Origin: Bifidobacterium gallicum DSM 20093 = LMG 11596 | GTDB taxonomy: Bacteria > Actinomycetota > Actinomycetes > Actinomycetales > Bifidobacteriaceae | Assembly: GCF_000741205.1 (NCBI RefSeq) | Contig: NZ_JGYW01000004.1 | Span: forward strand, 1 to 64,000 | Length of the DNA stretch: 64,000 nt | Reading direction: 5' to 3' | Shown: positions 1 to 64,000 of the stretch, piece after piece | How the letters are laid out: each line of letters opens with the position of its first letter | How positions within the stretch are numbered: the first letter of the stretch is position 1 | Notes under the pieces: generated by a model | The model's database searches: none | Told to the model about the DNA's origin: nothing | What the model saw: only the letters and a program-made list of their open reading frames with translations | Made by a program: the position numbers and the translations under genes

Positions 1-1000
<1,000 letters not shown>

Positions 1001-1170
1001 CCCCCAACCCTTCACGGTTGGGAACACGCAAGAATCCCTGCGCAAGACACCAGGACAATCCCCCGCGCACGCGGGACGACACAAACAATCCCCGAGCACA
1101 TCACGATACCATCCGCGTCCACCCGCCGGTCCCCAAACCGCCAACACCAATCCCCCCGCACGGGGAAGGG

Positions 1171-1176
1171 TATAAT
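1171..1176 (+). promoter_or_regulatory. Perfect TATAAT just upstream of 5S rRNA
   Basis: In the 23S-5S spacer the hexamer TATAAT ends 8 bases before the predicted 5' end of 5S rRNA. That is where a transcript start would coincide with the mature end. No convincing -35 box lies 16-18 bases upstream (the region is C-rich). It may therefore be an extended or weak promoter, or simply an A/T-rich processing site. Confidence 0.35.
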
Positions 1177-1184
1177 AGAAGATT

Positions 1185-1302
1185 TTGCGGCGGCCATGGC
1201 CCAGGGGAAACGCCCGGACCCATTCCGAACCCGGAAGCTAAGACCTGGCACGGCGATGGTACTGCGTCCGAGAGGACGCGGGAGAGTAGCACACCGCCGC
1301 AA
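1185..1302 (+). rRNA. rrf: 5S ribosomal RNA
   Basis: This is the 118-base 5S rRNA. Its ends pair through helix I: TTGCGGCGG at 1185-1193 with CCGCCGCAA at 1294-1302. Internal landmarks are the loop segment CCCATTCCGAACCCGG near 1220 and GGGAGAGTAGCACACC before the 3' strand. It follows 23S rRNA with a spacer of about 185 bases and no tRNA between, and ends in front of a strong terminator. Confidence 0.95.
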
Positions 1303-1312
1303 CCCACACTTC

Positions 1313-1340
1313 AAAGGCACCCCCACAGGGTGCCTTTTTT
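1313..1340 (+). terminator. Rho-independent terminator of the rRNA operon
   Basis: AAAGGCACCC pairs with GGGTGCCTTT across a short CCACA loop and runs into a T tract (TTTTTT). It lies 10 bases after 5S rRNA. Confidence 0.93.
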
Positions 1341-1377
1341 CATACCCGAAACCAACCCCCACACAACCGCCTCCCAC

Positions 1378-2119
1378 CCGACCAGACAGGCCAGGAGGCA
1401 CACGCTTTGCACCCTGTAACCGTAGCTTTCCTGACCAGCATGGCCAGGAGGGATACGCTTTGCACCAAGGAACCGCATATTTCCTGACCAGGCCGGTCAG
1501 CGGGGATGCGCTTTGCACCCTGTAACCGTAGCTTTCCTGACCGGCATGGTCAGCGGGGATACACTTTGCACCCCGGAACCGCGTCTTTACTGACCAGCCT
1601 GGTCAGCGGGGACGCGTTTCGCACGCTGAAACCGCATCTTCCCTGACCAGCCTGGCCAGCGGGGATGCACTTTAAGCCTTTGAACTGCATATTTCCTGAC
1701 CAGCATGGTCAGGAGGGATACGCTTTGAGTCTTGGAAGTGCATCTTTCCTGGCCAGCCTGGCCAGCGGGGACACGCTTTGCACCATGTAACCGCATATTT
1801 CCCGACCAGCCTGGTCAGCGGGGATACGCTTTGTGTGCTGAAACTGTAGCTTTGCTGACCCGGCCGGTCAGCGGGGATGCGTTTTGTGCGTTAGAACTGC
1901 CATTTTCCTGACCAGCCTGGCCAGGGGAGATGCGCTTTGCACCCCGTAACCGTAGCTTTCCTGACCATGCCGGTCAGGAGGGACGCACCTTGACGCCGGT
2001 AACCGCACCTTCCCTGACCCGCCTGGTCAGCGGGGATGCACTTTGAGCACAGAAACCGCACTTTTCCGTACCAGCCTGGTCAGGGGAGACGTGGTTTGGG
2101 ATTGGACGCAGAGTTGGGT
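1378..2119. repeat. 53-bp periodic palindromic repeat, array 1 (14 units)
   Basis: Fourteen consecutive units occur, with the palindrome core starting at 1378, 1431, 1484, 1537, 1590, 1643, 1696, 1749, 1802, 1855, 1908, 1961, 2014 and 2067. Every step is exactly 53 bases although the units have diverged. The core is CTGACCA-N3-TGGTCAG. Outside it, GCAT and ATGC half-sites sit 5 bases away on each side, so the dyad spans about 35 bases. The rest of the unit reads roughly GCGCTTTGCACCCTGTAACC. No credible gene runs through it. It fills the space between the rRNA operon and the next gene. Related arrays lie at 14250 and 63445. Confidence 0.95.
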
Positions 2120-2158
2120 GGTATCGGGCCGGTACGGAAATACTCACGAGCAATACAG

Positions 2159-2254
2159 AAAAGGCCCACACAGTTTTTGAACCGCACCCGATTGTTGGAC
2201 CGGTGTAATTCAGATTCAATGATTGGAGGTGCGGTTCATTCGTGCGGGCCTTTT
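2159..2254. terminator. Large bidirectional terminator-like hairpin
   Basis: Outer arms AAAAGGCCC (2159-2167) and GGGCCTTTT (2246-2254) enclose inner arms GAACCGCACC (2179-2188) and GGTGCGGTTC (2228-2237). Each strand ends with a T tract, so it can stop transcription leaving the repeat array and also the minus-strand gene that ends at 2297. Confidence 0.7.
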
Positions 2255-2296
2255 CCCTTCATCAACCTTCATATCAAGTCAAATAACTGTGCAAAC

Positions 2297-2836
2297 TTAG
2301 CGCTGTAACGCTTGCAGCTCCTTTTGTGAGGCTATGGCAGCTTTCGTTGAGTATTCCAGCGCTTTGGTCGCGTTATGCGAATTCTCGATAGACAGATCAA
2401 TCAGTTTGGCCGTCTGGAACAACGCATCGGAGCTCATCGACGCCTCGCAATCCGGCGTGCTCTTGATCGCTTGGGCATCGTTGATCGCATCCTGCAAATC
2501 GTTGAGAGTATTGGGATCCGCAACATCAGACGCACCTAAACGGTCCGCTGCTTGTTGGGCCGACTGCAGTGCCGTCTGCAACTCTTGCTCGTGCATCGGC
2601 GCTTTGTTGGATTGGGCGACGCACGTGTTGTACGCCGTATCGTAGATATCACGCTTGTAATTCTGGGCAGTTTTCCACGACACCACGCCGAAGCTCGCAG
2701 CAACAATAGTCAGGATCACTGCAACAACAGCCACCACCGTTCTCCAGGTGTGCTTTTGACGAGGTGGCAGAAATCCCGCTTCGTCCTCAACTGGATTTTC
2801 GTCGCGGGAGTCAGCCAGTTGCTTTTCATCAATCAT
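2297..2836 (-). CDS. Single-pass membrane protein with helical extracytoplasmic domain
   Basis: This is a 179-residue protein of unknown function. An acidic N-terminal tail of about 28 residues precedes one membrane helix (about 32-53, WRTVVAVVAVILTIVAASFG). The rest is an Ala/Gln/Asp-rich helical domain with heptad-like spacing, probably outside the membrane, with two cysteines (NTCVAQ, PDCEAS) that could form a disulfide. Similar small proteins in bifidobacteria are sometimes labelled colicin transporter, which I would not adopt. It is monocistronic, divergent from the LacI gene at 3095, and shares its far end with the bidirectional hairpin at 2159-2254. Confidence 0.8.
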   Translation of the reverse strand: MIDEKQLADSRDENPVEDEAGFLPPRQKHTWRTVVAVVAVILTIVAASFGVVSWKTAQNYKRDIYDTAYNTCVAQSNKAPMHEQELQTALQSAQQAADRLGASDVADPNTLNDLQDAINDAQAIKSTPDCEASMSSDALFQTAKLIDLSIENSHNATKALEYSTKAAIASQKELQALQR

Positions 2837-2927
2837 GATTGAATCCCCTTATTCTTCTCAAAATCTCCTAGCACATTATATCGGGGATTGTCTCATTCTC
2901 GCTCATCTCTCAGCTGAGACGCGTAAT

Positions 2928-2965
2928 GGTAAATCGTTTTATTTTGCGTTCTTCTGTTTTACAAT
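2928..2965 (+). promoter_or_regulatory. Promoter of the LacI gene with operator-like site
   Basis: A -10 box TACAAT lies at 2960-2965. Around 2928-2943 the sequence GGTAAATCGTTTTATT matches most positions of the operator core GATAAAACGTTTTATC found before the nucleoside hydrolase gene and is centred on CG in the same way. It overlaps the place where a -35 box would lie, which suggests autorepression by the adjacent LacI protein. The -35 box itself is poor. Confidence 0.5.
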
Positions 2966-3094
2966 GGCACTGTCGGATTCAGCTGTGCGGTTTTGATGCA
3001 CGTGCGCTGGGATATTCGATATTGATTTCTGTGATTGCGCGGAAACGGTAATACTGCACAGTGGTCGTGCGGTAACTAGATAAGGGAGATGCCG

Positions 3095-4324
3095 GTGCGC
3101 AGGGTGACGCTCAAAGATGTGGCGGCCATGGCGGGTGTGGCTGTGGCAACGGCTTCGCTGGTGCTCAACGGCAGGCAGGCGAGGGTGGCGGATGCGACGC
3201 GTGAACGCATTCTGCAAGCGGCTGCCGATTTGAATTACGTGCCAAACCAGAATGCACGCAGCCTTGTGACAAAACGGTCGATGCTGATTGCATTGATTGT
3301 GCCCGATATTGAAAACCTGTTCTTTGCATCGCTATGCAAATGCCTGGAAGACCAGTGTGCGGCAAGCGGGTATTCGTTGATCATGGCCAACTCGGATGAT
3401 TCACGGGCGACAGAACGTGCTCTGATTGACAAGCTGACGTCGCGTGGAGTGGATGGCATCATGATCATCGCGTCGCGTGAGTCATATGAGGATGCTGACG
3501 AGTTCCGCAGGCAGGTCGAGAACATCGATTGCCCCGTGATTTTGCTGGACCGTTTGTTTGATGGTGATTGGTGTGACGGCGTAGGTGTGGATAATTTGCG
3601 TGGCGGAGCGCTTGCCGCGCAATGTTTGGCCAATGCGGGGCATACACGTATCGCATGTGTGACGGGTGGCTCCGACTCACGCAACGCGGACGCCCGCGTA
3701 TGGGGATTCTTGGGCGCTTTGGAAGCGTTGGGCCAGCCTGTGGCTCCCGAATATATTGTGGATGGCGGCTATCGGTTTGAAGGCGGCCAGCGTGCGGCTC
3801 AACAGTTGCTGCGCACTGATGCGACCGCCGTGTTCTGCTGCAACGACATTATGGCGTCTGGCTTTATCCAGCAGTGTGTGCGCGACGGTGTGCGCGTGCC
3901 TGAGGACGTTTCCGTGATGGGGTATGACGATGTGCTGCAGCGCTATGGCATGCGTCATGATTTGACGACGGTGATGCAGGATGTGGAAGAACTGGCCAAA
4001 CAGGGTTGGATGAGACTGCATAAGCAAATCAATGCCATTGACCGTCGCATTGCGCATGAGCGTGCAGGCAAGACTGAAACGCGAAGCGCTGCCGCGAGGG
4101 ATGCGCAGCATGGGCTTGCGGACTCGACCTCGGGCGCAGGGAAGTCTTCGCAAACTGAGGCATCGCAGACGGCTCTGGGAGGTAGGCAAGCTGCCGAGCC
4201 CGCGGTGGGGACTAACCATATGCATGCTTTGGGTGCCGGCAAGTCTTGGCTCACACATGCGCGCACGTTGTTGCTTGAACCCACATTGGCCATGCGTGAG
4301 ACTGTGGCACCACCACGGTCGTGA
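3095..4324 (+). CDS. LacI-family transcriptional regulator, probably of ribonucleoside use
   Basis: The LacI helix-turn-helix is at the N-terminus (TLKDVAAMAGVAVATASLVL), followed by the periplasmic-binding-like effector domain (VDGIMIIASRES, VSVMGYDDV). A GTG at 3095 is preferred because AAGGGAG ends 6 bases before it; an ATG at 3089 abuts that site. The last strand of the family (LLLEPTLAMRETVAPP) is present. Between it and the preceding helix, about residues 322-390 form a low-complexity Ala/Ser/Gly/Thr insertion that LacI proteins normally lack. The gene sits before a nucleoside hydrolase and a ribokinase and has matching operators before both transcription units, so it is inferred to repress them in the absence of ribose or nucleosides. 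Confidence 0.9.
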   Translation: MRRVTLKDVAAMAGVAVATASLVLNGRQARVADATRERILQAAADLNYVPNQNARSLVTKRSMLIALIVPDIENLFFASLCKCLEDQCAASGYSLIMANSDDSRATERALIDKLTSRGVDGIMIIASRESYEDADEFRRQVENIDCPVILLDRLFDGDWCDGVGVDNLRGGALAAQCLANAGHTRIACVTGGSDSRNADARVWGFLGALEALGQPVAPEYIVDGGYRFEGGQRAAQQLLRTDATAVFCCNDIMASGFIQQCVRDGVRVPEDVSVMGYDDVLQRYGMRHDLTTVMQDVEELAKQGWMRLHKQINAIDRRIAHERAGKTETRSAAARDAQHGLADSTSGAGKSSQTEASQTALGGRQAAEPAVGTNHMHALGAGKSWLTHARTLLLEPTLAMRETVAPPRS

Positions 4325-4449
4325 TTGCTGATTCAGCTCACAGAAGGCGTTGTCGGCGGCATATGGACAAACTGTTGCATGACGTTGTCGGTATTGGCTT
4401 CAGAGCTATGAAGGGGTGCCCCCGAAACGCTTGGGCCACTGTGGTCGCT

Positions 4450-4478
4450 TTGACAACTCAGTGATACGGGTTTACAAT
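4450..4478 (+). promoter_or_regulatory. Strong promoter of the nucleoside hydrolase-ribokinase operon
   Basis: The -35 box TTGACA (4450-4455) and -10 box TACAAT (4473-4478) are separated by exactly 17 bases. The start point would fall inside the palindrome at 4481-4506, so a bound LacI dimer would block initiation. Confidence 0.85.
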
Positions 4479-4480
4479 TT

Positions 4481-4506
4481 TGTTTGATAAAACGTTTTAT
4501 CAAACA
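4481..4506. promoter_or_regulatory. 26-bp perfect palindrome, LacI-family operator
   Basis: The inverted repeat is perfect from 4481 to 4506 and centred on CG at 4493/4494. Its core is GATAAAACGTTTTATC. LacI-family operators are typically CG-centred palindromes of this kind. It begins two bases after the -10 box. A degenerate copy lies before the LacI gene at 2928-2943. Confidence 0.88.
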
Positions 4507-4595
4507 GTTTATCGATTGCATCAACAGCGATGAGAAGTACAGATGGTGACCGTCAACGATGACCGTACGGCCCTGCAATGGAGAAAGGCATCACC

Positions 4596-5558
4596 ATGAC
4601 CACAAAGAAAATGATTCTTGATTTGGATACGGGCGTTGACGATACGCTGGCCATCGCGTTGGCGTTGGGCAGCCCCGAGGTGGAGCTCATTGGCATTACG
4701 GGCACCTATGGCAATGTGCTGCTGGAACAGGGCGTGCGCAATGCGTTGGCATTGACCGAAATGTTTGGCCACCCGGAAGTCAAGGTGTATGCAGGCTTGC
4801 CGCATGCGCTCAAGCGTGACGGCTTTGAAGTGGAAGAGATTTCCGCGTTCACCCATGGCAAGAACGGCATTGGTGAAATCGAAGTGCCTGAACCGACGCG
4901 TCAGGTCGAAGAGCAGAACGCCGTGGACTTCATCATTGAAGCTGCCGAGAAGTATGGCAAGGATCTGATTCTCGTGCCGACCGGCCCGCAAACGAACATT
5001 GCGGCCGCTATCGAGAAGAAGCCGGAGATTGTCGACATGATTGGTGCCGAAGTGCTGATGGGCGGCGCGCTGACGCAGCCGGGCAATGTGAGCCCATGCT
5101 CGGAAGCGAACATCCATCAGGATCCGGCCGCCGCTGATTATGTGTTCCGTTCGGGCATGCCGGCCACGATGGTGGGTCTTGATGTGACGCTGCAGACACT
5201 GTTGACCTACAAGGACACGCAGAAGTGGCGCGATACGGGCACGTTCGCCGGCCAGAAGCTCGCTGACATCACGGATTATTACATCAAGGCGTACGAGACG
5301 ACGGCTCCGCATTTGGGAGGCTGCGGCCTGCATGATCCGCTTGCTGTGGGTGTGGCCATTGATCCCACGCTTGTGGATCTGCTCGACATCAACATGATGG
5401 TCGATGTGGACGGCCCGACGTATGGCCGTACGATTGGCGATCCCGATCGGTTGAACGATCCGCATAAGACGATGAAAGTGGCTGTGGGCGTGGATGTGCA
5501 GCGCTTCCTCGACATGTTCATGGAGCGCATCACCAAGCTTGTTGCCCAAGCCAAGTGA
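4596..5558 (+). CDS. Inosine-uridine preferring nucleoside hydrolase family protein
   Basis: This 320-residue protein cleaves the N-glycosidic bond of ribonucleosides to free base and ribose (family knowledge). The calcium-binding N-terminal signature DLDTGVDDTLAIALAL at about residues 8-23 corresponds to the DxDxGxDD motif. NVSPCSEANIHQDPAAADYV in the middle and the distal GGCGLHDPLAVGVAIDP supply the remaining ribose/Ca ligands. The start at 4596 is chosen because GAGAAAGG lies 7 bases upstream; an ATG at 4578 lacks this. It is followed by ribokinase, so released ribose can be phosphorylated directly. Substrate preference (purine or pyrimidine) cannot be read from sequence. Confidence 0.93.
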   Translation: MTTKKMILDLDTGVDDTLAIALALGSPEVELIGITGTYGNVLLEQGVRNALALTEMFGHPEVKVYAGLPHALKRDGFEVEEISAFTHGKNGIGEIEVPEPTRQVEEQNAVDFIIEAAEKYGKDLILVPTGPQTNIAAAIEKKPEIVDMIGAEVLMGGALTQPGNVSPCSEANIHQDPAAADYVFRSGMPATMVGLDVTLQTLLTYKDTQKWRDTGTFAGQKLADITDYYIKAYETTAPHLGGCGLHDPLAVGVAIDPTLVDLLDINMMVDVDGPTYGRTIGDPDRLNDPHKTMKVAVGVDVQRFLDMFMERITKLVAQAK

Positions 5559-5621
5559 ACTGATTGGAAACCGCAATACCCCTGTGCCGGCGCTGTGACC
5601 GGAGTGATGAAAGGAATCGCC

Positions 5622-6602
5622 ATGACATTCGATAACCCGTTGTGTGCGCTCGACAAAATCCATGGGAAAGTCGCCGTTGTCGGATCGATGAACGCCGACT
5701 ACACGGTGACGACCGAGCGTCTGCCAAAACCTGGTGAGACCGTAAACGGCGGTCCGCTGCAAGTGCTGCCTGGCGGAAAGTCGGGCAACCAGGCGGCAGC
5801 CGCTGCGCGCATCGGTGCCCAAGTGCATATGTTTGGCGCGGTCGGGTCCGATTCCAATGCCACGTTCCTGTTGGGCAAGCTCAATGATGCGGGCGTCAAC
5901 ACGACGCATGTGCGCCGTGTGCTTGGCCCTAGCGGCACCACAGTCATTACTGTGGACGCGGCTGGAGAGAACGCGATTGTGTATTCTCCGGGATCGAATG
6001 CGCGTGTGAGCCCCGAATATGTGGAATCCGAACGTACGGCGCTGACGAATTCCAGCGTATTGGGCCTGTGCTTGGAAAGCCCGATTGAAACGGTTACGGC
6101 CGCGGCGCAAATGTGCCATGAAGCCGGTGTGAAGGTGTTGCTGAACAATTCGCCATTCCGCCCTACGTTGCCGGAAGAGCTGGTCGCAGCTTCTGATGTG
6201 CTGCTCGTCAACGAGCATGAGATGGCGCAGCTGCTCAACATCGAAGAGCCTGAAGACGGTGACTGGGACACGTTCGACTGGAACTTCGCGCTTGACCGTA
6301 TGCGTGATTTCGGCTTTGACCAAGCCATTGTCACACTTGGAGGCGATGGGTCTGTAGTGTTGGATTCCACGGCTGAGGAGCCTATCCAGCGCATTCACCC
6401 TGTGCGCGTCAAAGCCGTGGATACCACAGGTTGCGGCGACTCGTTCATGGGTACTGTGCTGGCGGGTTTGGCGTCTGACTTGACGTTGAGCGAATCGGCG
6501 CAGCTTGCTTCATACGTCAGCGCTTACGCGGCCATGAGCTATGGTGCGCAGGCCTCGTATGGCAATGCGTCGCAGATTCGCGAGGCCTTCTCTACCAAGT
6601 AA
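5622..6602 (+). CDS. rbsK: Ribokinase (PfkB family)
   Basis: The protein has 326 residues and phosphorylates ribose to ribose-5-P. PfkB signatures are present: VGSMNADYTVTTERLPKPGE near the N-terminus, GGKSGNQAAAAARIG for sugar binding, and the C-terminal anion-hole/catalytic motif DTTGCGDSFMGTVLAG, in which Asp is the base. The middle glycine of the usual GAGD is replaced to give GCGD. The start at 5622 follows AAAGGA by 6 bases. It lies 63 bases after the nucleoside hydrolase in the same operon. Specificity for ribose rather than another sugar rests on the neighbour. Confidence 0.88.
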   Translation: MTFDNPLCALDKIHGKVAVVGSMNADYTVTTERLPKPGETVNGGPLQVLPGGKSGNQAAAAARIGAQVHMFGAVGSDSNATFLLGKLNDAGVNTTHVRRVLGPSGTTVITVDAAGENAIVYSPGSNARVSPEYVESERTALTNSSVLGLCLESPIETVTAAAQMCHEAGVKVLLNNSPFRPTLPEELVAASDVLLVNEHEMAQLLNIEEPEDGDWDTFDWNFALDRMRDFGFDQAIVTLGGDGSVVLDSTAEEPIQRIHPVRVKAVDTTGCGDSFMGTVLAGLASDLTLSESAQLASYVSAYAAMSYGAQASYGNASQIREAFSTK

Positions 6603-6644
6603 GCAACTTCTTCGAGGCCACGCCTCGATGTGTTTGAATCAACG

Positions 6645-6695
6645 CCGCAATGGCTGGTGGTGCGCCATGATGCATTGCCAACCATTGCGGTTTTT
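6645..6695 (+). terminator. Terminator after ribokinase
   Basis: CCGCAATGG (6645-6653) pairs with CCATTGCGG (6682-6690), followed by TTTTTG. The loop is fairly long (28 bases) and contains a second short pairing (CTGG/CCAA). Confidence 0.65.
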
Positions 6696-6723
6696 GCTTG
6701 CAATGGCATCTCACGCATGCGGC

Positions 6724-6772
6724 CCAATATGAAACGCGCCGGATCGGCCAACGGAGCGGCGGATCCGGCGCG
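6724..6772 (-). terminator. Terminator after prs
   Basis: Read on the minus strand, CGCGCCGGATC (6762-6772) pairs perfectly with GATCCGGCGCG (6735-6745) and is followed by GTTTCATATT. It lies about 25 bases beyond the prs stop codon. Confidence 0.7.
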
Positions 6773-6795
6773 AACAACAGAAATAAATGTAAAAA

Positions 6796-7809
6796 TCAGG
6801 CGTAAATATTGCGTGGCTTCATGTCTTCAGGCAGCCCGTTGAGCAAGTTTGAGACGGAACTGGCCTCGAATACCGAGCGGATGCCGGCGGCGAGCAGCGG
6901 GGCGATCGAGAGCACGGTCATGTTTGGCAGACGCTTCTCTTCCGGAATCGGAACCGTGTCGGTGAGCACGATTTCCTTGACATCGCAGCTCTGCAGACGC
7001 TCGACGGCCGGACCGGACAGCAAGCCGTGCGTGGCGACGAGCGTGACGGATTTGGCGCCAGCGTTGTTGAGCGTGCGCACGGCTTCGCAGATTGTGCCTG
7101 CAGTGTCGATCATGTCGTCGATGACGATGCAGTCGCGGCCCTCAACCTCGCCGATGATGCCGTGGGCTTCGGCGTGGTTCGGGCGCGTAGTGTCGCGTGA
7201 CTTGTGAATAAAAGCGAGCGGCAGTCCACCTAATTTAGCGGCCCACTGTTCGGAAACTTTGATGCGGCCCGCGTCGGGGGAGACGATTGTCGTGTTGTCA
7301 AGCGGGGCCTGGTTGCGCACGTAATCAATCAGAATCGGCATGGCGGTCAGATGGTCGACGGGGCCGTTGAAGAAGCCTTGCTCCTGAGCGGCGTGCAGGT
7401 CGACAGTGATCACGCGGTCGGCGCCGGCCGTGCGGAACAGGTTAAACATCAGACGGGCCGTGATGGGCTCGCGTCCCTGATGTTTCTTGTCTTGGCGGGA
7501 GTAGCCGAGGAACGGCGCGACTACGGTGATCGAGCGGGCCGAGGCGCGTTTGGCGGCGTCAATCATGATGAGCTGTTCCATGATCCACTTGTTGATGTCT
7601 TGCGCGTGGGCCTGCATGATGAAAATGTCGGAGCCGCGGATCGGCTCGGTGAAGCGCACGTACATCTCACCGTTGGCGAAGTCGTAGGCGGTGGTTTCCA
7701 GCACCTCGGTGCCTAGAAAATGTGCGGTCTCCTCGGCCTGTTCCGGATAGGCGCGGCCGGTGACGAGGGCCAGTCGCTTATCGGGATGTCCTTCGAGGAT
7801 TGCAGACAT
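6796..7809 (-). CDS. prs: Ribose-phosphate pyrophosphokinase
   Basis: This 337-residue class I PRPP synthetase makes PRPP from ribose-5-P and ATP for nucleotide, His and Trp synthesis. Visible motifs are the ATP-binding flexible-loop region PFLGYSRQDKKHQGREPITA, the divalent-metal region VITVDLHAAQEQGFF, and the PRPP loop CIVIDDMIDTAGTICEA. The ATG at 7809 follows GGAGAGG by 6 bases. The frame stays open upstream to 8376, but that part is repetitive and lacks a start signal. It runs opposite to rpsF and ends at its own terminator. The ribokinase product upstream on the plus strand is its substrate, though they are not co-transcribed. Confidence 0.96.
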   Translation of the reverse strand: MSAILEGHPDKRLALVTGRAYPEQAEETAHFLGTEVLETTAYDFANGEMYVRFTEPIRGSDIFIMQAHAQDINKWIMEQLIMIDAAKRASARSITVVAPFLGYSRQDKKHQGREPITARLMFNLFRTAGADRVITVDLHAAQEQGFFNGPVDHLTAMPILIDYVRNQAPLDNTTIVSPDAGRIKVSEQWAAKLGGLPLAFIHKSRDTTRPNHAEAHGIIGEVEGRDCIVIDDMIDTAGTICEAVRTLNNAGAKSVTLVATHGLLSGPAVERLQSCDVKEIVLTDTVPIPEEKRLPNMTVLSIAPLLAAGIRSVFEASSVSNLLNGLPEDMKPRNIYA

Positions 7810-8197
7810 GATACGCCTCTCCTTAAGTGGTTGGGATTGATACAGAGGTGACTTGCGCCTTTGGCCAATATAGCAATGCGTCTGTATGTTTCGGGCCGGA
7901 TTTCTCGCGGGTGAGACGGGGGTGAGACGGGGGTGAGATGTGGATGAGATGGTGGTTGAGACGGGGATGGGATGTGGGTCTGGACGAGGACGAGACAGCG
8001 AGGCGACACGCCCGGAAGGTGAACGACATGCCGTGTTGACGAGTTGAACGGGGCATGAGCGTGATGGTTGACTGAACAGTGGGCGACGGGAGTTCGTGCG
8101 GGGAACTGGTGCCGGTGACGTTCCGGTGACGTTCGGGTGATGTGAGTGACCTGCGCGTGGGTTGGAATCGGTCGGCTTTGGGGCGGCGTGAAGCGGC
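7810..8197. other. Intergenic region between prs and rpsF
   Basis: Apart from the G-rich short tandem repeat at 7911-7978 and the rpsF promoter at 8198-8226, I see no gene here. It should hold the prs promoter on the minus strand, but I could not identify a convincing -35/-10 pair. Confidence 0.6.
7911..7978. repeat. G-rich degenerate tandem repeat
   Basis: About six degenerate copies of GTGAGACGGGG, roughly 11 bases each, start 100 bases upstream of the prs start codon. On the plus strand it carries regularly spaced runs of three to five G, which could form quadruplex or slipped structures. Confidence 0.7.
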
Positions 8198-8226
8198 TTG
8201 GTAGAGTCCGGACGATGGGTTAGTCT
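8198..8226 (+). promoter_or_regulatory. Candidate promoter of the rpsF operon
   Basis: TTGGTA (8198-8203) and TAGTCT (8221-8226) are separated by 17 bases. The leader to the rpsF start would be about 100 bases, long enough for the known S6:S18 autoregulatory RNA, though I did not resolve such a structure. Confidence 0.45.
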
Positions 8227-8331
8227 AGTGAAGTTGCCGTGCGTGCGTACTTGTACGTTTCGTACGGTGTCTTTGCAAACACACTCCTGTCGCGGAAGGA
8301 CCGCGGCCATTAAGTCCGAAGGAGGTGGGTG

Positions 8332-8619
8332 ATGTCTGCACACAACTATGAACTCATGTTCATCGCTGATCCGCAACTGGATGAGAACGGCCTGAAGAAG
8401 CTGACGAACCAGTACATGGAAATTGTCACCAAGGAAGGCGGTTCCGTCGAGAACATCGATATTTGGGGACGCCGCAAGCTCGCTTACGAGATCGACGGCA
8501 AGACCGAAGGCAACTACGTCGTGGTGCTGTACACGGCTGAGCCGGCTGTCAGCGATGAGCTCGATCGTCTGCTGAACCTCAACGAATCCGTCGTCCGTAC
8601 GAAGATTCTTCGCAAGTAG
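8332..8619 (+). CDS. rpsF: 30S ribosomal protein S6
   Basis: This is a 95-residue S6 protein (HNYELMFIADPQLDENGLKK at the start, then NIDIWGRRKLAYEIDGKTEG typical of the S6 fold). S6 binds 16S rRNA together with S18. The ATG follows a strong AAGGAGG site; an in-frame GTG lies directly before it. First gene of the classical rpsF-ssb-rpsR-rplI operon. Confidence 0.97.
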   Translation: MSAHNYELMFIADPQLDENGLKKLTNQYMEIVTKEGGSVENIDIWGRRKLAYEIDGKTEGNYVVVLYTAEPAVSDELDRLLNLNESVVRTKILRK

Positions 8620-8880
8620 TCGTTAGGCTATCTGCCCTTTATAAGTCAACAGGTCATAGGTCAACACACATTCGATGCGAATGGGTGCATCACAGCCACG
8701 AAGGCCATGAAAGCCTTGGGTGCTATGGAGCCATGCATGGCGGCAAATGGCGGCAATGACGGCAATGCCGATTGGTGAGCTGTCTGCCACTGTGCCACCT
8801 GGTCATCCCACCACCCGTGAGCGTTCGTCGATGTACACCAACGCCAAACGCCAACCGCGCCGAAAGAAAGAAGGAATGCC
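8620..8880 (+). other. Long rpsF-ssb intercistronic gap
   Basis: There are 261 bases between rpsF and ssb, unusually long for this operon. It contains several GGCGGCAATG-like short repeats near 8740-8765 but no gene. An internal promoter is possible but none stands out. Confidence 0.4.
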
Positions 8881-9489
8881 ATGGCAGGTGAAACAGTTAT
8901 CACCATTGTGGGCAATCTCACCGGTGACCCCGAGCTGCGTACGTTGAACAGTGGCGCAGTGGTAGCGAGCTTCACTATTGCTTCCACGCCGCGCACGTAC
9001 AACCGCAACTCCGGTCAGTTTGAAGACGGCAACGCGTTGTTCATGCGTTGTTCGGCTTGGCGTGACCTTGGCGAGCACTGCGCGAAGTCGTTGAGCAAGG
9101 GTACGCGTGTCATTGCCCAAGGCCGTTTGCAGCAGCGCAGCTATCAGGCCCAGGATGGTTCCCAGCGTACCGTGGTGGAGCTGCAGGTGGACGAAATCGG
9201 TCCATCGCTGCGCTATGCCACAGCCCAGGTGCAGCGCCAGTCGTCCTCTGGCGGATTCAATGCCAACAATGGTGGCGGATTCAACCAGAACAATGGCGGC
9301 AATGGCGGCTATCAGGGTGGTGCCAACTATCAAGGCGGCGCCGGATACCAAGGTGGCGGTTCCAACTTTGGAGCCCAGCCCCAGCAGCTCGCAACCGATC
9401 CGTGGAGTTCGCCGGCTCCGGCCGATGATCCCTACACGAGCTTCGGTGCAAGCGAGTTCGGTGGCGCATCGCAGGAACCTGAGTTCTGA
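8881..9489 (+). CDS. ssb: Single-stranded DNA-binding protein
   Basis: The 202-residue protein has an OB-fold (ETVITIVGNLTGDPELRTLN, FMRCSAWRDLGEHCAKSL, VIAQGRLQQRSYQ) over about residues 1-115. A Gly/Asn/Gln-rich linker with repeats such as NNGGGFNQNNGGNGGYQGG follows, and a short acidic tip ends in phenylalanine (QEPEF). The tip normally recruits DNA-repair and replication partners. It is preceded by GAAGGAATGCC. It lies between the genes for S6 and S18, as in many bacteria. Confidence 0.97.
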   Translation: MAGETVITIVGNLTGDPELRTLNSGAVVASFTIASTPRTYNRNSGQFEDGNALFMRCSAWRDLGEHCAKSLSKGTRVIAQGRLQQRSYQAQDGSQRTVVELQVDEIGPSLRYATAQVQRQSSSGGFNANNGGGFNQNNGGNGGYQGGANYQGGAGYQGGGSNFGAQPQQLATDPWSSPAPADDPYTSFGASEFGGASQEPEF

Positions 9490-9638
9490 TTGCACGCTTG
9501 GGAAACGTCGTCGCGCGTTCGCGATGGATGATCACCCAGTGACCGCAAACATCGCATGAAACAGCATGTAGCTGCATGTAATGCCTGTATTTGTTGACTG
9601 AATATCGATAATTTCAACTCGTTCAAGGAGAACATAAG

Positions 9639-9887
9639 ATGTCACGCAAGAGGCCGCAACCACCGGTCAAGCCGTTCAAGAAGAAGCCGAATCCGCTCAA
9701 GGCCGCCAAGGTCACCGAGATTGATTACAAGGACGTTGCACTGCTGCGCAAGTTCATCTCGGACCGCGGCAAGATCCGTTCCCGTCGTATTACCGGCGTG
9801 ACTGTGCAGGAACAGCGCAAGATCGCCACGGCCATCAAGAATGCCCGTGAAATGGCGCTGCTTCCGTACGCCACCAACGGTCGCTGA
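9639..9887 (+). CDS. rpsR: 30S ribosomal protein S18
   Basis: An 82-residue S18 with the conserved [19 protein letters not shown] and [19 protein letters not shown] segments and a basic N-terminal extension. It contains no cysteine and so is of the zinc-independent (C-minus) type. AAGGAGAA precedes the ATG. Third gene of the operon, 15 bases before rplI. Confidence 0.97.
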
Positions 9888-9902
9888 GTTGAGGAGTGAA
9901 CA

Positions 9903-10349
9903 ATGGCTGAAACCAAGCTTATTCTTACCAAGTCCGTCCCGAACCTCGGCAACGAGGGCGACATTGTAACCGTCAAGGCTGGTTACGCTCGCAACTACCT
10001 GATTCCTCAGGGCATGGCATTTGAGTGGACGAAGAAGGCCGCCGCTCAGGCCGAGGCCATGAAGAAGGCCCGCCTGGCTCGCGCTGTGGCGTCCCGTGAG
10101 GATGCCGTGGCTGCCAAGGGTCAGATCGAAGGCGCCGTCGTGGAGATTCCGGCCAAGGTTTCCGAGTCCGGCAAGCTGTTCGGCGGCATCTCGACCGACA
10201 AGATCGCTGCTGCTCTGGCTTCCAAGGCCGCTGTGGATCCGAAGGCCATCACTGTGGCCCCGATCAAGACCACGGGCGAATTCCCGGCAACCGTCGCTCT
10301 GCACCCGGAGATCTCCGCAACGTTCACCGTCAAGGTCGTCGCCGAGTAA
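9903..10349 (+). CDS. rplI: 50S ribosomal protein L9
   Basis: The 148-residue L9 shows the N-terminal domain with [20 protein letters not shown] and [20 protein letters not shown], a long connecting helix, and the C-terminal rRNA-binding domain. GAGGAGTGAACA precedes the ATG. It ends the operon in front of a strong terminator. Confidence 0.97.
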
Positions 10350-10401
10350 GCACGGTTTGTCCGTCTTTCATTAAGGCATTGATTGCCTGGGCTTAAGCAA
10401 T

Positions 10402-10449
10402 AAGGGAGGGTTGCGTACCTGCATGGTGCGCAACCCTCCCTTGTTTTTT
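10402..10449 (+). terminator. Terminator of the rpsF-rplI operon
   Basis: AAGGGAGGGTTGCG pairs perfectly with CGCAACCCTCCCTT around a 13-base loop, followed by GTTTTTTC. Confidence 0.95.
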
Positions 10450-10557
10450 CTATTATTATTTCTGTTATTGCCCGCTAGGCATTGCACCATCAAACCCTAT
10501 CCGAAACTATGAAGGCGTCCTACGCTGCATCGCTATGGATGGTGCCGAGGGTGGATT

Positions 10558-11985
10558 TTAATAATAATCGTCATCCTCATCTACCGTGACGTCCACGCTG
10601 TCACCATTGATTGCGAACGATCCGGACATGTAGCCAATGGATGTGGAGCTCTGTTCCGGCGTCCAGCCTGACGAGCTTTTGCTCTCATACGTGTATTTCA
10701 TGCGGCCGTTGTTGACGGCAAATGATCCCTCTTCCATCGAGATATTGCTCTCGGTCACAGTCGGGTAGTCGCTGACCGTCCATGAGAAATTGCGGTATTT
10801 GTCGTATGACGACATGTAGGTGCCGAACGGGCAGCCTGCTGGCTCATTGTCTTTGGATTTTGCGCATGTGTCAATCGTTGCATTCACTTCGTTTTGGATT
10901 GCTTCCACTAAGTCATCGGTAGGTGAGATTGCAATGCGGCCTGTGACAGTGTTCTGAGACGAATCCGGGTTACTGCCTGTGATGCTGGCCACGATGCTCG
11001 CATTTTTGGAGTCCAGATACTTTGACTTGCCTGCGCTGGCCGTGTATTTGCCGGGGTAAACGGCAAATGTTCTGGCTGAATAATCGCTATCTGCCGGGTC
11101 AAGGCTGTTCTTGTCGCTGACCTTGACGCCATTGATCGTGATGCTGTCCAATGAATTCGGATACGACACTTGGATTTTTGCAATCAATGGTTCGGCAACC
11201 ACCCAGTTCATGAACAGCAAGGCTTTGCGGCCCTGTTTGCTCATTTTCAGTTCGGTTTCCCACTGTTTGCCACCAAGCGTGTAGGTGACGGTCAACACTT
11301 TGGCGGCGCCGTTGTTCTGCGACTTGGTGATTTGCACATTGCTGATATGGCTGTTGGCATCGCCCGCTGCCGCATTCGTCAGCAACACGGATTGCTCGGC
11401 ATCCAACTGCGGGTTGGCCAATGTGTTGGCCTTGGCGTAGTCGCCACTAGCAATAGCCGTCAAATATTCGTTTGCCACCGCCTTCTCGCTAAACACCGTG
11501 GCGTTGACGATGCCTAGCACAATGCCGCAGATGATCAGAAAACCGGCTGCAATGGCACCAAGCAGCAGATTGCGCTTTGTGGTTGCAGACATTGGTCTGG
11601 TGGCGACTGTCAGCGTGCTGGACCCGTAAGGCGCTGATGGGGCAGTGCTGGCGGTGTATGGCGTATTTGGTCTTGGAGCCGGATCGGCCATGGGACTGAT
11701 GGGACTCGGCTCAGGAGCGGCGTCCACGGGCGGCATTGCAGCTCCGGTAAGAGGGGGAGCCATGGGGTTAGGGGCTGGCGCAGAGATTGGTGCGGGTGCT
11801 GTGCCTGGTGCTGTGCCTGGTGCTGCTGGCGTTGGGAATGGATGTGTTGGTTGACCAGTAGTTGCAGTGGTGGGAGCCGGTACTGCGGATGCCGGGTCTT
11901 GGGTCGCATTGGCAACGGCAGTGCCGCACTGTCTACAAAATCGTGCCGAATCCGGAATCGGCGCTCCACAATGCGAACAAATCAT
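10558..11985 (-). CDS. Zinc-ribbon, Pro-rich, single-TM protein (TcaA/YvbJ-like)
   Basis: 475 residues. A cytoplasmic zinc ribbon (CSHCG at 3-7, CRQCG at 17-21) is followed by a Pro/Ala-rich segment to about 130 and one membrane helix (139-161). The large outer domain begins with SEKAVANEYLTAIASGDYAK and resembles the helical region of TcaA/YvbJ-type proteins, where the outer part is repeated. It ends with an acidic DEDDDYY tail. A role in cell-envelope sensing is possible but is inference. AAGGGGG precedes the ATG. It diverges from a second protein of the same layout at 12207, so the two probably act together or arose by duplication. Confidence 0.82.
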   Translation of the reverse strand: MICSHCGAPIPDSARFCRQCGTAVANATQDPASAVPAPTTATTGQPTHPFPTPAAPGTAPGTAPAPISAPAPNPMAPPLTGAAMPPVDAAPEPSPISPMADPAPRPNTPYTASTAPSAPYGSSTLTVATRPMSATTKRNLLLGAIAAGFLIICGIVLGIVNATVFSEKAVANEYLTAIASGDYAKANTLANPQLDAEQSVLLTNAAAGDANSHISNVQITKSQNNGAAKVLTVTYTLGGKQWETELKMSKQGRKALLFMNWVVAEPLIAKIQVSYPNSLDSITINGVKVSDKNSLDPADSDYSARTFAVYPGKYTASAGKSKYLDSKNASIVASITGSNPDSSQNTVTGRIAISPTDDLVEAIQNEVNATIDTCAKSKDNEPAGCPFGTYMSSYDKYRNFSWTVSDYPTVTESNISMEEGSFAVNNGRMKYTYESKSSSGWTPEQSSTSIGYMSGSFAINGDSVDVTVDEDDDYY

Positions 11986-12206
11986 GATTGCCCCCTTCTG
12001 CCTTTTCTCTCCTCATATTCATTGCTGCTGTTGTAGCGGCGAGGAATAGTAACATGATATCCATCTATTTTTGCTATGACTACTTTCAACATTGTTGGTT
12101 GCACAATATGGATATTGGATAGAATGTCAACAGTACGGGGGTATTGCCGTTCGAGTGTGATTGTGAATGGCATGCGTTTGAGAAGTTGTGAGAAAGGGAG
12201 CGGATC

Positions 12207-13877
12207 ATGGGTAATTGCACACATTGTGGTGCTCAGTTATCACCGGGAGCGGCATTTTGTGCAAGCTGTGGCACGGCTGTGTCAGTGGCGATGTGCCCGC
12301 AATGCGGCAACCCAGTAGATGCGTCGATGCATTTTTGTGCCAGCTGTGGAGCGTCATTGCAGCCTGTTGTGGATTCAGATGCCACGCATCTAGCGCGGGG
12401 CGGTGATTCGGCTGCGGATACCTCTGGAGCGGCTTGGGGTGCTCCGCCACCAGACGCGGGAGCTGTGCCTGCTCCCTCTCTGGCCCCGACTCCTTATCCG
12501 GGAATAGCACCTGGCGTGGCGCCGCCTTCGCCAAGCGTGACGCCGCCGTCACCAAGCATGGCACCTGCGCCTTCGGATTATGCGGCGCCTGCTCCTGCAG
12601 CACCCGCTGCGGATCCTGGTTTTGCTGAAACTGTGTTGCCGGTGGAAGGCATAGACTTTGCTCAAACCGTGCTTCCTGAAGACATGGCATCGATGTATGC
12701 GATGCCGCAGGGCGCGGTAGGGTATGGCCAAGCGTCGATGTTCCCCAATGCAGCGCTTGATGCGTCCAAGGATTCCTCGCAGCCGGTTCCTGCGACACCG
12801 GTTGCTTCACACATGGTTGCAACCACGGGAACTGGGACTGGAACGGGATCTGCAGCAACACCGCCACCCACTACGCCACTACCTTCCACACCGCCCTCAC
12901 TATTGGGGTCAGGGAATAATAACGGTTCGAACAATAATCCAAAACGACCACCCATCATTTGGATTGTTGTGGCGGCAGTTGCGGTAATTCTTATTGTGAT
13001 TGGCGTGGTTTTTGGCGTTTCGCGCGCGAACAGCAATGCCAGTCACACAGTGGAGACAAGCACAGCCGCGTCACCAGGCAAGTCACACAACAATGGTGCG
13101 GATGATGCAGGCAAAGATGAATCCGATGAAGAAGCCAAGTCATGTACAGCTCTGCCTGATGCCATATTGGATACAGTCAAACTGAGTGGCGAATCTATGG
13201 TGGCCAAGCTCGAGCTCGCCGCTCCATCCTGCAAGGATGCGCGCTATGAAGAGTCGGATGTGCGCGTGACGTTAAAAGATGACGATGGTGATGTGATTGC
13301 GGCCGCAGTCTATGACTTTGCCGATAAGCCGATCACGTTCGCATCCGGTGAGGCCACGGTGTCGCTTGCGTTCGATATCAACCAGTATTGGCGTCCTGTG
13401 GGTCAGATTGACGACGATGATGTGTCGGTGGTGTGGCAATCGGATGCGGAGCGTGACGGCAACGCTGCCGCCGATGTGGACGGCGCGTTGGGCGGGGCGA
13501 ACATCAGCAACGACGATTGCGAGAAATATGCACAGGCCGCGTTGAGCACGCAGCTGACTCATGACAAGTCGGATGCGTCCGATTTTTATTACACATACAC
13601 GGATCAGCTTTCAAGCAAGCGATTCGGCATGGAGATTGAAGGTAAGTCGTGGACGTACACCGATATTTACCGCCATTTCCTCAAGATGCAAATCAAGCAT
13701 CCCAAGGCGTTGCTGATTTGGGCCGCCGACTATTACAACTATACGAAGCACAACCATGATGCCGACTATTACGTGATTCTGTGTGGCGAGAGTTTCTCTG
13801 ATATAAAGGCCGCTGAAGCATGGTGTACGCGCAATGGGTATGGTTCTGCTGATTGCATTCCTGTGGATCTGCAATGA
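12207..13877 (+). CDS. Double zinc-ribbon, Pro-rich, single-TM protein
   Basis: 556 residues of unknown function. Two zinc ribbons lie at the N-terminus (Cys 4/7/18/21 and 30/33/44/47). A Pro/Ala-rich cytoplasmic stretch follows, containing a duplicated TVLP motif (ETVLPVEG and QTVLPEDM), which could be phosphothreonine sites. The membrane helix is at about 249-271. The outer part is acidic and carries six cysteines; it ends in a Tyr/Asp-rich C-terminal domain (DASDFYYTYTDQ, HNHDADYYVILCGES). AAAGGGAGC precedes the ATG. Divergent with the zinc-ribbon gene at 10558-11985 across a 221-base region. Confidence 0.82.
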   Translation: MGNCTHCGAQLSPGAAFCASCGTAVSVAMCPQCGNPVDASMHFCASCGASLQPVVDSDATHLARGGDSAADTSGAAWGAPPPDAGAVPAPSLAPTPYPGIAPGVAPPSPSVTPPSPSMAPAPSDYAAPAPAAPAADPGFAETVLPVEGIDFAQTVLPEDMASMYAMPQGAVGYGQASMFPNAALDASKDSSQPVPATPVASHMVATTGTGTGTGSAATPPPTTPLPSTPPSLLGSGNNNGSNNNPKRPPIIWIVVAAVAVILIVIGVVFGVSRANSNASHTVETSTAASPGKSHNNGADDAGKDESDEEAKSCTALPDAILDTVKLSGESMVAKLELAAPSCKDARYEESDVRVTLKDDDGDVIAAAVYDFADKPITFASGEATVSLAFDINQYWRPVGQIDDDDVSVVWQSDAERDGNAAADVDGALGGANISNDDCEKYAQAALSTQLTHDKSDASDFYYTYTDQLSSKRFGMEIEGKSWTYTDIYRHFLKMQIKHPKALLIWAADYYNYTKHNHDADYYVILCGESFSDIKAAEAWCTRNGYGSADCIPVDLQ

Positions 13878-13914
13878 CGGGCCATGCATAGGATGCGTAG
13901 ATAGTGGGTGCTGG

Positions 13915-13938
13915 ATATCGTTGGAAGGGCAACGATAT
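13915..13938. other. Perfect 9-bp hairpin after the zinc-ribbon gene
   Basis: ATATCGTTG (13915-13923) and CAACGATAT (13930-13938) enclose GAAGGG. No T tract follows, so it may act as a transcript 3' end, an operator or a weak terminator. Confidence 0.5.
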
Positions 13939-14003
13939 TCGGTACTCCAACACGAGGTCATAGGAGCGAATGTAAGACCCACGTCGAGCGCGACACGCCG
14001 AAG

Positions 14004-14031
14004 TTGCGGATATTGTGTGTGGGTGTATATT
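14004..14031 (+). promoter_or_regulatory. Candidate promoter of tRNA-Lys
   Basis: TTGCGG (14004-14009) and TATATT (14026-14031) are 16 bases apart. Start would be about 13 bases before the tRNA 5' end. Confidence 0.5.
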
Positions 14032-14051
14032 TATCTCTTGGTTCGGCCAAC

Positions 14052-14128
14052 GCCCCTTTAGCTCAGTTGGTTAGAGCAGCTGACTCTTAATCAGCGTGTC
14101 CAGGGTTCGAATCCCTGAGGGGGCACCA
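14052..14128 (+). tRNA. tRNA-Lys (anticodon CTT)
   Basis: A complete cloverleaf: acceptor GCCCCTT paired with AGGGGGC, D arm GCTC/GAGC, anticodon stem GCTGA/TCAGC with loop CTCTTAA (anticodon CTT), T arm CAGGG-TTCGAAT-CCCTG, discriminator A and an encoded CCA. Confidence 0.97.
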
Positions 14129-14130
14129 CC

Positions 14131-14165
14131 AAGAAGCCTCAGTCGAGTTTCGACTGAGGCTTCTC
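14131..14165 (+). terminator. Terminator after tRNA-Lys
   Basis: AGAAGCCTCAGTCGA (14132-14146) pairs perfectly with TCGACTGAGGCTTCT across GTT. The T tract is short (TTCTCTC). Confidence 0.75.
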
Positions 14166-14249
14166 TCGTATCCGCCCAATGCGCTGTGGCTGTAACGAGG
14201 CTACGGGGATGCGCCTCGACTATGGATTCGGGCATTATTTGTATCTTTG

Positions 14250-14672
14250 CTGACCAGGTTGGTAAACGGAGATGCCGTTTTGCGTCCTGTTTTGTAGTTT
14301 TGCTGACCAGCGTGGTCAGGGGAGATGCGGTTTTTCGCCCCGATATGGAGTTTTGCTGACCAGCGTGGTCAGGAAAGATACCTTTTTACGCCCCGATATG
14401 GAGTTTTGCTGACCAGCGTGGTCAGGAAAGGTGCGGTTTGCTCCTCAATTGGTAGTTTTCCTTACCATGCTGGTCAGGAGAGATGCCGTTTTGTGACCCG
14501 ATATGTAGTTTTCCTGACCGTCCGGGTCAGGGGAGATGCGGTTTCTTGCCCCGATATGGAGTTTTGCTGACCATGCTGGTCAGGGGAGGTGCGGTTTGCT
14601 CCTCAATTTGGAGTTTTTCCTGGCCGGCGTGGTCAGGAAAGATGCATTTTCGCCCGTATGGTCCGCGGACAT
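14250..14672. repeat. 53-bp periodic palindromic repeat, array 2 (8 units)
   Basis: Cores start at 14250, 14303, 14356, 14409, 14461, 14514, 14567 and 14620; all steps are 53 except one of 52. Three adjacent units have the identical core CTGACCAGCGTGGTCAG. The intervening sequence, approximately GGGGAGATGCGGTTT then CCCGATATGGAGTTTTG, differs from array 1 but keeps the ATGC arm. It follows tRNA-Lys and precedes a gene remnant; no gene lies within it. Confidence 0.93.
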
Positions 14673-14685
14673 TGGCGAAGGCGCG

Positions 14686-15168
14686 TCAGGGGCTTATGGC
14701 ATGCAGACGCATCGCGAGCGCCACGATGTTGATCACCTCGTATGATTCGGCGGCGAGCAGCATCGCGCCAAGGCTTTCATGTGTGTCGGCGTTGAACAGC
14801 ACACGCACGCCCTGCGCAGTCAAATCATCCAGGACTGCCTGTGCAATGTCGTCGTCTTCACGCTCGAGCAGCCGTGAAGAATGCTGCAGCACGGTGACCT
14901 GGCTGCCGAAATCGGCGAACATCGACGCGAACTCGAGCCCGATATAACCGCCGCCAATGATCACGAGACGCTGGGGCAGCTCCTCAAGTTCCATGATGCG
15001 CGTGCTCGTGTAGACACCCGGCGTTTCTGTAAGGCCGGCAATGGGCGGCAGCATAGCCTGCGCTCCCGTATTGATGAAGATTCGATCGCCTGTCAGCGTG
15101 AGTGTTTCGCGCTCGCCGTGACCCTCGCGCTCGCCCGTAACCTCGGCCGAAAGAACTCCGTCCGCCAT
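14686..15168 (-). pseudogene. Remnant of a pyridine nucleotide-disulfide oxidoreductase
   Basis: The 160-residue frame contains the NAD-binding core (RLVIIGGGYIGLEFASMF, VTVLQHSSRLLEREDDDIA) and the preceding FAD-domain segment FINTGAQAMLPPIAGLTETP. It then jumps from GVRVLFNADT directly to HESLGAMLLAAESYEVINIV, a segment from the dimerisation domain at the C-terminus of such enzymes. The N-terminal FAD-binding part with the redox disulfide, most of the middle, and the last residues are missing. It is therefore a gene with a 5' truncation and an internal deletion. Such enzymes normally have about 450 residues. Confidence 0.8.
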
Positions 15169-15294
15169 CCCGCCCCCGCGCTACCATCGTAGTGGCGCAG
15201 CTCGCGCCACCTCCGTCCCCATGCTTAAAGCCGGTTGCGTATGTGCATAAGCCGGACGGTGCGTAGATTTTTCGAGAGACTGAAGGATTATCCA

Positions 15295-16029
15295 GTGGAG
15301 TACACACTGTTTACCAAACTTGCCGCTGAGTTTGTGGGCACGGCCGTGCTCATGATTTTCGGCAATGGCGCTGTTGCCAATGTGGAACTGAAGAACACGA
15401 AAGGCCATAATGCAGGCTGGTTGAACATCGCCATGGGCTACGGCTTCGGTGTCATGTTCCCCGTGCTGATGTTCGGTGGCATCTCGGGTGCCCAGATCAA
15501 CCCGGCCATGACGTTGGCCCAGGCTGTCAACGGCATGTTCCCATGGAGCTTGGTAGCCCCCTACATCATCGCCCAGCTGCTCGGCGCCGCTGTTGGCCAG
15601 CTCATTGTGTACGCCGTCTACTACCCGCATTACAAGGAAACCGAGAACCCCGAGGCCATTCTCGGCACGTTCTGCACGACCGACGCTTACGGCAGCCGCC
15701 TCAACTATTTCGTCAACGAGTTCGTCGGCACGATGCTGCTCGTGCTCGGCGCGCTGTGCTGCCTGGAACTGCAGTGGGGCAGCCAGGATTACGCAGCCGC
15801 CTCAATCGTCGTCGGCTTCATTGTGTGGGGTCTCGTCACCTCGCTCGGCGGCCCGACTGGCCCTGGCCTGAACCCGGCCCGCGATTTGATGCCGCGTGTG
15901 CTGCACTCGATCCTGCCGATTCCGCACAAGGGTTCGTCGCGCTGGGACGAAGCGTGGATTCCCGTTGTCGCCCCGATTTTCGGCGGCATGCTCGGCTGCT
16001 GGCTGTTCAACGTGCTGTTCGCCATCTGA
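15295..16029 (+). CDS. glpF: Glycerol uptake facilitator / aquaglyceroporin (MIP family)
   Basis: 244 residues with the six-helix MIP fold and both NPA boxes (GAQINPAMTLAQ and GPGLNPARDLMP). The Asp after the second NPA-Arg is typical of glycerol facilitators. The GTG at 15295 follows GAAGGA by 7 bases; the frame extends further upstream to 15235, but that part does not look like a MIP N-terminus. It acts in the cytoplasmic membrane as a passive channel for glycerol or small solutes. No glycerol kinase gene is adjacent. Confidence 0.93.
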   Translation: MEYTLFTKLAAEFVGTAVLMIFGNGAVANVELKNTKGHNAGWLNIAMGYGFGVMFPVLMFGGISGAQINPAMTLAQAVNGMFPWSLVAPYIIAQLLGAAVGQLIVYAVYYPHYKETENPEAILGTFCTTDAYGSRLNYFVNEFVGTMLLVLGALCCLELQWGSQDYAAASIVVGFIVWGLVTSLGGPTGPGLNPARDLMPRVLHSILPIPHKGSSRWDEAWIPVVAPIFGGMLGCWLFNVLFAI

Positions 16030-16092
16030 TTGCTGGCGTTGATCAGCGCCAGTTCGCTGGGCCGCACCTCGCGCCCGGCTGCAATCTGAAAT

Positions 16093-16137
16093 AACATGTG
16101 CCGTTCCGCCATCTCGACGGGACGGCACATGTTGTTT
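16093..16137 (+). terminator. Terminator after glpF
   Basis: AACATGTGCCGT and ACGGCACATGTT form the main stem, with TCCG/CGGG extending it and GTTT following. Confidence 0.75.
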
Positions 16138-16221
16138 CAGCTCGCACTACCATAATATGAATGCGCACTTGATGCCGTGAACAGCACGGGCGTGCAAGGA
16201 TCGTAACCGGGAGGGACGCGC

Positions 16222-17154
16222 ATGGCCAGACATTTGAAACAACAACCTGCACACATGCGCCGTGTATATATGATGCGCCGCATCGTGGCCCTCGTGATTG
16301 TTGCGCTGTTCGTCGCGCTCGTCGTGATCAGCGTGCGCGGCTCGCATCAAGCCCGCAACCAGCATGCGGCAATCGCGACATCCGCAGCTTCGTCCACTTC
16401 ATCCGCTGCTTCCTCGCCAGCTCCATCCGCATCGTCCCCTTCAGCTGAGCAATCCTCACCCAAGTCGTCCTCACCCAAGCCATCCGCATCGTCCTCCTCC
16501 TCACCGAGCGCCGATCCCAAGCAGCAAGCCGAGCAGCAGGCCAAGCAAGAGGAGCAGCGTCAGCTCGACGCGCTCGCCGCCCCATTAAGTGACGATGAAC
16601 GTTCCGCAATCCTCGCGTCGGCCAAGAAAGCTTCCGAAGATCAAGGCAAGCAGCCCATGCAGATGGTCTATTGCGTGTCCACTAAAGGGAATGTGGGTTC
16701 AGCTGACGGGTTCGCCGACACGGTGTACCGCGTGCTGAACAACGAGCATGGATGGCCGCGTTCCGGCGTCGTGTTCACGCAGGGTGACGAGTCGAACTGT
16801 ACGGTCACAATCACGCTGTCGCAGCCCGAGCTCGTGCCGTCGTTCTCGGAATATTGCTCGCCTGAATACAGCTGCCGCGTGGGTTCTGACGTGATCATCA
16901 ACAAGAAACGCTGGGACAATGCTGTGGACGACTGGCTCAAGGCCGGTGGCAATCTCGCGATGTATCGCACAATGGTCATCAATCATGAGATGGGCCACGC
17001 GCTCGGGCATCGAGACAATGAAACAACGTGCGCAGGGGAGGGGAAGAAAGCCCCGCTCATGCAGGAACAGTCGATGTTCCTCAAGGGTTGCGTGCCCAAC
17101 CCGTACCCGCTCGACGACGAGCAGTGGACGACATTCGTAGGCCCCAACGCTTAA
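16222..17154 (+). CDS. DUF3152 family membrane-anchored putative zinc protease
   Basis: 310 residues. An N-terminal membrane helix (about 19-38) is followed by a Ser/Pro/Ala-rich spacer to about 95. The globular extracellular domain carries the metalloprotease-like motif HEMGHALGH at about 254-262 (HExxHxxGH). This is the actinobacterial DUF3152 layout. Four cysteines flank the motif (SNCTV, YCSPEYSCR, TTCAG, KGCVP) and probably form disulfides. GGAGGG lies 6 bases before the ATG. Function and substrate are unknown; proteolytic activity is inferred from the motif only. Confidence 0.88.
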   Translation: MARHLKQQPAHMRRVYMMRRIVALVIVALFVALVVISVRGSHQARNQHAAIATSAASSTSSAASSPAPSASSPSAEQSSPKSSSPKPSASSSSSPSADPKQQAEQQAKQEEQRQLDALAAPLSDDERSAILASAKKASEDQGKQPMQMVYCVSTKGNVGSADGFADTVYRVLNNEHGWPRSGVVFTQGDESNCTVTITLSQPELVPSFSEYCSPEYSCRVGSDVIINKKRWDNAVDDWLKAGGNLAMYRTMVINHEMGHALGHRDNETTCAGEGKKAPLMQEQSMFLKGCVPNPYPLDDEQWTTFVGPNA

Positions 17155-17253
17155 CATTCGAGCCGTCCGTTCGCTGCACTGCAAATCTTTAGCTGCACAA
17201 CCGCAGCGGATTCGCAGCAGCTCCTCCGCTTGAACAAAGAAAGGCTCCGTGGT

Positions 17254-18405
17254 ATGACGGGTCGATTCGCGCCCACCCCTTCAGGGCGTATGCACATCGG
17301 CAACGCCTATGCGATGCTCGCCGCGTGGTTGGGCTCGCGCTCGCAAGGCGAGGGGCTGCTGCTGCGCATTGAAGATATTGATACGCCACGTGTGGTGCCC
17401 GACGCCGACCGTTGGATCATGGACGACCTGCATTGGCTTGGTTTGGATTGGCAAGGCGATCCTGTCTACCAGTCGCAGCGCACGCCGATTTATGAGCAAG
17501 CGTTGCGTACGCTGGCCCAGGAGCCGCTGGCCATTTATCCATGTTTCTGCTCGCGCGCCGAGATTCGCGCGGCCAGCGCTCCGCAAGAGGGCGACGGGTT
17601 CGTCGTGTATCCGGGCTTGTGTCGCGGCGCGTGGGAACGTCACGATCCGCAGGTGCGTGCGATTGTGGATTCGGATTGTGATTTCCGCCCAACTCTCAAT
17701 GGCGATTCCAACGCCACAAATACCCCCGCGACACTGTCCAAATCCGATGCTTCACGTGAAACACAGCGTCACGCGCTGCGCTACGCCGTACCTGAGGTGG
17801 CTGCCGAGCAAGGTCGCATCGAGTTCGATGACCTCGTATATGGCGCACAACACTTTGATCTGGGCCGAGACCTGGGAGACACGGTGGTGCGACGTTCCGA
17901 TGGCCTGTTCGCGTACCAACTGGCCGTCACCGTCGATGATTTGCTCGAAGACGTGAACCAGATTGTGCGCGGTCGCGACTTGTTGCGTTCCACGGCATTG
18001 CAACTGAACTTGCGTGCCAATTTGGTGGAACGCGGGTTTGTGCAACAACTACGTGGCGATAATGCGACTGTGACGCAACCGCAGTTCGCGCATTTGCCGC
18101 TCGTCGATAACGCCGCCGGTGTGCGTCTGGCCAAGCGCACACGGTCGCTTGATTTGGGATATTTGCGCAGCGTTGGCGTACGACCTGAGCAAGTGATCGG
18201 CTGGTGTGCGGCGTTGTTGGGCCTTGACGTGCCAGGTGTGACCTATGACAACGAAGGTCACATTGATCCGCAGCGTGACGATTTCCGTCCTGCACCAATC
18301 AGTGCGCATGAAGCGTTGGACCTGTTCTCATGGCAAGCGGTGCGTGACGCGCGGTACGACAAAGCCGTGCCGCACAATCTCGCTGAACGGCTCAAAGCCA
18401 TCTGA
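17254..18405 (+). CDS. gluQ: Glutamyl-Q tRNA(Asp) synthetase-like protein
   Basis: About 383 residues related to the catalytic half of GluRS. The HIGH-like motif HIGN is at residues 14-17 and a degenerate KMSKS (RLAKRTRS) is near the C-terminus. The zinc site CFC plus YPGLC matches the CxC-YxxxC pattern of GluQ synthetases. There is no anticodon-binding domain. In characterised members it attaches glutamate to queuosine at the wobble base of tRNA-Asp. The ATG at 17254 follows AAAGG by 10 bases. Between the zinc site and the next conserved block there is an insertion rich in Asn/Ala/Thr, making it longer than the usual 300 residues. Confidence 0.85.
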   Translation: MTGRFAPTPSGRMHIGNAYAMLAAWLGSRSQGEGLLLRIEDIDTPRVVPDADRWIMDDLHWLGLDWQGDPVYQSQRTPIYEQALRTLAQEPLAIYPCFCSRAEIRAASAPQEGDGFVVYPGLCRGAWERHDPQVRAIVDSDCDFRPTLNGDSNATNTPATLSKSDASRETQRHALRYAVPEVAAEQGRIEFDDLVYGAQHFDLGRDLGDTVVRRSDGLFAYQLAVTVDDLLEDVNQIVRGRDLLRSTALQLNLRANLVERGFVQQLRGDNATVTQPQFAHLPLVDNAAGVRLAKRTRSLDLGYLRSVGVRPEQVIGWCAALLGLDVPGVTYDNEGHIDPQRDDFRPAPISAHEALDLFSWQAVRDARYDKAVPHNLAERLKAI

Positions 18406-18474
18406 ACGCGTCTGTGCTGTTGCAACCATGAGTAGGGTGTAGCATAGAGCGGAACATAAGGGAGGGCGGCAGCG

Positions 18475-19284
18475 ATGGTGGCCTACATGGAACACAAGGA
18501 TCTGGCGGCAACAGCGATCAGTGACGAGCGTGCACGCGAAATCACTGATAACGTGCATCGCGCATTGGATCAGCTGGCGCAGGCTGTGGCAGACGCTGGG
18601 CGTCCCGAAGGTTGTGTGCAATTGCTGGCCGCCACAAAAACGCGTGACGTTGGTGAAGTGCATGCGGCCATTCAAGCCGGCATCCGGCTGATTGGCGAAA
18701 ACCGCCCGCAAGAGATTCTGGCCAAAATTGACGGACTGCGTGAACTGTGTGCCGCGGATGGACTGCAGGTGGGTCGTCAGGACGATGATGCGGCGCCTGA
18801 TGTGCCATTGCATCTGATCGGCCAGCTGCAAAGCAACAAAATCGGCAAAATCCTGCCGTTTACGAATGTGATTGAATCCGTGGACTCCTTGGACCTCGCG
18901 CAGAAAATCGCTCGCCGGGCTGTAGCGCACACTATGACTGTGGATGTGCTGCTCGAAGTCAACGAATCAGGCGAGACCAGCAAATCGGGATGCGCTCCTG
19001 AACAGGCGCGAGACATTGCAGGAGCCATCGGCGCTCTTGACGGCGTGCGGCTTGTAGGGCTGATGACAGTCGGCGCGCATGTGGACGATGAAGCCATTGT
19101 GCGTCAAGGATTCGCCCATCTGCGTGAGTTGAGGGACGAACTCGTTGCGTCTGGCGAGCAAGGTACCGATGAATGTTTGCAGCTGTCGATGGGTATGAGC
19201 GGCGACGCCGCCTGGGCTATTGATGAAGGGTCAACACAAGTGCGGTTGGGCCGCGCGATTTTTGGCGAACGATTGTTTGTGTAA
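18475..19284 (+). CDS. yggS: YggS-family PLP homeostasis protein
   Basis: 269 residues, single-domain PLP-binding TIM barrel of the YggS/PLPBP family. The PLP lysine is in LLAATKTRD (Lys55). Other signatures are IGENRPQEI, HLIGQLQSNKIGKI, VNESGETSKSGC, LMTVGA, LSMGMSGD and TQVRLGRAIFG. It buffers free pyridoxal phosphate (family knowledge) and has no known enzymatic activity. AAGGGAGGG precedes the ATG. There is an unusual insertion after KIDGLRELC (about 20 residues). Confidence 0.93.
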   Translation: MVAYMEHKDLAATAISDERAREITDNVHRALDQLAQAVADAGRPEGCVQLLAATKTRDVGEVHAAIQAGIRLIGENRPQEILAKIDGLRELCAADGLQVGRQDDDAAPDVPLHLIGQLQSNKIGKILPFTNVIESVDSLDLAQKIARRAVAHTMTVDVLLEVNESGETSKSGCAPEQARDIAGAIGALDGVRLVGLMTVGAHVDDEAIVRQGFAHLRELRDELVASGEQGTDECLQLSMGMSGDAAWAIDEGSTQVRLGRAIFGERLFV

Positions 19285-19404
19285 CCACACTGGGCATGCG
19301 CTGAACTGATGTGCAATAACGGTTCCTGATTTGCCAAGATGCCTGAGATTGAGGATTTTCGAGGGGATGAATTGATAGTTTTGTGCTGCTAGTGTTCCAA
19401 CCCA

Positions 19405-19510
19405 TCGGATTCACCAACAGATGGGGGAAGACCCAGAGCGGATGGCCGCCCTGGATGGTGATGCGGCCCTCGTGGTGGATCGCGGGATCGAGGGGAGCGA
19501 TCTGGCGCAT
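19405..19510 (-). pseudogene. Truncated 5' end of a gene at the edge of the nan/nag island
   Basis: On the minus strand an ATG at 19510 has an excellent AAAGGAG site. It begins RQIAPLDPAIHHEGRITIQ and continues GGHPLWVFPHLLV, then turns into unrelated sequence near 19405 and runs on towards yggS. GC content drops at the same point. The first 33 residues look like the beginning of a real protein, perhaps the N-terminal strand region of an SGNH/CE2-type esterase, but that identification is weak. It would have been the last gene of the nagB-nagA operon. The rest of 19285-19679 holds nothing else I can recognise. Confidence 0.5.
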
Positions 19511-19679
19511 GGCACTCCTTTGTGTGCGGGAAACGGACGCTGACAATCTAGCGTTCTTTCGTCGTGCCAGAAACAGAGGTGTTGGAACGGGTGAAGCGCT
19601 CCAGTTATGTTTCGGATGGAAGCTGTGGTCCGGATGGGGTTGCTTCTCAGGGGGATGCTTGCACAGAGGGACGCCTCGG

Positions 19680-20915
19680 CTATGCCACGGGCCTCCCTGC
19701 GCACCACACACGCTCCACCTTCCACGTCTCGGGATCCGTGAGCAGCATATCGCCGGCATACCCAGGCGCAATCAGGCCCAGGGGTGCACCGGTGATGGCA
19801 TTGGGCCGATTCAGCCCCAAGGCGCGCGAGGGGGTGAGGGTAGCGGCCTCCACGGCTTCGGCGGCGGCGAATCCCAGCTCGAGCACGGCACGCGCGACGG
19901 CATCTTCCAGCAGGAGCGTGGATCCGGCGATTGCGCCGTTGGAGGCCAAGCGTGCATGGCCATCCACCACGGTGACGTCCAGGGCGCCCAGGAGGTAGTG
20001 CCCGTCGGGGCAGTCGGTGGCCGCCATGGCGTCGGTCACGAAGGCGAGACGGTGGGGTGCGAAGCCCCAAGCCATCTGCACCACAGGGTTCTGCACGTGG
20101 AAGCCGTCGTTGATGAGTTCCGGCGTGACGCGCGGGTCGGCCGTCACGGCGGGGATGGGACCCGGCTCGCGGTGGTGGATGCCGTTCATCGCGTTGAACA
20201 TGTGCGTCATGATGGTGGCGCCCGCGTCGATTGCCTCACAGGCCGTCTCGTAGTCGGCATCGCAGTGGCCGATGGCGGGGGCCACGCCCGCGGCGGCGAA
20301 GGCGCGGATCGCCTCCATGCCGTGCGGCAGCTCCGGCGCGATGGTGATCTGCCGCAGTGCGCCGTCGGCGGCCGCCAGCAGCCGCTCCACCACGGCGGGT
20401 ACGGGGTCGACCAGGCAGTTCGGGTCGTGTGCGCCCTTGCGTGCCAAGGCCAGGAACGGCCCTTCGAGATGCGCGCCGAGGATGTCCGGCCGCATGTCCA
20501 TCTGCTCGCGCACGACCCGCAGGTTGCGTTCCATCACGTCGAGTGGATTGGTGATCAGGCTGAGCACCTGCCGGGTGGTGCCGTGCACCATGTGGCAGGC
20601 GCGCGCGGTGGCGATGCCCTCGGGGCCGTCGTCGAAGGAGGCGCCCCAGCCGCCATGTGCGTGGATGTCCACGTAGCCGGGGGTGAGTGTGCGGCCGGCG
20701 GCTTCGACGACGTCTTCGACGCCGACGGCCGCCGCATCGAAGCCCTCGTCGGTGGTGCCGACGGCGTCGATGGTGCCGTCGCGCACCACGACCCAGGCAT
20801 GGTCGCGCACGCCGCGCGCGTCCACAAGGCGCGCGCCGCGGATGGCGGCGTCGCGCGGCGGTGCGGCCAGCGCCTGCGTGACCGCTGCGGTGATGGCGGG
20901 ATGGTCGGTGGTCAT
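19680..20915 (-). CDS. nagA: N-acetylglucosamine-6-phosphate deacetylase
   Basis: 411 residues. It deacetylates GlcNAc-6-P to GlcN-6-P. Amidohydrolase motifs are present: VDIHAHGGWGASF, LGAHLEGPFLALARKGAHD, IGHCDADYETACEAI, TIMTHMFNAMNGIHHREPG and the catalytic aspartate in FVTDAMAATDC. The ATG at 20915 follows AAGGAG by 7 bases; the frame is open beyond this but without signals. It is the last intact gene of the minus-strand operon, 118 bases after nagB. The gap carries a hairpin at 20942-20978 (CTTCCCGCA/TGCGGGAAG). Codons are strongly G/C-ended, unlike genes before 19284. Confidence 0.95.
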   Translation of the reverse strand: MTTDHPAITAAVTQALAAPPRDAAIRGARLVDARGVRDHAWVVVRDGTIDAVGTTDEGFDAAAVGVEDVVEAAGRTLTPGYVDIHAHGGWGASFDDGPEGIATARACHMVHGTTRQVLSLITNPLDVMERNLRVVREQMDMRPDILGAHLEGPFLALARKGAHDPNCLVDPVPAVVERLLAAADGALRQITIAPELPHGMEAIRAFAAAGVAPAIGHCDADYETACEAIDAGATIMTHMFNAMNGIHHREPGPIPAVTADPRVTPELINDGFHVQNPVVQMAWGFAPHRLAFVTDAMAATDCPDGHYLLGALDVTVVDGHARLASNGAIAGSTLLLEDAVARAVLELGFAAAEAVEAATLTPSRALGLNRPNAITGAPLGLIAPGYAGDMLLTDPETWKVERVWCAGRPVA

Positions 20916-21033
20916 GGTGAAGCTCCTTGGGACGGTGACGACTTCCCGCACTGCCGCGGCGCGGGCAGGTGCGGGAAGGTACGGGATGTCGGTCGGGTGT
21001 GTGGGCCGGACGCCGCAGCGGCGCACACACCTG

Positions 21034-21822
21034 TCAGATGCTCTGCCAGGCGGGCTTGTTGTCGTAGGCCCAGCGGTAGTAGTCGGCGTCGCGCAGCCTG
21101 GAGGCAGCCGCGGCGTCGACGATGACGGTGGCGTGTGGGTGCAGCTGGAGCGCGGACGCCGGCCACAGCGCGCTGATGCCGCCCTCGACGGTTTGCGCGA
21201 TGGCCTCCGCCTTGTGCTCGCCGAAGGCGAGCAGGATGAGGTGGCGTGCCTTCATGATGGTGCCGATGCCCTGCGTGATGCAGTGGGTGGGCACCTGGTT
21301 GATGTCGCCGTCGAAGAAGCGCGCGTTGTCCTCGCGGGTCTGTCGGGTGAGCGTCTTGATGCGCGTGCCGCTGGCCAGCGAGGAGCCGGGCTCGTTGAAC
21401 CCGATGTGGCCGTCGGTGCCGATGCCCAGGATCTGCACGTCCACGCCGCCGGCCGCCTCGATGGCGGCGTCGTACTCACGTCCGGCGTCCATGATGGTGT
21501 CGAGGTTGCCGTTGGGTACGTGCACCAGTTCCGGCGTGAGCCCCAGCGGCTCGACGACGGTGCGCGTGATGGTGCTGCGGTAGGACTCGGGGTGCGCGGG
21601 GTCGAGTCCTGCGTACTCGTCGAGGGCGAAGCCGCGCACGCGGCTGACATCGATGTGCTCGGCCTTGACGATGGCCGCGAGTGCCTGGTAGGCCGCGAGC
21701 GGGCTGGAGCCGGTGGCCAGGCCGAGGACGGCGTCCGGCTTGCGTGCGATGAGGTCGGCCACGCAGCGTGCGTAGATCTCGCCGGCCTTGGCTTCGTTGT
21801 CTACGATGATGAGTTCGGTCAT
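21034..21822 (-). CDS. nagB: Glucosamine-6-phosphate deaminase
   Basis: 262 residues. It converts GlcN-6-P to fructose-6-P and ammonia, feeding the bifid shunt. Key motifs are LGLATGSSPLAAYQAL, FALDEYAGLDPAHPESY, ILGIGTDGHIGFNEPGSS, THCITQGIGTIMKA and the Ala/Leu-rich C-terminus. AAGGAA precedes the ATG by 8 bases. It lies between nanA and nagA. Confidence 0.96.
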   Translation of the reverse strand: MTELIIVDNEAKAGEIYARCVADLIARKPDAVLGLATGSSPLAAYQALAAIVKAEHIDVSRVRGFALDEYAGLDPAHPESYRSTITRTVVEPLGLTPELVHVPNGNLDTIMDAGREYDAAIEAAGGVDVQILGIGTDGHIGFNEPGSSLASGTRIKTLTRQTREDNARFFDGDINQVPTHCITQGIGTIMKARHLILLAFGEHKAEAIAQTVEGGISALWPASALQLHPHATVIVDAAAASRLRDADYYRWAYDNKPAWQSI

Positions 21823-21872
21823 GGTGGTAGTTCCTTGGGGGAGTGGGAAAGGTGCGGTAGGTGGTGGCGGTG

Positions 21873-21904
21873 TAGAAATTGTTCAGAAAAATGAACAATT
21901 TCTA
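21873..21904. promoter_or_regulatory. Perfect 13-bp inverted repeat between nanA and nagB
   Basis: TAGAAATTGTTCA (21873-21885) and TGAACAATTTCTA (21892-21904) enclose GAAAAA. It is strikingly AT-rich inside a GC-rich operon. No T tract follows on the minus strand, so it is not a standard terminator. It could be an operator, an mRNA-processing site or a partial attenuator that lowers nagB-nagA expression relative to nanA. Confidence 0.65.
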
Positions 21905-21917
21905 GGGGGGAGGAAAC

Positions 21918-22874
21918 TCACTGCGTGGCCAGGGTCACCTCCTCGGGGGTGCGGGCTGGCTCGAGGCCGCAGGCGCGCAGCACCTCAGCCACTGCTTCCA
22001 CGTTGGCGCCCTGCAGGGGCAGGACGGGATCGGGCATCTGGTTGGTGTCGAAGACGCCCAGGAGCGCCAGGGCGGTCTTGAAGGCGCCGACGCCGGCGCC
22101 GAAGCCGGCGACGCCGCTGGTGACGGTCACGATGCGCATGAGCGCGGCGAGCCTGTCCTGCTCCTTGCGCACGGTCTCCCAGTCGCCGGCTTCGGCGGCC
22201 TTCCACATGCGCACGTAGCCGGTACATTCCACGTTGCCCAGGCCGGGGACGGAGCCGTCGGCGCCGGCCATGTAGGCGCCGTCGACCACGACTTCCTGAC
22301 CGGTGAGCAGGGTGAGCGGATGACCGGCCTTCCTGTTGTCGTCCACGAGGAAGCGGAAGGAGACGTCATCGCCGGAGGAGTCCTTGACCCCGGCGAGCAC
22401 GCCGTCGAGGCCGAGGCGGATGAGCATGTCGCCCGGCAGCTTGGTGTGCACGCATACGGGGATGTCGTAGGCGAACAGCGGCAGGTCGACGGCATCGTGG
22501 ATGAGGCGGAAGTGGCGTTCGACCTCGGGCATGCCGCCCAGCGCGTAGAAGGGGGCGGTGGCGACGATGGCGTCGGCGCCGAGCTCTTTGGCGACCTTGG
22601 CGTGTTCGATCACGCGGCGCGTTTCGGTGTCGATGCAGCCGACGAGGACGGGTACGCGGCCGTCGACAGTCTCAATGGCGGTTTCGATGATCTCGCGGCG
22701 GCGTTCATCGGTGCTGAAGACGACCTCGCCGGAGGAGCCGAGGATGAACAGGCCGTCGACGCCGGCTTCGATCATGCGGTTGATGGACCGCGCGAAGCTG
22801 GTTCGGTCGAGTTGACGGTCGGCGGTCAGGGGGGTGACGACCGGCGGGATGACGCCACGGAATTGCTTGGTCAT
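21918..22874 (-). CDS. nanA: N-acetylneuraminate lyase (DHDPS/NanA family)
   Basis: 318 residues. It splits sialic acid into N-acetylmannosamine and pyruvate through a Schiff base. The lysine lies in GVLAGVKDSSGD; the partner tyrosine in LPLFAYDIPVC; the substrate loop in ILGSSGEVVFSTDERR. Assignment to NanA rather than another DHDPS-family aldolase comes from its place in a complete nan/nag operon. The start at 22874 is the first ATG of the family-like sequence MTKQFRGVIPPVVTPL; AAAAGGACACTGATTCCC lies before it. Confidence 0.92.
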   Translation of the reverse strand: MTKQFRGVIPPVVTPLTADRQLDRTSFARSINRMIEAGVDGLFILGSSGEVVFSTDERRREIIETAIETVDGRVPVLVGCIDTETRRVIEHAKVAKELGADAIVATAPFYALGGMPEVERHFRLIHDAVDLPLFAYDIPVCVHTKLPGDMLIRLGLDGVLAGVKDSSGDDVSFRFLVDDNRKAGHPLTLLTGQEVVVDGAYMAGADGSVPGLGNVECTGYVRMWKAAEAGDWETVRKEQDRLAALMRIVTVTSGVAGFGAGVGAFKTALALLGVFDTNQMPDPVLPLQGANVEAVAEVLRACGLEPARTPEEVTLATQ

Positions 22875-22921
22875 GGGAATCAGTGTCCTTTTGCTGTCGG
22901 GAAGTCGGTTGGAGGGGTTGG

Positions 22922-22947
22922 GCGGGGCCGCGTGGCTGCGGCCCCGC
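22922..22947. other. Intercistronic hairpin between the ATPase gene and nanA
   Basis: GCGGGGCCGC (22922-22931) and GCGGCCCCGC (22938-22947) form a perfect 10-bp stem with a 6-base loop. No T tract. Probably an mRNA-stabilising or processing element between nanF and nanA. Confidence 0.5.
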
Positions 22948-22970
22948 GATGGCGGACAGTGGATGGGTGT

Positions 22971-23804
<834 letters not shown>

Positions 23805-23829
23805 CTGGAATCTCCTGGTTCTCGCCGCG

Positions 23830-25932
23830 TCATTGCAGCACGGGAATCTTCGGTTCGGGGTCAGTGTCGGGCGGCTGGACGGTGACCTTGGTGCTGAGGG
23901 CCCGCTCGATGGCTCGGTCCACGTCGGGGTTGTCGGCAGGGGTGTCGGACTTGTCCAGGTCGTCCGGGTGCACCGCGTAGAAGTGCCAGGTGCCGGGTAC
24001 GCGCTTCATGACGGGCTTGACGTCCAGGCCGCGCGTCGGGTGCGAGGAGCGCGGTGCGAAGCGGTCGCCCTTGGGGAAGTCCGCGGGGCTGGGCACCGAG
24101 CCGGGCACCTGGTGCAGCCGTCCGGAGCCGGCCTCGATGGAGGTGACGGATCCGAGCAGGCCGCGGGTGTACTCGTGGCGGGGGTCGGTGAGGATCTCGC
24201 GTGCGGCGCCCTGTTCGACCACCTGGCCGGCGTACATGACGGTGATCGAGTGCGCCACCTTGGCGACGAGCGCTAGGTCGTGGCTGACGAAGATCATCGC
24301 GAAGCCGAGCTTTTCGCGCAGTTCGTTGAGCAGGTCGATGACCTGCTTCTGCACGGTCACGTCGAGTGCGGTGGTGGGCTCGTCGGCAATGACGAGCTTG
24401 GGGTCGCGGGTGAGGGCCATGGCGATGAGCACGCGCTGGCGCTGGCCGCCGGAGAGCTCGTGCGGGTAGGATTCCAGCACACGCTGGGGGTCGAGACCCA
24501 CCAGTTCGAGCAGTTCCTCCGCGGTGCGGGTGCCTCCGCGGGAGGTGAGCTGCTTCATCTGCGCCTTGATGAGCATGGACGGATTGAGCGAGGAGAGCGC
24601 GTCCTGGTAGATCATGGCGATCTCGTGGCCGCGGATGGAGTTGTAGCGCTTCTGGCTCATGCCGACCAGGTTCTCGCCCTCGAAGAGGATCTCGCCGCTG
24701 ATCTCGGCCTTCGGGTCCAACAGGCCCATGATGGCCAGGGAGGTGATGGACTTGCCGCATCCGGACTCACCTACGAGGCCCATGGTCTCGCCGGGGCGCA
24801 CGGAGAAGTTGAGGTGGTCGACCACATCCACGTCGCCGTGGCGTGGGAACTTGATGCACAGATCCTTGACCTCGATGACGGGTGCGGCCTTGCTGCTCGG
24901 CTCGAGGCGGTCGGTGCGGCGGAATTCCGCGTCCCTGAGGGCCATGAGGGAGGCCTCCAGGGTCTCGGCCTGGGCGGCGTAGGCGGCGACCGGGTCGATC
25001 AGGAGACGGTCCTCCTCACGCAGGTGCTCCTTCTCCTCCTCGGTGCGCTTGATCGGGGCGGAAGGCGCGGCCACCATGGCGTCGGTGAGGCCCTCGGAGA
25101 GGATGTTGAGGCACAGCACGGTGAGCATGATCGCCAGGCCCGGGAACAGTGCCTGCCACCAGAAGCCGTAGATCACGCCGGCCTTGGCGCTGGAGAGGAT
25201 GTTGCCCCAGGTCGGGGTCGGCTCGGGGATGCCGGCGTTGATGAAGGACAGCGAGGCCTCGAAGACGATGGCGTCGGCCACGGAGAGCGTGGTAAAGACC
25301 ATGACGGGGGCGGCGATGTTGCGGGTGACGTGCTTGAGGAGCAGCCAGGGGGCGCGGGCGCCGGAGACGATGCCGGCCCTCACGTAGTCCTTGCCATACT
25401 CGCTGATGATGTTCGCGCGGACGATGCGGGCGATCTGCGGTACGTAGAGGATGCCGATGGAGATGACGATGCCGATCATCGACTGGCCGAGGATGGAGAC
25501 GAACACGGCCGCCAAGGCGATGCCCGGGATCGACATGACGATGTCGATGCAGCGCATGATCACCTCGGAGATCCAGGTGCGGCTGACCGCGGCGACTGCG
25601 CCGATGAGGGCGCCGACGACGAGGGCGAAGGCGATGGAGGACAGACCGATGACCAGCGAGTACCGTGCGCCGTACAGGACGCGCGAGAGCACGTCGCGGC
25701 CGAGGTTGTCGGTGCCGAAGAGGTGGCCCATCGAGGGGGAGCGGTAGGTGAGGGTGATTTCCTGCGGGTCGTGCGGCGCGATCAGCGGCGCGAAGACGGC
25801 GCAGATGACGAGCAGCGAGATGAAGACGACGGAAATCCTGGTGCCCAGCGACATCGCCTTCCAACGCTTGAAGGTGAGCTTGCCGCCGGCCTTGTCGATG
25901 TTCTTGACTGACAGTGTCTTGGAGAAAAGCAT
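23830..25932 (-). CDS. nanD: ABC permease-ATPase fusion protein (sialic acid importer)
   Basis: About 700 residues. The N-terminal third is a DppC-type permease: helices from VVFISLLVICAVFAPLIAP onward, the EAA-like loop AGIVSGARAPWLLLKHV, ending with LAIMLTVLCLNILSEGLTDA. An ATPase follows with Walker A GESGCGKSI, signature LSGGQRQRV and Walker B LVIADEPTTALD, ending in an oligopeptide-type C-terminal domain. The ATG at 25932 lies 4 bases after the previous stop codon; in-frame starts upstream (25944) overlap it. The permease-ATPase fusion fixes 1:1 stoichiometry; the second ATPase is the next gene. Confidence 0.9.
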   Translation of the reverse strand: MLFSKTLSVKNIDKAGGKLTFKRWKAMSLGTRISVVFISLLVICAVFAPLIAPHDPQEITLTYRSPSMGHLFGTDNLGRDVLSRVLYGARYSLVIGLSSIAFALVVGALIGAVAAVSRTWISEVIMRCIDIVMSIPGIALAAVFVSILGQSMIGIVISIGILYVPQIARIVRANIISEYGKDYVRAGIVSGARAPWLLLKHVTRNIAAPVMVFTTLSVADAIVFEASLSFINAGIPEPTPTWGNILSSAKAGVIYGFWWQALFPGLAIMLTVLCLNILSEGLTDAMVAAPSAPIKRTEEEKEHLREEDRLLIDPVAAYAAQAETLEASLMALRDAEFRRTDRLEPSSKAAPVIEVKDLCIKFPRHGDVDVVDHLNFSVRPGETMGLVGESGCGKSITSLAIMGLLDPKAEISGEILFEGENLVGMSQKRYNSIRGHEIAMIYQDALSSLNPSMLIKAQMKQLTSRGGTRTAEELLELVGLDPQRVLESYPHELSGGQRQRVLIAMALTRDPKLVIADEPTTALDVTVQKQVIDLLNELREKLGFAMIFVSHDLALVAKVAHSITVMYAGQVVEQGAAREILTDPRHEYTRGLLGSVTSIEAGSGRLHQVPGSVPSPADFPKGDRFAPRSSHPTRGLDVKPVMKRVPGTWHFYAVHPDDLDKSDTPADNPDVDRAIERALSTKVTVQPPDTDPEPKIPVLQ

Positions 25933-25936
25933 GGCG

Positions 25937-26893
25937 TCACACATTCCTGATTCGCGGGTTGATAAGGACATAGAGCAGGTCGACGACGATGTTGATGATG
26001 ATGAACGCGAGTGCGACCACCAGCACCACGCCCTGTACCAGCATCGGCTGGTTGTTGTTGATGCCGTCGAACATTGCGGTGCCCATGCCGGGCAGTGCGA
26101 AGATGACCTCGATGACGATCGCGCCGCCCATGAGGTAGCCGATCTTCATGCCGAGTACGGTGACCGGAGTAATCAGGGCGTTGCGCAGCACGTTGCGGGC
26201 GATGACGATCGACTTGGGGATGCCGGCACCCAGGGCGGTGCGCACGTAGTCCTTGTCGAGTTCCTCGACCATGGAGGTGCGGATGATGCGGGTCATGGAG
26301 CCGGCCACGGGCATGGCCAGCGCGAAGCAGGGCATGGCCATGCGGCGCATGTACTCGAGTGGGTCCTGGCTGAAGGGGACGAGGTCGCCGGCGCCGGGGA
26401 GCCAGTCCATGCGGATCTGCAGGAAGTAGATGAGCAGGACGCCTAGCCAGAAGGCGGGGGTGGCGATTTCGATGATGGAGATGACGCGGATCGTCTGGTC
26501 GACCCAGGTGTCGCGGTAGAGGGCGGCGAGGACGCCGAAGACGACTGCGATGACGAGGGCGATGGCCAGGCCGATGAAGGTCAGCTGGAGGGTCAGCGGG
26601 AAGGAGGTGGCGATGCGGGCGGCAACGGAGTCCTTGTTGACGCCGTAGACGCCGAGGTTGCCCTGCAGCATGCCTCCGATGTAGTTCCAGAACTGCTTCC
26701 ACCAGGGCAGGTCGAAGCCCATCTCGTGGCGGTAGGCGGCGAGTGCCTCGGGGGTGGCGCTTTCGCCGAGTGCGGCGACGGCCGGGTCGTACTTGGAGAA
26801 CGACATGAGGAAGAAGACGAGCAGCGTGACGCCGAAGGCCATGAACGGCAGGGCGATGAGGCGCTTGCCCAGGATTCGCAATAGGTTACTCAC
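25937..26893 (-). CDS. nanC: ABC transporter permease, DppB type (sialic acid importer)
   Basis: 318 residues, six predicted membrane helices. Begins SNLLRILGKRLIALPFMAFG as in DppB permeases, with a large outer loop between helices 1 and 2 and the cytoplasmic coupling loop VRTALGAGIPKSIVIARNVL. GTG at 26893 is chosen because CAGGAG lies 6 bases upstream; the frame is open further but codes for an Arg/Pro-rich nonsense peptide. Operon position 2, between the binding protein and the fusion protein. Confidence 0.92.
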   Translation of the reverse strand: MSNLLRILGKRLIALPFMAFGVTLLVFFLMSFSKYDPAVAALGESATPEALAAYRHEMGFDLPWWKQFWNYIGGMLQGNLGVYGVNKDSVAARIATSFPLTLQLTFIGLAIALVIAVVFGVLAALYRDTWVDQTIRVISIIEIATPAFWLGVLLIYFLQIRMDWLPGAGDLVPFSQDPLEYMRRMAMPCFALAMPVAGSMTRIIRTSMVEELDKDYVRTALGAGIPKSIVIARNVLRNALITPVTVLGMKIGYLMGGAIVIEVIFALPGMGTAMFDGINNNQPMLVQGVVLVVALAFIIINIVVDLLYVLINPRIRNV

Positions 26894-26976
26894 TGGATGC
26901 TCCTGTTGTGGATGGTGGATTGGGCGGACTGCATCGTTGCAGCCCGTTCGGGGTGCCGGCGGATGCCGGGGCCCGG

Positions 26977-28533
26977 TCAGTGGTTCAGCTTGGCTTGCAG
27001 GAGGTCGAGGCCGGTGGTGCCGATGGCCTCGCTCTCGGAGAAGACCCCTTTCTTGAAGGCGGTGGTGGTCTTGCGGTGGAAGAGCGGGTAGATGGGCACT
27101 TCCTCGGCGATTACGTCGTAGCACTGGTTCCAGTACTCTTGGCGTTCCGCGTCGCTCTTGGCGGCCAAGGCTTTGTCCATGAGTCCGTGGAGCTTCTTGT
27201 AGCCGTCGGTGCCGTACCAGAAGGTGCGCTGGCGGGTCCAGGTGTTGTCGCCGTAGAACCAGTTCATGAGCAGGTCGGCATCGTCGCCGAAGACGGAGGG
27301 GTCACCGGCTACGAGGGCCATGGAGAAGTCCGCGTCGTCCTTGTCGGTGATGTTGGGGTAGAGGGCGGAGGATGCCATGGACTGCAGGTCGGCTTCCATG
27401 CCGATCTCGGCGAGGTTGTTCTTGATCTGCGGGGCCAGCTGGGTGATCCAGGACTGGTCGGTGGAGTAGAGGGTGAACTTGACCTTGCCGGTGACGCCGG
27501 CTTCCTTGAGCAGCTCCTTGGCCTTCTCCACGTCGTGGGTATAGACCGTGGAGGCCTGGTGGTAGGCGGGGTATTCCTCGATGAGGTAGCTGGTGGTGGG
27601 GGTCGCCTGGCCGGCCATCTGGTTGTCGATGAGCTGCTGGGCGTCGATTGCGTAGAACACCGCCTGGCGCACCTTCGGGTTGTCGAAGGGGGCTTTCTTA
27701 GTGTTGAACATGATGTAGGGGGCGTTGAAGGCCTGGACGGTCTTGAGGTCGGCGCGTTTGGAGAGCACGTCGAAGGCGAGGGTGGGCACGAGCTCCATGA
27801 CGTCGACCTTGCCGGTCTGCATGGCGGTGACGCGGGCGGTGTCATCCACGGCCACGTTCCACACCATGTTCTTGCATTGGGCGGGGTACTCGCCGTTGTA
27901 CAGGTCGTTCCTCACGAAGGTGACCTTCTGGTCGGTGATCTCCACGTACTTCCAGGGGCCGGATCCGATGGGCATCGCAGTCAGCTGGTCCTTGTCCATG
28001 GTCGCCGGGGCCACCTTGATCAGGGCGAGGCGCTCCTTGAAGGCGGGGAAGGCGTACTTGAGCCTGAAGGTGACCTGGTGGTCGCCCTTGGGTTCGACCG
28101 ATTGGATGAAGTCGAGCATCGGCACGTACAGGCCACCTTTGGTGGTGGAGCGCTTCCAGGAGGCGACGACGTCCTCGGGGGTGACGTCGGTGCCGTCCGA
28201 ATACTTAGCGTTGTCACGCAGGGTGACCACGTACTCGGTGTCGGAGACCTGCTCTGGCTCGTCTTTGGCGAGTGCGTTGTACATGGAGTAGTCGGAGTAG
28301 TTGAAGGCGTAGAGCGGCTCCACCACGTACCAGTTGGCGGACATGGCGAGGGCGCTGGAAGTGGAGTTGGGGTTGAAATCGCGGCTGGCGTAGGCGGCTT
28401 CGGCGGTGATGGTATCCGTCACCGAGGTGCCGCTGGTCGCCTGCTGGCTGCCGCACGCGCCGAAGGCCAGGGCGCCGAAGACGCTGATCAGCGTGACGGC
28501 CGCTGCCTTGAGCAGTATCTGTGTACGCTTCAT
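26977..28533 (-). CDS. nanB: Solute-binding lipoprotein of the sialic acid ABC importer
   Basis: 518 residues, family 5 (DppA/OppA) binding protein. A lipoprotein signal peptide ends LAFGAC, so it is anchored outside the cytoplasmic membrane. SBP family 5 features include SDGTDVTPEDVVASWKRSTT, PIGSGPWKYVEI and NPKVRQAVFYAID. The start ATG at 28533 follows AAGGAA. First gene of the minus-strand operon, directly behind the NanR-type operator promoter. Sialic acid as ligand is inferred from the operon; family 5 proteins otherwise bind peptides, nickel or oligosaccharides. Confidence 0.9.
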   Translation of the reverse strand: MKRTQILLKAAAVTLISVFGALAFGACGSQQATSGTSVTDTITAEAAYASRDFNPNSTSSALAMSANWYVVEPLYAFNYSDYSMYNALAKDEPEQVSDTEYVVTLRDNAKYSDGTDVTPEDVVASWKRSTTKGGLYVPMLDFIQSVEPKGDHQVTFRLKYAFPAFKERLALIKVAPATMDKDQLTAMPIGSGPWKYVEITDQKVTFVRNDLYNGEYPAQCKNMVWNVAVDDTARVTAMQTGKVDVMELVPTLAFDVLSKRADLKTVQAFNAPYIMFNTKKAPFDNPKVRQAVFYAIDAQQLIDNQMAGQATPTTSYLIEEYPAYHQASTVYTHDVEKAKELLKEAGVTGKVKFTLYSTDQSWITQLAPQIKNNLAEIGMEADLQSMASSALYPNITDKDDADFSMALVAGDPSVFGDDADLLMNWFYGDNTWTRQRTFWYGTDGYKKLHGLMDKALAAKSDAERQEYWNQCYDVIAEEVPIYPLFHRKTTTAFKKGVFSESEAIGTTGLDLLQAKLNH

Positions 28534-28602
28534 TGCTTTCCTTGCTTCATTGGAGGGATGGGGCAATGCTTGGAGAAACGTCGTTGTTTCGAAGCTGAGA
28601 TA

Positions 28603-28631
28603 ATCGTAAGACATCAGATGTCTGATTGCAA
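28603..28631 (-). promoter_or_regulatory. Promoter of the nanB operon with NanR-like operator
   Basis: On the minus strand TTGCAA (28626-28631) and TACGAT (28603-28608) are exactly 17 bases apart. The spacer contains ATCAGATGTCTGAT-like dyad 28613-28626 (AGACATC-A-GATGTCT is a perfect 15-bp palindrome). A GntR-type repressor here would occlude RNA polymerase. Confidence 0.75.
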
Positions 28632-28765
28632 ATCGGGCTCAGCGTTTCGTCGGGATGCTTCATGGGAATGTGCTGAATGATTGATGTTAAACGGTTCAGG
28701 TGCCGTAATGCAGGCGTGCATATTTTCTCTCACAGTGAAAAATGGGCATAGGTGCATGAGTTCTG

Positions 28766-28794
28766 TTGTCTGTTGTCTGATGAATTGATACAGT
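28766..28794 (+). promoter_or_regulatory. Promoter of the DUF4862-nanK operon with operator-like site
   Basis: TTGTCT (28766-28771) and TACAGT (28789-28794) are 17 bases apart. GTCTGTTGTCTGAT (28768-28781) matches the 3' half of the sites at 28613 and 32264 (TCTGAT) and overlaps the -35 box. TGTTGTC is directly repeated here. Confidence 0.6.
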
Positions 28795-28825
28795 AGAGGC
28801 AGTCATTCACGTTCAAGGAGGAACC

Positions 28826-29746
28826 ATGACCACCCCTCACTACGTCGTCGGGGCATACGCCTCGCTTCCCGACGACCGCGGCGCCCAAGGGGAGTACTAC
28901 GCGCTCCTCGGTACGCAGCCCTGGATCGACGGCGCCGAACTGCCCTTCCCCGGCGACCTTGCCGCCCCCGGCGCCCGTGCCTGGCTCGCCCGCCGGTTGC
29001 CCGCCCATTGGCACCACAACACCATGACCCTCATCCCGGGCACCATGCAGCACGTCGGCCGCACGCCCGGCTTCGGACTGGCCAGCCCCCAGGAAGAAGG
29101 ACGACTCGCCGCCGTGCGCTTCGCCAAGGATGCGCGCGACGCCATCGCCGCGCTCGCCGACGCCCGCGGTGCCAACGACATCGCCTACCTCGAGATCCAT
29201 ACCGCCCCCACCGCGCTCGCCGACGTCGACGCTATGCGCCGCTCCCTCGCGGGACTGCTCGGCTGGGACTGGCTCGGCACACGCCTCGTCATTGAACACT
29301 GCGACCGCCACATCGACGGCCAGACGCCCGAAAAGGGCTTCCTGCCGATCGAGGAGGAAATCGCCATCGCCCAGGACGCCGGCATCGGCATCACCGTCAA
29401 CTGGGGGCGCAGTTGCGTCGAAGGCCGCGACGCCGCCCTGCCCGAGACCCACGTGCGTGCTGCCGCCGATGCCGGTGTCCTGACTGGCCTCATGTTCTCC
29501 GGCGCCGGCCCCGCCGCCAGTCGCTACGGGTACCCCTGGATCGACGGCCATCTGCCCATGGCCTCCGACGAACCCGTCTCCTGGATGGACGCCGCGCGCA
29601 TCGCCGACTGTACGGCCGCCGCCGACGTGCCCACCCTCGCCTACCTCGGCGCCAAGGTCTGCGTGCCGCCCGACGCCGACCTCGACACACGTGTCGCCCA
29701 CCTCGCCCACATCCACGACGCGGGCCTGCTTAAGGAGGCCGTGTGA
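28826..29746 (+). CDS. DUF4862 family protein of the nan cluster
   Basis: 306 residues with TIM-barrel-like alternation (AYLEIHTAPTAL, LVIEHCDRHIDG, GITVNWGRSCVEGRD). His, Glu and Asp clusters (IEHCDRH, THVRAAADAG) suggest a sugar isomerase/epimerase-like metal site. I know this family mainly as an uncharacterised partner of bifidobacterial nan genes; its reaction is not established. A role as a sialic acid mutarotase, 1,7-lactone hydrolase or ManNAc-handling enzyme is speculation. CAAGGAGGAACC precedes the ATG. First gene of the plus-strand operon, overlapping nanK by one base. Codons are almost entirely C/G-ended. Confidence 0.75.
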   Translation: MTTPHYVVGAYASLPDDRGAQGEYYALLGTQPWIDGAELPFPGDLAAPGARAWLARRLPAHWHHNTMTLIPGTMQHVGRTPGFGLASPQEEGRLAAVRFAKDARDAIAALADARGANDIAYLEIHTAPTALADVDAMRRSLAGLLGWDWLGTRLVIEHCDRHIDGQTPEKGFLPIEEEIAIAQDAGIGITVNWGRSCVEGRDAALPETHVRAAADAGVLTGLMFSGAGPAASRYGYPWIDGHLPMASDEPVSWMDAARIADCTAAADVPTLAYLGAKVCVPPDADLDTRVAHLAHIHDAGLLKEAV

Positions 29747-30717
29747 TGCCCACCTACCTCACCATCGACCTCGGCGGCACCAAGATTGCCACCGGCTTCG
29801 TTACCCTCGACGACGTCGGTGGCACGCCCGTCGTCGAGGACCTGCGCACCATCCCCACCGAAGCCGCCCGCGGCGGCGATGACATCCTGCGCCGCCTCGC
29901 CGCCCTTGCCGCCGACCGCGTGCGCGAACGCGACGGACTCGCCGGCGTGGGCATCGGCTCCGCCGGCGTCGTCGCCGACGGCACCATCATCGCCGCCACC
30001 GACCTCATCCCCCGCTGGACCGGCCAGCGCGTCGCCGACGCGCTCGCCGAGGCCACCGGGCTGGGCGTCGGCATGGTCAACGACGTCGTCGCCCACGGCC
30101 TAGGCGAAGCGCACCACGGAGCTGGCCGCGGCCATGCATGCATCCTCTCCATCGGTGTCGGCACTGGTATCGGGGGCGCCCTCATCGAGGACGGCCATCC
30201 CGTCACCGGCGCGCACGCCGTCGCCGGCCACATCGGCCACATCGCCCACGGTCTCGGCCGCGGCGTGCGCTGCTCCTGCGGCACCGACTGCGGACACATC
30301 GAACCCGTCGCCAGCGGCACCGGCCTGGCCGCCCTCTACAACCTCATGAAGGACGACGCTACGCCGGCCGTCGCCGGTGGCAAGGACGTCTCCGAGCTGG
30401 CGGCCGGTGGCGACGCCTTCGCCGCCGAGGTCATCGCCCGCTCCGCCCGCGCGCTCGGCGAGGCACTCGGCGGCGCCGTCAACCTGCTCGACCCCGACGT
30501 CGTCGTCGTCTCCGGGTCCGTCGCTGAGTCGGGCGCCTTGTGGTGGGACGCCCTGCGCGCCGGTTTTGCCGACTCCGCCATGGCCCTCACCCGTGCCATC
30601 CCGCTGCTGCCCGGCGAGCTCGGGGGCGCCGCACCCCTCATCGGGGCGGCGGTCGCGGCCGCACAGGTCATCGGGGAGCACGCATGCCCCCAGCATCCCT
30701 CCATCGCATCCATATGA
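29746..30717 (+). CDS. nanK: N-acetylmannosamine kinase (ROK family)
   Basis: 323 residues. ROK ATP-binding motif LTIDLGGTKIATGFV at the N-terminus; the catalytic Asp is in GMVNDVVAHG; the ROK signature with zinc ligands is GHIGHIAHG...CSCGTDCGHIEPVASG. It phosphorylates ManNAc to ManNAc-6-P. ATG at 29746 overlaps the previous stop (TGATG) and follows AAGGAGG by 7 bases; an in-frame GTG lies just upstream. ManNAc rather than glucose specificity is inferred from nanE next to it. Confidence 0.92.
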   Translation: MPTYLTIDLGGTKIATGFVTLDDVGGTPVVEDLRTIPTEAARGGDDILRRLAALAADRVRERDGLAGVGIGSAGVVADGTIIAATDLIPRWTGQRVADALAEATGLGVGMVNDVVAHGLGEAHHGAGRGHACILSIGVGTGIGGALIEDGHPVTGAHAVAGHIGHIAHGLGRGVRCSCGTDCGHIEPVASGTGLAALYNLMKDDATPAVAGGKDVSELAAGGDAFAAEVIARSARALGEALGGAVNLLDPDVVVVSGSVAESGALWWDALRAGFADSAMALTRAIPLLPGELGGAAPLIGAAVAAAQVIGEHACPQHPSIASI

Positions 30718-30737
30718 ATAATAAGTAAGGAGTCCCC

Positions 30738-31415
30738 ATGCATCCCCTCATCGAAGGTCTCAAGGACGGTCTCGTCGTCAGTTGCCAGGCCTACCCCGGC
30801 GAGCCCATGCGCCATCCCGAGACCATGGCGCAGATGGCCATGGCCGCTGAGCTCGGGGGTGCCGTCGGCATCCGCTGTCAGGGGCTGGCGGACATTGCCG
30901 CCATCAAGGGCCAGGTCAAGGTGCCTGTCATCGGCATCTGGAAGGAGGGCGACGAAGGTATCTACATCACGCCTACCCTGCGCCACGCGCGTTGCTGTGC
31001 GAACGCTGGCGCGGACATCGTCGCCATCGACGCCACCCGTCGTCCGCGCGCCGACGGACTGACCTACGCAGAGACCGTGCGCGCGCTGCACGACGACGGC
31101 ACGCTCGTCATGGCCGACTGCGGCAGCTTCGCCGACGCCGAACAGGCCGTCGAGGCGGGCACCGACATCATCTCCACCACCCTCGCCGGCTACACCGGCG
31201 AACGCGAGAAGACCGACGGCCCTGACCTCGAGCTGCTGGGGCAGATGGTCGACGCCTTCCCCGGCGTGCCCGTCATCTGCGAGGGGCGCATCCACACGCC
31301 TGCCCAGCTGGCCGAGGTGATGGAAGCCGGCGCATGGGCCGCCGTGGTCGGCACCGCCATCACGCACCCCACCTCGATTACCAGTTGGTTCCGCGACGCG
31401 CTCCCCGCGCGCTGA
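30738..31415 (+). CDS. nanE: N-acetylmannosamine-6-phosphate 2-epimerase
   Basis: 225 residues, TIM barrel. Motifs: GLVVSCQAYPGEPMRHPETM, VPVIGIWKEGDEGIYITPTL (catalytic lysine), DIVAIDATRRPRADG and the phosphate-binding end PVICEGRIHTPAQ...VVGTAITHP. It converts ManNAc-6-P to GlcNAc-6-P, the substrate of NagA. AAGGAGTCCCC precedes the ATG. 20 bases after nanK. Confidence 0.95.
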   Translation: MHPLIEGLKDGLVVSCQAYPGEPMRHPETMAQMAMAAELGGAVGIRCQGLADIAAIKGQVKVPVIGIWKEGDEGIYITPTLRHARCCANAGADIVAIDATRRPRADGLTYAETVRALHDDGTLVMADCGSFADAEQAVEAGTDIISTTLAGYTGEREKTDGPDLELLGQMVDAFPGVPVICEGRIHTPAQLAEVMEAGAWAAVVGTAITHPTSITSWFRDALPAR

Positions 31416-31430
31416 GTGGGAGAGTCCGCC

Positions 31431-32267
31431 ATGCGCATCCTGCACGAACCGCTCACGTCGCTCGACGGCACCGAAGCCGAGCTCGAGTGCTATCTGCTCG
31501 ACAACTTCCCCGAGATCGACGCCGACCGCCGGCGCCCCTGCATCGTCGTCGTGCCCGGCGGCGGCTACCTGGAGTGTTCACCGCGCGAGATGGAGCCGAT
31601 TGCCGTGCGTATGCTCGGCTACGGTTTCCAGGCCTGTGTGCTGCACTACTCGACTGCGCCCTCGCGCTTCCCGACGGCCCTACACGAACTGGCGGCTGCA
31701 GTGGCGATGGTGCGCGCGCACGCCGACGACTGGCACGTCGACCCGCATGCCGTCATGGTGGCCGGCTTCTCCGCCGGTGGCCATCTGGCCGCCGACCTCG
31801 GCGCGGAGTGGAACGGCGCGCTGCTCGCCAGCTTCGGCTTCGACGCCGAGTGCATCCGCCCCGACGGCCTCATGCTCGGCTACCCGGTGATCAGTGCTGG
31901 CGAGTATGCGCACCGGCCTAGCTTCGAGCGACTGCTCGGCGACCGCGCCGGCGAGCAGGCGGTGCGCGACGCCGTGTCGATCGAGCTGCGGGTGACCGCT
32001 GCCTTCCCGCCCACCTTCCTCTTCCACACCATGACCGACGCGACCGTGCCGGTGGCCAACTCGCTGCTGCTGGTAGACGCGTTGCGGCGTGTTGGCGTGA
32101 GCGTGGAGGCGCACCTGTTTCCCACTGGGCGCCACGGTGTGTCCCTCGGGACGCGTGAATCCATGTATGCCGACGGCACAGGCGTGGAGGAGTGCGTGCA
32201 GGTGTGGCCCGACCTGTTCCGTGACTGGATGGGTCGGTTGTCGGGCACCCGTTCCGCTCACAGATAA
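31431..32267 (+). CDS. Alpha/beta-hydrolase, candidate sialate O-acetylesterase
   Basis: 278 residues. Oxyanion-hole strand IVVVPGGGYLECSPRE, nucleophile elbow GFSAGGHLA (Ser of GxSxG), acid residue in TMTDATVPVANS and catalytic His near FPTGRHGVSLG: the BD-FAE/esterase layout of acetyl-sugar esterases. Removing O-acetyl groups from sialic acid before NanA is the obvious role in this operon, but no specificity residue proves it. ATG at 31431 follows GGGAGAG; 15 bases after nanE. Its stop codon lies inside the operator before nanR. Confidence 0.8.
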   Translation: MRILHEPLTSLDGTEAELECYLLDNFPEIDADRRRPCIVVVPGGGYLECSPREMEPIAVRMLGYGFQACVLHYSTAPSRFPTALHELAAAVAMVRAHADDWHVDPHAVMVAGFSAGGHLAADLGAEWNGALLASFGFDAECIRPDGLMLGYPVISAGEYAHRPSFERLLGDRAGEQAVRDAVSIELRVTAAFPPTFLFHTMTDATVPVANSLLLVDALRRVGVSVEAHLFPTGRHGVSLGTRESMYADGTGVEECVQVWPDLFRDWMGRLSGTRSAHR

Positions 32268-32277
32268 GATATCTGAT
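32264..32277. promoter_or_regulatory. NanR-like operator before nanR
   Basis: ATAAGATATCTGAT differs at one position from the symmetric consensus ATCAGATATCTGAT derived from the site at 28613. It overlaps the stop codon of the esterase gene and lies 107 bases before nanR, consistent with autoregulation. I found no good -35/-10 pair around it. Confidence 0.65.
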
Positions 32278-32339
32278 AACATAGGACCAAGGGGATGCCC
32301 GGCGGTGACCGCCGCCGACACCTGCAGACCATTCCGCAT

Positions 32340-32364
32340 CCCTCCATACGCCATGTATGGAGGG
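32340..32364 (+). promoter_or_regulatory. Hairpin in the nanR leader
   Basis: CCCTCCATAC (32340-32349) and GTATGGAGGG (32355-32364) enclose GCCAT, 10 bases before the GAGGAG site of nanR. It could affect translation or be a second operator. Confidence 0.55.
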
Positions 32365-32383
32365 CACTCAACGAGGAGCAATC

Positions 32384-33199
32384 ATGCAAGCCGGTACCTT
32401 CGACGACATCCGCACGCGCATCGCGTCCTTTGCCGCCGTGGTGCCGCCGTCCGCATCGTCCGGTGCGGCGGTGCGCCCCACGGCCCTGCAGACTCCCAGC
32501 CGCTGCGAGGCGGCCATGGACGCCATCAAGTCCTACATCATCCGCAAGGGGCTGCGCCCCGGCGACCCCCTGCCCAATGAGGCCACGCTGTGCGACGAGC
32601 TGGGCGTCTCGCGCTCCTCGGTACGCGAGGCCGTACGCAAGCTCGAGGCACTGCACATCGTGTCCGTGGTGCACGGCAAGGGCATGTTCGTGGGAGACCT
32701 CTCCCTCGAACCCTTGGTGGAGACCCTGAGCTTCCGCGCCATGACCGGGGGCATGGCCGAGATAGGCGAGTTGCGCGACGTGATTCAGGTGCGTCGCATC
32801 CTCGACCTGGGCGTCTCCGAACAGGTCGTGGACGCCATGCGCGGCACCGAGCAGCCGCGCCTGCTGGAGCTGGCTGAGCAGATGGCCGTGAACGCCGCCA
32901 TGAACAAGACCTTCCTCGAGGCGGACATCGAGTTTCATGCCATCGTGCACCGGGCTTCCGGCAACGTGGTCCTCTCCCAGCTGGCCGACAGCCTGTGGCT
33001 GGTGCATATGGCCATCCTGCCGCAGATCGGCCTGTCCGTGAGCGAGGACATCGTGCAGAGCGCCGAGTCCCACCGTGTGATGGTCGAGACCGCCGTCTCC
33101 GGCGATTTGGAGGCCTACCGACAAGCCGTCATCGACCACTATCGTCCGATCGAGGGGATCGTGGAGACGTATATGAGGGGGCATGAGGCCGTGGAGTAG
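32384..33199 (+). CDS. nanR: GntR/FadR-family regulator of sialic acid use
   Basis: 271 residues. An N-terminal extension of about 45 residues precedes the winged helix (NEATLCDELGVSRSSVREAV, then EALHIVSVVHGKGMFVGD). The FCD ligand-binding domain follows, with metal/ligand residues in EADIEFHAIVHRASGN and ESHRVMVETAV. ATG at 32384 follows GAGGAG by 5 bases. Last gene of the plus-strand nan operon. In Bifidobacterium breve a GntR-type NanR represses the nan/nag genes; the three operator-like sites fit the same role here. Confidence 0.9.
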   Translation: MQAGTFDDIRTRIASFAAVVPPSASSGAAVRPTALQTPSRCEAAMDAIKSYIIRKGLRPGDPLPNEATLCDELGVSRSSVREAVRKLEALHIVSVVHGKGMFVGDLSLEPLVETLSFRAMTGGMAEIGELRDVIQVRRILDLGVSEQVVDAMRGTEQPRLLELAEQMAVNAAMNKTFLEADIEFHAIVHRASGNVVLSQLADSLWLVHMAILPQIGLSVSEDIVQSAESHRVMVETAVSGDLEAYRQAVIDHYRPIEGIVETYMRGHEAVE

Positions 33200-33274
33200 G
33201 GACTGTCTGCGCGGCTCAAAGAACGTGCGCAAAGCATGGAATCCGGCGAGAAGCGCTCCGTAATGGCGCATGCG

Positions 33275-33280
33275 TAGACT
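33275..33280 (+). promoter_or_regulatory. -10 box immediately before the FAH-family start codon
   Basis: TAGACT ends 6 bases before the ATG at 33287 and no Shine-Dalgarno sequence is present, so the transcript is probably leaderless. No clear -35 box. Confidence 0.45.
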
Positions 33281-33286
33281 AGAGCT

Positions 33287-34108
33287 ATGAGAATTGCACG
33301 GTTTTTGCATAACGACATGCCTCAGTACGCTTTCGTCCAGGAAGATCCGGCTGATGGCAAGGATTATTTGATTGCGCTCGATGGATTCCCGCTTGCGGGA
33401 GGCGCCATGAACCCGACCGGCGAGCGCTTCCCGTTGGATGGCGATGGCATCCGCTTGCTGTCTCCAATCATTCCGTCGAAGGTCTATGGCTTGGCGAAGA
33501 ACTATGAGGCCCATGCCAATTACATGTATGAGCATGGCCAGTCACCGATCAAGCATGCGCCCGAAGAGATGATGATTTTCATGAAGCCGTCGACGAGCGT
33601 GATTGGCCCTGATGATCCTATTGTCTATCCGACGTTCTCGAACGACATGAACTTTGAGCCCGAAGTCGCTGTGGTCATGGGTCGCATCGCGAAGAACGTG
33701 TCGGTGGCCGATGCGATGGATTATGTGCTGGGCTTTACGTGCACGAATGATGTGACGTTGCGTGATTTGCAGCAAGGCGATCCGATGTGGACGCGTGCCA
33801 AGGGTTTTGACACGTCGTGCCCGCTGGGTCCGTGGATTGTGACGCGTGACGAGTTCAATTGGCAGGATGCGCGTATCTCGTTCACGCTCAATGGTGAACC
33901 AGTAGAGAAGGCCAGTGGTACGACGGCCAATCTGATTCATTCGATTCCTGAGCAAATCGCATTTATCTCGAGCTTCACGACGTTGCTGCCTGGCGATGTG
34001 ATTTTGACGGGTACTCCGGATGCTTCGGGCAAGTTGGAATCGGGTGACGAGTGCGTCGTGCATGTTGATGGCATTGGCGACCTGCGCAACATCGTCGTAC
34101 GCGCCTGA
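33287..34108 (+). CDS. Fumarylacetoacetate hydrolase family protein
   Basis: 273 residues. The FAH fold covers about 60-270: KVYGLAKNYEAHANYM, metal ligands in FEPEVAVVMG and GFTCTNDVTLRDLQQ, KGFDTSCPLGPWIVTRDE, and LLPGDVILTGTPDASG. Family members are hydrolases, decarboxylases or isomerases of 2-oxo-acids, for example acylpyruvases and oxaloacetate decarboxylase FahD1-like enzymes. The exact substrate is unknown. Base use returns here to that of the genes before the island. The start appears leaderless. Confidence 0.9.
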   Translation: MRIARFLHNDMPQYAFVQEDPADGKDYLIALDGFPLAGGAMNPTGERFPLDGDGIRLLSPIIPSKVYGLAKNYEAHANYMYEHGQSPIKHAPEEMMIFMKPSTSVIGPDDPIVYPTFSNDMNFEPEVAVVMGRIAKNVSVADAMDYVLGFTCTNDVTLRDLQQGDPMWTRAKGFDTSCPLGPWIVTRDEFNWQDARISFTLNGEPVEKASGTTANLIHSIPEQIAFISSFTTLLPGDVILTGTPDASGKLESGDECVVHVDGIGDLRNIVVRA

Positions 34109-34240
34109 GAGCGTTGGCGACGGTGAAACTGTCAATGGAGCAAGTGCGGAAATACTCATGAAAAACTCCCAAGCCGAGCACCGCTGACGGGGGCGTTGGC
34201 AATCCCTGAACTTGCTATGAGTTTGCTATGAATTTCATGC

Positions 34241-34277
34241 AAAAGGCTGTCCGCTAAAAGTGGGCAGCCTTTTGTTT
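34241..34277 (+). terminator. Terminator after the FAH-family gene
   Basis: AAAAGGCTGTCC and GGGCAGCCTTTT pair around GCTAAAAGT (one G-T pair), followed by GTTTGTT. Confidence 0.85.
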
Positions 34278-34336
34278 GTTGCGGAGCACAATGGCTGTGT
34301 ACGTAGTAGGTATGCGCGCTGTACTGACGAAACAAA

Positions 34337-34357
34337 GTTGAGCGTAAGTGACTCAAG
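34337..34357. promoter_or_regulatory. HAIR element (HspR operator) before clpB
   Basis: GTTGAGC-N7-ACTCAAG. The actinobacterial HspR consensus is CTTGAGT-N7-ACTCAAG; the right arm is perfect, the left arm has two changes, and the 7-base spacer is exact. HspR control of clpB is established in Bifidobacterium breve. Confidence 0.82.
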
Positions 34358-34451
34358 TTTGGAATAAAGCGGGGGCTGAACGTGTTGGTTGTTGTAGAAC
34401 AACGAACCGAACTGCCGCAAGGTCAGGCAGTTGGTGACATGGGAGGAATAC

Positions 34452-37175
34452 ATGGAACAAAATCTCACACGAATGGCCCAAGAAGCCTTGGGTGACGCTC
34501 TACAGAGTGCAGCCGCTGCAGGAAACCCGCAAGTTGACCCGCTGCACTTGCTTGACGCGCTGCTGCGTCAGGAAAACGGCGTGGTGCGCGGCCTGATCCA
34601 GGCTGTTGGGGCCGATCCGCAGAAAATCGGTGCGCAAGTACGTAACGCGCTCGTCGCGCTGCCGGCTGCGAGCGGATCGAGCACGGCGCAACCGCAGGCT
34701 TCGCGCCAGCTGTCGATGACGATCAGCAATGCCGACAAAGACATGAAAGAGTTCGGCGACGAATACGTGTCGACCGAAATGCTGCTGCTCGGCATCCTGC
34801 AAGCCGCGCCGAACACTGCGGCCGATATTTTGACGTCGAACGGCGTGACTGAAGCGGCTGTCAAGAAGGCGATTCCTGAAGTGCGTGGTGGCGCCAAGGT
34901 GACGAGCCCCGATGCGGAAGGCTCGTACAAGTCGCTCGAGAAGTTCTCGACGAACCTGACCGAGCGCGCGCGTGAAGGCAAGCTCGACCCCGTGATCGGC
35001 CGTGACCAGGAAATCCGCCGCGTGATTCAGATCCTGAGCCGTCGCACGAAGAACAACCCTGTGCTGATTGGTGAGCCGGGCGTCGGTAAGACGGCCGTTG
35101 TTGAAGGTCTCGCGCAGCGCATTGTGGCCGGCGATGTGCCGAGCACGCTGCAAAACAAGACGCTGATTTCGCTGGATCTGGGCTCGATGGTGGCCGGATC
35201 GAAGTACCGCGGCGAGTTCGAGGAACGGTTGAAGAGCGTACTCGACGAAATCAAGCAGTCCGACGGCCAGATCATCACGTTCATTGACGAGTTGCACACG
35301 ATTGTGGGCGCTGGCGCGGCCGAGGGCTCGATGGACGCCGGCAACATGCTCAAGCCGATGCTTGCGCGTGGTGAGCTTCGTCTGATTGGCGCCACGACGC
35401 TCGACGAATACCGCGAGAACATTGAAAAGGACCCGGCTCTCGAACGCCGTTTCCAGCAGGTGTTCGTGGGCGAGCCGAGCGTGGAAGACACGATCGCGAT
35501 CCTGCGCGGCTTGAAGCAACGTTATGAAGCCCATCACAAGGTCACGATCGGTGACGACGCGCTCGTGGCCGCGGCAACGCTGTCGAACCGTTACATCAAC
35601 GGCCGTCAGCTGCCTGACAAGGCCATCGACCTTGTGGACGAGGCCGCTGCCCACTTGCGTATGGAACTTGACTCGCAGCCCGAGGAAATCGACGAGCTGC
35701 AGCGCAAGGTCACGCGCCTTGAGATGGAAGAAATGCAGCTCAAGAAGGCCGAGGACGCCGCGTCCAAGGACCGCTTGGGCAAGCTGCAGAACGACTTGGC
35801 AGACACTCGCGAGCGTCTCTCCGGCCTCAAGGCCCGCTGGGACGCTGAAAAGGCCGGCCACAACAAGGTCGGCGACCTGCGCGCCAAGCTCGACGAGAAG
35901 CGCGTTGAGGCCGACAAGGCCACGCGTGAAGGCGATTTGGCCAAGGCCAGCCGCATTCTCTACGGCGAGATTCCGGCCATCCAGAAGGAACTGGCTGACG
36001 CTGAGCATACGGCCGAGCAGGAAGCCGTCTATGCGCACGAGACCGAGCCGATGGTGCCCGACCAGGTGGATGCCGACTCGATCGCGGGCGTTGTGGCTGA
36101 ATGGACGGGCATTCCGGTCGGCCGTCTGATGGAAGGCGAGAACGAGAAGCTGCTGCGCATGGAGGAGTTCCTTGGTGACCGTGTGATTGGTCAGCAGGAA
36201 GCCGTGCGCGCCGTTTCGGACGCTGTGCGCCGTTCTCGCGCTGGCATTTCCGATCCGAACCGTCCGACCGGCTCATTCCTGTTCCTTGGACCTACGGGCG
36301 TGGGCAAGACTGAGCTGGCCAAGGCGCTGGCCGAGTTCCTGTTCGACGACGAGCGTGCGATGGTGCGTCTTGACATGTCCGAGTACATGGAGAAGGCTTC
36401 CGTGTCGCGTCTGATTGGCGCCGCCCCGGGCTACGTCGGCTATGAGGAGGGTGGTCAGCTCACTGAAGCTGTGCGTCGCCGTCCGTATTCGGTCGTGCTG
36501 TTCGACGAGGTGGAGAAGGCCAATCCGGAAGTCTTCGACATCCTGCTGCAGGTGCTCGATGATGGCCGTTTGACGGACGGTCAGGGCCGTACTGTCGACT
36601 TCAAGAACACGATTCTGATCATGACGTCGAACCTGGGTTCGCAGTTCCTTGTCGATCCGAACATGAACGAGGAAGACAAGCGCAAGGCCGTCATGGCCGC
36701 CGTGCACTCGCAGTTCCGTCCTGAGTTCCTGAACCGTCTCGATGAGCAAGTCATCTTCCAGCCGTTGACACAGAAGGAACTGGGCCGCATCGTTGATCTG
36801 CAGGTGCAGCAGGTGGCTTCGCGTCTGACGGACCGTCGCATCACGCTCGACGTGACGGAAGCCGCACGCGATTGGCTGGCCGAGACTGGTTACGATCCGG
36901 CGTACGGCGCGCGTCCGCTGCGTCGCCTTGTGCAGACGCAGGTTGGCGACCAGCTGGCGCGCATGTTGCTGGCTGGCAAGATCAAGGACGGCAGCACCGT
37001 GCTCGTCGATCACACGGGTGGCGACCAGCTTGAGCTCAGCGTGCATGATTCCGACCCGCTCGCGGGCGACACGAACCCCGAGGACACGTCGATCGAGATC
37101 AACAACGGGCCGCACAACGACCCGACGAGCCCTCACGACGACGACTTTCGCGATTCGGACCGTCCGGCCATCTGA
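34452..37175 (+). CDS. clpB: ATP-dependent chaperone ClpB
   Basis: 907 residues, full length. Clp N domain (1-150), AAA1 with [15 protein letters not shown] and [12 protein letters not shown], coiled middle domain (about 400-525, [20 protein letters not shown]), AAA2 with [32 protein letters not shown] and sensor NLGSQFL. The acidic C-terminal tail (about 45 residues, Asn/Asp/Thr-rich) is longer than usual. It resolubilises aggregated proteins with DnaK. ATG at 34452 follows GGGAGGA; a TTG at 34431 is in frame but lacks a site. Heat-shock control by HspR is implied by the HAIR site. Confidence 0.97.
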
Positions 37176-37251
37176 CCGTAGCGCGGTTGAGTGGTCGTGT
37201 GGCCGTTGAGTTGAGCGGCTGTTGGACTGGACAGCTGTTGAGCTGAATAGC

Positions 37252-37300
37252 AAAGCCGGCTCCACGTTCTGGTTTTCAGGAACGTGGAGCCGGCTTTTTG
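37252..37300 (+). terminator. Terminator after clpB
   Basis: AAAGCCGGCTCCACGTTC pairs perfectly with GAACGTGGAGCCGGCTTT, followed by TTGTG. Also usable in part by the convergent minus-strand gene. Confidence 0.92.
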
Positions 37301-37415
37301 TGTTGTTGCGCTTGCTTGCTGGTTCTGTGTTGTTTGGTATTGCTGTTTGGTATTTCTTTTTTATTGCTGCAGTTGCGCGCACATAGGTGACTACACCCGC
37401 ATACCTGCTGCCGTT

Positions 37416-38477
37416 CTATTGCTGCGGCGTGAAGCGGAACAGCCGCACGGTCAGCGAGCACAGCGCAACGGCCACGCACGGGGCGATCATCGCGATGCTG
37501 GCCAGCATAGGGTTGAACATCCAGCCAAGCCACGGATACAACACGCCGGCGGCTATCGGAATCGCCACAATGTTGAACATGAGCACGAGCGCGATGTTGA
37601 CGCGCACAGTGATGCGCACGCGATGGGTCAGGCGTTCGAGGTCACAAGTGGGCTGGGCAGAAGCGGGCTGGCTGGAAGTGGGCTGGCTGGAATCAGGGTG
37701 GCTGGGAAGCTCAGGCTGCATGCCATGACGTTGCATCATGCCCAGCGCAATGCTGACGGGCAGCGGGCACGCCCATGCGAGCGCGCACGGGCATGATACG
37801 GCGAGCACGCTGATGGCTGTGACGAGCGCGCGCACCAACGCGGGCTGTGGGCCGAACACTTCCCAGACCACGAACGTCCACATTGCAATGAGCAGCACAA
37901 TCGGCACGAGCACGCGCGAAATACGGTTTACTGTGCGCTGTAGTTGGGGCGTGCCCTTGGCAGGTAGCCATGCGCGCTCCATCAGCACGGCGCTCAACAC
38001 GAGTGTGATTGTGACGCCGACGAATTCAAAATACGTGGATTGCAATGGTTCGGGCAGTTGGTCGCCTACGCAGCAGACAATCAGGCTATAAGCGTAGGCA
38101 GCAATCGTGCACAGCGATACGAGCGATTGCAGATTCGGGCGGCGCTGGATCAGCGCTTGCCATCCATTGATATGAATCGCGTAGGCGCTGTAAAACATCA
38201 CGGGTGTGATCAGCAATGCGCGCAACCATTCGTCGGCCAGCCAACCTGGCAGATGGGTTATGAACAGATGTAATCCCGAGACGGCGAGCGTGACCAAGGT
38301 CAACGCGGCGGCGACAATTGTGCGACGAATCAGTGTGTCGGTAGGTGAACTCGAAGTGCCCATATGCTGGTCCGTAAGGGCGCCGGCAGTGTGGGACGCC
38401 ATGGAACGCACAGTGCCGATCGACGTGATAACGGCAAGCAGCATCAGCACTGCTGAGGCAAACAGGTTCAGCGTCAT
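37416..38477 (-). CDS. P1B-type ATPase reduced to its membrane domain (no A, P or N domain)
   Basis: 353 residues, predicted 8-9 membrane helices. It aligns by eye with CopA-type copper ATPases over the membrane part: FYSAYAIHINGWQALIQRR and NLQSLVSLCTIAAYAYSLI (helices 2-3), STYFEFVGVTITLVLSAVLM (helix 4), RTVNRISRVLVPIVLLIAMW (helix 5), VSCPCALAWACPLPVSIALG with the CPC metal site (Cys229, Cys231), then NIALVLMFNIVAIPIAAG and PMLASIAMIAPCVAVAL (helices 7-8). The actuator domain between helices 4 and 5 is cut to about ten residues (RAWLPAKGTP). The phosphorylation and nucleotide domains, including DKTGT and GDGxND, are replaced by a repetitive Ser/Gln/Pro linker. The reading frame is uninterrupted and GGGAGA precedes the ATG. 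Without the catalytic domains it cannot pump by the P-type cycle; it might bind or passively conduct copper, or be decaying. Confidence 0.8.
   Translation of the reverse strand: MTLNLFASAVLMLLAVITSIGTVRSMASHTAGALTDQHMGTSSSPTDTLIRRTIVAAALTLVTLAVSGLHLFITHLPGWLADEWLRALLITPVMFYSAYAIHINGWQALIQRRPNLQSLVSLCTIAAYAYSLIVCCVGDQLPEPLQSTYFEFVGVTITLVLSAVLMERAWLPAKGTPQLQRTVNRISRVLVPIVLLIAMWTFVVWEVFGPQPALVRALVTAISVLAVSCPCALAWACPLPVSIALGMMQRHGMQPELPSHPDSSQPTSSQPASAQPTCDLERLTHRVRITVRVNIALVLMFNIVAIPIAAGVLYPWLGWMFNPMLASIAMIAPCVAVALCSLTVRLFRFTPQQ
37646..37705. repeat. 15-bp tandem repeat (4 copies) inside the reduced ATPase gene
   Basis: AAGTGGGCTGGGCAG, AAGCGGGCTGGCTGG, AAGTGGGCTGGCTGG and AATCAGGGTGGCTGG follow head to tail. 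Read on the minus strand they encode pentapeptides HPDSS-QPTSS-QPASA-QPT, which form the linker replacing the catalytic domains. Being a multiple of three, copy changes keep the frame. Confidence 0.88.
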
Positions 38478-38611
38478 GAATCATTCTCCCATCGGCGTTT
38501 GCGGCATTGGCGTAGGCGGTGATAGACACGTTCTTGCTGCCCACGCTACACGGTTCAACGCGCGTTGGCACGCGGTTGCAATAATCATTTACATCGTATT
38601 GAATAGAACAC

Positions 38612-39991
38612 ATGTTCGAAAATGCTGGTGTGGGTATGGTCGTGTTCTTCGTCGTGGCGGCGTTGGCGCTCGTGGTCGGCTACCTGATTGGTCGCGCCAC
38701 CGCGCGTCCAGCGACGCCTCAGGTTCCGTTGGGGGAGCCGGGAGCAGACATTACGGCGCAAGATGTGGAAGCGTTACGCCGTGAAGTGGCACAGGAGCGC
38801 ATGCAGACAGCCCAAGTCACAGCCCAGTGCGCCGAATACCGCGCGCAAGCCGAGGGGCTACGCGAACAATTGGCGTATGTGAAGAACCAGCTCGCACTGC
38901 GCCAGCAGGAAGACCAGGCGCGCATGGAACAGGAGCGTGCGCGTGCGGCGCAGCAAGCGCAACAACGCCAAGACGAGCAGCGCATGCAACTTGAGCAGCA
39001 AAGCAAAGTGCTCGAAGCGCTCGCACCCGTGCAGAAGAACCTCGATGCCTTGCAAACCACTGTGGCCAAAATGGAAGAAGGACGCCGCCAAGAGATGGGT
39101 GCGCTGGGCCAGCAGCTCAAAGGCCTGAGCGAACAGCAGACGCGACTCGACCATGAAACGAGCACGCTTGCCGCCGCATTGCGTAACAACAAGACACGTG
39201 GTGCGTGGGGTGAAGCGCAGCTGCGCAACATTGTCGAGTCGGCCGGTCTTACCGAACACGTTGATTTTGACACGCAGGTCGTGGTGCAAGACGCCGATGG
39301 CCAAACGTTGCGTCCCGATATGGTCATCCATTTGCCCGGAGGCAAGACGATTCCAATCGATGCCAAAGTGCCATATTCCGATTACCAGCGTGCCTGCCAG
39401 ATTCCCGATTCGGCGAGTGAAGCCGAACTGCAACGGCGTGACAGTCTGCTGCAAGCCCATGCGAAGGCACTGCGTGAGCATGTGCGCGCATTGTCCGCCA
39501 AGGAATATTGGAACGCGTTGCCATCGTCACCCGATTTTGTAATCGCATTCATCCCGAACGAATCATTGCTGCAAGCGGCATTGCAAGCCGATCCAACACT
39601 GCTCGACGATGCGTTCGCGCGCAAAGTCGCACTCACGTCTCCCGTGACGTTGTGGGCCGTGCTCAAATCTGTGGCGTTCGCCTGGCAACAGCAGACGTTG
39701 ACTGATGACGCCAAAATGCTGTTCGACCTGTCGCGCGAACTCTATGAACGCTTCGCCGTACTCGGCGATCACGCCACAGCATTGGGCAATGCGATCACGC
39801 GTACGGTCACGGCTTATAACAAGTTCGCGTCGTCGCTTGAATCGCGTGTGCTCGTCAGCGCTCGCCGGTTGCAGCGCATCGACCAGTCCAAAGTCATTGG
39901 CACGGTGGACATGATCGACCCCGACAAATCGCATATCAACGAGCTCACGGCACCTGAGGTCACCTCGGAGGATCCTCAAGCGCGTGACTGA
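38612..39991 (+). CDS. rmuC: DNA recombination protein RmuC
   Basis: 459 residues. N-terminal membrane helix (about 9-27), Gln/Arg/Ala-rich coiled coil (about 50-190), then the RmuC nuclease-like domain: NNKTRGAWGEAQLRNIVE, LRPDMVIHLPGGKTIPIDAK, SSPDFVIAFIPNESLL, TSPVTLWAVLKSVAFAW and SSLESRVLVSARRL. RmuC limits DNA inversion/recombination in E. coli; it is related to restriction-endonuclease folds. Divergent from the reduced ATPase gene, followed closely by the PRT-like gene. Confidence 0.93.
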   Translation: MFENAGVGMVVFFVVAALALVVGYLIGRATARPATPQVPLGEPGADITAQDVEALRREVAQERMQTAQVTAQCAEYRAQAEGLREQLAYVKNQLALRQQEDQARMEQERARAAQQAQQRQDEQRMQLEQQSKVLEALAPVQKNLDALQTTVAKMEEGRRQEMGALGQQLKGLSEQQTRLDHETSTLAAALRNNKTRGAWGEAQLRNIVESAGLTEHVDFDTQVVVQDADGQTLRPDMVIHLPGGKTIPIDAKVPYSDYQRACQIPDSASEAELQRRDSLLQAHAKALREHVRALSAKEYWNALPSSPDFVIAFIPNESLLQAALQADPTLLDDAFARKVALTSPVTLWAVLKSVAFAWQQQTLTDDAKMLFDLSRELYERFAVLGDHATALGNAITRTVTAYNKFASSLESRVLVSARRLQRIDQSKVIGTVDMIDPDKSHINELTAPEVTSEDPQARD

Positions 39992-40037
39992 TTGATGACA
40001 GCGATTGATGACGGGCGCCGTAGGTAGGGTGGTGCAT

Positions 40038-40727
40038 ATGACTGAAGACAAGCAATTCCGCAAGACCCAGGTCGAACCTGTCAGCGACGCTTCCGCCGAC
40101 GCTCCCGCTGCCGCAACATTGCCGACGCCGGAAGGCTTTGCAATGATGGATCCTCGCGACCAGCTCAAAACGTTGCTCGTGACACTGTTGCAAGGCAAGG
40201 CGTTTTCCGAGTTGTATCCGGTCACGCTCGACCATCGTGCCACAGCCGTAATCGGTCATTTGCTGATCGACACGCTTGAAGAGCAAGGCTTTGGTGTCGA
40301 CGACTTTGATGCCGTAGGTGCGTTGACGCCGGCGGCTATGCCGCTCGTATGCGCGATGATGCAAGCTGCGGCGTCGCGTGGCGAGGATCTTGACGGATTC
40401 ATCATGGACTTCGTGTTCCCCTCGGTCAAAGGCCCAAGCATCGCAGGCAAGCGCGTGCTGATGCTCGATGCATGGTTGTCGGAAAAGTCGTATATTCAAA
40501 CGTCCTCGCTTGTCACATTGCGTAACGGCAATGAGCTGAGCCTTGATTTCGGCATCATCGAAGCGCAAGGCGCACAAGTCGTCGCCGTGGCCGCGCTCGT
40601 CGGCGGCGTGGACATGACCTCGCCAACAATCGCCGTCATCAATCCTGTCAACGACGAACGTCATGAGCTGCCATTCATTGAAGTGTTCCATGAATCTGAA
40701 CTGCGCGATGGCGTGACTGAGGACTGA
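40038..40727 (+). CDS. Phosphoribosyltransferase-like protein with degenerate PRPP loop
   Basis: 229 residues. The layout follows orotate phosphoribosyltransferases: an N-terminal segment FSELYPVTLDHRATAVIGHL, a strand-loop FDAVGALTPAAMPLVCAMM, and KRVLMLDAWLSEKSYIQTSS in the place of the PRPP loop (normally VLLVDDVxTTGxS). The second acidic residue and the Thr-Gly are lost, then GAQVVAVAALVGG follows as expected. It is therefore probably catalytically altered or regulatory. It may start leaderless: TAGGGT ends 7 bases before the ATG. Ends 7 bases before the next gene. Confidence 0.72.
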   Translation: MTEDKQFRKTQVEPVSDASADAPAAATLPTPEGFAMMDPRDQLKTLLVTLLQGKAFSELYPVTLDHRATAVIGHLLIDTLEEQGFGVDDFDAVGALTPAAMPLVCAMMQAAASRGEDLDGFIMDFVFPSVKGPSIAGKRVLMLDAWLSEKSYIQTSSLVTLRNGNELSLDFGIIEAQGAQVVAVAALVGGVDMTSPTIAVINPVNDERHELPFIEVFHESELRDGVTED

Positions 40728-40734
40728 TTGACTC

Positions 40735-41556
40735 ATGCATGAACCCAATCCGATTGATGTGGCCGCACGCCAATCCGGGGAACCCGTGTTCCGCGAGGTA
40801 GGGGTCGGCCCGTGGGAGCAGCAGCATCCTGGTGTGCCACGCCCGTCTGACCCGACGTATGACCCGGTGTTGCTTGATGAAGGCGACCGTCGCAATGTGC
40901 TCGACCGCTATCGTTATTGGACGGTTGAAGCGATTAAGGCCGACCTCGATGCGCAAGGCCGCCACGGTTTTGAAGTCGCGATAGAAAACTGGACGCACGA
41001 CTTCAATATCGGCTCAATGGTGCGCACGGCCAATGCGTTCACGGCCAACACCGTGCACATTGTGGGCCCGCACAAGTGGAACCGCAAAGGCGCGCTGATG
41101 ACCGAGCTCTACCAGCACATCGAGCATCATCCCTCCATCCAGGACCTCGTGGATGACTGGCATCGGCGCATCGAACAGGAAACCTGCGACGCCACACAGC
41201 GTGTGGCCGCAGCCACCCAGGCGCTCGACCAAGGCACGGTGCCCACAATGCAGGCGCAACAAGACCTGGCGCAAGCCACGCACGACCTCGAAGCTGCACA
41301 ACAGGCGCGCATCATCGCCATGGACATTGTGCCCGGTGCCGTGCCGCTGGAACGCTACGAGTTCCCTGAACGCTGCCTGATGCTGTTCGGTGCCGAAGGA
41401 CCGGGATTGTCGAGTAAAGCGCTCGACTTGGCTGATGACGTCGTCTACATCTCGCAATTCGGCTCGGTGCGTTCCATCAACGCTGGTGCCGCGGCCGCCG
41501 TGTCAATGCATGCCTGGATCGCGCAGCATGCACAGATCGCCGCGTGCGCACAGTGA
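40735..41556 (+). CDS. SPOUT-family (TrmH/SpoU) RNA methyltransferase
   Basis: 273 residues. The SpoU knot is visible: NWTHDFNIGSMVRTANAFTA (motif 1 with Asn and Arg), MLFGAEGPGLSS (motif 2) and YISQFGSVRSINAGAAAAVSMHAW (motif 3). A mostly helical insertion rich in Gln and Ala (about 140-190) separates motif 1 from motif 2. It methylates a ribose in tRNA or rRNA; the site cannot be predicted. Probably co-transcribed with the PRT-like gene. Confidence 0.9.
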   Translation: MHEPNPIDVAARQSGEPVFREVGVGPWEQQHPGVPRPSDPTYDPVLLDEGDRRNVLDRYRYWTVEAIKADLDAQGRHGFEVAIENWTHDFNIGSMVRTANAFTANTVHIVGPHKWNRKGALMTELYQHIEHHPSIQDLVDDWHRRIEQETCDATQRVAAATQALDQGTVPTMQAQQDLAQATHDLEAAQQARIIAMDIVPGAVPLERYEFPERCLMLFGAEGPGLSSKALDLADDVVYISQFGSVRSINAGAAAAVSMHAWIAQHAQIAACAQ

Positions 41557-41570
41557 TCTGAACTCCGCAC

Positions 41571-41602
41571 ATGGCGGTCATGCCCTCTGACCTGACCGCC
41601 AT
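41571..41602 (+). terminator. Terminator-like hairpin after the methyltransferase gene
   Basis: ATGGCGGTCA and TGACCGCCAT form a perfect 10-bp stem with a 12-base loop. Only weak T content follows (ATTGTCATCATTG). Confidence 0.55.
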
Positions 41603-41764
41603 ATTGTCATCATTGCCCTCCTCCTGACATCTCTTCGGCATCTCCTTGGCATTCGCTGCGCAGACCTCCAATGACATTCATCACTGCGACGTATGCGCAT
41701 GACAAAGCTCATCATCCTGCGGGATGATTTATGTCCCATTCATTCCAGCTCGTGGACGATGACG

Positions 41765-41794
41765 TTACGTCACCATGGGGCTTCTGTCTAGGCT
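41765..41794 (+). promoter_or_regulatory. Leaderless-type promoter of the ABC exporter operon
   Basis: TTACGT (41765-41770) and TAGGCT (41789-41794) are 18 bases apart; the ATG follows 6 bases after the -10 box and has no Shine-Dalgarno sequence. Confidence 0.55.
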
Positions 41795-41800
41795 TAACCC

Positions 41801-42793
41801 ATGATCGAAATCAACCACATCAGTAAACGGTTCGGCACGAAGCAGGCGCTCAATGATGTCACCTTCACGGCTGCCGATGGACGTGTCACCGGATTCCTTG
41901 GACCCAACGGTTCAGGCAAGTCAACGACGATGAAAACGGCGCTCGGCCAGTTGCGCCCCGATTCGGGCACAGCATTGATCGATGGTGAACTGTATGCCCA
42001 TCATGCGCATCCGATGGAATGCGTGGGCGCCGTGCTCGATGCCAAGTCGGCGCATCGCGGCCGCAAAGCGATTGCGCATTTGCGTGCGATGGCTGCTTCG
42101 AACGGCATTCCCGATGCGCGCGTCAATGAAGTCATTGAATTGACAGGCTTGCAATCGGTGGCGCAGCGCAAAGCCGGTACGTTCTCGCTCGGTATGAACC
42201 AACGTCTGTCGATCGCGGCCGCATTGTTGGGCGACCCGCGCAACCTGATTCTTGACGAACCCGTCAACGGTCTTGATCCCGAAGGCGTCAAATGGGTGCG
42301 TGACTTGTGCCGCATGTGCGCGGCGCAAGGCAAAGCCGTGCTGCTCAGTTCGCATCTGATGAGCGAGGTCGCGCAAACGGCGGATGACCTTGTCATCATC
42401 GGTCAGGGCCGCATCCTCGAAACGTCCACCGTTTCGCAGTTCATCAATCGCCACTCCTACAACCGTCTGTACGTTGTTACGCCGACTCCGGACGCCGTGT
42501 TCGCGATGTTCGCCACGTCACCCGACGTCGTTGTGGAACGTGTGGCTCTGCAATCGCCGGCTCCGGCCGATGCCGCGGCATTGACGATCACAGGTGCCGA
42601 TTTGGTTGCTGTAGCCCGCTTGTTCGCTCAGTCGCAGCTTGTGACGTACACGTTCACTGAGCAGCGAGGTTCGCTCGAAGACGCGTACATGCAACTCACG
42701 CATGCGTCCGCCGAATATGTCGCACAGCCGTATGCAGCCGCCGGTCAGCCGTCATTCACCCCGTCCAGCCCCGTGCAAGGAGCAGCCCGATGA
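41801..42793 (+). CDS. ABC transporter ATPase (ABC-2 exporter type)
   Basis: 330 residues. Walker A GPNGSGKST (about 34-42), signature FSLGMNQRL, Walker B NLILDEPVNGLDPEG and switch His SSHLMSEV. The C-terminal 100 residues form the extension seen in bacitracin/gliding-type exporters. It works with the permease that follows; the two genes overlap by 4 bases (ATGA). Substrate unknown (lipid, peptide or drug). Confidence 0.92.
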   Translation: MIEINHISKRFGTKQALNDVTFTAADGRVTGFLGPNGSGKSTTMKTALGQLRPDSGTALIDGELYAHHAHPMECVGAVLDAKSAHRGRKAIAHLRAMAASNGIPDARVNEVIELTGLQSVAQRKAGTFSLGMNQRLSIAAALLGDPRNLILDEPVNGLDPEGVKWVRDLCRMCAAQGKAVLLSSHLMSEVAQTADDLVIIGQGRILETSTVSQFINRHSYNRLYVVTPTPDAVFAMFATSPDVVVERVALQSPAPADAAALTITGADLVAVARLFAQSQLVTYTFTEQRGSLEDAYMQLTHASAEYVAQPYAAAGQPSFTPSSPVQGAAR

Positions 42794-43746
42794 GCACTGT
42801 CAACCCCACACCTTCCACATCTTCCGCTTCCGCTTCCACCGCAGCCACCGCATCCGCCGCGTCGCCTCGCACCATGCATGCTACAGCGCATCCGCATCCC
42901 GACCGCTGGCGGGGCCTCACGTTCGGCGGCGCACTCAAATCCGAGTTCATCAAAGCCAAGAGCCTCACGTCCACTTGGGTGCTGTGCATCATCAACGTGG
43001 TCATTCTTGCGGGTGCGGCGGCGTTCATGGCGTTTGCCATGACGTTTGCACTCGACGGCGCGCAGGTAGAAAGTGAGACGTTCTGGACTTCCGTGGCTGC
43101 CGGCGTCAGCAACTGCATTATTGTTGCGGCCATTTACGGCGTCATGTCGATTTCGAGCGAGTTCTCCACCGGCAGCATCCTGACGTCGCTGACCGCAGTG
43201 CCTCGCCGTGGCTTGTTCTATGCGTCCAAAGCTGTGGCCACGTTCGTCATCATGTTCGTGTGCTCGCTGGCCGGTCTCGTGTTGGCCACCGGCATCACGC
43301 TCGCATTGCTCGCGCGTAACGGTTTTGACCATAACGTGTTCACGGGCCCGCGTCCGCTCGTGTCGATTCTTGGCGGCGCGCTGATTTTGGCCGTCGTGGC
43401 TGTGCTGAGCCAAGGCATGGGTGCGTTGATCCGTGCCACGGTGGGCGCGATTATCGCCGTGATCGGCTTGTTTGAAATTCTGCCGTCGATTGTGCAGCTG
43501 CTGATGATTTATCCGAAGACATCCGCGTTTGGCGGCACGCTCATGCATCTGCTGCCGAGCTGGTGCTCTGACCAGTTCCTCGCTGCGGGTGGTACGAACG
43601 TAGCCACGTCAATGAACGACCTGTTCCTGGCCAACGTGACCGTGTTCACGCCGTCCTGGGGTTGGGCTGGCGTCATCCTGCTCGCTTGGGCTGCCGTGTT
43701 CACGGCGCTTGGCGTGTGGCGTATGTTGCGCAGCGACATCAAGTGA
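42790..43746 (+). CDS. ABC-2 type permease
   Basis: 318 residues. An Ala/Ser/Thr-rich N-terminus (about 50 residues) precedes SEFIKAKSLTSTWVLCIINV, then six helices typical of ABC-2 permeases including ISSEFSTGSILTSLTAVPRR and the final GWAGVILLAWAAVFTALGV. It partners with the ATPase upstream as an exporter. Confidence 0.9.
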   Translation: MSTVNPTPSTSSASASTAATASAASPRTMHATAHPHPDRWRGLTFGGALKSEFIKAKSLTSTWVLCIINVVILAGAAAFMAFAMTFALDGAQVESETFWTSVAAGVSNCIIVAAIYGVMSISSEFSTGSILTSLTAVPRRGLFYASKAVATFVIMFVCSLAGLVLATGITLALLARNGFDHNVFTGPRPLVSILGGALILAVVAVLSQGMGALIRATVGAIIAVIGLFEILPSIVQLLMIYPKTSAFGGTLMHLLPSWCSDQFLAAGGTNVATSMNDLFLANVTVFTPSWGWAGVILLAWAAVFTALGVWRMLRSDIK

Positions 43747-43862
43747 CATCCCGGCCGGTGCGGCTATGGAGATTTTTGATGATTTCCGTAGCCGCAACGC
43801 GTGCCGTTCACACCCCCAAACGCACACGTTTCATATGCATAGGGTTCGTCACAAACCGAACG

Positions 43863-43868
43863 TATAGT
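43863..43868 (+). promoter_or_regulatory. -10 box for leaderless gatC
   Basis: TATAGT ends 7 bases before the preferred gatC ATG and there is no Shine-Dalgarno sequence between. -35 box unclear. Confidence 0.5.
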
Positions 43869-43875
43869 GAGCATC

Positions 43876-44172
43876 ATGCCAACTTTCACACGTGAAGAAA
43901 TCATGCATCTGGGCAATCTCGCCCGGATCGCGCTCACCGAAGGTGAGATTGATCGCATGCGCGGTGAACTCAATGTCATCGCCGATTCCATCAACATGGT
44001 CCAGGAGGTTGCCACCGAAGATGTGCAGCCTACGGCCAATCCTGTGCCGCTCGAGGCCTATCTGCGTCCCGACGTCGCCGCTAAGCCATTGACTCAGGAA
44101 CAAGCGCTGTCTGGCGCTCCCGTCAAGGAGCATGGCATGTTTGTGGCACCGCAGATCCTGGGGGAGGAGTGA
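43876..44172 (+). CDS. gatC: Asp/Glu-tRNA amidotransferase subunit C
   Basis: 98 residues from the ATG at 43876 ([20 protein letters not shown]). GatC wraps around GatA and stabilises the complex. A GTG at 43867 is in frame but falls inside the -10 box. Conserved end [21 protein letters not shown]-like is present as [18 protein letters not shown]. Its stop codon is one base before the gatA start. Confidence 0.95.
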
Positions 44173-44173
44173 T

Positions 44174-45706
44174 ATGAGCGAGCCTATCGTCAAGCTGACC
44201 GCCGCCCAGATGGGTGACATGGTGCGCAATAAGGAAGTCTCGAGCCGTGAGCTGGTTGACGCCCATCTCGACGTCATTGAAGCCGCTGAACCCAGCGTGC
44301 AAGCCTTCCTGAAGGTTGCAGCCAAGGAAGCGCGTGAGCAGGCTGACGCCTATGATGCGCTGCGCGATGAGGAAAAGGCCGAGCTGCCCGCTTTGGCTGG
44401 CGTGCCGATCGCGATCAAAGACATGATTGTGACCAAAGGCATTGAAACGACGGCCGCTTCGCGCATTCTCGAAGGTTGGGTGCCTCCGTATGACGCGACG
44501 GTCATCGAGCGCCTCAAGGCCGCCCATATGCCGTTGCTCGGCAAGACGAACCTTGACGAGTTCGCCCAGGGTTCCTCCACCGAGCACTCGGCCTACCACA
44601 ACACGAACAACCCGTGGGATCTGGAACGCGTGCCCGGCGGTTCGGGCGGCGGTTCGGCCGCCGCGGTGGCCGCATTCGAAGCTCCGCTCGCATTGGGCAC
44701 CGACACGGGTGGCTCGATTCGTCAGCCTGGCGCATTGACGGGCACCGTTGGCGTCAAGCCCACGTATGGTGGCGTCTCGCGCTATGGCGCAATCGCCATG
44801 GCCTCGTCGCTGGACCAGATCGGTCCCGTGTCGCGCACGGTGCTTGATTCGGCATTGCTGCAAGAAATCATTGGTGGCAACGACCGCCGTGATTCGACTT
44901 CTATTCCTGAGCCGCCGCGTCCAATGGTCGCAGCCGCCCGTGAAGGCATGAAGCGCGACTTGAAGGGTCTCAAGGTTGGTCTGATCAAACAGCTGCAAGG
45001 CGAAGGATTCCAGCCTGGCGTGCAGGCGCGTTTCGATGAAGCTGTGAAACTGCTCGAAGCCATGGGCGCTGAAGTCGTTGAGGTCTCGTGCCCGCATCTT
45101 GAGTATGCATTGGGCGCCTACTACATCATCATGCCGTCCGAAGTCTCGTCGAACCTGGCGCGCTACGACGGCATGCGTTACGGCTTGCGCGTCATGCCGC
45201 CTGTCGACGTGCCACAAACGGCCGCCAACATGATGAGCTACACGCGTGAAGCCGGCTTCGGTGACGAAGTCAAGCGCCGCATCATCCTCGGCACCTACGC
45301 GCTGTCGGCCGGCTACTACGATGCGTGGTACGGCTCGGCACAGAAGGTGCGCACGCTGATCATCGAAGACTTCAACAACGCGTTCAAGCAGGCTGATGTG
45401 CTTGTCTCTCCGACGAGCCCGACCACTGCGTTCAAGTTCGGTGAAAAGACCGAGGACCCGATGGCCATGTATCTCAACGACGTCGCGACGATTCCGGCCA
45501 ACCTGGCTGGCGTGCCGGCCATGAGCATTCCTGCGGGCCTGAGCGACGACGGACTGCCTGTGGGCTTCCAGTTCATCGCCCCGCAGCAGCGCGATGAGGT
45601 CATGTACAAGCCGGCCGCAGCTCTTGAAGCGGCGCTTGAAGAAGCATGGAACGGCCCGATCTGGCAGAGCCTGAAGACCCCGTGGCTCGATGGCATGAAC
45701 AAGTGA
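44174..45706 (+). CDS. gatA: Asp/Glu-tRNA amidotransferase subunit A
   Basis: 510 residues. Amidase-signature enzyme releasing ammonia from glutamine: catalytic lysine in [14 protein letters not shown], cis-Ser in [13 protein letters not shown] and nucleophile Ser in [19 protein letters not shown] lies 4-6 bases before the ATG. gatCAB converts misacylated Glu-tRNA(Gln) and/or Asp-tRNA(Asn). Confidence 0.97.
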
Positions 45707-45725
45707 GAGGGCGGAAAGAACAATC

Positions 45726-47225
45726 ATGGCAGAGAAACTCATGAAGTATGCCGAAGCCACGAAGCAATACGATGTGGTGTTCGGTTTGGAAACGCACGTG
45801 GAACTGTGCACGAACACGAAGCTGTTCTGCCCGGCCCACATCGAGTTCGGTGGCGAACCGAACACGCAGCTGACGCCGGTGAGCCTCGGTCTTCCAGGCT
45901 CGCTGCCCGTGCTGAACGAAACGGCTGTGGATCACGCGATCAAGCTGGGTCTGGCCTTGCATTGCCAAATCAACGAGTGGAGCCAGTTCGCACGTAAGAA
46001 CTACTTCTACCCGGACATGCCGCGTGACTACCAGATCTCGCAGTACGACAAGCCCACGAATGGTGAAGGTTATCTCGATGTGGAACTTGAGGACGGCACC
46101 GTGTTCCGTGTGCCGATCGAACGCGCGCACATTGAGGATGACGCCGGCAAGAACACGCATGTCGGTGGCGCTGACGGCCGTATTGAAGGTGCGAACCATT
46201 CGCTCGTGGACTACAACCGTGCCGGTGTGCCGCTGATTGAGATTGTGACGAAGCCGATTGAAGGCGCGGGCGAGCGCGCTCCGGAAATCGCTGGCGCCTA
46301 CATGCGCGCGATCCGCGATATTGTGCGTGCGCTCGGCATTTCCGAAGCCCGCATGGAGCAGGGCAACATGCGTGCCGACGTGAACGTGTCGTTGCGCAAG
46401 AGCCCCGACGACGAGTATGGCACGCGTTCGGAAACAAAGAATGTCAACTCGTTCCGCGGTATTGAAAAGACAATCCAGTATGAGATCCGCCGCCAGGCGG
46501 CTCGCTTGGATGCCGGCAAGGAAGTCTTGCAGGAAACGCGCCACTGGGATGAGGCTTCGCAAACCACGGCTGGTGGCCGTGTCAAGTCCGATGCCGACGA
46601 TTACCGTTATTTCCCCGATCCCGATCTGGTCATGCTGCACATCACCGATGAGCACATTGAGCGCATCAAGGCGCAAATGCCGGAGATGCCGCGTGAACGT
46701 CGCAATCGCCTGAAGGGCGAGTGGGGCTTCAACGATGTGGAAATGCGTGATGTGATCAACGCTGACGCACTCGACCTGATCGAGCAGACCGTGGCCGCAG
46801 GTGCCACGGCTTCGGGCGCCAAGAAGTGGTGGCTCGGCGAAATCTCGCGTGAAGCCAACAAGGCTGGCAAGAGCCTTGAGGAGCTTACGGTCACGCCGGC
46901 CGATGTGGCCGAAGTCGAGCAGCTCATCGCTGACGGCAAGCTCAACGACAAGCTCGCCAAGCAGACGATGGTCGCCGTGCTGGCTGGCGAAGGCACGCCA
47001 GCGCAAGTGGTCGAAGCCCATGGTTTCAAGGTCGTCTCGGATGATGGTGCTCTTGAAGCGGCCGTGCAGGCCGCCATGGACGCCGACCCGGACGTGGTGG
47101 CCAAGCTCAAGGCCGGCAACATGAAGCCGATGGGCGCGATCATCGGTGCCGTCATGCGTGCCACGAAGGGCCAGGCTGACGCCAAGGCCGTGACGAAGAT
47201 CGTCATGGACAAGATCAAGGGCTGA
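45726..47225 (+). CDS. gatB: Asp/Glu-tRNA amidotransferase subunit B
   Basis: 499 residues. Kinase/amidotransferase core with [18 protein letters not shown], the signature [17 protein letters not shown] and [20 protein letters not shown]. The YqeY-like tail domain (about 360-499) recognises tRNA. Full-length and the last gene of gatCAB; followed by two hairpins. Confidence 0.97.
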
Positions 47226-47233
47226 TGCCCCAA

Positions 47234-47307
47234 GGCTGGTGTGGCCCCAACCACACCAGCCACGCCGGGCGGATGGCGGCCAATGGCTGGCCATCCGCCC
47301 GGCTTTC
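47234..47307 (+). terminator. Tandem hairpin terminator after gatCAB
   Basis: GGCTGGTGTGG/CCACACCAGCC (47234-47260) is followed by GCCGGGCGGATGGC/GCCATCCGCCCGGC (47264-47303) and TTTCC. The second stem is perfect over 14 bp. Confidence 0.8.
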
Positions 47308-47434
47308 CGAAAATAAACGAAAAAAATGGGCATAGTAGTGTCTGATCAGCGCAAACCACTTATGCTGAACAAGTGAAGGAACAGATAGGGCCAGGGGGAT
47401 TTTGCAACAGGCCCATGCACAAAGGATCGATGCA

Positions 47435-48406
47435 ATGACTGCAATGGCACAGACCACACACGCTGCACAACCGACCCGCGATTCACATGAATCCACGCGA
47501 CATCTGCCACCTTCCATCACGATTCCAATCATTCGCGGCGAAATGGTCATCATGCGGCCCTCAACGACCGCTGACCTGCCGATCATGGATGATTTGGACG
47601 CGTACTACCATGCTTCCGCCGTCACAGGCAAGGACCGTGTGGCTGAGCGTGCCGCCGTGCATGCCTGGGTGCGCCGTTCCGTGCGTTGGGTGCAAGGCGC
47701 TGTGGATGATTCCGCTGATGAGGATCCGGAAGCGCGCCGCACGATCGCCTGGACGCTGTGCAAGGTTCCTGAAGACCGTGAAGATGACGCCGTAACGCCC
47801 CAGAACGCTACGGAAGTCATTGGCATGGTGTTTCTGATCGACATTGACGCGTGGGCACGTTCGGCACGCATCCAAGTCGTGTTGGGCCGCGAGTTCCGTG
47901 GGCGCGGATACTCGCGTGACGCCATGCCTCGCGTGATGACCTATGGTTTCGCAAGCCGTGGGGAAGGCTTGGGACTGCATCGCGTGTGGGTTTCGGTGCC
48001 CGAAAAAAATCAAAGGGCTATTTCCGTATACCAGTCATTGGGCTTCGAACGCTCCGGTGAAGCGCGTGACGCGTTGTGGGATGAACGCAATGGCAAATAC
48101 CAGAACCTGATTGTGATGGACGCGCTCGAAGACGAATACGATCCCGTGCGATCGCTCGATGTGTTTGGTATGCATTACATTTTGGGTAATCCAGGAATAG
48201 AACAGGCGTTGAAACGCCATGCCCAAAGTGAGGAAACGCGCCAACAGGCCACGTCAGAGCCGGATGACGCGGCCGCAGAAGCCGTGGCTGATGAGACAGG
48301 GTGGCCGTACAATACTGTGGAACGTAAGTCGTCGCACAAGGCGTGGTGGCGTTCGCTGGGCAACCAGCGTGACGAACGGCGCCGCAATACGCGACACAAT
48401 TCCTGA
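47435..48406 (+). CDS. GNAT-family N-acetyltransferase
   Basis: 323 residues, RimJ/RimL-like. GNAT motifs: EMVIMRPSTTADLPIMDDL, the acetyl-CoA loop LGREFRGRGYSRDAMPRVM and VSVPEKNQRAISVYQSLGFERSGEARD. A C-terminal extension of about 90 residues, charged and Ser/Arg-rich, follows the domain. ATG at 47435 follows AAAGGA by 8 bases; a TTG at 47402 is in frame. Target unknown. Confidence 0.9.
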   Translation: MTAMAQTTHAAQPTRDSHESTRHLPPSITIPIIRGEMVIMRPSTTADLPIMDDLDAYYHASAVTGKDRVAERAAVHAWVRRSVRWVQGAVDDSADEDPEARRTIAWTLCKVPEDREDDAVTPQNATEVIGMVFLIDIDAWARSARIQVVLGREFRGRGYSRDAMPRVMTYGFASRGEGLGLHRVWVSVPEKNQRAISVYQSLGFERSGEARDALWDERNGKYQNLIVMDALEDEYDPVRSLDVFGMHYILGNPGIEQALKRHAQSEETRQQATSEPDDAAAEAVADETGWPYNTVERKSSHKAWWRSLGNQRDERRRNTRHNS

Positions 48407-48459
48407 ACGTCAATACCCGCACGGACTGGAGATGTCCAAGCAAACCAAAGCAACTTGAC

Positions 48460-48490
48460 ACGGCGCGCATCTGGTGATGATGCGCGCCGT
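48460..48490. other. Hairpin before the DUF2469 gene
   Basis: ACGGCGCGCATC and GATGCGCGCCGT form a perfect 12-bp stem around TGGTGAT; a weak T context makes terminator function uncertain. Confidence 0.55.
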
Positions 48491-48492
48491 CA

Positions 48493-48530
48493 GTGTGATA
48501 TGAAGTGTGATATGAAGGGTGTGATATGAG
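48493..48530 (+). repeat. Short direct repeats reading into a start codon
   Basis: GTGTGATATGAA occurs at 48493 and 48505, and GTGTGATATGA again at 48519, whose ATG is the DUF2469 start. AAGGG between copies 2 and 3 serves as ribosome-binding site. Confidence 0.7.
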
Positions 48531-48837
48531 CGCAGAAGACCTCGATAACTACGAAACCGATGCCGAACTCGCGTTGTACAAGGAGTATCGCGACGTCATC
48601 AAACTGTTCAAATATGTGGTCGAAACGGAACGCCGGTTCTATTTGGCGAACAAAGTCGATTTCAACGTGCGTTCGGCAGGCCAGGACGTGTATTTCGACG
48701 TGCAACTGCAGGACGCGTGGGTCTGGGACGTGTACCGTTCGAGCCGTTTTGTCAAGAACGTGCGCATCGTGACATTCAAAGATGTCAATGTGGAGGAAAT
48801 GCAGAAAACGGACATCGATATCCCCGACGCGATGTAA
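48526..48837 (+). CDS. DUF2469 family protein
   Basis: 103 residues. The actinobacterial family signature is clear: MSAEDLDNYETDAELALYKE, then FKYVVETERRFYLANKVD, DAWVWDVYRSSRFVKNVRI and TFKDVNVEE. Function unknown. In many actinobacteria it follows rnhB; here no ribonuclease HII gene is beside it. The AAGGG site and the repeat-derived ATG define the start. Confidence 0.92.
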   Translation: MSAEDLDNYETDAELALYKEYRDVIKLFKYVVETERRFYLANKVDFNVRSAGQDVYFDVQLQDAWVWDVYRSSRFVKNVRIVTFKDVNVEEMQKTDIDIPDAM

Positions 48838-49129
48838 GCCGAGCGCGCAAAAAGACGGCACCCCCGAAACATTGCGCACAACCCGTCAGATGCCGTATTT
48901 GTGCGTGGTTTCGCTGAGGGGACACGGGTTCGGGCGCGTCTGTGGTGCAAGGTACGGCCTAGGATGGCTACACGGAACCATACCGGATTGTTTTCGGATA
49001 TGAAGCGGCGCCGAGCCTTACGGCAGTCATCGCCGAGCACAATGCATGAATCACGCAAGGAATCTGCTGCATGATGCATGCCCAAAGAAGAGAATGTTGT
49101 TGATGCGTCAGCGTGAAGGAGATCCTCAA

Positions 49130-50785
49130 GTGTCGCAAAGCAAAGCCAAGCAGTCCACGGACACGGCCACACAGGTGGATGCGCGACCAGCGGACGGCAA
49201 GCAGAAGGAAACCGTCGTCATCATTGGCGGTGGTCCTGCCGGACTCACAGCGGCCTGGGAATTGGTCAAGGATGGCGGATCTGACCGCTACGACGTGACT
49301 GTACTTGAAGAAACCGAAGAATTTGGCGGCATCGCCCGCACGGTCAAATATCACGGCAACCGCATGGATATTGGTGGCCACCGTTTCTTCTCAAAAGACG
49401 AGCGCATTATGGACTGGTGGAAGCAGACGCTGCCGCTGCAGGGCGCCCCATCTTACGACGACAAGAAGCTTGGACGTGAACATGAGCTCGAACCGGGCGG
49501 ACCCGATCCGGAAACCACCGATGAAGTGATGCTCAAACGTCACCGTGTGTCACGTATTTACTGGAACAAGCATTTCCTGGATTATCCGATTTCGTTGAGT
49601 GTCGACACGCTCAAGGCCATGGGCCCGCGCATCACGATGTCGGCAGGATTCTCCTATCTCAAATCGGTTGTGCACAAGCTGCCCGAAGACAACCTCGAGA
49701 ACTTCTATATCAACCGTTTCGGCCGCAAGCTCTATTCGATGTTCTTTGAAGGCTATACCGAGAAGCTCTGGGGCCGCCATCCGTCGGTGATTTCCGCCGA
49801 CTGGGGCTCCCAGCGCGTCAAAGGCCTGTCAATCATGGGCGTGCTTAAGAACGCCGTACAGAAACTGATGCCGAAACAACGCGACAATGACGAAGTGGAA
49901 ACCTCGCTGATTGAAGAGTTCTGGTATCCCAAGCTCGGCCCGGGCCAGCTGTGGGAAACCGTGGAACGCAACGCGCGTGAGGCTGGCGCGAAAGTGATTA
50001 CGGGCGCCAAAGTGGTCGAAGTGCGCCAACAGGATGGCGCCATCAGCTCGGTCGTCTACGAGAGCTCCGATGGCACGCGCACCGAATTGAAGGCCGACCA
50101 GTTCGTGTCTTCAATGCCTGTCAAGGACCTGGTGGAAGCGCTGGATACGACCAGCGCGCCGGCTCCGGCCGACATGAAGGAAGTCGCGCAAGGTTTGCCT
50201 TATCGTGACTTTGTGACGGTGGGACTGCTCGTCAAGAAAATGGGCTTGAAGAACACGACCGACATTCCCACGCTTGGCAATCCACCAATTGTGCCCGATT
50301 GCTGGATTTACGTGCAAGATCCGGGTTACAAGGTGGGTCGTATCCAGATTTTCAACAACTGGAGCCCCTATCTCGTTGAGGATGTGGACGACACCGTCTG
50401 GATCGGTTTGGAGTATTTCTGCACCGAAGGCGACGCGTTCTGGAACCTCAGCGATGATGAGGCACGCAAGTTCGCAATCCAGGAAATGACGCGCATGGGT
50501 GTGATTTCCGGACCGGATGATGTGCTTGACGCGCATCGTGAACGTGTCAAGAAAGCGTATCCCGCCTACTTCGACACGTATGATTGCATGCCCGAACTCG
50601 TCGAATACCTTGATTCGTTCGGCAACCTGTATTGTGTGGGCCGTAACGGCCAGCACCGCTACAACAACATGGACCATTCGATGGCCACGGCCATTGAAGC
50701 CGTGGACAACATCCGCGAGCACAAAGACAGCAAAGACAACGTCTGGTCGGTCAACACCGACAAGGCATACCACGAAACCAAGTGA
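49130..50785 (+). CDS. FAD-dependent oxidoreductase, UDP-galactopyranose-mutase/PPOX-like
   Basis: 551 residues. The FAD-binding Rossmann motif is [17 protein letters not shown]; then [20 protein letters not shown] and [13 protein letters not shown] as in the amino-oxidase/UGM-like family; the C-terminal FAD motif is [20 protein letters not shown]. Such proteins in actinobacteria are often annotated as UDP-galactopyranose mutase or protoporphyrinogen-oxidase-like; cell-envelope glycan work is plausible but unproven. A GTG at 49130 follows AAGGAGA by 7 bases; the frame is open to 49046 without better signals. Confidence 0.88.
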
Positions 50786-50845
50786 GTGCGCCAGTGGCCG
50801 GTTGACCAGTGAACCGGTTGCTCAATTGACGAGTTGCCCAGTGTG

Positions 50846-50887
50846 AACCCGTGCGTGCGTATTTTCATGACGCATGCGCGGGTTTTT
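50846..50887 (+). terminator. Terminator after the FAD oxidoreductase gene
   Basis: AACCCGTGCGTGCGT pairs with ACGCATGCGCGGGTT (two non-Watson-Crick positions), followed by TTTCTG. Confidence 0.8.
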
Positions 50888-51126
50888 CTGATTGTGACGT
50901 GATGGCACGGTTGGGCTATGCGTGATGTATGCAGCAGATTGCATAGATATCGTTCAATGCGTGAAACGTTGGCGCGCATGGTCGTTGAGGTGTTGTATGG
51001 TGTGTGAAGTTCGCTATACAGCAGTTATGTAGAGCAGAACTTTCCAAAGTCGGGGATTTTCCTCAGAACTATCTTTTTTCAGCCAAAATCAAGGGCAACC
51101 TTGCATGGCCAAAGAAAGGCACACCA
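50888..51126 (+). other. rho leader and promoter region
   Basis: A candidate promoter is TTGTAT (50993-50998), 16 bases, TATACA (51015-51020), giving a leader of about 100 bases. Rho genes are often autoregulated through the leader; I see no defined attenuator. Confidence 0.4.
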
Positions 51127-53283
51127 GTGGCAACCAGCCAAAATCTGAATGACATGAAACTGCCTGAGCTCAAGGAGCTCGCTAAGCAAATGGGCCTGAA
51201 AGGCACATCGACGCTGCGCAAGGACAAGCTCATTGAAGTACTTCAGGCGGCCCGCTCCGGAGCGGCTGTGCCGGAGGGTGTGTCCATTTCCGTAGGCAAC
51301 CATGCAGTTTCAGCTGGTTCCCGCAAGACTGAGGCCACGACCAACACGACTGAGGGCGCCAACACCCAAGCTGCCCAGACTGCACAATCCGCTCCATCCG
51401 AGCCGGACGCTCAAGCCGCTGAGGCGAGTGAACCAGCCGAGCCGCGTGTGCCGCGCCGCGCTCGCCGAGCGACCACTGATGAGAATGGTGAGCCGTTGGA
51501 GTTGGCCGGTCTGGTCGACCACAACGAACATACGGTGCTGTCGCGCCGTGTACGCGGCAAGCGCCGCGCCGCCGAGCGTGAAGCCATGATTGAGGAAGTG
51601 GCCAGCGAAGCCGCACAAGACGCGTTGGGTGTGCTGGATGCGTTGAGTGGCGAACGTGACGCCCATGCTGAAGGCCGCAGTGACAATCGTCTGGGTGTGC
51701 AGCGCCGTCGCCGCGCGATGGCAGTGCAGCGTGGCCATGATCGTGACCGTGATCGTGCCGAACGTCGATCCCAAGATCAGGAATCGAACACTGAAGAGGA
51801 ATTGGACGACATTTTGGCGGCGCTGCCTGCACGCGAGGGCGAAGCCGAACGCTCCAATAGTGAATCCACGAATCGTCGTGGCCGCAACGCCTACCACAAT
51901 GATGAGCGCGGGCGTGGCGACGACCGTAATGAGCGCAACAATCGCAATGATCGCGACGAGCGCAAGGACCGCCGTCGTGGCCGCAATCGCAATGATGATT
52001 GTGATCGTGACGAGCGCAACGAGCGCAACGATCGCGCTGATCGCAACGACCGCATGAACCGTCGTGGCCAGCGTGATGACGCCAACGACCGCAACAACCG
52101 TCGCAACAACCGCCCTGAGCGTGCCGAACGTGACGAGCGCGTCGATGAAGTGGTGCCCGTGGCTGGCATTGTGGATGTGCTTGACTCCTATGCGTTCATC
52201 CGCACGTCGGGATATCTGCCTGGCCCCAATGACGTCTACGTGTCGATGGGACAAATCAAAAAGTACGGTCTGCGCAAGGGCGATGCCGTGCAGGGCACGA
52301 TCAAGGCTCCGCATGAGGGTGAACACCGCAATGCGCGCCAGAAGTTCGTGCCGTTGCAGGCCATTGTGTCGATCAATGGCATGAGCGTGGAGGAAGCGGG
52401 CCGCCGTCCCGAGTTCTCAAAGCTCACACCGTTGTATCCCAATGAGCGCCTCGTGCAAGAGACCGACGCCAAGCATTTGACGGGTCGTCTGATCGACATC
52501 ATCGCACCAATCGGCAAGGGCCAGCGTGGCCTAATCGTGTCGCCACCCAAGGCCGGCAAGACGATCACGTTGCAAAACATCGCCAATTCGATTGCGCAAA
52601 ACAATCCTGAAGTGCATTTGATGGTCGTGCTCGTGGACGAACGCCCTGAAGAAGTCACCGATATGGAACGCACCGTGCAAGGCGAAGTCATTTCGTCAAC
52701 GTTCGACCGTCCGGCGTCCGACCATACGATTGTGGCCGAGTTGGCGATTGAACGCGCCAAGCGTCTTGTGGAGCTCGGCCAGGATGTGGTCGTGCTGCTC
52801 GATTCGATGACGCGTCTGGCACGCGCCTACAACATCGCGGCCCCGGCCTCGGGCCGTATCCTGTCGGGTGGTGTGGATGCGCAGGCGCTGTATCCGCCGA
52901 AGAAGTTCTTTGGTGCGGCACGCAACATTGAAAACGGCGGTTCGTTGACGATCATCTCGTCGGCGCTCGTGGAAACCGGTTCGAAGATGGATGAAGTCAT
53001 CTTCGAAGAGTTCAAGGGCACGGGCAACATGGAGTTGCGTCTGAGCCGTGAACTGGCCGACAAGCGTCTGTTCCCAGCCATCGACATCAACGCTTCGGGC
53101 ACGCGTCGCGAAGAGCTGATCACGGCTCCCAAGGAGCTGCCGCTCAACTACGGTTTGCGCCGTCTGCTTGGCGGTCTTGAACCTGAGCAGGCATACCAGA
53201 CGCTCGTGCCGCGCTTGCGCAAGACGGCCACGAACCGTGACTTCTACGCCTCGATGGTGCAAAACAGCGCGAACAACAACTAA
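51127..53283 (+). CDS. rho: Transcription termination factor Rho
   Basis: 718 residues, much longer than the 420 of E. coli Rho. The N-terminal Rho_N helices (NLNDMKLPELKELAKQMGLK) are followed by a long insertion (about 60-340). It is first Ala/Glu-rich and then a repetitive Asn/Asp/Arg/Glu tract such as NERNNRNDRDERKDRRRGR. Then come the RNA-binding OB fold (GIVDVLDSYAFIRTSGYL) and the ATPase core: SPPKAGKTITLQNI, LVDERPEEVTDMER, and VVLLDSMTRLARAYN. The GTG at 51127 follows AAAGG by 7 bases. Insertions of this type are common in high-GC Gram-positive Rho and increase RNA binding. Confidence 0.96.
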   Translation: MATSQNLNDMKLPELKELAKQMGLKGTSTLRKDKLIEVLQAARSGAAVPEGVSISVGNHAVSAGSRKTEATTNTTEGANTQAAQTAQSAPSEPDAQAAEASEPAEPRVPRRARRATTDENGEPLELAGLVDHNEHTVLSRRVRGKRRAAEREAMIEEVASEAAQDALGVLDALSGERDAHAEGRSDNRLGVQRRRRAMAVQRGHDRDRDRAERRSQDQESNTEEELDDILAALPAREGEAERSNSESTNRRGRNAYHNDERGRGDDRNERNNRNDRDERKDRRRGRNRNDDCDRDERNERNDRADRNDRMNRRGQRDDANDRNNRRNNRPERAERDERVDEVVPVAGIVDVLDSYAFIRTSGYLPGPNDVYVSMGQIKKYGLRKGDAVQGTIKAPHEGEHRNARQKFVPLQAIVSINGMSVEEAGRRPEFSKLTPLYPNERLVQETDAKHLTGRLIDIIAPIGKGQRGLIVSPPKAGKTITLQNIANSIAQNNPEVHLMVVLVDERPEEVTDMERTVQGEVISSTFDRPASDHTIVAELAIERAKRLVELGQDVVVLLDSMTRLARAYNIAAPASGRILSGGVDAQALYPPKKFFGAARNIENGGSLTIISSALVETGSKMDEVIFEEFKGTGNMELRLSRELADKRLFPAIDINASGTRREELITAPKELPLNYGLRRLLGGLEPEQAYQTLVPRLRKTATNRDFYASMVQNSANNN

Positions 53284-53316
53284 TCCGCGTTCCCACCCAT
53301 CTAGCAACTTACAGCC

Positions 53317-53361
53317 AGGCCCGGCTGCGCAACCACCATATTGCCGCAGCCGGGCCTTTGC
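53317..53361 (+). terminator. Terminator after rho
   Basis: AGGCCCGGCTGCG pairs perfectly with CGCAGCCGGGCCT, followed by TTGC; T tract short. Confidence 0.75.
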
Positions 53362-53572
53362 AGAGCATCATGCGCATGAACTGCCCGCATCCCCAGGCCC
53401 GCATGCGCCCACAATCCTTGGCCGTTGCTGCCGATTGCTCGCTGCCCACATGCTGAGCAACGTTTGTTTCCACGAGTTTTCTTGGTTCATGCGCGTGTTA
53501 CTTGCACACAATGCGTTCGATTTACGCAACCCATAGGGTCGATATCACGATTCGATACGCGGATCACCATTG

Positions 53573-53591
53573 GCCATATGTCTGATATGGC
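53573..53591. promoter_or_regulatory. Inverted repeat before the amino-acid binding protein gene
   Basis: GCCATAT-GTCTG-ATATGGC is a perfect 7-bp inverted repeat, 23 bases upstream of the ATG. It could be an operator or block the ribosome-binding region; regulator unknown. Confidence 0.55.
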
Positions 53592-53614
53592 ATGAGAGAG
53601 GATGTGGTGCACCC

Positions 53615-54925
53615 ATGACACCGAACAACACACACTTTGGAACATTGCGTCATTCCCGCATCATGGCTGTGGGGGCAGCTGTTGCGGCGCTCACTCTGGC
53701 ATTGTCGGGCTGCGGCTCGGGATCGGGATCGTCCGACGCCACGAGTTCAGCCATCTCCGGATCGGACGCCAGCGACAAGCAGGTCAATGAATTTGTGGCA
53801 GCCGGCATGTTCCCATCCACCGGCTCGATGGCTTATATCGGCCCATCCAACGTGGCCGTCATGAAACTCGCCGAACAAGAAATCAACGCTGCCGGCGGTG
53901 TGCTCGGCAACAATATCAAGACCGTCACGGCTGATACGTCCGACTCCGACCACGCCGACCAGAATGCGGCCGCCGCACAATCGGTGCTCGCACAAAACCC
54001 GTCAGTAGTTGTCGGTCCTCCTTCAAGCGCCGTTGTCAAGAACTCTTACAAGTCCGTTGTGGCTTCCGGCGTACCAATGATTTCCAACGGTGCCACGTCC
54101 ACGGCGTTCAGCGGCCTTGACCCGATGTTCTTCCGCACAATCGCCCCGGATACTGTGCAAGGTGCCGTCGTCGGCCAGCTCATCGCCCAGGATGGCGTGA
54201 AGAACCTCGCTATCGCCGTGTTTAACGAAGAGTATGGCACGTCGTTACGCAAGGTTGTGGTTGATACGGTCAAGGATGCAGGTGTCAACGTGGTCTACGG
54301 TGAAACGGAAGCATTCGACCCGACCGAAACGAACTTCGCGTCAATCGCCACAGCCATCAAGGCCAGCGATCCCGACGCTGTGCTCGTCATCGCATTCGAC
54401 CAGACCACGCCGCTCGTCAAAGCGTTGAAGACAGCCGGCGTTGACACGACCAAGCTATACATGACCGACGGCAACACGGTCGACCACTCCGACGATTTTG
54501 AAGCCGGCCTGATTGAAGGCTCGCAAGGCACCATCCCAGGTGCCAACCCGAGTGACGAGTTCCGTGCCAAACTCAAGGAAATCGATAGCAGCCTTGTTGA
54601 TTTCACGTATGCTGCCGAAACCTATGACGCCGTGATGCTGGCCGCGCTCGCCGCACAAAAGGGTGGCAGTGCCGATGGCAAGACCGTGGCCGCGAACCTG
54701 CCGTCAGTGTCTGGCGCTGATGGCGGTGAGGAGTGCACGACGTTCGCTGCTTGCGTTGCGCTGCTCAAGGACGGCAAAGACATCACGTACGTTGGCCAGT
54801 CCGGCGTCGGCGCGTTCAACGACAACAACGACCCGTCCACTGCTGTGATCGGCATTTACAAGTACGACTCGTCGAACAAGGCCAGCTTCGATCACGCTCA
54901 GGAAGGCGCTGTGCCCACTGAGTAA
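53615..54925 (+). CDS. Branched-chain amino-acid type ABC binding lipoprotein
   Basis: 436 residues, LivJ-like (type I periplasmic fold). Signal peptide with lipobox ALSGC at about 33-37, then a Ser/Gly linker. The fold is seen in GMFPSTGSMAYIGPSNVAVM, AEQEINAAGGVLG, VVGPPSSAVVKNSYKSVV, ISNGATSTAFSG and TYAAETYDAVMLAALA. No permease or ATPase is adjacent, so it is an orphan that must use a transporter encoded elsewhere or act as a sensor. ATG at 53615 preferred over upstream in-frame ATGs because it begins a normal signal peptide; GAGAGGATG lies upstream at suboptimal spacing. Confidence 0.9.
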   Translation: MTPNNTHFGTLRHSRIMAVGAAVAALTLALSGCGSGSGSSDATSSAISGSDASDKQVNEFVAAGMFPSTGSMAYIGPSNVAVMKLAEQEINAAGGVLGNNIKTVTADTSDSDHADQNAAAAQSVLAQNPSVVVGPPSSAVVKNSYKSVVASGVPMISNGATSTAFSGLDPMFFRTIAPDTVQGAVVGQLIAQDGVKNLAIAVFNEEYGTSLRKVVVDTVKDAGVNVVYGETEAFDPTETNFASIATAIKASDPDAVLVIAFDQTTPLVKALKTAGVDTTKLYMTDGNTVDHSDDFEAGLIEGSQGTIPGANPSDEFRAKLKEIDSSLVDFTYAAETYDAVMLAALAAQKGGSADGKTVAANLPSVSGADGGEECTTFAACVALLKDGKDITYVGQSGVGAFNDNNDPSTAVIGIYKYDSSNKASFDHAQEGAVPTE

Positions 54926-54979
54926 CCGCGCCCACTGAGTAATCCAGGTAATTGCATTCGTCCCTGACGCACAAACACC

Positions 54980-55013
54980 AAGTCCCCGTTGCAGTTATTT
55001 GCAACGGGGACTT
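54980..55013. terminator. Bidirectional terminator between convergent genes
   Basis: AAGTCCCCGTTGCA and TGCAACGGGGACTT pair perfectly around GTTATT. T-containing tracts follow on both sides. It separates the binding-protein gene from the convergent D-glutamate cyclase operon. Confidence 0.82.
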
Positions 55014-55163
55014 GTTCGTATTGTCAGGCTCTTGCGTGGCTCAGTTGTGTCGTTCAGTTGCTTTGCCCGTCAGCCTCACAGCAACACAGCAGCAGTACCG
55101 CTCACGGCACTGCTGCTGCACGCTCGATTGTTAGCAGGGATTGTTCAGCAGGGATTGTTCAGC

Positions 55164-56186
55164 TCATTGCGCCGGCATCGGCACGGCCAGTTGTGACACG
55201 TCCGGTTGCTGCATCGTGCTTTCGCGTCGATGCAGACCATGCGCGCCGTGGCCGTGATGTTTGCGCACGAGCCGCGACATCCGTTCAAGCCCCGCATAGT
55301 AGATTTCCGGCTCCAGCCCGTCCACGCTCGCTTCATTGCGCATCGTCACGCCGTCCAGACCGCCGTGCTGCACGATTCTGTGCAACGCGCGTTCATGCCA
55401 GCCGCGTTCGAGCAGCGGCGCGAGTTCGGGATGCCGCATCGCGTGCATCGCGCAGACGAGCGCGTGCGCACCCCAGTTCGACGTGCCGGCCACCACGAGT
55501 TCGTCCGTCGCCACCGTGCAGGCGATGTCGGGTCCGTGGTCGACCACGCCTGCAATCGCGAATTCGGCCACGCGGCCCATGCCGATTTCGTTGCCGCCGT
55601 CACCTACGCCGATCGTATGCAATTGCATGGCTGTGAGCTTGCTTAACGGCGCCGTCCACTGCGCGATGTTCATGCCGCGCATGTTACGCGGGTCTCCATC
55701 GCGTGCCGGTCCGACGCGTTCGATGTAGATCAGCGTGTCGATCCGTTCAGCGTTGGCCAGGTCGATTACGTGGTTCATCCACCCGTCGAATTTGTCGCCG
55801 ATTGGAGCGGTCAACACATGGTCGTCGGGCACCACGCCGCGCGCGCTTGGCCGGATCACGGCATCGCAATATTCGTCGGTCACGAGCCATGATTCGCCGC
55901 CCATCGCGTTGAGCGCCGCGCACACTTCCAGCGCGCCGAGCGGTCCGTCCGTTTCAGCTGCCGGATGTTCGGCTTGGGGAATGTAAAATCCTGTCACCAC
56001 GAGCGCCCGCGCCGGCTTGCCGACGGCCAGGTGCCGCGCCGCGCGGAACAGGTCACCGCTCGCGAACGTCATCAGTGTTTCCGACCCTCGTCCCACGTCG
56101 CGTGCGGCAAGCCGGCTCAACGCGTTCACGCGCGGCAGGAATCGAAAGCTCGTCAAATAAGCAAGGCTCGACGTGTTCGTACCCAT
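55164..56186 (-). CDS. DUF4392 family protein, D-glutamate cyclase-type
   Basis: 340 residues. The family pattern is visible: VTGFYIPQAEHPAAETDGPLG near the N-terminus, GGESWLVTDEYC, IERVGPARDGDPRNMRG, TIGVGDGGNEIGMG and VVAGTSNWGAHALVCAM. DUF4392 is the C-terminal domain of mammalian D-glutamate cyclase (DGLUCY), which turns D-glutamate into 5-oxo-D-proline. A DUF1445 protein, corresponding to the other DGLUCY domain, is the first gene of the same operon. ATG at 56186 follows AAAGG by 6 bases. Last gene of the operon, 81 bases after the biotin carboxylase. Confidence 0.88.
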   Translation of the reverse strand: MGTNTSSLAYLTSFRFLPRVNALSRLAARDVGRGSETLMTFASGDLFRAARHLAVGKPARALVVTGFYIPQAEHPAAETDGPLGALEVCAALNAMGGESWLVTDEYCDAVIRPSARGVVPDDHVLTAPIGDKFDGWMNHVIDLANAERIDTLIYIERVGPARDGDPRNMRGMNIAQWTAPLSKLTAMQLHTIGVGDGGNEIGMGRVAEFAIAGVVDHGPDIACTVATDELVVAGTSNWGAHALVCAMHAMRHPELAPLLERGWHERALHRIVQHGGLDGVTMRNEASVDGLEPEIYYAGLERMSRLVRKHHGHGAHGLHRRESTMQQPDVSQLAVPMPAQ

Positions 56187-56267
56187 GGGTTGCCTTTCGT
56201 TATTTTTTGTTATTTCCGCTATTGGTCCATAGGATTCATGCCCCACGCCGCCACCGTGCATACGGCC

Positions 56268-58037
56268 TTATTGCACAGTTCCGATGACTGCATCAAACGC
56301 GAGGCTCTGACCAGGTTGTGCCTGGCAATGCAACATACCGTCGGTTGGAGCGGTGACCGTCGTCTCCATCTTCATGGCTTCCATCACAGCGAGCGCATCG
56401 CCTTCATGCACGCTTTCGCCGTCTGCAACAAGCCATCGCACGAGCGTGCCTGTGATTGGCGCATGGATGGCGCCGGCTGGTTCCGTTGGCGTTTCTGGCG
56501 GGGTAGCAGACGTGGCGGTGGTAGCGCCAAATCCTGTGAATTGCACTGGCATGCCAAGTTTCATGCGTTTGCCATCGAGTTCAATCCACGCTTCGACCAT
56601 CGTGTCGGCTGCGCTGCGCGCACCCGGCGCACCGGAAGCCAAGTCGTTCGGATCGGACACGCTCGGCAACAGTTCTTCCTCGATCCAACGCGTGTACACG
56701 TTGAATGGCACAGTGTTGCCGTCATCGTCGATTCCCGTGAATGCGGGGGAGTGCAGCACGAGTTCGTCAAACGCTTTGACCGTGGGCACGCCTTCAATAT
56801 GCAGTTGTTCCAACGCGAATCGTGCACGGTTGATGCATTGGGTTCGTGTGGGCGCCCAGACAATGAGCTTGGCGAGCATCGAATCGAATTGTTCACTAAT
56901 GCCTGATCCGTCCGTCACACCCGAGTCGAAGCGGATGCCCGGACCCATCGGAATGCGCATTGATTCCACGACGCCTGGGAACGGCACGAATCCCCGTGAC
57001 GGGTCTTCGGCGTTGATGCGAAACTCCATCGCTGTGCCGCGTGTGGCGCCTTCGCGCATGACCGCGCATACGCGCTCCACAGCCGCGCCTTCAGCCAGGT
57101 CAAGTTGCGCGATACCAAGGTCGATGCCCGTGGTTTGTTCGGTGACCGGATGTTCCACTTGGATGCGCGTATTGACTTCCATGAAGCTCATCGTGCCGTC
57201 GGGATCCACGAGGAACTCGACGGTGCCGACTCCCGTATAGTCGGCGGCTTTGCAAATGTTGACAGCCGCTTGCATGAGCTGCTGTTCAATTGCCGCATCA
57301 AGATACGGCGCTGGCGCTTCTTCAATGAGTTTCTGATTGCGCCGTTGCAGTGAACAGTCACGCGTGCCAATCGCACGTACTGCGCCCGCATGGTCGGCCA
57401 GGATTTGCACTTCCACATGGCGTGGCCGCGCAAGGAACCGCTCCACAAAACAGTCGCCGTTGCCGAAGGCGCTTAGCGCTTCATCAGTGGCTTGTTGGAA
57501 CGCTTCGGGTATGTCGTCAATAGTGTGCACGACTTTGAGTCCACGTCCGCCACCACCATATACGGCTTTGATCGCGATTGGCATGCCATGGCGTTGGGCA
57601 AAATCGACGACTTCGTACACGTCATGCACGGGCTCGGTCGTGCCGGGCGCCATCGGTGCGCCGACTAGTGCAGCCAAACGGCGCGCCGCGACCTTGCTGC
57701 CGAGCAAACGCATGGCCTGCGGTGAGGGACCAATCCAGACCATACCCGCATCAATCACGGCTTGTGCAAAATCGGCGTTTTCCGACAAAAACCCGTAGCC
57801 CGGATGCACGGCATCGGCATGCGCGGCCTTGGCCACTGCGATAATGCGCTCAATGTTCAAATACGATTGTGCGGGCGTCGTGCCGCCGAGCGCATAGGCT
57901 TCGTCGGCCAGACGCACGAACAGCGCGTTCGCGTCAGGTTCGGCGTAGACGGCTATGGCCGTGCGGCCGCTCGTGCGGCAAGCGTCAATGATGCGTACGG
58001 CGATTTCACCGCGGTTGGCAATCAGGATGCGTTGCAT
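56268..58037 (-). CDS. Biotin carboxylase-biotin carboxyl carrier fusion protein
   Basis: 589 residues. Biotin carboxylase over about 1-450: RILIANRGEIAVRIIDACR, HPGYGFLSENADFAQAV, the ATP lid YGGGGRGLKVV, FVERFLARPRHVEVQILAD and MEVNTRIQVEHPVTEQTTGIDL. The carrier domain occupies about 515-589 with the biotin lysine in VMEAMKMETTV. Start at 58037 follows GGAG and overlaps the end of the PxpB-PxpC gene by 16 bases. No decarboxylase or acyl-CoA carboxyltransferase is present in the window. The carboxyltransferase partner is inferred to be the neighbouring KipI/KipA-like fusion, as in urea carboxylase, where these domains are parts of one chain. Confidence 0.9.
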   Translation of the reverse strand: MQRILIANRGEIAVRIIDACRTSGRTAIAVYAEPDANALFVRLADEAYALGGTTPAQSYLNIERIIAVAKAAHADAVHPGYGFLSENADFAQAVIDAGMVWIGPSPQAMRLLGSKVAARRLAALVGAPMAPGTTEPVHDVYEVVDFAQRHGMPIAIKAVYGGGGRGLKVVHTIDDIPEAFQQATDEALSAFGNGDCFVERFLARPRHVEVQILADHAGAVRAIGTRDCSLQRRNQKLIEEAPAPYLDAAIEQQLMQAAVNICKAADYTGVGTVEFLVDPDGTMSFMEVNTRIQVEHPVTEQTTGIDLGIAQLDLAEGAAVERVCAVMREGATRGTAMEFRINAEDPSRGFVPFPGVVESMRIPMGPGIRFDSGVTDGSGISEQFDSMLAKLIVWAPTRTQCINRARFALEQLHIEGVPTVKAFDELVLHSPAFTGIDDDGNTVPFNVYTRWIEEELLPSVSDPNDLASGAPGARSAADTMVEAWIELDGKRMKLGMPVQFTGFGATTATSATPPETPTEPAGAIHAPITGTLVRWLVADGESVHEGDALAVMEAMKMETTVTAPTDGMLHCQAQPGQSLAFDAVIGTVQ

Positions 58038-59857
58038 GTCAGCTCCGTTTCTGGCAAGGGGGTTGGGGACGCGCATGTGGCGGCAGCGGAAATCACAGCA
58101 CAACAACTCGCATGAGACGAGGGTTTGAGGCGGAACTTGACGAGCGCTCCGGCTGGCAGTTGAGCGGCCGTATTGATCGACGTGTCGTCGAGCACGGCGA
58201 TGACGGGGTAGCCGCCCGTGACGGGCTGGTCACGCAAGAACACGATTGGAAGCCCGCTGCCCGTAACCTCAATCGAACCGGGAATCGTGGCCTCACTGGC
58301 CAACTCGCGCGCATCCGTACGTTCCAGTGGCTCACCTGCCAAACGCAAGCCGACGCGGTCGGACTGGGCCGTGACACGCCACACTTGACTGAACAACGAA
58401 GCCTGACCGGCCTTCGTAAACCAGTCGATGCGCGGACCCGGCGTGACAGTCAACTCGGTAACCGCATGAGGTCGCGGCAGTGAAGTCGACCAGGCTCGCG
58501 GCTGTGCCGGACTGCAGGAAGCCACGCTCGTAGAAGCCCTGATATCAACCGTGTCAACACAAAGCGTGTCATGCGGCTGCAATGGGGAAGGACCCAAACC
58601 GCTCATTGTGTCGGTGGACGACGAATTAAGCGTGCGACGCGCTGCAAAACCGCCTTGCACAGCCAAATAGGCACGCACTCCCGCAACGGGTTCGCCAACA
58701 CTCAAGCGCTCGCCAGCCTTGAGCAGGAACGCTTGGGGATGCGTCAACGTGGTGTGTTGGCCGTCACTGTCGATACTCAACGGCACGTGGGCGCCCGCAA
58801 TGGCGAGCGTAACGTCCGTCAACGCTTCAAATTGTGCGCCGGCACCAATGATTTCAAGCGCAACGGCGTCATGCGCGTTGCCCACAAGCTCATTGGCCAG
58901 ATGAAACGACGCGCGGTCGGCCGCGCCCGAACCCGTCACACCCAGTTGCGCCGCGTGCCGACCTTCATCCTGATATGTGCACAACAGTCCCGGACGGATC
59001 ACGGTAAGCACAGGCGTGGCGTGTGAAGGCGCGGATGGCGTGCTGGCGGACGATGCGGCGGGAGAGGATGTGCTGCCAGAAGGTGTGCTGACGGATAATG
59101 GAGTAGCAGACGATGCAGCGTCGTGAGGTGCGGGCTGCTGCGCATGCACCTGTTCGCGCACCGCAGTGAACTGCACGTCGTCGCCGGGCTGCAGCAACGC
59201 CGGATGCTCGTGGCTCTCATCCCACATCGGCAGCGACGTGACGCCGATCAGCTGCCAACCCCCCGAACTTTCACGCGGATAAATGCCCGAAAACGTGCCG
59301 GCCAACCCCACAGCGCCTTGCGGCACGCGCAAGCGCGGCGTGGCACGCCTCGGCACGTCAAACAACGCGTTGCCGCCCGTCAAATAATTGAATCCCGGTG
59401 CAAACCCCGCAAACGCCACGCGCCATGGTTGCGCCATATGCCGCTCAACCAGATGCTGCACCGAACAATGCAACAGTTGCGCCACATCGTCGAGATCCTC
59501 ACCGTTGTAACACACGGGCACTGTAATCTGACGGTGCGCACGCTGGCCGCTTGCGTCCACATTGATTGAGCGTATCGCCTGGGCCACGGCATCGGCCGTG
59601 GTACGCAACGCATCAAACTCCACAAACACCGTGCGCGCGGCAGGCAGCAACAATCGCACATGCCGCAATGCGAATCCATCTTGACGTTCATGCGCCTGCT
59701 CCATCGCTTGACCGATTGCGTCATGCCAAGCCAACGCCGACTCGAGATCAGGCAATTCGAGCAGCATGCCATGCTCGGAACACGGCAGGAACCGTGGTGC
59801 GCTGTTTGATGCAGCCAAGGTTTCAGCTGCGCATCGGGCGCTCGCCGTGCTCGTCAT
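58022..59857 (-). CDS. pxpB/pxpC: PxpB-PxpC fusion (5-oxoprolinase / KipI-KipA, AHS1-AHS2 domains)
   Basis: 611 residues. N-terminal PxpB/KipI half (to about 270) with VFVEFDALR, VPVCYNGEDLDDVAQLL and the signature FAGFAPGFNYLTG...VPRRATPRLRVPQGAVG. A Ser/Pro/Ala/Thr linker (about 275-315) leads to the PxpC/KipA half: GLLCTYQDEGRHAAQLGVTG, SGAADRASFHLANELVGN, FLLKAGERLSVG and the end GYPVIAVL. The two halves are separate proteins in E. coli (PxpB, PxpC). ATG at 59857 overlaps the pxpA stop by three bases. The same pair of domains forms the carboxyltransferase part of urea carboxylase. Confidence 0.9.
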   Translation of the reverse strand: MTSTASARCAAETLAASNSAPRFLPCSEHGMLLELPDLESALAWHDAIGQAMEQAHERQDGFALRHVRLLLPAARTVFVEFDALRTTADAVAQAIRSINVDASGQRAHRQITVPVCYNGEDLDDVAQLLHCSVQHLVERHMAQPWRVAFAGFAPGFNYLTGGNALFDVPRRATPRLRVPQGAVGLAGTFSGIYPRESSGGWQLIGVTSLPMWDESHEHPALLQPGDDVQFTAVREQVHAQQPAPHDAASSATPLSVSTPSGSTSSPAASSASTPSAPSHATPVLTVIRPGLLCTYQDEGRHAAQLGVTGSGAADRASFHLANELVGNAHDAVALEIIGAGAQFEALTDVTLAIAGAHVPLSIDSDGQHTTLTHPQAFLLKAGERLSVGEPVAGVRAYLAVQGGFAARRTLNSSSTDTMSGLGPSPLQPHDTLCVDTVDIRASTSVASCSPAQPRAWSTSLPRPHAVTELTVTPGPRIDWFTKAGQASLFSQVWRVTAQSDRVGLRLAGEPLERTDARELASEATIPGSIEVTGSGLPIVFLRDQPVTGGYPVIAVLDDTSINTAAQLPAGALVKFRLKPSSHASCCAVISAAATCASPTPLPETELTCNAS

Positions 59858-60624
59858 CGGCTTTGCTCCATGAATGAGCAAATCGTGATGCCGGCTTCGT
59901 CGAGCTTGGTGCGAATGGCCTGCGCCATGGACACAGCCCCTGCGGAATCGCCATGCACGCATACGGAATCAGGCTGCAAATGCACGATACTGCCGTCAAT
60001 GGCTTGTACGGTGCCGGTTTGCACCATGCCGAGCACACGTTCGGCCACAAGATCGGGATCATGCAGCACAGCGCCTGGTTCGCGGCGTGATACGAGCGTG
60101 CCTTGTGGCGTGTATGCGCGGTCGGCGAACGCTTCGTGGAACACGGCAATGCCATGCTCGCGTGCAATACGCCCGACTGCCGAACCGGGCAATGTCAGGA
60201 TCGCCAACGACGGATCAATGCGTGCTATGGCTTCGACCACAGCCAGAGCATGCTGCTCATCGCTGACAATGCGGTTATAGAGCGCACCATGCGGTTTGAC
60301 GTAGCGCACTTGCGTGCCGCAACTGGCGGCCATGCCTCGCAACGCCGCCAGCTGGTACATCACATCGGCGTGCAGTTCATCGACTGTCGCACCAACGTAA
60401 CGTCGGCCGAATCCTGCCAGATCGCGATACGCCACATGCGCTCCGACCGTGACATCGTGGGCTTGGGCATGACTCAGTGTGTTCAGCATGTGCACAGGGT
60501 CGCCGGCATGGAATCCGCATGCGATGTTGGCGCTGGAGACCACATCGAGTAATGCCGCATCATCACCCAGTGTCCAACGGCCAAAGCTTTCACCCATATC
60601 ACTGTTGAGATCAATCGTGCTCAT
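59854..60624 (-). CDS. pxpA: 5-oxoprolinase subunit A (LamB/YcsF family)
   Basis: 256 residues. Start IDLNSDMGESFGRWTLGDDA and the following SSANIACGFHAGDPVHM are diagnostic, as are VRYVKPHGALYNRI and FADRAYTPQGTLVSRREPGAV. PxpA works with PxpB and PxpC in ATP-dependent opening of 5-oxoproline to glutamate. ATG at 60624 follows AAAGGA by 6 bases. 47 bases after the DUF1445 gene. Confidence 0.95.
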   Translation of the reverse strand: MSTIDLNSDMGESFGRWTLGDDAALLDVVSSANIACGFHAGDPVHMLNTLSHAQAHDVTVGAHVAYRDLAGFGRRYVGATVDELHADVMYQLAALRGMAASCGTQVRYVKPHGALYNRIVSDEQHALAVVEAIARIDPSLAILTLPGSAVGRIAREHGIAVFHEAFADRAYTPQGTLVSRREPGAVLHDPDLVAERVLGMVQTGTVQAIDGSIVHLQPDSVCVHGDSAGAVSMAQAIRTKLDEAGITICSFMEQSR

Positions 60625-60671
60625 CGCATTCCTTTCCATGAATTGTGCACAGGTAAATGTGGTGTGGTGGC

Positions 60672-61457
60672 TCACACCATGTAGTCAAGATTGCGTTTGC
60701 TTGTGATCAGCATGTGGCCTGGCGCATGCGTGATCGCGAATTCCGGTTGCGAGGCCATGACGACGGCTTGAGGAGTCACGCCACACGCCCAAAACACGGG
60801 CACATCGCTAGGTTCGAGAATCGGTTCATCGCCATAGTCGGGATGCGCAATATCGCTGATGCCAATGGCTGACGGGTCGCCCACATGCACGGGCGCGCCA
60901 TGCACGGACGGGTACCGGCCCGAAACCTGCACGGCTTGGGCCACTTGGGACCCTGGAATGCCACGCATCGACACGACCATGTTGCCGTGGAAATCACCTG
61001 CCGGCTCGCAAGGAATCGACGTGTTGTACATCGGCACGTTACGTTTCGCGTCGATATGGCGCACGGCAATGCCATGATCCATCAGCGGAAATTCAAATGT
61101 GAAACTGCAGCCGATGACGAACGTGACGAGGTCATCGCGCCAAAAGTCCATCAAATCAGGCACTTCGGCAACCAACTTGCCGTGCAGCCAAATGCGGTAG
61201 AGCGGAACGTCGGTGCGGATGTCGGCTCCTGGGCACGTGCGCGGCAACGTGCGGCCCGGCTCCATGACTTCCAACAGCGGGCAAGCTTTGGGATTACGCA
61301 ACGCAAACAGCAGAAAATCAAACGCCGCATCCTTGGGCAGCATCATCAAATTGGCTTGCGCATAGCCGTGGGCGATACCGCAGGTGGGCAGCACCGCTCC
61401 CTGACGGAAAGCGAGACGGGCCTCTTCGGGCGTACTGGAAGAATGAAGGTGAATCAT
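60672..61457 (-). CDS. DUF1445 family protein, putative D-glutamate cyclase/hydro-lyase
   Basis: 261 residues, the YcsI-like family. Features: [67 protein letters not shown], and the end [11 protein letters not shown]...ITHAPGHML. In Bacillus subtilis ycsI sits next to the pxpABC-type genes. ATG at 61457 follows AAAGG at about 8 bases. First gene of the operon. Its likely job is to cyclise D-glutamate, or another glutamate form, to 5-oxoproline. Confidence 0.9.
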
Positions 61458-61640
61458 GACAATGCCTTTCCCCTATGGGCGTGTCTGGTACACATCGTGA
61501 ACATGGATATCCCGAACCCTAGAGGTGAAATTCGTCAGTTAGCTTCCAACGGTGTGACGAGTGCGTTTCCGAACTGCTACAGCTACCACCCCTGGCGAAA
61601 CACAGGGCGGTTAGGTTGGCAAACGAGTCCGCTTGCCACG

Positions 61641-61680
61641 AGTCTTGACAGGTCTTGACGTGTCTTGACGTGTCTTGACG
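61641..61680. repeat. Four tandem 10-bp repeats in a divergent promoter region
   Basis: AGTCTTGACA, GGTCTTGACG, TGTCTTGACG, TGTCTTGACG follow without gaps, repeating TCTTGAC once per helical turn. They lie between the DUF1445 operon and the aminotransferase gene (272 bases, otherwise featureless). No -10 box is 16-18 bases from any TTGAC, so they are more likely a cooperative regulator site than promoters. Confidence 0.8.
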
Positions 61681-61729
61681 GGCGTGCGGGCAGGACTTCG
61701 GCAACAAGCGCTACGGAAAGGGCGGTTCC

Positions 61730-62677
61730 ATGAATTCGATTGTGCTGGCGATGGGCAATGGCAAAGCGATGTTCGGTGACGAGAAGGTGTCGGACAGTGA
61801 GTTGTTGACGTTTGTGGATCCGCACGGAGCCAATATCAACGCGTTCGACCTGTCCGTGCTGCGCGGCGATGGTATTTTTGAAGCGACGACCGTGTGGAAG
61901 GGATACCCGGTCTCGCTGGAAAACCACCTGCGGCGACTCGCGAACTCGGCGGCCATGATGGACATGCCGACGCCCAATATGGACGCGCTGACGCGGGGCG
62001 TGGAGCAAGTGATTGAACAATACGACGATCCGGAACCCGGTCCGCTGCTGCGCATCATTGTGTCGCGCGGACTGGATGAAGGCACGGGCGTGGGCAAAGC
62101 CGCGCAACGCGTGCCGACCGTGTTCATGTTCCTCGACGCCAAGGGAACGTTGCATGAGACGGATCCGATTTCAATGGCGTCGATGACGCGCGGATACCCG
62201 TCCGACATTACGTCGCGCGCCCCCTGGCTGCTCAATGGCGCGAAAACGCTGAGCTACGCATTCAACTGTGCCGTGCACCGCGAGTGCGACCGACGCGGCG
62301 TCGGTGATGCCGTGCTCTATACGGAAGATGGCTACACGATGGAATGCCCGAACTCGTCGATCGTGGCGCGCTATGGTGACATGTTTGTCACACCTGACCC
62401 GTCAATCGGCATCCTTCATGGCACGTCACAGCGCGAACTGTTCGCGTGGGCCCAGCAGGAAGGCAAGAAAATTACGTACCGCAAGCTGCCAATCGAGGAA
62501 CTGCGTGACGCTGACCGGCTTTACATGGCGCATGGCGGGTGGGTGATTCCCGTCAACGAACTTGACGAGCGCTCCTACGACTACGATGCGGCTGAAATTG
62601 AAGCGATGAACGACGCGATCCATACGGGCCGCACGCATGACGATGCGCTGAACATCGCGCCGTCGATGGCGGCGTGA
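61730..62677 (+). CDS. Class IV PLP aminotransferase, aminodeoxychorismate-lyase-like
   Basis: 315 residues. Fold type IV features: NINAFDLSVLRGDGIFEATT, LENHLRRLANSAAMM, the PLP lysine in LLNGAKTLSYAFN and the acidic YTEDGYTMECPNSSIV. Then GILHGTSQRELFAWA is seen. Family members make 4-aminobenzoate (PabC), D-amino acids or branched-chain amino acids. The chorismate mutase that follows slightly favours a chorismate-linked role, but assignment to PabC is not certain. GGGCGG lies 5 bases before the ATG. Confidence 0.85.
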   Translation: MNSIVLAMGNGKAMFGDEKVSDSELLTFVDPHGANINAFDLSVLRGDGIFEATTVWKGYPVSLENHLRRLANSAAMMDMPTPNMDALTRGVEQVIEQYDDPEPGPLLRIIVSRGLDEGTGVGKAAQRVPTVFMFLDAKGTLHETDPISMASMTRGYPSDITSRAPWLLNGAKTLSYAFNCAVHRECDRRGVGDAVLYTEDGYTMECPNSSIVARYGDMFVTPDPSIGILHGTSQRELFAWAQQEGKKITYRKLPIEELRDADRLYMAHGGWVIPVNELDERSYDYDAAEIEAMNDAIHTGRTHDDALNIAPSMAA

Positions 62678-62844
62678 TTGGCCCAGCTGGGCTGATGAGT
62701 CTTGAACGCTGGGACTTGGTCGGTGGTTCCTGGCCGCTGGTGCCGGAACCTGATGCCGAATATGCGGCGCGTCTGCTGTACAATGCAACGCGTACCCGCA
62801 TGCTGTGCAGGAGCAGCCATGCCAGAGAGAAAAAGGTGACCATT

Positions 62845-63219
62845 ATGGCTGTGAAAGAGACGATCATTGATGGGGAGGACGACTGGCAAGACGACGAAAC
62901 GCGTGATGCCGTACGCAAGATCACGTCGTTGCGTCAGTCCATCGACAACGTTGACATGGCCATAATTGCGTTGCTTGCCGAACGGTTCAAATACACAGCC
63001 CAAGTCGGTCTGCTCAAAGCGCGCGCCGGATTCGCACCGGCGGACTACAAGCGCGAGGATTTCCAGATGGAACGGTTGCGTCGTCTTGCCGCGGACGCGG
63101 GGCTGGACCCAGACATTGCCGAAATGTATCGCGAATTTGTGGTCACCGAAGCCAAAAAGCGCCACCAGCGTATCGCAGACGCCGGCGACGATCCGGGCGT
63201 GCTCGACATTTTTGCTTGA
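62845..63219 (+). CDS. Chorismate mutase (AroQ type)
   Basis: 124 residues. A 25-residue acidic N-terminal segment precedes the AroQ helices: RQSIDNVDMAIIALLAERFK, the active-site Lys in VGLLKARAGF, then DYKREDFQMERLRRLA and YREFVVTEAKKRHQRI. It makes prephenate for Phe/Tyr synthesis. ATG at 62845 follows AAAAAGG by 8 bases; the frame stays open to 62674 without signals. Confidence 0.92.
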   Translation: MAVKETIIDGEDDWQDDETRDAVRKITSLRQSIDNVDMAIIALLAERFKYTAQVGLLKARAGFAPADYKREDFQMERLRRLAADAGLDPDIAEMYREFVVTEAKKRHQRIADAGDDPGVLDIFA

Positions 63220-63356
63220 TACCCGCTGAACAGTCGGGCTGAACAGCTGGACTGAACGCCCGGGCTGAACGGTCGGCTCGCGCAGGAGTGTTGGGCCGGA
63301 GCGAGGCGGGGCGTGATGGCGGGCGCGATACCGAGCGTGATAGCGACTGTGATACC

Positions 63357-63406
63357 AAAAAGGTGGGGTGGTTTGAGCCGAACTGGCACAAACCACCCCA
63401 CCTTTT
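63357..63406. terminator. Long hairpin terminator after chorismate mutase
   Basis: AAAAGGTGGGGTGGTTTG and CAAACCACCCCACCTTTT pair perfectly over 18 bp around a 13-base loop, T tract on both strands. Confidence 0.85.
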
Positions 63407-63444
63407 GCCATTGATGCCGAATTCTTGCCCAAACTGTAGTTTTC

Positions 63445-63866
63445 CTGACCAGGCTGGTAAGCGGAGCTACGTTTTTGAGCCTGAAACTGCGTCTTTCCTG
63501 ACCAAGCTGGTCAGGGGAGAGACATTTCCTTCCCCCAGATCGCATTTTTCCTGACCGGGCTGGTCAGGTGGTTTACGTTTCTTCCCTAAACTGCGTCTTT
63601 CCTGACCAGGCTGGTAAGAAAAACTGCGCTTTCTAGTTCGAAACTGCATCTTTCCTGACCAGCTTGGTCAAGGGATTGACGTTTTCTCCCTCCAAACTGC
63701 ATCTTTCCGTACCAGGCTGGTCAAGGGATTGACGTTTCCTTCCTCCAAACTGCATCTTTCCGTACCAGGCTGGTCAAGGGATTGGCGTTTCCTTCCTCCA
63801 AACTGCGTCTTCCCGTACCGGGCTGGTCAGGAAAGATGCAGTTTGGGCGTTGGAATGGAGCGCGGT
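63445..63866. repeat. 53-bp periodic palindromic repeat, array 3 (8 units)
   Basis: Cores start at 63445, 63498, 63551, 63602, 63655, 63708, 63761 and 63814; all steps are 53 except one of 51. Units at 63655, 63708, 63761 and 63814 are nearly identical, with GGGATTGACGTTTCCTTCCT between cores and AAACTGCATCTTTC before each. The last unit continues into GGTCAGGAAAGATGCAGTTT, the reverse complement of its own left flank, making a hairpin of about 20 bp per arm. Confidence 0.93.
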
Positions 63867-63913
63867 TGTGCCGCGGGGGTCAGCGCACAATACGGATTGA
63901 GCTTGTGCTGCTG

Positions 63914-64000
63914 TTACTGCTGGCCGGATGGTATGCCTGAGTCGCGCTTGCGTTTGCGCGTGATCATGCTGGCCACCATCATGATGATGCCTGCAACGGC
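63914..64000 (-). CDS. 3' end of a membrane-protein gene (partial)
   Basis: The last 28 codons on the minus strand read AVAGIIMMVASMITRKRKRD and then SGIPSGQQ before TAA. A hydrophobic stretch followed by a basic tail is typical of the end of a membrane protein, perhaps a sortase substrate, but the LPxTG region lies outside the window. No other frame here is better. Confidence 0.5.
   Translation of the reverse strand, partial: AVAGIIMMVASMITRKRKRDSGIPSGQQ

Follow-up and report, generated by a model that had tools for sequence, protein, structure and literature searches.

Palindromes dispersed in bacterial genomes are usually read as hairpins or as transposon debris. In plasmid partition, each repeat of sopC contains an inverted repeat that is bound by SopB. 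The mycobacterial MIRU-VNTR loci are intergenic tandem repeats of the Actinomycetota, many with units of about 53 bp, a figure for which our literature search gave no confirmation, and to our knowledge these repeats have not been described as phased dyads. The sopC centromere of the F plasmid is a SopB/ParB binding array of twelve 43-bp repeats (PMC9178275). The REP sequences, according to PMC3733652, are high-copy extragenic palindromes, sometimes clustered, with a GTAG or CGTC tag and short stem-loops; they form mainly head-head or tail-tail dimers, the head-tail arrangement being rare, and are linked to RAYTs. Lastly, according to PMC12217951, Tn3-type res sites are built from dyad subsites bound by dimers, with centres generally five turns apart (51 bp in SGI1), a distance at which the dimers can contact each other and phase matters.

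The window, i.e., the whole 64-kb stretch of DNA analyzed here, corresponds to G000:C4:1-64000 of a genome of 2.0 Mb in 12 contigs, and starts with the end of a 23S rRNA gene, followed by the 5S gene. When up to three mismatches were allowed, the palindrome CTGACCA-N3-TGGTCAG matched 33 times in the window, against 2.86 expected from 100 dinucleotide shuffles (standard deviation 1.74, largest value 9), and 30 of these matches fell inside three arrays of 14, 8 and 8 cores, designated type A (Table 1); TRF recovered the same three arrays. A preliminary description of this DNA had reported an exact 53-base step, 13 times in a row, in the first array, and steps of 53 with one 52 and one 51 in the other two, and the step lists bear out both statements. 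The first array begins past the 5S rRNA gene (1186-1302) and past the terminator-like hairpin of that gene, and the second is flanked by tRNA-Lys (14052-14128) and an oxidoreductase-like frame. Both arrays 1 and 3 are continued by a degenerate dyad of another type, in each case 53 bp beyond the last type A centre: the GTATCGGGCCGGTAC core after array 1 (last centre 2075) and a type B unit after array 3. A scan of the window at the Rfam gathering thresholds returned rRNA and tRNA only. Besides the arrays, TRF listed other short tandem repeats at 7909-7977, 37646-37710, 51917-52054 and 61638-61680, their periods ranging from 10 to 34 bp. The 160-amino acid frame beside array 2 (14686-15168, minus strand) matches pyridine nucleotide-disulphide oxidoreductases over about 110 residues and looks shortened, since its best relatives sit in open frames of about 450-575 amino acids.

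Table 1. Dyad arrays and adjoining degenerate dyads in the window (window coordinates).
Feature	Extent	Cores or centre	Strand	Steps or means of detection
Type A array 1	1363..2098	14 cores, 1378-2083	.	thirteen steps, each exactly 53 bp
Degenerate core of other type, GTATCGGGCCGGTAC	2121..2135	centre 2128	.	by eye; matrix scan without a call
Type A array 2	14235..14651	8 cores, 14250-14636	.	53,53,53,52,53,53,53
Type A array 3	63430..63845	8 cores, 63445-63830	.	53,53,51,53,53,53,53
Degenerate type B unit after array 3	63852..63898	centre 63875	.	weight matrix scan

The three arrays and 30 units of the preliminary description are therefore present as claimed, but they make up a small share of the set. 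The genome holds 169 cores with at most one mismatch, and none was found with the same pattern read backward as a control. A symmetric weight matrix, applied to a non-random sample of 476,719 bases (the whole of contig C1, the window, stretches picked for holding matches, and a few others), recovered 28 type A arrays comprising 222 units, with 3-22 units each. In this sample no isolated type A unit scored above the threshold, all 28 groups contained at least three units, and one shuffle of C1 yielded no arrays. Nine arrays occurred on C1, which was taken whole (232 kb), while contig C2 (328 kb), searched by exact cores, had one array against about 7.8 expected from the pooled density of C1-C3, so that the arrays are unevenly distributed. 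In our home-made gene calls, no gene was overlapped by any of the 28 arrays. With 3 of 10 candidates scored, two rRNA copies were listed in this genome, and each is followed by an array; a tRNA gene neighbours three arrays, in a sample that contains 12 tRNA genes. Convergent gene pairs were found in 9 of 25 cases against 28 of 162 (p = 0.054), and a preference of the arrays for such pairs was dropped since the excess was not significant. The flanking genes, among those listed, appear to be mainly housekeeping; ten were scanned with Pfam and nine matched, including NusG, L11, L17, glutamine synthetase and RecG. The longest array (L019, 2741-4215; G000:C3:20241-21714) has 22 detected units and three gaps of 156-157 bp, the fillers of which resemble one another and thus form a higher-order repeat. 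The two strands of an array also tend to differ in composition, one being G/T-rich and the other A/C-rich, with 14 of the 28 arrays in each orientation.

The type A unit is an imperfect palindrome of about 45 bp, joined to the next by linkers of about 8 bp, and its consensus, CCCGAAACTGCATCTTTCCTGACCAGGCTGGTCAGGAAAGATGCAGTTTCGGG, carries 51.6 bits across 53 columns in the 186 units first collected. Mean identity between units was 71% inside loci and 60% between loci, and neighbouring units averaged 75% over 47 bp. Conservation within the unit was uneven, reaching 98-99% at core positions against about 50% elsewhere, and was strongest at the core together with the outer positions 17, 20 and 21. 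It is to be noted that conservation in type A is a mixture of descent and constraint. The preliminary description had stated that the sequence between the cores diverged strongly while the spacing did not; the second half of this statement holds, but the first is not a matter of simple divergence, since positions out to about ±22 make up a second conserved arm pair beside the core. When all arrays were set in one orientation, the base preferences of the two half-sites agreed over positions 2-22 (r = 0.90), minor bases included; at position 6, for example, C and A had frequencies of 0.80 and 0.18 in one half and 0.75 and 0.23 in the other, while the halves differed in A/G at positions 10, 11, 13 and 18. 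This agreement is partly due to the palindrome itself, and that of the minor bases is the telling part. The earlier suggestion that a dimeric protein binds the dyad is consistent with such matched preferences, as would be expected of two-fold symmetric recognition.

A palindromic unit could also act as RNA, as a hairpin at transcript 3' ends that serves in stability or termination, and the location of arrays after two rRNA copies and beside three tRNA genes would suit such a role. Hairpin arms should, however, covary. In type A, the arms paired in 52.3% of cells against 51.3% when permuted within arrays, a value reached in 12 of 2000 permutations and a slight excess that speaks against a pure protein site, and in type B they paired in 52.0% against 51.0% (p = 0.28), i.e., with no excess. 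A hairpin should pair far better than this, and the near-absence of arm covariation, taken with the equal half-sites, instead points to a symmetric protein site. Moreover, array 1 starts past the 5S gene and its terminator-like hairpin, and the convergent-gene excess was not significant. Hairpin RNA was set aside on account of the lack of covariation, and we regard it as highly improbable. Curvature by phased A-tracts was also rejected, since the leading harmonic of A+T along the tile is not that of 10.6 bp.

The spacing of the units was better kept than their sequence, as had been proposed: out of 183 single steps between type A units, 157 were exactly 53 bp, against the 75% identity of neighbours, and the remainder were 52 (11 steps), 54 (11), 51 (three) and 56 (one). 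Larger steps of 103-105 bp (seven) and 156-157 bp (four) maintained the register across decayed or foreign units; in one such gap, beginning at C1:29172, a type A unit is followed by a type B unit at exactly 53 bp. Being multiples of the unit, these larger steps do not constitute independent evidence of helical phase.

The second family, type B, has the core GTACCACSGTGGTAC and was represented by 34 units in the sample. A genome-wide search for close type B pairs found 40 in this genome and, among the 112 genomes searched, a single further one, in G063. There were seven groups of at least two units, five of which were complete elements of five dyads; one other had four units, and the last had two and continued into type A units. 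Two lone type B units are internal or terminal to type A arrays, and neighbours of unlike type, in either order, are 52 or 53 bp apart and hence in register. The five-dyad elements had spacings of 52-53-53-52 (three elements), 62-53-53-62 (one) and 63-53-53-63 (one). Thus, the spacings were mirror-symmetric in all five, with outer spacers that vary by about one turn and yet are equal at both ends, the one-turn alternative of 62/63 bp being based on three groups. Matching outer spacers fit a symmetric complex, although there are only five such elements.

Such geometry invites comparison with resolvase sites, in which the dyads would be subsites for a serine recombinase, or for an accessory protein, that brings arrays together in a synaptic complex. 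Sites I and II of res share the geometry, their centres being generally five turns apart, with 4 to 7 allowed and phase important (PMC12217951), and the arrays resemble them in the in-phase spacing of their dyad centres, about five turns; the symmetric type B elements with their one-turn variants add to the likeness. On the other hand, res consists of three unequal subsites beside a resolvase gene, whereas the arrays here have 3-22 similar units, with up to 22 detected consecutively and dozens of places occupied. No recombinase was found among the listed flanking genes or the ten scanned with Pfam. A recombinase site is an improbable reading of the arrays, and membership is not claimed; what the Tn3-type sites establish is that a five-turn geometry of dimers exists in nature (PMC12217951).

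A mobile origin needs more weight, above all for the five-dyad element. By this account, the palindromes are selfish and REP-like: units and arrays would have been spread by a transposase or recombinase with the dyads as its recognition sites and would survive where intergenic DNA tolerates them, and the constant step would come from the enzyme or its intermediate and not from a host function. In multiple alignment, type B does look like a discrete, block-copied element, present in both orientations and with unrelated flanks, there being little similarity past one arm beyond the outer dyads, while some pairwise local alignments extend up to about 90 bp further. The families are also restricted to one or two genomes, and this genome, the only such one of 19 examined, has three Y1 transposase genes, with none in the 12 other congeners examined. 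The three Y1 loci (L063-L065; G000:C5:408573, C3:31835 and C3:138907), with neighbouring TnpB-like frames, are presumably of the IS200/IS605 type, as recognised by eye from those frames, and they contain no array unit; a link to RAYT, the REP-associated Y1 transposase, was rejected on this ground. In addition, lone type A units were absent from the 476,719 bases, and mobility alone leaves a step of 52-53 bp in unrelated families unexplained. The likeness to the REP/BIME of E. coli, Pseudomonas and others, as presented in PMC3733652, consists in high-copy extragenic palindromes that cluster; the tag, stem-loops, dimer layout and RAYT link of that description were not seen here, where the step is near constant. 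In particular, neither the unit consensus nor its column frequencies contained a conserved GTAG or CGTC tetranucleotide at the palindrome end, and a stem-loop upheld by base pairing was not found (52.3% against 51.3% permuted). Taken as the whole explanation, REP-like mobility seems to us unlikely, but it may coexist with function.

Sequence searches of other genomes returned little of type A itself. The exact core pair occurred in one of 112 genomes of the genus, namely this one, and so did matches to the unit model under strict filters, with at most 52 candidates scored in each genome. A laxer pair, ACCA-N3-TGGT twice, was found in two of the 112, with 115 occurrences here, against two for the pattern read backward, and a single occurrence in G063. 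In a collection of bacterial and archaeal genomes, this genome excluded, the core pair matched four single stretches in unrelated organisms, two of which were weak matches to the unit model and two none. A phage or plasmid origin was rejected in that neither the type A nor the type B pair pattern matched any viral contig and array 1 had no match in plasmid or phage collections. The preliminary description had allowed that recent identical copies in this genome alone would argue against selected phasing; half of this holds, the exact pair being confined to one genome of 112, but the copies are not recent identical ones. At the rRNA site of relatives, none of 29 loci had a 40-70 bp tandem array of at least 2.3 copies, a weak negative, since many loci end before the site or run the opposite way. 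Literature on repeats in Bifidobacterium, as judged from listings, held none recognisable as these arrays, and the string 'Bifidobacteri' does not occur in the main texts of PMC12306157 and PMC3733652.

The spacing, in contrast to the sequence, recurred. A TRF survey of 1.18 Mb from 12 congeners (80-260 kb each; period 25-120, at least two copies) gave 36 repeats, of which 12 had periods of 51-54, none 55-61, and three 62-63; six of the 12 congener samples contained a repeat of 51-54 or 62-63 bp, and it was absent from the other six. In 400 kb of five outgroup genomes there were nine tandem repeats, including a single one with a period of 54. By a crude test of stop-to-stop frames, only three of the 12 congener 51-54 bp repeats lay outside a long frame; this test has little discriminating power in GC-rich DNA, since it also placed in frames four of six such repeats of C1, and some congener repeats may be coding. 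By eye and dyad count, dyads were visible in L212 (G022), L222 (G015), and L189, L194, L195 and L186 (G063), and barely visible in the 62-bp repeat L232 (G084), while the count detected none in L213, L218, L220, L223 and L230. The strongest evidence from outside this genome is the TGCGACAACACG family, in which all 13 pairs (eleven in G063, two in G064) were exactly 52 bp apart under a pattern permitting 37-67. The pairs, a few of which are overlapping matches on the two strands, amount to eight loci; two loci (C1:22308 and C38:24068) had prompted the pattern, and the six new ones, in two genomes, all had 52. Two other patterns gave pairs at the locus that had prompted each, namely two of 52 for that of G015, and 52, 51, 51 and 51 for that of G022. 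In L186 of G063 (10097-10327), the GTACC-type array is directly followed by further tandem repeats with periods of 63 and 35. In the outgroup G112, two tandem repeats, L244 (10627-10775, 54 bp) and L248 (11965-12071, 37 bp), both contain GTGATCATGCAATCCCGCCACCC, which may be a dispersed repeat of its own in that other genus.

The same survey bears on a neutral account, in which the arrays are minisatellites, duplication or slippage favouring units of about 52-53 bp and the palindromes merely promoting it. Tandem repeats of 51-54 bp do occur in several congeners with differing sequences, some with no visible dyad, and the mycobacterial MIRU-type repeats, set beside the arrays by description only, are likewise intergenic and often of about 53 bp. 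A neutral process, however, sits poorly with conservation that is very uneven within the unit and mirror-symmetric, with length changes that are rare relative to substitutions, and with the many separate places occupied by the arrays of one family; we consider it distinctly unlikely.

Two further classes of array were compared. The resemblance to sopC (PMC9178275) is that of a tandem short-repeat array serving as a protein docking site, and the type A arrays do consist of tandem short repeats that each have a dyad; sopC, however, has a 43-bp step at one plasmid site, as against about 53 bp at dozens of chromosomal places, in several families. A ParB-type search of the genome returned a single ParB_N frame, matched in two pieces at C1:182 kb, and no second ParB. 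With no dedicated ParB beyond the chromosomal one, membership among the partition arrays is unsupported and not claimed, and the partition role raised in the preliminary description thus came out negative on the sole lead tested. A CRISPR array was rejected, since near-identical repeats with unique spacers were not found, neighbours having 75% identity and linkers of about 8 bp, and there was no Rfam match beyond rRNA and tRNA in the window.

Our preferred reading, to which we give slightly less than an even chance, is that the arrays serve as intergenic docking strips for a putative dimeric, sequence-specific DNA-binding protein with sites five helical turns apart. A nearly constant step over families, symmetric half-sites that hardly covary, type A groups of at least three units and the one-turn alternative of type B together point to protein dimers lined up along the same side of the helix. 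Each unit of about 45 bp would be a two-fold symmetric site for one dimer, and successive sites would lie five turns apart (about 53 bp), or, in type B, also about six (62-63 bp); three or more dimers on the same face could then touch or bridge one another, giving a nucleoprotein strip. The site sequence and the partner protein may vary by species while the five-turn ruler stays constant. Dyad units with equal half-site preferences, set at a near-constant step outside predicted genes and, in type A, clustered by at least three, were observed directly, and so were different sequence families of nearly equal step; protein binding, cooperation of neighbours, and a role in the folding or topology of the chromosome or in recombination are what we infer. 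The earlier view of a phased binding surface as opposed to simple copying is partly supported: both here and among some of the congeners, dyad families of different sequence have steps of 51-53 bp, for which copying of one unit is no explanation. The nucleoid-structuring, partition or topological role named with it did not find support. Two observations weigh against the docking-strip reading, namely that type A is found in its own genome only and that half of the congener samples had no repeat of 51-54 or 62-63 bp.

A broader form of the docking-strip reading is possible but doubtful, namely that such arrays are chromosomal and genus-wide, the conserved trait being the five-turn ruler and not the sequence, with a fast-changing dimeric protein that co-evolves with its dyads and strips that organise intergenic DNA. 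The steady quantity here is helical spacing, across families, and where it changes, in type B, the two ends alike differ by roughly one full turn. If a half-turn phase shift abolished assembly, the arrays would represent a phased binding system that spans the chromosome and was discovered from sequence alone, and fast-evolving docking arrays would, if the reading is true, be a bacterial counterpart of fast-evolving satellite arrays.
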